The translations under genes and the position numbers were made by a program. A DNA stretch of 12,319 nucleotides from Deltaproteobacteria bacterium (lineage in GTDB: Bacteria > Desulfobacterota > Syntrophia > Syntrophales > UBA5619), in NCBI GenBank assembly GCA_026388345.1, contig JAPLJY010000087.1:1-12319 (forward strand). Reading direction: 5' to 3'. Position 1 is the stretch's first letter, and every line of letters starts with the position of its first letter. Shown here in pieces: positions 1 to 12,319 of the stretch. The notes beneath the pieces were generated by a model. It saw only the letters and a program-made list of their open reading frames with translations, was not told the DNA's origin and ran no database searches.

Positions 1-1
1 G

Positions 2-247
2 ATCGAAGGCAGGCTTCCCCGGGACAAGAAAAAGATGCTGGATGTCCTGGAGCGGTATTTTTCCCTTTCCGAAGAACAGCGGCTTGTCTTCCGATTGGGC
101 AGGAGAAGCGGAATATACAGAAGGCTGGCCGATTTGTCGGATCAGAGCGCCTATGAGGACTTGAAAAATATCGTAGATCATTATGAAACGATGGGCAACG
201 GTTCCCTGGAGAAACATCTGTCCACGGTGATGAACCGTTATATCTGA
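2..247 (+). CDS. C-terminal fragment of an unrecognised protein (5' end outside window)
   Basis: The frame is open from base 2 to the TGA at 245-247. The first internal ATG (35) has no Shine-Dalgarno-like sequence before it (the preceding bases are ccccgggacaagaaaaag), so this is more likely the tail of a gene beginning outside the window than a complete 70-residue protein. The visible 81 residues are charged and look helical, with no membrane segment, no cysteines and no motif I recognise; the last residues are STVMNRYI. The next gene on the same strand starts about 120 bases downstream, so the two could be co-transcribed. Coding status rests on the unbroken frame and plausible composition; function is unknown. 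Confidence 0.5.
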   Translation: MEGRLPRDKKKMLDVLERYFSLSEEQRLVFRLGRRSGIYRRLADLSDQSAYEDLKNIVDHYETMGNGSLEKHLSTVMNRYI

Positions 248-370
248 CATGGTCCAGAAAAGGATTGACTTCAAGAAGAAGGAGGGATTATCCTATATTA
301 GGGGATGATGTTTTCGCCGTCCCCCAAAGAGGGGTATCTTCTGTATCATCCCAGTCAACGGGAGATCTCC

Positions 371-1273
371 ATGTCTGAAGTTACACTGGACTATCCGGTA
401 TATTCATTGGACGGGCGTGTGCTGCTCCCGGCGGGGACTGTCTTGTCGGAAGAGGATATGCATTCCCTCATCTCTTCGAGCATTGCCGACGATCACAAAA
501 AGATCCCCTTCATGCAATTCGAAACGGTCAGAGAAGATATCCTGCATTTTCTCACACAGCCTCCCGGCGATGCCGTCTTCAGCGACGAGAAGGATCTTGC
601 TGAAGTGATCGCATTGATGGATCATGTACAGTTTACCCTGCCTATATTGGATTCCGTACGATATTTTAAAGAGAATGATCCGTATACCTACCGCCACATC
701 CTGATGGTGTCTGCCTACTCCACCCTTCTCTCCAAGGACCTGATACCCCATTACCGGACCAGGATCCGGGATGCGGCAACGGGTCCGCTGCATGACTTCG
801 GCAAGGTATGCGTTCCTGTCGAGATCTTGAAGAAGAGATCGCCTCTCACGCGGGACGAGAGAAAAAACCTGGAACATCATACAAGAGCAGGGTACATTCT
901 CCTATGCTATTACACGCGGGACACCGGGAACATGGCAGCCAGCGTAGCCTGGAATCATCATGAGCGGAGAAACGGCTCGGGATATCCCCGGGGCATCAGT
1001 CAGGATGACCTTATGGTCGAGATCGTAGCGGTCTGCGATATCTATGACGCCCTTACGTCCACGAGGCCTTACCGGCCGGTATCATTCGACAATCGTTCCG
1101 CCATTGAGGAGATCACCGTGATGGCGGAAAGAAAGGAAGTGAGCTGGGAGGTGGTTCAGGCACTGGTAGCCCATAACCGCAAGCGAAAACCACATTTCAC
1201 TGAATGCAGCGTGTCATTGGATAAAAGAGGCGTCACCCCACCGAACAATGTTTATGGCATCTTCGCCAATTAG
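371..1273 (+). CDS. HD-GYP domain phosphohydrolase, probable cyclic-di-GMP phosphodiesterase
   Basis: This is a 300-residue protein if translation starts at 371. HD-GYP enzymes hydrolyse cyclic di-GMP through a metal centre. Visible hallmarks, numbered from 371: YRHI near 106-110, HDFGK at 141-145 with H141/D142, EHH at 168-170, HHERRNGSGYP at 196-206 containing the GYP signature, and the metal-ligand aspartate in VCDIYDALTSTRPYR (D223). The first ~90 residues are not a recognised receiver or PAS domain, and no membrane segment is seen, so it looks cytosolic. Start choice: GGAG at 361-364 lies 6 bases before ATG 371. The alternative ATG at 305 adds 22 residues, and its nearest strong purine tract (279-285) is about 20 bases away. 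The gene runs convergently into mnmG. The HD-GYP assignment is firm; activity on c-di-GMP is inferred from the intact motif. Confidence 0.93.
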   Translation: MSEVTLDYPVYSLDGRVLLPAGTVLSEEDMHSLISSSIADDHKKIPFMQFETVREDILHFLTQPPGDAVFSDEKDLAEVIALMDHVQFTLPILDSVRYFKENDPYTYRHILMVSAYSTLLSKDLIPHYRTRIRDAATGPLHDFGKVCVPVEILKKRSPLTRDERKNLEHHTRAGYILLCYYTRDTGNMAASVAWNHHERRNGSGYPRGISQDDLMVEIVAVCDIYDALTSTRPYRPVSFDNRSAIEEITVMAERKEVSWEVVQALVAHNRKRKPHFTECSVSLDKRGVTPPNNVYGIFAN

Positions 1274-1281
1274 TTACGGAG

Positions 1282-3168
1282 TCAGCCCCCCCTTCGGGCG
1301 GCGGCCTTCCACTCCCGCTTCTTGATCACGATGAGAATCGCCGTGAGGGCGGCCTGCGTCATTCCGGGGATCCGCTCCGCCTGGCCGACGGTCGCCGGAC
1401 CCACGCGGGCGAGCTTCGCCTTGAGTTCGCTGGAGAGGCCGGGCACGGCGGTGTAATCGAAGTCCGCCGGAATCTTCATCCCTTCGAGTTCCTTCATCTT
1501 CCGGACCGCCTCCTCCTGCCGCCGGATGTACCCCTCGTACTTCGCCTCGATCTCGATCTGCCTCTTGACCGCGCGGTCGCAAACGGCCTCCCAGCCGTCA
1601 AAACGGGCAAGGTCGTCGTATCCGATCTCCTCGCGCTTGAGGAGTTGGAAGAGGGTGATCGGGTTTTTGATCGGCGCCGTATTCATCTCCGCGAGGGTTC
1701 TGTTGGTTTCTTCCACCGGAAAGATCCGGACGGAGGAGAGATTTCGGATGCCCGCCTCGATCCGGCGGACCTTTTCCCGGAGAAGCCCGTGCTGCTCCTC
1801 CGTGATCAGCCCCAGCTCGCGCCCCTTCCCCATCAGGCGGATCGTGGCGTTGTCCTCCCGGAGGATCAGCCGGTACTCGGCGCGGGAGGTGAACATCCGG
1901 TAGGGCTCGTCGACCCCCCTGGTCACGAGGTCGTCCGCCATCACGCCCATGTAGGCCTCCGACCGGTCCAATACGAAGGGGGGGCGCCCCTGCACGCTTA
2001 GCGCGGCGTTGACCCCCGCCCAGAGCCCCTGTGCCGCCGCCTCCTCGTAGCCCGAGGTCCCGTTGATCTGACCGGCGAGGTAGAGGCCGGAAATTTGCTT
2101 CGTCTCCAGCGTGAGGCGGAGCTGGGTCGGCTGGACGAAGTCGTATTCGATGGCATAGGCAAGGCGCATGATCTCTGCCTGCTCCAGACCCGGCACGCTC
2201 CGGACGACCCTTTCCTGGAGATCCGGCGGGAGGCAGTTGCCGAGCCCTTTTGCGTAGATTTCCTCCGTGTCGAGCCCTTCCCGTTCGAGGACAACCGGGT
2301 GGCTCCCCCGGTCGGCAAACCGCATCACCTTGTCCTCGAGGGAGGGGCAGTAGCGGGCGCCGACCCCCTGGATCGCCCCGGCATACAGGGGTGAAAAGCG
2401 GATGTTTTCGCGGATGATCCGGTGGGTCTCCTCCGTTGTTGCCGTGAAAAAGGAAGGGAGGCGATCCTCGCGGAGCCGCTCCGTCGTGAAGGAGAAGGGT
2501 TCCGGATCGGGATCGCTGTCCTGGCGGACAAGGCGGGAAAAATCGATCGTGGAGGCGCGAAGCCTCGGGGGCGTCCCCGTCTTCATCCGCCCCATCTCGA
2601 AACCGAGAAACTTGAGGGAGGAGGCGAGCTCCAGGGAGGCCATCTCCCCGGCCCGGCCCGCGGGATACCGGACATCGCCGATGTGGATAAGGCCGCCGAG
2701 GAAGGTCCCCGTCGTGATGACGACCGCCCGGCCGCCGTGAAAAACACCCGTCTGATCGACGACGCCGCGGATCCGTCCATCCTCGACGACGAGACGTTCC
2801 ACGAGGCCCTGAAGAAGATGAAGGCGCGGCTCCTTCTCCACGACGGACTTCATGGCGAGGCGGTAAAGCTGCTTGTCGCACTGGAAGCGGGTGGACTGGA
2901 CGGCCGGGCCTTTGGAGGCGTTCAGCAGGCGGAAGTGGACGGCGGTTTGGTCGGCGATCCGGCCCATCTGACCGCCCAGCGCGTCGACCTCCTTGACGAG
3001 CTGGCTCTTGGCGAGGCCGCCGATTGCGGGGTTGCAGGACATGAGGGCGATCGCATCAAGGCTGATGTTGAACAGCAGCGTCTCGCAGCCCATCCTCGCC
3101 GCCGCGAGGGCCGCCTCGCAGCCCGCGTGCCCTCCCCCGACCACAATGACGTCATATTCCCGGCTCAT
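1282..3168 (-). CDS. mnmG: MnmG (GidA), tRNA uridine-5-carboxymethylaminomethyl(34) synthesis enzyme
   Basis: With MnmE, MnmG installs the carboxymethylaminomethyl group on wobble U34 of certain tRNAs, using FAD, NADH and a methylene-tetrahydrofolate carbon. The 628 residues match the usual length (about 630). Visible: the FAD-binding glycine loop GGGHAG at 11-16, the family signature with a conserved cysteine in MSCNPAIGGLAKS (C45), TGTFLGGLIHIGD near 153-165, MKTGTPPRL near 196, GYEEAAAQGLWAG near 374, SRAEYRL in the 430s, and the C-terminal MnmE/tRNA-binding helical region ending in VIKKREWKAAARRGG. The start at 3168 is preceded on the minus strand by AGGGAA at short spacing. It stands alone here, without mnmE, rsmG or parAB, and is divergent from the radical SAM gene. 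Function is as certain as homology allows. Confidence 0.98.
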   Translation of the reverse strand: MSREYDVIVVGGGHAGCEAALAAARMGCETLLFNISLDAIALMSCNPAIGGLAKSQLVKEVDALGGQMGRIADQTAVHFRLLNASKGPAVQSTRFQCDKQLYRLAMKSVVEKEPRLHLLQGLVERLVVEDGRIRGVVDQTGVFHGGRAVVITTGTFLGGLIHIGDVRYPAGRAGEMASLELASSLKFLGFEMGRMKTGTPPRLRASTIDFSRLVRQDSDPDPEPFSFTTERLREDRLPSFFTATTEETHRIIRENIRFSPLYAGAIQGVGARYCPSLEDKVMRFADRGSHPVVLEREGLDTEEIYAKGLGNCLPPDLQERVVRSVPGLEQAEIMRLAYAIEYDFVQPTQLRLTLETKQISGLYLAGQINGTSGYEEAAAQGLWAGVNAALSVQGRPPFVLDRSEAYMGVMADDLVTRGVDEPYRMFTSRAEYRLILREDNATIRLMGKGRELGLITEEQHGLLREKVRRIEAGIRNLSSVRIFPVEETNRTLAEMNTAPIKNPITLFQLLKREEIGYDDLARFDGWEAVCDRAVKRQIEIEAKYEGYIRRQEEAVRKMKELEGMKIPADFDYTAVPGLSSELKAKLARVGPATVGQAERIPGMTQAALTAILIVIKKREWKAAARRGG

Positions 3169-3247
3169 GCGTTTCCCTATTCCCTTGCGGTTCCGCGGGC
3201 AATTTAATATGATCGCTTAGGAAAACACAACCGAAAAAAGGACTCCC
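3169..3247. promoter_or_regulatory. Divergent promoter region between mnmG and the radical SAM gene
   Basis: This 79-base spacer must hold the 5' signals of two diverging genes. It has an AT-rich core (aatttaatatgatcg, 3201-3215) flanked by GC-rich sequence; TAATAT at 3205-3210 is a possible -10 for the rightward gene, but the only nearby -35-like TTGCGG is spaced too short (14 bases). On the other strand TTGTGT and TTAAAT are 17 bases apart but match the consensus poorly. AAAAAAGGA at 3234-3242 is the probable ribosome binding site for the GTG start at 3248. Confidence 0.35.
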
Positions 3248-4192
3248 GTGGCCAAACCGACCTTCTGGAACAACGCGAAGCGATACTACGATCTCAAGAG
3301 TTACTGGCTCAACCGCTTCGGCTGCCGGGTGCACAAGCTCCCGATCGACGCCGGCTTCACCTGTCCGAACCGTGACGGAAGCGTCGCGGCGGGGGGGTGC
3401 GTCTACTGCGACGGGCGGGGATCGGCGCTCCGCCAGGCAGGCCCGCTCCCCCCGGTCGGCGACCAGGTCCGCCGGGGAAAGGCCTTCTACCGCAAGCGCG
3501 GCAAGGCGGAGAAATTCATCGCCTATTTCCAGACCTTCACGAACACCTACGCCTCGGTGGAAAACCTGCGGGCGCTCTACGACGAGGCGCTCGCTGTAGA
3601 GGACGTGATCGGTCTTTCCATCGGGACACGGCCGGACTGCGTCCCCGATGAGACGCTTGCGCTGATTCGATCCTACGCCGAGCGGTCTCACGTCTGGCTG
3701 GAGTTCGGCCTCCAGTCGATCCACGACCGGACGCTCGGGGCGATCAACCGGGGCCACGACGCGGCAACCTTCCGCGACGCCGTCCGTCGCGCCGGGGGCG
3801 GGTCCATCCTGATCTGCGTCCACATCATCGTGGGGCTTCCCGGCGAGACCCGCGAGAAGATCCTGGAGACGGCCAAGGCGATCGCCGCGCTGCCGGTTCA
3901 GGGAATCAAGATTCACAGTCTCCTCGCCCTGGAGGGGACGGCGCTCGGCGAGAGTTTCAAGCGGGGAGAGGTCACATTGATGACCCGGGAGGAGTACGTC
4001 GGCGCCGTCTGCGACATATTGGAGATCCTGCCGCCGGGGATGGTCATCCAGCGGCTGACCGCGGATGGCTACCGGGACATCTTTCTGGGCCCGGCCTGGG
4101 CGGGAAACAAGCTCGCCGTCCTTAACGCGATCGACCGGGAGCTGGAAGCGCGCGACAGTTGGCAGGGGAAGATGTGGGGAGGAGCGGTATGA
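3248..4192 (+). CDS. TIGR01212 (YhcC-type) radical SAM protein
   Basis: The 314 residues match E. coli YhcC in length and layout. Radical SAM enzymes use a [4Fe-4S] cluster to cleave S-adenosylmethionine; this family has no agreed substrate. The cluster motif is the YhcC variant C-x11-C-x2-C: C39 in DAGFTCPNRDG, then C51 and C54 in GGCVYC. Further family marks are FQTFTNTYA near 94-102, GLSIGTRPDC near 122-131, WLEFGLQSIHD near 150-160 and IIVGLPGET near 195-203. The start is GTG at 3248 with an AAAGGA-type ribosome site just before it. The stop overlaps the start of a truncated hisH in an ATGA (4189-4192), pointing to an ancestral, translationally coupled radicalSAM-hisH operon. A second, broken copy of its last ~60 bases lies at about 4674-4737. 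Confidence 0.92.
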   Translation: MAKPTFWNNAKRYYDLKSYWLNRFGCRVHKLPIDAGFTCPNRDGSVAAGGCVYCDGRGSALRQAGPLPPVGDQVRRGKAFYRKRGKAEKFIAYFQTFTNTYASVENLRALYDEALAVEDVIGLSIGTRPDCVPDETLALIRSYAERSHVWLEFGLQSIHDRTLGAINRGHDAATFRDAVRRAGGGSILICVHIIVGLPGETREKILETAKAIAALPVQGIKIHSLLALEGTALGESFKRGEVTLMTREEYVGAVCDILEILPPGMVIQRLTADGYRDIFLGPAWAGNKLAVLNAIDRELEARDSWQGKMWGGAV

Positions 4193-4250
4193 TCGGGATC
4201 GTCGACTACCGAGCGGGAAATCCGACCGGCGTCGCAGGACCGGCGGACAC
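4124..4250 (+). repeat. Direct repeat, copy 1: radical SAM 3' end plus hisH 5' end
   Basis: This stretch holds the last ~65 bases of the radical SAM gene and the first ~60 of a hisH. It reappears about 550 bases downstream (about 4674-4799). The hisH parts align without gaps at offset 549, and the upstream parts at offset 550 (one base missing in copy 2). Across the first 48 bases of hisH I count 6 differences (about 87.5% identity). The outer edges are approximate because similarity fades gradually. Confidence 0.8.
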
Positions 4251-4299
4251 CGTGAATCATATCCTTATGGCAAAGTCAGCGGGGTTCTGTTATAAGTAG
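4189..4299 (+). pseudogene. hisH: Truncated hisH remnant (N-terminal codons only)
   Basis: The frame from ATG 4189 to TAG 4297-4299 gives 36 residues beginning [11 protein letters not shown], identical over 11 residues to the start of the intact HisH at 4738. The similarity then decays (PTGVAGPAD against LTSVARALD), and the last ~15 residues are unrelated to HisH. Everything needed for glutaminase function (catalytic Cys, His and Glu) is missing. The ATGA overlap with the radical SAM stop is the normal arrangement of coupled genes, so this is probably the original position of hisH in this operon, later cut off by inserted sequence. A short translated product is possible but would have no HisH activity. 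Confidence 0.85.
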
Positions 4300-4316
4300 G
4301 CGAGAATTCAACAAAT

Positions 4317-4343
4317 AGGGACCCTGTGGAAAAGCCTGTCCCT
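4317..4343. repeat. Short inverted repeat AGGGAC / GTCCCT
   Basis: Perfect 6-base arms (4317-4322 and 4338-4343) surround a 15-base spacer, just before the ribosome site of the small ORF at 4361. It could be a relic operator of the lost export operon or chance. There is no T-run, so it is not a convincing terminator. Confidence 0.3.
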
Positions 4344-4360
4344 GTTCTGGAGAGCCGGTC

Positions 4361-4561
4361 ATGCCTGCGGAAGACATTGCAAAGCTGAAGATTGAAAAAT
4401 CGGAGAAGATCATCAAGCCCGGCCGGCGCAGAAAGAAGCCGTTTGTCATCGCGGCCGTCGTCCTGCTCATTCTGACCGCCGGCGGCCTTTACTTCGGCGG
4501 CATGCTGCCCGCGTTGCGCGCCTCCCGGATGAAGATCGTCGACGCCCTGCGGGCTACATAG
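4361..4561 (+). pseudogene. Deletion remnant: membrane-fusion-protein N-terminus joined to ABC permease C-terminus
   Basis: This 66-codon ORF has a good ribosome site (GGAGAG, 4349-4354). Residues 1-32 (MPAEDIAKLKIEKSEKI followed by a basic RRRKK stretch) and the hydrophobic segment FVIAAVVLLILTAGGLYFGG (about 33-52) resemble the cytoplasmic tail and single membrane anchor of HlyD/MacA-type periplasmic adaptors. The last 17 residues (MLPALRASRMKIVDALRAT) resemble the conserved end of FtsX/MacB-type ABC permeases (PAxRASRxxxxxALR). In intact export operons these belong to two genes separated by an ATPase gene. I infer one in-frame deletion fused the ends and removed the rest. It could still be made as a small single-span membrane protein. 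The family calls come from remembered consensus, not from a search. Confidence 0.6.
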
Positions 4562-4673
4562 CGTATGCAGGTCGCCCCTTGCTCCCGCTTGCAGTTGCGG
4601 CCGTCTCAGGATATAGTCCTCCTGCCGCCGCCGAGCAGATGCTTTGAGCGGCATCCCAGGGCGAAGATGATCC

Positions 4674-4799
4674 GGCGCCATCGTCCGGGAGCTGGAACAC
4701 GCGACAATTGGCAGGGAAAGAAATTTGGGAGAGAATCATGATCGGCATCGTGGACTACCGGGCGGGAAATCTGACCAGCGTCGCGCGGGCGCTGGACAA
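4674..4799 (+). repeat. Direct repeat, copy 2: broken radical SAM 3' end leading into intact hisH
   Basis: About 64 bases before hisH resemble the end of the radical SAM gene (ccgggagctggaa then gcgacaattggcaggg), but a one-base deletion near 4697 and the missing upstream portion leave no usable frame. The repeat continues into the first ~60 bases of the intact hisH. The stretch between the small ORF and this repeat (4562-4673) shows no gene, RNA or terminator that I can recognise. Confidence 0.75.
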
Positions 4800-5382
4800 C
4801 CTGCATGAACCGTGCATCATTACCCATGATTCCAAATTATTGGATGACATGAGCCATATCATCTTTCCCGGCGTCGGCGCCGCCGGACAGGCGATGGCGA
4901 ACCTCCGGGAAAGCGGCCTAGACGAGCATCTGAAAAGATGGGTACGGGAGGGCAAGCCCGTTCTCGGGATCTGTCTCGGCACCCAGGTGATCTTCGACCG
5001 GAGCGAAGAGGACGACACCCCCTGCCTCGGCATCGTCCCGGGAGAGGTCAAACGGTTTCCGGCGGATCTCAGCGAGGGGGGGCAAAGGCTCAAGATTCCG
5101 CACATGGGTTGGAACCGCGTATCATTCAGGGAGGGCCGGGAGGGCCATCCGGTCTTTGCCGGGATCCCCGCGGAGGCCGAGTTCTATTTTGTCCACTCCT
5201 ACTACCCGGCCCCGGCGGACGCGGCCTGGGCCGCAGGCTGGACGGATTACGGCATCCGCTTCTGTTCCGCCGTGGCCCGGGGAAACCTCGTTGCGGTCCA
5301 GTTCCACCCGGAGAAGAGCGGCCGGCCGGGGCTCACCCTGCTGGCAAATTTCTGCCGCTGGGGAGGAAACCATGCTCAGTAA
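4738..5382 (+). CDS. hisH: HisH, glutaminase subunit of imidazole glycerol phosphate synthase
   Basis: HisH hydrolyses glutamine and channels ammonia to HisF at the fifth step of histidine synthesis. The 214 residues are near the usual ~200. The class I amidotransferase triad is complete: C79 in VLGICLGTQ, then H190 and E192 in [16 protein letters not shown] (44-48) forms the oxyanion region, and MGWNRV and FVHSYY are family motifs. The start is ATG 4738, where the protein aligns with other HisH N-termini ([11 protein letters not shown]) and GGGAGAG lies just upstream; an in-frame ATG at 4708 would add a 10-residue extension that derives from the broken radical SAM copy. It overlaps hisF by 11 bases, so the two are translationally coupled. 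A truncated paralogous start lies at 4189. Confidence 0.97.
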
Positions 5383-6151
5383 ACGGATCATCCCCTGTCT
5401 AGATGTCCGGGACGGCCGCCTGACAAAAGGGATAAGATTCAAGGAAAACGTAGATATCGGCGATCCGGTGGAGGCCGCACGAGAATATTACGAACAGGGG
5501 GCCGACGAAATCGTCTTCTACGACATCACGGCCTCCGCCGAGGGCCGCACGATCATGCTCGATGTCGTAAAAAGGGTTGCCGAAACGATCTTCATTCCTT
5601 TTTCCGTAGGGGGCGGCATCGGGACGGTGGAGGAGATGCGGCGGGTGATCCTCGCCGGGGCGGAAAAGATCAGCGTCAATTCAGAGGCGGTGAAAAATCA
5701 CGGCATCATCGCGGAGGGGGCGAGGGCCTTTGGCAGCCAGTGCATCGTCCTCGGCATGGACGTGAAAAAAGTGCCTGCAAGCAATGAGATTCCTTCCGGA
5801 TATGAGATGGTCATCCACGGCGGACGGACCGTAACCGGCCTCGACGCCCTCCGGTGGGCAAAGGAGGCGGAACGTCTCGGCGCGGGGGAGATCTGCCTCA
5901 ACTCCATCGACGCCGACGGGACTTTAGACGGCTACGAACTCGACCTAACCGCGCTGATCTCAAGTCATGTAGGCATCCCGGTGATCGCCTCCGGCGGTGC
6001 GGGAAAGCCGGAGCATCTCCTCGATGTCCTCACCCGGGGAAAGGCCGACGCCGCCCTGATTGCCTCGATGGTCCACTACCGGACACACACCATCCCGGAG
6101 ATCAAGAACTTTCTCCATGACCACGGCGTGAAGACAAGGCTGCAGTGGTAG
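5372..6151 (+). CDS. hisF: HisF, cyclase subunit of imidazole glycerol phosphate synthase
   Basis: HisF joins ammonia from HisH to PRFAR, giving imidazole glycerol phosphate and AICAR. The 259 residues match the usual length (about 255). The catalytic pair is present: D11 in [10 protein letters not shown] and D130 in VLGMDVKK. Phosphate-binding loops are visible in FSVGGGIGT (78-85) and [12 protein letters not shown] (205-216). The segment [16 protein letters not shown] differs from the commoner NLRDAGDPVE form but retains the fold. A specialised amidotransfer HisF, as in surface-sugar pathways, is a minor alternative because no other his genes are visible. The C-terminus ends [12 protein letters not shown]. 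The 3' 50 bases overlap a convergent receiver gene, and codons 140-251 are duplicated at 11831-12169. Confidence 0.96.
5788..6126 (+). repeat. 339-bp direct repeat, copy 1 (3' part of intact hisF)
   Basis: Aligned without gaps to 11831-12169 (offset 6043), I count 23 mismatches in 339 positions (about 93%). The mismatches are unevenly spread: 5813-5946 (134 bases) is identical, while 5947-6126 has 21 mismatches in 180 (about 88%). Sixteen mismatches are synonymous; the other seven change four residues (I to A, A to T, P to A, N to S). The copies diverge completely outside these limits. Confidence 0.95.
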
Positions 6152-6737
6152 GAGAAGTGCCGTTGCCAACGCCTTCCGTATCTTCTTTCGTCTTTGACTT
6201 ATCCTTATCCAGCAGCCATCGAATTTGGGATTGTTTCAAAATCTCCCGGCACAGGGTATCGGCCTTCCTCGCCCGTTCGGGTTCCTTCTTTGCGTAATAA
6301 CCCAGGATCTTTGCCCCTATTTCCTGGAGCGAAAAGGGTTTGATGATGTAGCCCTCAACACCCAGCGTCATGCAGGACAGGACATCCTCACGGCCGGACA
6401 GCGACGTTGCCATCACGATGGTTGTCTTCTTGTCTTCGATGTTTGTCCGAATCGCTTTCAATATCTGGTACCCGGTCATTTCCGGCAGATATATGTCAAG
6501 TATAATGATATCGGGATGCCATTCTTCATAGACGAGAAGCGCTTCTTTCCCCGAAGCAACCAATTTTTTGTCGAATATTTGATTGAATAGTCCCTTGTCA
6601 TATAGCAACTGGGTGGTATGGTCATCCTCAACAACCAGTATCTTGATCTTATCCGTACCACTCGGTGAGCACTGTGGCTCAAGCAGACAATTCACTTCGT
6701 CTTTTGACAACATGCGGGTTCCATCGTCAGCAGCCAT
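6102..6737 (-). CDS. Stand-alone response regulator (receiver domain) with a FliM-like N-terminal peptide
   Basis: This is a 211-residue protein. A CheY-like receiver occupies about 31-150: acidic pair in VVEDD, phospho-acceptor D81 in [13 protein letters not shown], switch residue in MATSLSG (about 109-115) and K133 in YIIKPFS. No DNA-binding or enzymatic domain follows; the C-terminal ~60 residues are charged and polar. The N-terminal ~30 residues contain [11 protein letters not shown] (10-20), which resembles the CheY-binding peptide at the start of flagellar FliM. GGAGG lies 11 bases before ATG 6737; an internal ATG at 6713 would start the protein at MLSKDE. The last ~16 codons lie antisense to the end of hisF, so the tail may be sequence captured at a junction. 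It lies downstream of the kinase and second receiver, after a 154-base gap containing a possible promoter. Confidence 0.88.
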
Positions 6738-6814
6738 GGATTACTGCACCTCCATTATCATAATTAGAATCGGGCACTTCGTAAGCACTGACGGTCTCCG
6801 CGCCCTGCCGCCGT

Positions 6815-6843
6815 AATGTACAAAGTTCGGGAAATCTTGGCAA
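6815..6843 (-). promoter_or_regulatory. Possible sigma70 promoter for the stand-alone response regulator
   Basis: On the minus strand TTGCCA (6843-6838; 5 of 6 to consensus) is followed after exactly 17 bases by TACATT (6820-6815; 4 of 6). It lies in the 154-base gap between the two receiver genes, about 80 bases before ATG 6737. The gap and this element suggest the last gene can be expressed apart from the kinase. No terminator-like hairpin with a T-run is seen in the gap. Confidence 0.4.
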
Positions 6844-6891
6844 GTGGAATTCATCATGCTGCCTGTTGCTTGTGTTGGTTCATGACTCCAA

Positions 6892-7521
6892 TCATGATTT
6901 GCCTTCTGTCTTCTCCCCCACAAATTCGGGATACAATTCCTTCATGCACTCCGGGCAGATGCCGTGGCTGAACTCGGCTTCGGTGTGGTCGCGGACATAG
7001 ACTTCCACCTGGTTCCAGTAGCCCTGGTCGTCACGGATCTTTTTGCAGTTCGCGCAGATGGGCACGATTCCGCGCAGGGTCTTGATCTGATCGAACGCCT
7101 GGCGCAGCTCCTCGACCTTGGCGGCCAGCGCGTCCTGCATCTCGACCAGGCGCCGGCCGACCTCGATCCGGGCGCGGAGTTCACCGGGATCGAAGGGTTT
7201 GGCCAGGTAGTCGTTGGCTCCAGCCTCGAGCCCGGCGATGATGTCGGCCTTATCCCCTTTGGTGGTCAGCATGATGATATAGGGCGGCCGGTCGGTTTGC
7301 AGGGCGCGGACCCGGCGTATCACCTCCGGACCGTCTATTTCCGGCATCATCCAGTCGAGAATGGCCAGCTTGGGGGAGTCGGGCTGTTGCAGCGCCTGCC
7401 AGGCTTCTGTGCCGTTGACCATGGCCATCACCTCGTGGCCCTGCTTTTTCAGCACCGCCGTCAGGACGGTGCGCGACGTAAAATCATCTTCGGCGATCAG
7501 GATTCTCATGGGCATCTCCAT
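6892..7521 (-). CDS. Response regulator with C-terminal CxxC/CxxC (zinc-ribbon-like) domain
   Basis: This is a 209-residue protein. The receiver spans about 5-125: EDD at 11-13, phospho-acceptor D56 in AILDWMMPEIDG, T85/T86 in IMLTTKG and K108 in DYLAKPFD. A short coiled coil (about 125-149, ALAAKVEELRQAFDQIKTL) leads to a compact domain: PICANCKKIRDDQGYW (C156, C159), then FSHGICPECM (C189, C192). Four cysteines in two CxxC pairs suggest one bound metal. This tail recurs on receivers and sensor proteins of environmental bacteria and has no established function that I know of. Starts at 7521 and 7509 are both possible; the latter (MRILIAEDD) has GGAG 6 bases upstream. The gene begins 16 bases after the kinase stop, so the two are almost certainly co-transcribed. 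It probably receives phosphate from the kinase HPt domain. Confidence 0.93.
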   Translation of the reverse strand: MEMPMRILIAEDDFTSRTVLTAVLKKQGHEVMAMVNGTEAWQALQQPDSPKLAILDWMMPEIDGPEVIRRVRALQTDRPPYIIMLTTKGDKADIIAGLEAGANDYLAKPFDPGELRARIEVGRRLVEMQDALAAKVEELRQAFDQIKTLRGIVPICANCKKIRDDQGYWNQVEVYVRDHTEAEFSHGICPECMKELYPEFVGEKTEGKS

Positions 7522-7537
7522 ATCCGTGTTCTCCGTG

Positions 7538-10500
7538 TCATCCGCGGTTAAAATGCTGCTCCATCGCTAGCTTCAGTCGAACAAACTGCCTCTCCATTTC
7601 GGGGAGGCGGGCCGTGACGAATTCCAGATTACCGGCTTTGGCCGCTTTCTCCATCTCGAAGGCCACTGCGCGCAGGGCCTCGCCGCCAAGATTGGCGGAG
7701 GCGCCTTTGATGGTGTGGGCCCGGCGCTCGGCGCTTGTGGCATCGCCCGCTTCCAGATATCCCCGCAGGGCCTCGATCTGCTTTGGGACATCGTCCAGAA
7801 AAGCCTCGATCACCGTGCTCGCCAGGTCCTCGTCGTCCATCATGCGGGCCATCATGCCCGCCTTGTCGAAAACCGGCGCCTCCGGTTCCTGAGTGGAAAC
7901 GGGGGAAGTTTCTTCGGGCTTACCGGGCGGTTGTTCCTCTGTTGTTGCGGTCTCTCGCGGCAGCCATTTCTCCAGCGCCTCCGACAGCGCATGGGGATCA
8001 ACCGGCTTGGTGACATAGTCACTCATGCCCGCATTCAAGAACTTTTCCCGATCACCCTGCATGGCGTGGGCGGTCATGGCGATAATGGGAATCCGGTGAT
8101 TCCGGACCGCGGATTGGGGATTGCGAATTTGCCTGGTTGCCTCCAGTCCGTCCATCTCGGGCATCTGCACATCCATCAGCACCAGGTCGTAAGGGAGGGT
8201 TTCGAGGGCCTTGACGGCTTCCGCGCCGTTGGCCACGGCGTCCGCGCGGAGGCCCAGCTTCTTCAGGATGCCCACGGCCACCATCTGGTTGGTGATGTTG
8301 TCTTCGGCCAGCAGGATACGAACCGCACCCCGGCGCATCTCGCGGATCGCGTGGCGCGTGACGATGGGGTGCACCGGTTGAGCTGCGGCGGTCCCGGCCA
8401 ACACCGCGGACAGGCAGCCCAACAGCTCCGACTGACGCGCCGGTTTGGTAAGGTAGGCGGCAAACCCGATCTCCTCCATTTTTCTGGCGTCGCCCCGTCG
8501 GCCCAGAGAGGATAAAAGTACCAGACGCGTATCCTTCAGCGTTTCGTCAGCCTTGATGATCCGTGCCAAGACTGCGCCGTCCATGCCGGGCATCTGCATG
8601 TCGAGAATGGCGGTCCGGAATGGGTCGTCCGCGTCGCGGGCACGATAGAGCGCCTGCAGGGCCGTGGGACCGTCCGGAGTCTCTTCCGCCCGCACGCCCC
8701 AGGCTGCAAACTGGGCCATCAGCATCTCGCGGTTGGTGGCGTTGTCGTCCACGATCAGGATATGCACCCCGCGAATGTCGGCGGGCGGCGCGATGTTGTG
8801 TTCCCGCTCCGCCTGTTTGCCAAGGTGCACGGTGAACCAGAACTCCGATCCGTGCCCTTCTTCGCTGATTACGCCGATCTCACCGCCCATCCGCTCTGCA
8901 AGTTCCTTTGAGATGGCCAAGCCCAAGCCGGTGCCACCGTACTGGCGTGTGGTCGAGGCGTCCGCCTGGGTGAACTTCTGAAACAGGATGTCATGCTTCT
9001 CCGCCGGAATGCCGATGCCTGTGTCCTTGATGGAGAAGCGGAGCACGGCATCGGCGTCTGTTTCCGACACCAAGTCGGCCCGCACGGCAATCTCGCCCTG
9101 GTGGGTGAACTTCACGGCGTTGCCCGTCAGGTTGGTGAGAATCTGGCGCAGGCGGCCGGGGTCGCCACAAAGATAGGCCGGGACGTCCGGCGCGGCGGCG
9201 CAGATGAACTCGAGCCCCTTTTCGTGGGCACGCAGGGCCAGTGTGGCGGCGAAGTCGTCCAGCAGGGCGCGCAGGTCAAAGTCCAGCGTCTCCATCTCCA
9301 GTTTGCCCGCCTCGATCTTGGAGAAGTCGAGGATGTCGTTCAGGAGGGTCAGCAGCGATTCGCCGCTGGCCCGCACGATCCCGGCGTATTTGCGCTGCTC
9401 GTCGCTGAGTTCCGTATCCAGCAGCAGGCCGGTCATGCCGATCACCCCGTTCATGGGGGTGCGGATCTCATGGCTCATATTGGCCAGAAACTCGCTCTTG
9501 GCGGCGTTGGCCATCTCGGCCTGTACGGCCATCTCGGCCGCAAGCGCCGTCTGCCTCCCCAGGTGTTCATTCATTTTTTCGGCCTCTTCCTTGGCCTCCT
9601 GCAAATCCCTTTCCACTCTTTTCCGGTCCGTAATATCTCGGATCGACTCGATGGCCCCCACAACCTGTCCTTCCGAATCCCGGAGCGGGGCTGCCTTGCC
9701 CCAAAAGAACGTTTCTTTTTCCTTTAGCATCGGAATATAGGATTCGCCGAAGAGACAATCGCCTTCCCGGCTGATCCCTGTGTATTTTCGTTCATATGCC
9801 TCATCCGGTTGCAAAGCCAGATCCACGAGAATGGGTCTTCTCTCTCCATAGAAAGGAATGGCATGTTCATAATTGCCTTTGCCGATCATCTCCTCCGACG
9901 TAACCCCGACCATCTCCTCCATGGACCGGTTCCAGGCGATTACTCGCCCCTCTTTATCAACCACAAAGGTGGCGTCGGGCAGAAAGTCGATGATGTTGGC
10001 AAGCCGGCGTTCCGATTCCCGAAGGGTTTCCTCGGATTTTTTATGTCCCGTGATGTCTCTGGCCGATGTCAGAACGGCCTTCACCTCACCTTGAAGATCG
10101 AATTCCGGTACGAGCAGCCAATCGATCCAGGCACGATCGGGAAGCATGAACTCGATGCGATGTGGCTTGCCGGTTCCGAAGACCTTGTTGATGGCTTCCT
10201 CACAGGTTTTTACCAGATCATCCGGAAAACCAAGATCTTGATGAGTCTTTCCAATAAAGTCCTCGGGCGGGATGCCTGTCTGCCTGCCGGCGGCGGGGTT
10301 TACGTAAAGGTGCCGGTGGTCACGGTCGAAGCGCATGATCGTATCCGGCGAGTTTTCGGCCAGCGCCCGGAAGGTTTCCTCACGCTCCATCAAGGCATCC
10401 TCTATCTGTTTGAGGACTGTGATATCCCGGACCGTCCCGCTGAAACCAACGATGGCGCCCTGATCATTCCTCACGGGATAAGCGGAAGCGGCCGAATAGA

Positions 10501-11614
10501 CCTTCTTCCCGCTTTTCCTGACAAATCGCCAGTAAAAATCCCCGGAAGGTTTTCCGGTGCGATACACTTCGTTGAAAATCCGAAAGACACGCCGGCTCTC
10601 TTCCTGGTCCATGAAAGCACTGTATTTGAGGCCGGTCAGTTCCGCTTCTTCATAGCCAAGGATTTCCAACAAGGCTGGATTGAAAAAGGTCATCGTGCCC
10701 TGCAAATCGACCTCATAGTAGCCGCTGTCCATGTTTTCTATAATGCTTCTGTATTTTTCCTCGCTCCTGCGGAGTTCGTCCTGTACCTTCTTTTTCTCCG
10801 TCACGTCTCTGGCGATGCCGGTGAAGCCGATCACCGTGCCGCCGCGGATCAGCGGCGTGCCGACAATTTCGGCGATCCGCGGCGATCCGTCTTTGGCGAT
10901 CATCGTATAAGCCGTGGGGCCTACGCTTTCACCGGCAAGAATGGCGTTGATCTCCGCGGCCATCCGGCCAAGCTCGTCCGGTTGAATCAGATTGAGTTCA
11001 AGAATTTTCTTCCCGATCAGATCCTCGGGCTTGTATCCCATTGTGAGCCTGACACTCGGCGAAAAAGACAGCACGGTTAAATCGGGAGATACCGTATAGA
11101 TGACGTCCTGGGAGGCATTGATGAGCAGGCGGTGCTGTTCTTCGCTCTCCCGCAGGGCCTCCTGTGCACGGATACGCTCGGTGACGTCCCGGACGGTGAT
11201 GACGATCCCACGGATCGCCGGCTGATCCATCATGTTGTTCGCCAACGCCTCGAGATAAGCCCATGTGCCGTCCGCTCTACGGAAACGAAACGGCGTGGGG
11301 ATGCCGTCGATGGCGTGTTGCACGGAATCGGTAAAATCCTTCAGAACGGCCGGTAAATCATCGGGGTGAATGAACGGGAAAGGGGACTGGCCGACGAAAT
11401 AGCCTTCCGGGTAACCGAGGGTTCTCGCCCAAGAGGGTGATTCATAGGAAACGAGGCCCCTGTCGTCAATGATCCCGATCATGTCCGTCAGGTTCTGGAT
11501 CAGCGCCCGGAAACGATCCTCGCCTTCCCATAGGGATGCCTTCGATGGCCGTCGTTTGCCCGACGTACTGCGTTTGCCCTTTCCCGATTTTACCGCTTTT
11601 TTTTCTTCGTCCAT
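7538..11614 (-). CDS. Hybrid sensor histidine kinase: 5 PAS, HisKA, HATPase, REC, REC, HPt
   Basis: The protein has 1358 residues. It has no membrane segment or signal peptide; the first 25 residues are basic ([15 protein letters not shown]), so it should be a soluble sensor. Five PAS units occupy about 33-150, 158-275, 285-402, 412-525 and 536-665, each ending in an RD(V/I)T-type linker. A coiled coil (about 665-705) precedes HisKA with H715 in [10 protein letters not shown]. The ATPase has an N box ([13 protein letters not shown], 825-837), DTGIGIP (864-870) and [10 protein letters not shown] (893-902). REC1 has phospho-acceptor D1005 and K1057; REC2 has D1148 and K1203. The HPt has H1300 in HTIKGASAN. 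All relay residues are intact. The start is ATG 11614, with AAAGGGGA 8 bases upstream (11629-11622); the frame stays open to 11950, but that part is promoter and antisense hisF sequence. The signal sensed is unknown. Confidence 0.95.
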
Positions 11615-11621
11615 GAACTTG

Positions 11622-11629
11622 TCCCCTTT
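11622..11629 (-). promoter_or_regulatory. Ribosome binding site fixing the kinase start
   Basis: AAAGGGGA on the minus strand ends 7 bases before ATG 11614. This decides the start against the upstream in-frame ATG at 11950, whose codons would run through the promoter and the antisense of the hisF remnant. Confidence 0.75.
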
Positions 11630-11749
11630 TACCTGTTTGCCCTGGCGTGAAAACGGCAGGAATGCCAAGAGGTGCGACTTGAAAATTATTAAAAAAGATA
11701 CTTCGAAGAACATCAAGTGGATTGATAAGGCATTCTTTTTTATGGCGGG

Positions 11750-11778
11750 AGTATATGAAGAAGGATCTTGTGTGTCAA
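11750..11778 (-). promoter_or_regulatory. Near-consensus sigma70 promoter of the histidine kinase operon
   Basis: On the minus strand TTGACA (11778-11773) is a perfect -35 and, after exactly 17 bases, TATACT (11755-11750) matches 5 of 6 positions of the -10. Transcription should start near 11743, giving a leader of roughly 130 bases before ATG 11614. The leader has only a small GGCA-ttcc-TGCC stem near 11666-11677 and no recognisable riboswitch. The promoter lies wholly within the non-repeated segment next to the hisF remnant. Confidence 0.8.
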
Positions 11779-11788
11779 TAGGATTTTG

Positions 11789-11805
11789 ACCACAAAATAA
11801 GTGGT
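11789..11805. promoter_or_regulatory. Inverted repeat ACCAC-N7-GTGGT upstream of the kinase promoter
   Basis: Perfect 5-base arms (11789-11793, 11801-11805) surround an AT-rich 7-base spacer. The element lies about 10 bases upstream of the -35 hexamer, a position where an activator or repressor could act. No regulator with a DNA-binding domain is encoded nearby, and arms this short can occur by chance. Confidence 0.35.
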
Positions 11806-11830
11806 TTACGTTGCCGATCCTTGTGAGAGG

Positions 11831-12169
11831 GATTCCTTCCGGATACGAGATGGTGATCCACGGCGGACGGACCGTAACCGGCCTCGACGCCCTCCGGTGG
11901 GCAAAGGAGGCGGAACGTCTCGGCGCGGGGGAGATCTGCCTCAACTCCATCGACGCCGACGGGACTTTAGACGGCTACGAACTCGACCTGACTGCCCTGG
12001 CATCGAGTCATGTCGGCATCCCGGTGATCGCCTCCGGCGGTGCGGGAAAGCCGGAACACCTCCTTGACGTCCTCACGCGGGGAAAGGCCGATACCGCCCT
12101 GATCGCCTCGATGGTCCACTACCGGACACACACCATCGCCGAGATCAAGAGCTTTCTCCACGACCATGG
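11831..12169 (+). pseudogene. hisF: hisF remnant (3' half of a diverged second copy)
   Basis: The sequence encodes [12 protein letters not shown] through FLHDHG, matching codons 140-251 of the intact HisF with only four residue changes, so it was under selection until recently. The first 139 codons, including catalytic D11 and D130, are absent. The left junction (11830/11831) abuts the kinase upstream region. On the right, homology ends two bases into codon 252; the frame then runs through unrelated bases and stops at TAA 12210-12212 inside the insertion-sequence end. No start codon with a ribosome site is visible (the nearest is a TTG at 11811). It is a non-functional relic, best explained as the downstream end of a his operon split by the intervening DNA. 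Confidence 0.93.
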
Positions 12170-12194
12170 GACCTGCATATATCCCTGTCCCGCC

Positions 12195-12236
12195 AAAATG
12201 AGAATGTCCTAAATCACCAAAGTAGAAATGTCCTAA
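12195..12236 (+). repeat. Two tandem 18-base motifs ending ATGTCCTAA (IS end)
   Basis: The motifs at 12195-12212 and 12219-12236 match at 14 of 18 positions with a 24-base period and share AATGTCCTAA. Their placement between the hisF junction and the transposase start fits transposase-binding sites. Confidence 0.75.
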
Positions 12237-12275
12237 TGTAAGGCTGTAATTTTTCCCTAACGAAGGGGGGTAATT

Positions 12276-12319
12276 ATGGCCGGTAGGGACATTATCGTCA
12301 TGAGTATGCGGGAGGTCAG
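12276..12319 (+). CDS. Transposase, N-terminal fragment (continues beyond window)
   Basis: ATG 12276 follows GAAGGGGGG (12262-12270) by five bases and the frame stays open to the window end: MAGRDIIVMSMREV. An opening like MSMREV, just before a helix-turn-helix, is what I recall for ISNCY-type transposases. Only 14 codons are visible, so the catalytic domain cannot be checked. Confidence 0.6.
   Translation, partial: MAGRDIIVMSMREV

Follow-up and report, generated by a model that had tools for sequence, protein, structure and literature searches.

The his locus of an uncultured Syntrophaceae-like bacterium, examined here in a window of 12,319 nucleotides of DNA, is probably the product of two independent insertions into a radical SAM-hisH-hisF operon, here called events A and B, a reading to which we give a probability of about 0.7. 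The two insertions appear to be unrelated: one would have brought in an old transporter operon that is now nearly all deleted, and the other a newer, acquired sensor-kinase cluster. The history of the locus is one of ordinary genome rearrangement and not that of a single split operon. The order of genes is an intact radical SAM gene, a 5' fragment of hisH, the tail of a radical SAM gene, an intact hisH-hisF pair, three phosphorelay genes on the minus strand, and a 335-bp 3' fragment of hisF. Two direct repeats mark this arrangement, D2 on the left (4151-4257 versus 4700-4806; 107 nucleotides, 76% identity) and D1 around the kinase cluster (5788-6087 versus 11831-12130; 300 nucleotides, 94% identity). 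A search of the whole window against Rfam gave no match at an E value of ≤1, and the titles and abstract openings of the papers listed by our literature search contain no description of the locus.

The older insertion between the radical SAM gene and hisH

The intact radical SAM gene at 3248..4192 (plus strand), the left neighbor of the his genes, is an open reading frame with Pfam Radical_SAM and Radical_SAM_C domains and 92% amino acid identity to L001. As originally predicted, its stop codon overlaps the ATG at 4189 of a truncated hisH. This relic, hisH' (4189..4254, plus strand), corresponds to the 5' end of the gene, is recognizably homologous to about position 4247, breaks off at about 4255, and differs from the intact hisH by 6 of 48 nucleotides (4189-4236), the count given before. 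From 4255 to 4360 (plus strand), the DNA matches the upstream region of an exporter membrane-fusion gene in G007:C18, G009:C442, G002:C155, and G005:C33, and no hisH' lies within the matched stretch in these genomes. It leads into a 66-codon fusion (4361..4561, plus strand), the remnant of a deleted exporter operon, in which the first 47 codons of the membrane-fusion protein are joined to the last 19 codons of an ABC permease at the junction GGCGGCAT. The relic of the radical SAM tail follows at 4676..4741 (plus strand), recognized from repeat D2 and from comparison with genomes G001 and G002, and it precedes the complete hisH (4738..5382, plus strand) and hisF (5372..6151, plus strand), as had been proposed. 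Both are open reading frames with the expected Pfam matches (GATase and His_biosynth, respectively), HisF is 96% identical in amino acids to that of G001, and the motifs GICLGTQ, QFHPEKS, CLDVRDG, and VLGMDVK, which we take to be of catalytic meaning in hisH and hisF, are all present in the pair. The claim that the histidine genes stayed intact thus agrees with their open reading frames and domain matches.

The radical SAM and hisH matches lie less than 400 bp apart in 12 of the 14 genomes that have both on one fetched contig (30 loci examined, duplicate entries for a genome being combined on the basis of their contig coordinates). The radical SAM matches of G018 are rearranged. In G001, radical SAM-hisH' and the intact hisH-hisF stand 17.6 kb apart with the exporter operon and other DNA between them. 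On this single contig, the exporter gene is at 7576, the permease end at 23687-23816, hisH at 24937, and hisF extends to 26340, and the sequences matching the two halves of the 66-codon fusion are separated by 15.9 kb. In G002, the permease end, radical SAM tail, hisH, and hisF are contiguous on C163. The hisH' relic occurs with the identical breakpoint (∼4255) in G001 C71 (7276-7467) and in G002 C159, and beside hisF neither genome has a kinase cluster or a further piece of hisF. Since the left relic is found in both genomes without the features of the right half, the left duplication is shown by this genome comparison to be the older one, common to G001, G002, and the lineage of the window, and the two duplications arose separately. 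An ABC-exporter operon (membrane-fusion protein, ATPase, and two permeases) would thus have come between the radical SAM gene and hisH in event A, leaving hisH' on its left and the radical SAM tail on its right within a flanking duplication of ∼107 to 130 bp. As judged from G001, the window lineage would later have lost almost the whole exporter operon, with its ends fusing at an 8-bp repeat.

The kinase cluster and the second hisF copy

The insert on the right side of the locus is flanked by the complete hisF (5372-6151) and a direct copy of its 3' part, the truncated hisF end foreseen in the original prediction. This outer piece, hisF' (11831..12166, plus strand), starts at codon 139 and lacks the last codons, its end lying at about 12166 to 12169. 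Inner and outer copies differ at 22 of 335 bp but at no position within 5813..5946 (plus strand; equivalent to 11856-11989), a stretch of 134 bp. An identical run of that length arose in only 15 of 100,000 random placements of the differences, and the copies are therefore mosaic beyond chance. By segment, there are 2/25, 0/134, and 20/176 differences with an abrupt change at 5946/5947, and past the identical stretch, we recover the 21 differences in 180 nucleotides (5947-6126; ∼11%) noted earlier. Third codon positions hold 17 of the 22 differences, a bias that may stem solely from the functional copy.

The idea that the inner hisF is visibly the foreign copy gains no support from the nearest genome. 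The 5' part and the tail of the inner gene are each 93.2% identical to G001 (28/414 and 12/176 differences, respectively, two G001 columns being absent from the 5' count and the G001 and G010 pieces having been cut 1 to 2 bases off ahead of the alignment), while the outer tail is 89.2% identical (19/176). Seven states in the tail are found in the outer copy only, 4 of them at codon positions 1 and 2, and they may reflect decay of the outer hisF. By their sequences, the two tails are diverged alleles. A tree of the 177-bp tail groups inner, outer, and G001 at just 70/74 and does not place the outer copy firmly. Eight groupings were considered, of which the best tree already contained two; tests of the other six rejected at 0.05 only a single clade of inner, outer, G001, and G002 (p-AU of 0.012), so that the short tail does not bring together the three lineages with event A in common.

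The insert encodes, all on the minus strand, response regulators RR1 (6102..6737; Pfam match) and RR2 (6892..7521; open reading frame and Pfam match) and a hybrid sensor kinase (7538..11614; open reading frame and Pfam matches, start codon assumed at 11614) with PAS repeats, HisKA, HATPase, two receivers, and Hpt. The phosphorelay domain set of the kinase is complete by Pfam (HisKA, HATPase, receivers, and Hpt, plus partner receivers), and the cluster presumably acts as a normal phosphorelay that is functionally unconnected with histidine synthesis. Its junction with hisF lies at most 5 bp from the stop codon: homology of RR1 to G155 and G015 starts at 6156, 5 bp past the hisF stop, and the native regulator tail has been replaced by ∼18 residues read antisense from hisF, a tail found in none of the 11 homologues aligned. 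RR1 matches (E values up to 1e-40) were obtained in 9 of 155 genomes of the order, G001 to G010 not being among these 9. The searches with RR1, the kinase core, and the outer hisF scored the best first-look candidates per genome in incomplete metagenome-assembled genomes, and absences therefore hold at that sensitivity.

The cluster looks acquired because it is 86% identical to that of G155 in both RR1 and the kinase core while mnmG of G155 is just 72% identical (and its hisF 75% identical to the outer piece). We therefore regard lateral acquisition as probable, with the contrast coming mainly from G155. G019 shows a slight contrast (core, 84%; mnmG, 80%), and G015 (RR1, 82%; mnmG, 82%) and G016 (core, 78%; mnmG, 84%) show none. 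The G+C contents of RR1 (48.1%) and the PAS part (54.9%) are below the 59 to 66% of mnmG, radical SAM, hisH, and hisF, while RR2 (61.0%) and the kinase core (63.1%) resemble the his genes.

At the other end of the insert, a dispersed genomic repeat is present in truncated form (11721..11832). Compared with its copies at E values of ≤1e-6, it is cut at the joint, and it directly adjoins codon 139 of hisF', with GAT as the sole shared sequence. The idea that this repeat is a mobile element whose ends are defined was rejected: full copies align over ∼260 to 310 bp, and neither terminal repeats nor target duplications were established. A repeated, insertion-sequence-like element end, starting with TGTCCCGCC, begins 16 bp past hisF' and runs off the window (12186..12319, plus strand).

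Possible routes of the newer insertion

In event B, the sensor-kinase/response-regulator cluster would have integrated at hisF, so that it now stands between an intact hisF on the left and a 3' remnant of that gene on the right. None of the relatives examined has event B, we found no empty-site genome of the same species, and the nearest known DNA relatives of the cluster belong to a distant lineage of the order. We infer integration driven by homology through hisF as the best fit for the right half, by either single crossover of a circle or homology-facilitated illegitimate recombination; exchange would have taken place in the 134-bp identical stretch, and both outer joints would be illegitimate. 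The remark, made beforehand, that the right half taken by itself would be accounted for by a single crossover stands. Such a crossover would make the outer tail the resident's, and the larger distance of this tail from G001 than that of the inner tail (19/176 versus 12/176) speaks against it, but the objection is weak because the outer-only states may be decay.

A tandem duplication within the window lineage is unlikely. The hisF 3' end and the cluster would have been doubled after joining, followed by loss of the second cluster copy, decay of the outer hisF, and conversion that kept 134 bp identical. The GAT-only joint between the repeat and hisF' is as in illegitimate duplications, and the outer-only states at codon positions 1 and 2 and the weak grouping of inner, outer, and G001 also fit. 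However, the tails differ more from each other (20/176) than the inner tail does from G001 (12/176), and therefore the duplication would have to predate the split between inner hisF and G001, or the outer piece evolved fast; G001 has no second hisF piece.

That the order of the right half was made in assembly, by joining paths within the 134-bp stretch, for example those from two strains or from a circular molecule and a chromosome, is improbable. Common assembler k-mers are as long as this stretch, and a switch of connections within it would yield a 6,043-bp circle (the repeat spacing) plus a linear locus. The joints at ∼6152 to 6156 and 11830 fall outside the stretch, however, and each therefore needs explaining even under a mis-assembly; moreover, the left half is also found in other assemblies.

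It is very improbable that a mobile element integrated site-specifically, or that a composite transposon inserted, at the 3' end of hisF. One of the joints is no more than 5 bp from the hisF stop, and the insertion-sequence-like end stands close to hisF', but no integrase or transposase domain was found in the 10 proteins scanned with Pfam, including the three insert genes, in accord with the earlier claim that no integrase is needed. The flanking copies are unequal pieces of one gene, the joints cut the RR1 tail and the dispersed repeat, no such element end was seen left of the cluster, and the right-hand element is visible for 134 bp only. We rejected an integrative element since the insert has no integrase and its ends have no short att-like repeats, just the 335-bp hisF copies, and a composite transposon since the only element end is at 12186 and the left joint is that of the hisF stop with RR1.

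The original prediction, in which the outer pieces of hisH and hisF belong to a single resident allele as its two ends and homeologous DNA bringing a hisH-hisF pair as well as the kinase cluster replaced the middle of that allele, is barely credible: the pieces share an orientation and differ to similar degrees from the inner copy, but G001 and G002 have the left piece and its breakpoint without the right piece or the cluster, and both parts of the inner hisF are equally close to G001, so that of this proposal the acquisition of the phosphorelay genes survives and the replacement of the middle of one allele does not. Separate origins of the two duplications were among the outcomes that the prediction itself had listed as counting against it.

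Significance and comparison with known systems

The locus is a worked case in which sister genomes separate two overlaid rearrangements that a single sequence shows as one event, and in which gene relics (hisH', the exporter fusion, and the RR1 tail) reveal the order of the steps. It also presents a kinase cluster that was probably gained laterally next to a still-intact biosynthetic gene, with no integrase seen. A more far-reaching reading, in which the his locus of this family serves repeatedly as a landing site for gene clusters that partially duplicate their target, and in which the kinase cluster is locked in, its loss costing histidine synthesis, is quite doubtful. Recombination between the hisF copies would then release a 6.0-kb circle, and hisF would lack its native C-terminal residues, since the tail that ends the outer copy is foreign.

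Homology-facilitated illegitimate recombination that leaves remnants of displaced genes is a model for the immunity-gene arrays of the Vibrio type VI secretion system (PMC5361080), and the process has been measured in Escherichia coli (PMC3240628). The window is similar in having new genes beside a conserved gene with a piece of the old gene downstream of the insert, and homology at one end and none at the other, where the repeat meets hisF'. In contrast to the model, the remnant in the window comes from the 3' end of a housekeeping gene and is nonfunctional, the two copies overlap, and no donor arrangement was found. Campbell-type (single-crossover) insertion-duplication likewise gives an intact gene, an insert, and a truncated direct second copy with an identical exchange tract between diverged parts; unlike in that case, no replicon or circle was seen, the outer tail cannot clearly be assigned to the resident, and the right side enters a repeated element. 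The cluster itself is of a type known from Syntrophales, where the same genes, hybrid kinase-RR2-RR1, adjoin each other in G016 and G019 and partly in G155, G015, and G017. Identity to the window is 60 to 79% for RR1 and 65 to 79% for RR2 (G016, G017, and G019) in amino acids and 70 to 86% for the kinase core in nucleotides, and the PAS part gives no DNA alignment with G155, G015, or G016 beyond ∼9550. Unlike these clusters, that of the window sits at hisF, and its RR1 tail has been replaced.

Two overlaid insertions and a deletion at the his locus

We find that the locus is real sequence and ordinary biology, with two overlaid insertions and a deletion that left hisH and hisF intact. Its structure is directly established. 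Both direct repeats described in the original prediction, which read the locus as one split host allele with its middle replaced by homeologous DNA, were present in a repeat comparison of the window, and the difference counts given there between outer and inner copies were exact on recount. From the left, the window carries an HD-domain gene (305 to 1273), mnmG on the minus strand (1282 to 3168), the radical SAM gene (radSAM; 3248 to 4192) with a relic of the 5' part of hisH (hisH') behind it, an exporter relic (4361 to 4561), and a relic of the radSAM tail preceding hisH (4738 to 5382) and the intact inner hisF (5372 to 6151). Two response regulators, RR1 and RR2, and a hybrid sensor kinase follow on the minus strand (6102 to 11614), and then a copy of a dispersed repeat, an outer 3' fragment of hisF (hisF'; 11831 to 12166) and an insertion-sequence-like end from 12186. 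The radical SAM protein shares 92% identity with its counterpart in the MAG Syntrophaceae bacterium fen_1170 (genome G001, locus L001); the next nine matches, at 82 to 87%, come from MAGs labelled Syntrophaceae, Syntrophales, Syntrophobacterales or Deltaproteobacteria. Where the window has the HD-domain gene region (248 to 1290; G+C content of the gene, 52.0%), the upstream gene and mnmG of G001 are separated by just about 140 bases of other sequence, so that DNA was also inserted or lost here, 3 kb away from the his genes.

The left duplication was one older event, common to the window, G001 and a second relative, G002, since the same breakpoint occurs in all three lineages. Both radSAM and hisH fell within a single fetched stretch in 14 distinct genomes, and the two matches lay less than 400 bp apart in 12 of these, 2.3 kb apart in another relative (locus L013, interrupted at 10915 to 13173) and 17.6 kb apart in G001. 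On contig C71 of G001, radSAM is followed by the hisH' relic (7276 to 7467), an exporter membrane-fusion gene (from 7576) and other DNA, and further on by a permease end (23687 to 23816), another gene that we take to be oxidoreductase-like, hisH (24937) and hisF (to 26340). The order in G002 agrees with this over two contigs, C159 carrying radSAM, the hisH' relic and 59 bp of the exporter upstream region, and C163 the permease end, the radSAM tail, hisH and hisF. The breakpoint, hisH' and then aatcatatcc, is identical in all three apart from an insertion of about 185 bp in the G002 relic (locus L007, 11005 to 11207, on C159). A copy of gtgaatcat flanks that insertion on each side, the pattern expected of a small mobile element that duplicates 9 bp of its target. 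Exporter DNA homologous from the breakpoint base onward sits at another locus in genome G007 (C18:12031). In G002, 42 bp of the start of the membrane-fusion gene lie 13 bp after hisF (C163:1947-1988; locus L143), a hint that, instead of a plain insertion, the older event may be a tandem duplication with complementary losses.

The window's own change at the exporter is a deletion. The relic is a 66-codon ORF joining, in frame, 47 codons of the membrane-fusion gene to the last 19 of a permease, and the string at the fusion point, GGCGGCAT, occurs twice in G001, once at each of these places, with 15.9 kb between them. The exporter genes were presumably once complete in the window lineage.

Distribution and origin of the kinase cluster

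The second event, integration of the kinase and response regulator cluster at hisF, is absent from the relatives examined. After hisF, G001 runs into another gene and G002 into the exporter-start piece and another gene, presumably regulator-like; neither a kinase cluster nor a second hisF piece was found after hisF in either. RR1 was matched at E values up to 1e-40 in 9 of the 155 genomes of the order, G001 to G010 not among them. The protein database assigns the window's RR1 (P0001) to a contig 10,274 bases long rather than 12,319, possibly a second assembly of the locus.

Because RR1 and the core of the kinase are 86% identical to the DNA of genome G155, while mnmG of G155 is only 72% identical to that of the window (G155 hisF to the outer piece, 75%; G001 mnmG, 92%), the sequence comparison points to a gain of the cluster by lateral transfer, directly or via third lineages. 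The contrast is slight in G019 (core, 84%; mnmG, 80%) and absent in G015 (RR1, 82%; mnmG, 82%) and G016 (core, 78%; mnmG, 84%). Over its core, to about 9536, the kinase (7538 to 11614) can be aligned at the DNA level with several genomes of the order, but not over its PAS part, the sensor, for which no alignment with G155, G015 or G016 was found beyond about 9550; it is likely that the sensor was swapped between related kinases. A full-length protein relative (P0121; 1357 aa) is 83% identical over residues 1 to 690. The G+C content varies within the cluster (RR1, 48.1%; RR2, 61.0%; core, 63.1%; PAS part, 54.9%).

Neither joint looks site specific. At the DNA level, RR1 is homologous to G155 and G015 from 6156, five bases past the hisF stop, and the RR1 tail on the hisF side of this point is antisense hisF, seen in 0 of 11 aligned homologues, the window's own entry aside. 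At the far joint, the dispersed repeat (11721 to 11832) is cut after about 112 bp, full copies aligning over about 260 to 310 bp, and shares GAT with hisF. This repeat had 14 matches in G001 and 18 in G005, and 16 of the 21 family genomes had one or more (up to 18 per genome; loci L214, L215, L216, L225 and L227); it is also found in G155, and the window's copy had no match in Rfam.

The two hisF copies and the route of integration

Over 335 sites, the inner and outer hisF show 22 differences, of which 17 lie at third codon positions (P 3e-5, with one third expected). Along the copies, differences number 2/25, then 0/134, then 20/176, and a run of 134 identical bases arose in 15 of 100,000 random placements. 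Compared to G001, the inner copy is 93.2% identical in its 5' part (28/414 differences) and likewise in its tail (12/176), and the outer tail is 89.2% identical (19/176). Judged against ten close relatives, the 20 tail differences include 7 states unique to the outer copy and 2 unique to the inner; 4 of the 7 fall at codon positions 1 and 2, as would show in a decaying fragment. In a tree of hisF tails, both copies and G001 grouped weakly (support, 70/74). The outer tail may derive from the resident allele and have drifted since, or from a donor. In genome G009, hisF (C398; L149, 1 to 669) is 93.2% identical to the window in the available 5' part (308 bp) and 85.8% in the tail, which groups with G007 and G006; the gene is possibly a mosaic in its own right, unless two contigs of different strains are involved.

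A circle carrying a 3' piece of hisF would, through a single crossover, give an intact hisF, the insert and a truncated hisF, with divergence predicted on either side of the exchange tract, and the observed profile fits this shape. We infer both the recombination route and the order of steps within the event, and the phosphorelay presumably works normally. A close alternative is linear DNA that used hisF homology as an anchor and was joined illegitimately at its far end. Mis-assembly through the identical stretch of the hisF copies is possible. Integration anchored by homology at one end and joined illegitimately at the other has been put forward to explain displaced gene remnants in Vibrio (PMC5361080). 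In E. coli, another study measured homology-anchored illegitimate integration as rare and describes single crossover of circularised DNA as another fate (PMC3240628).
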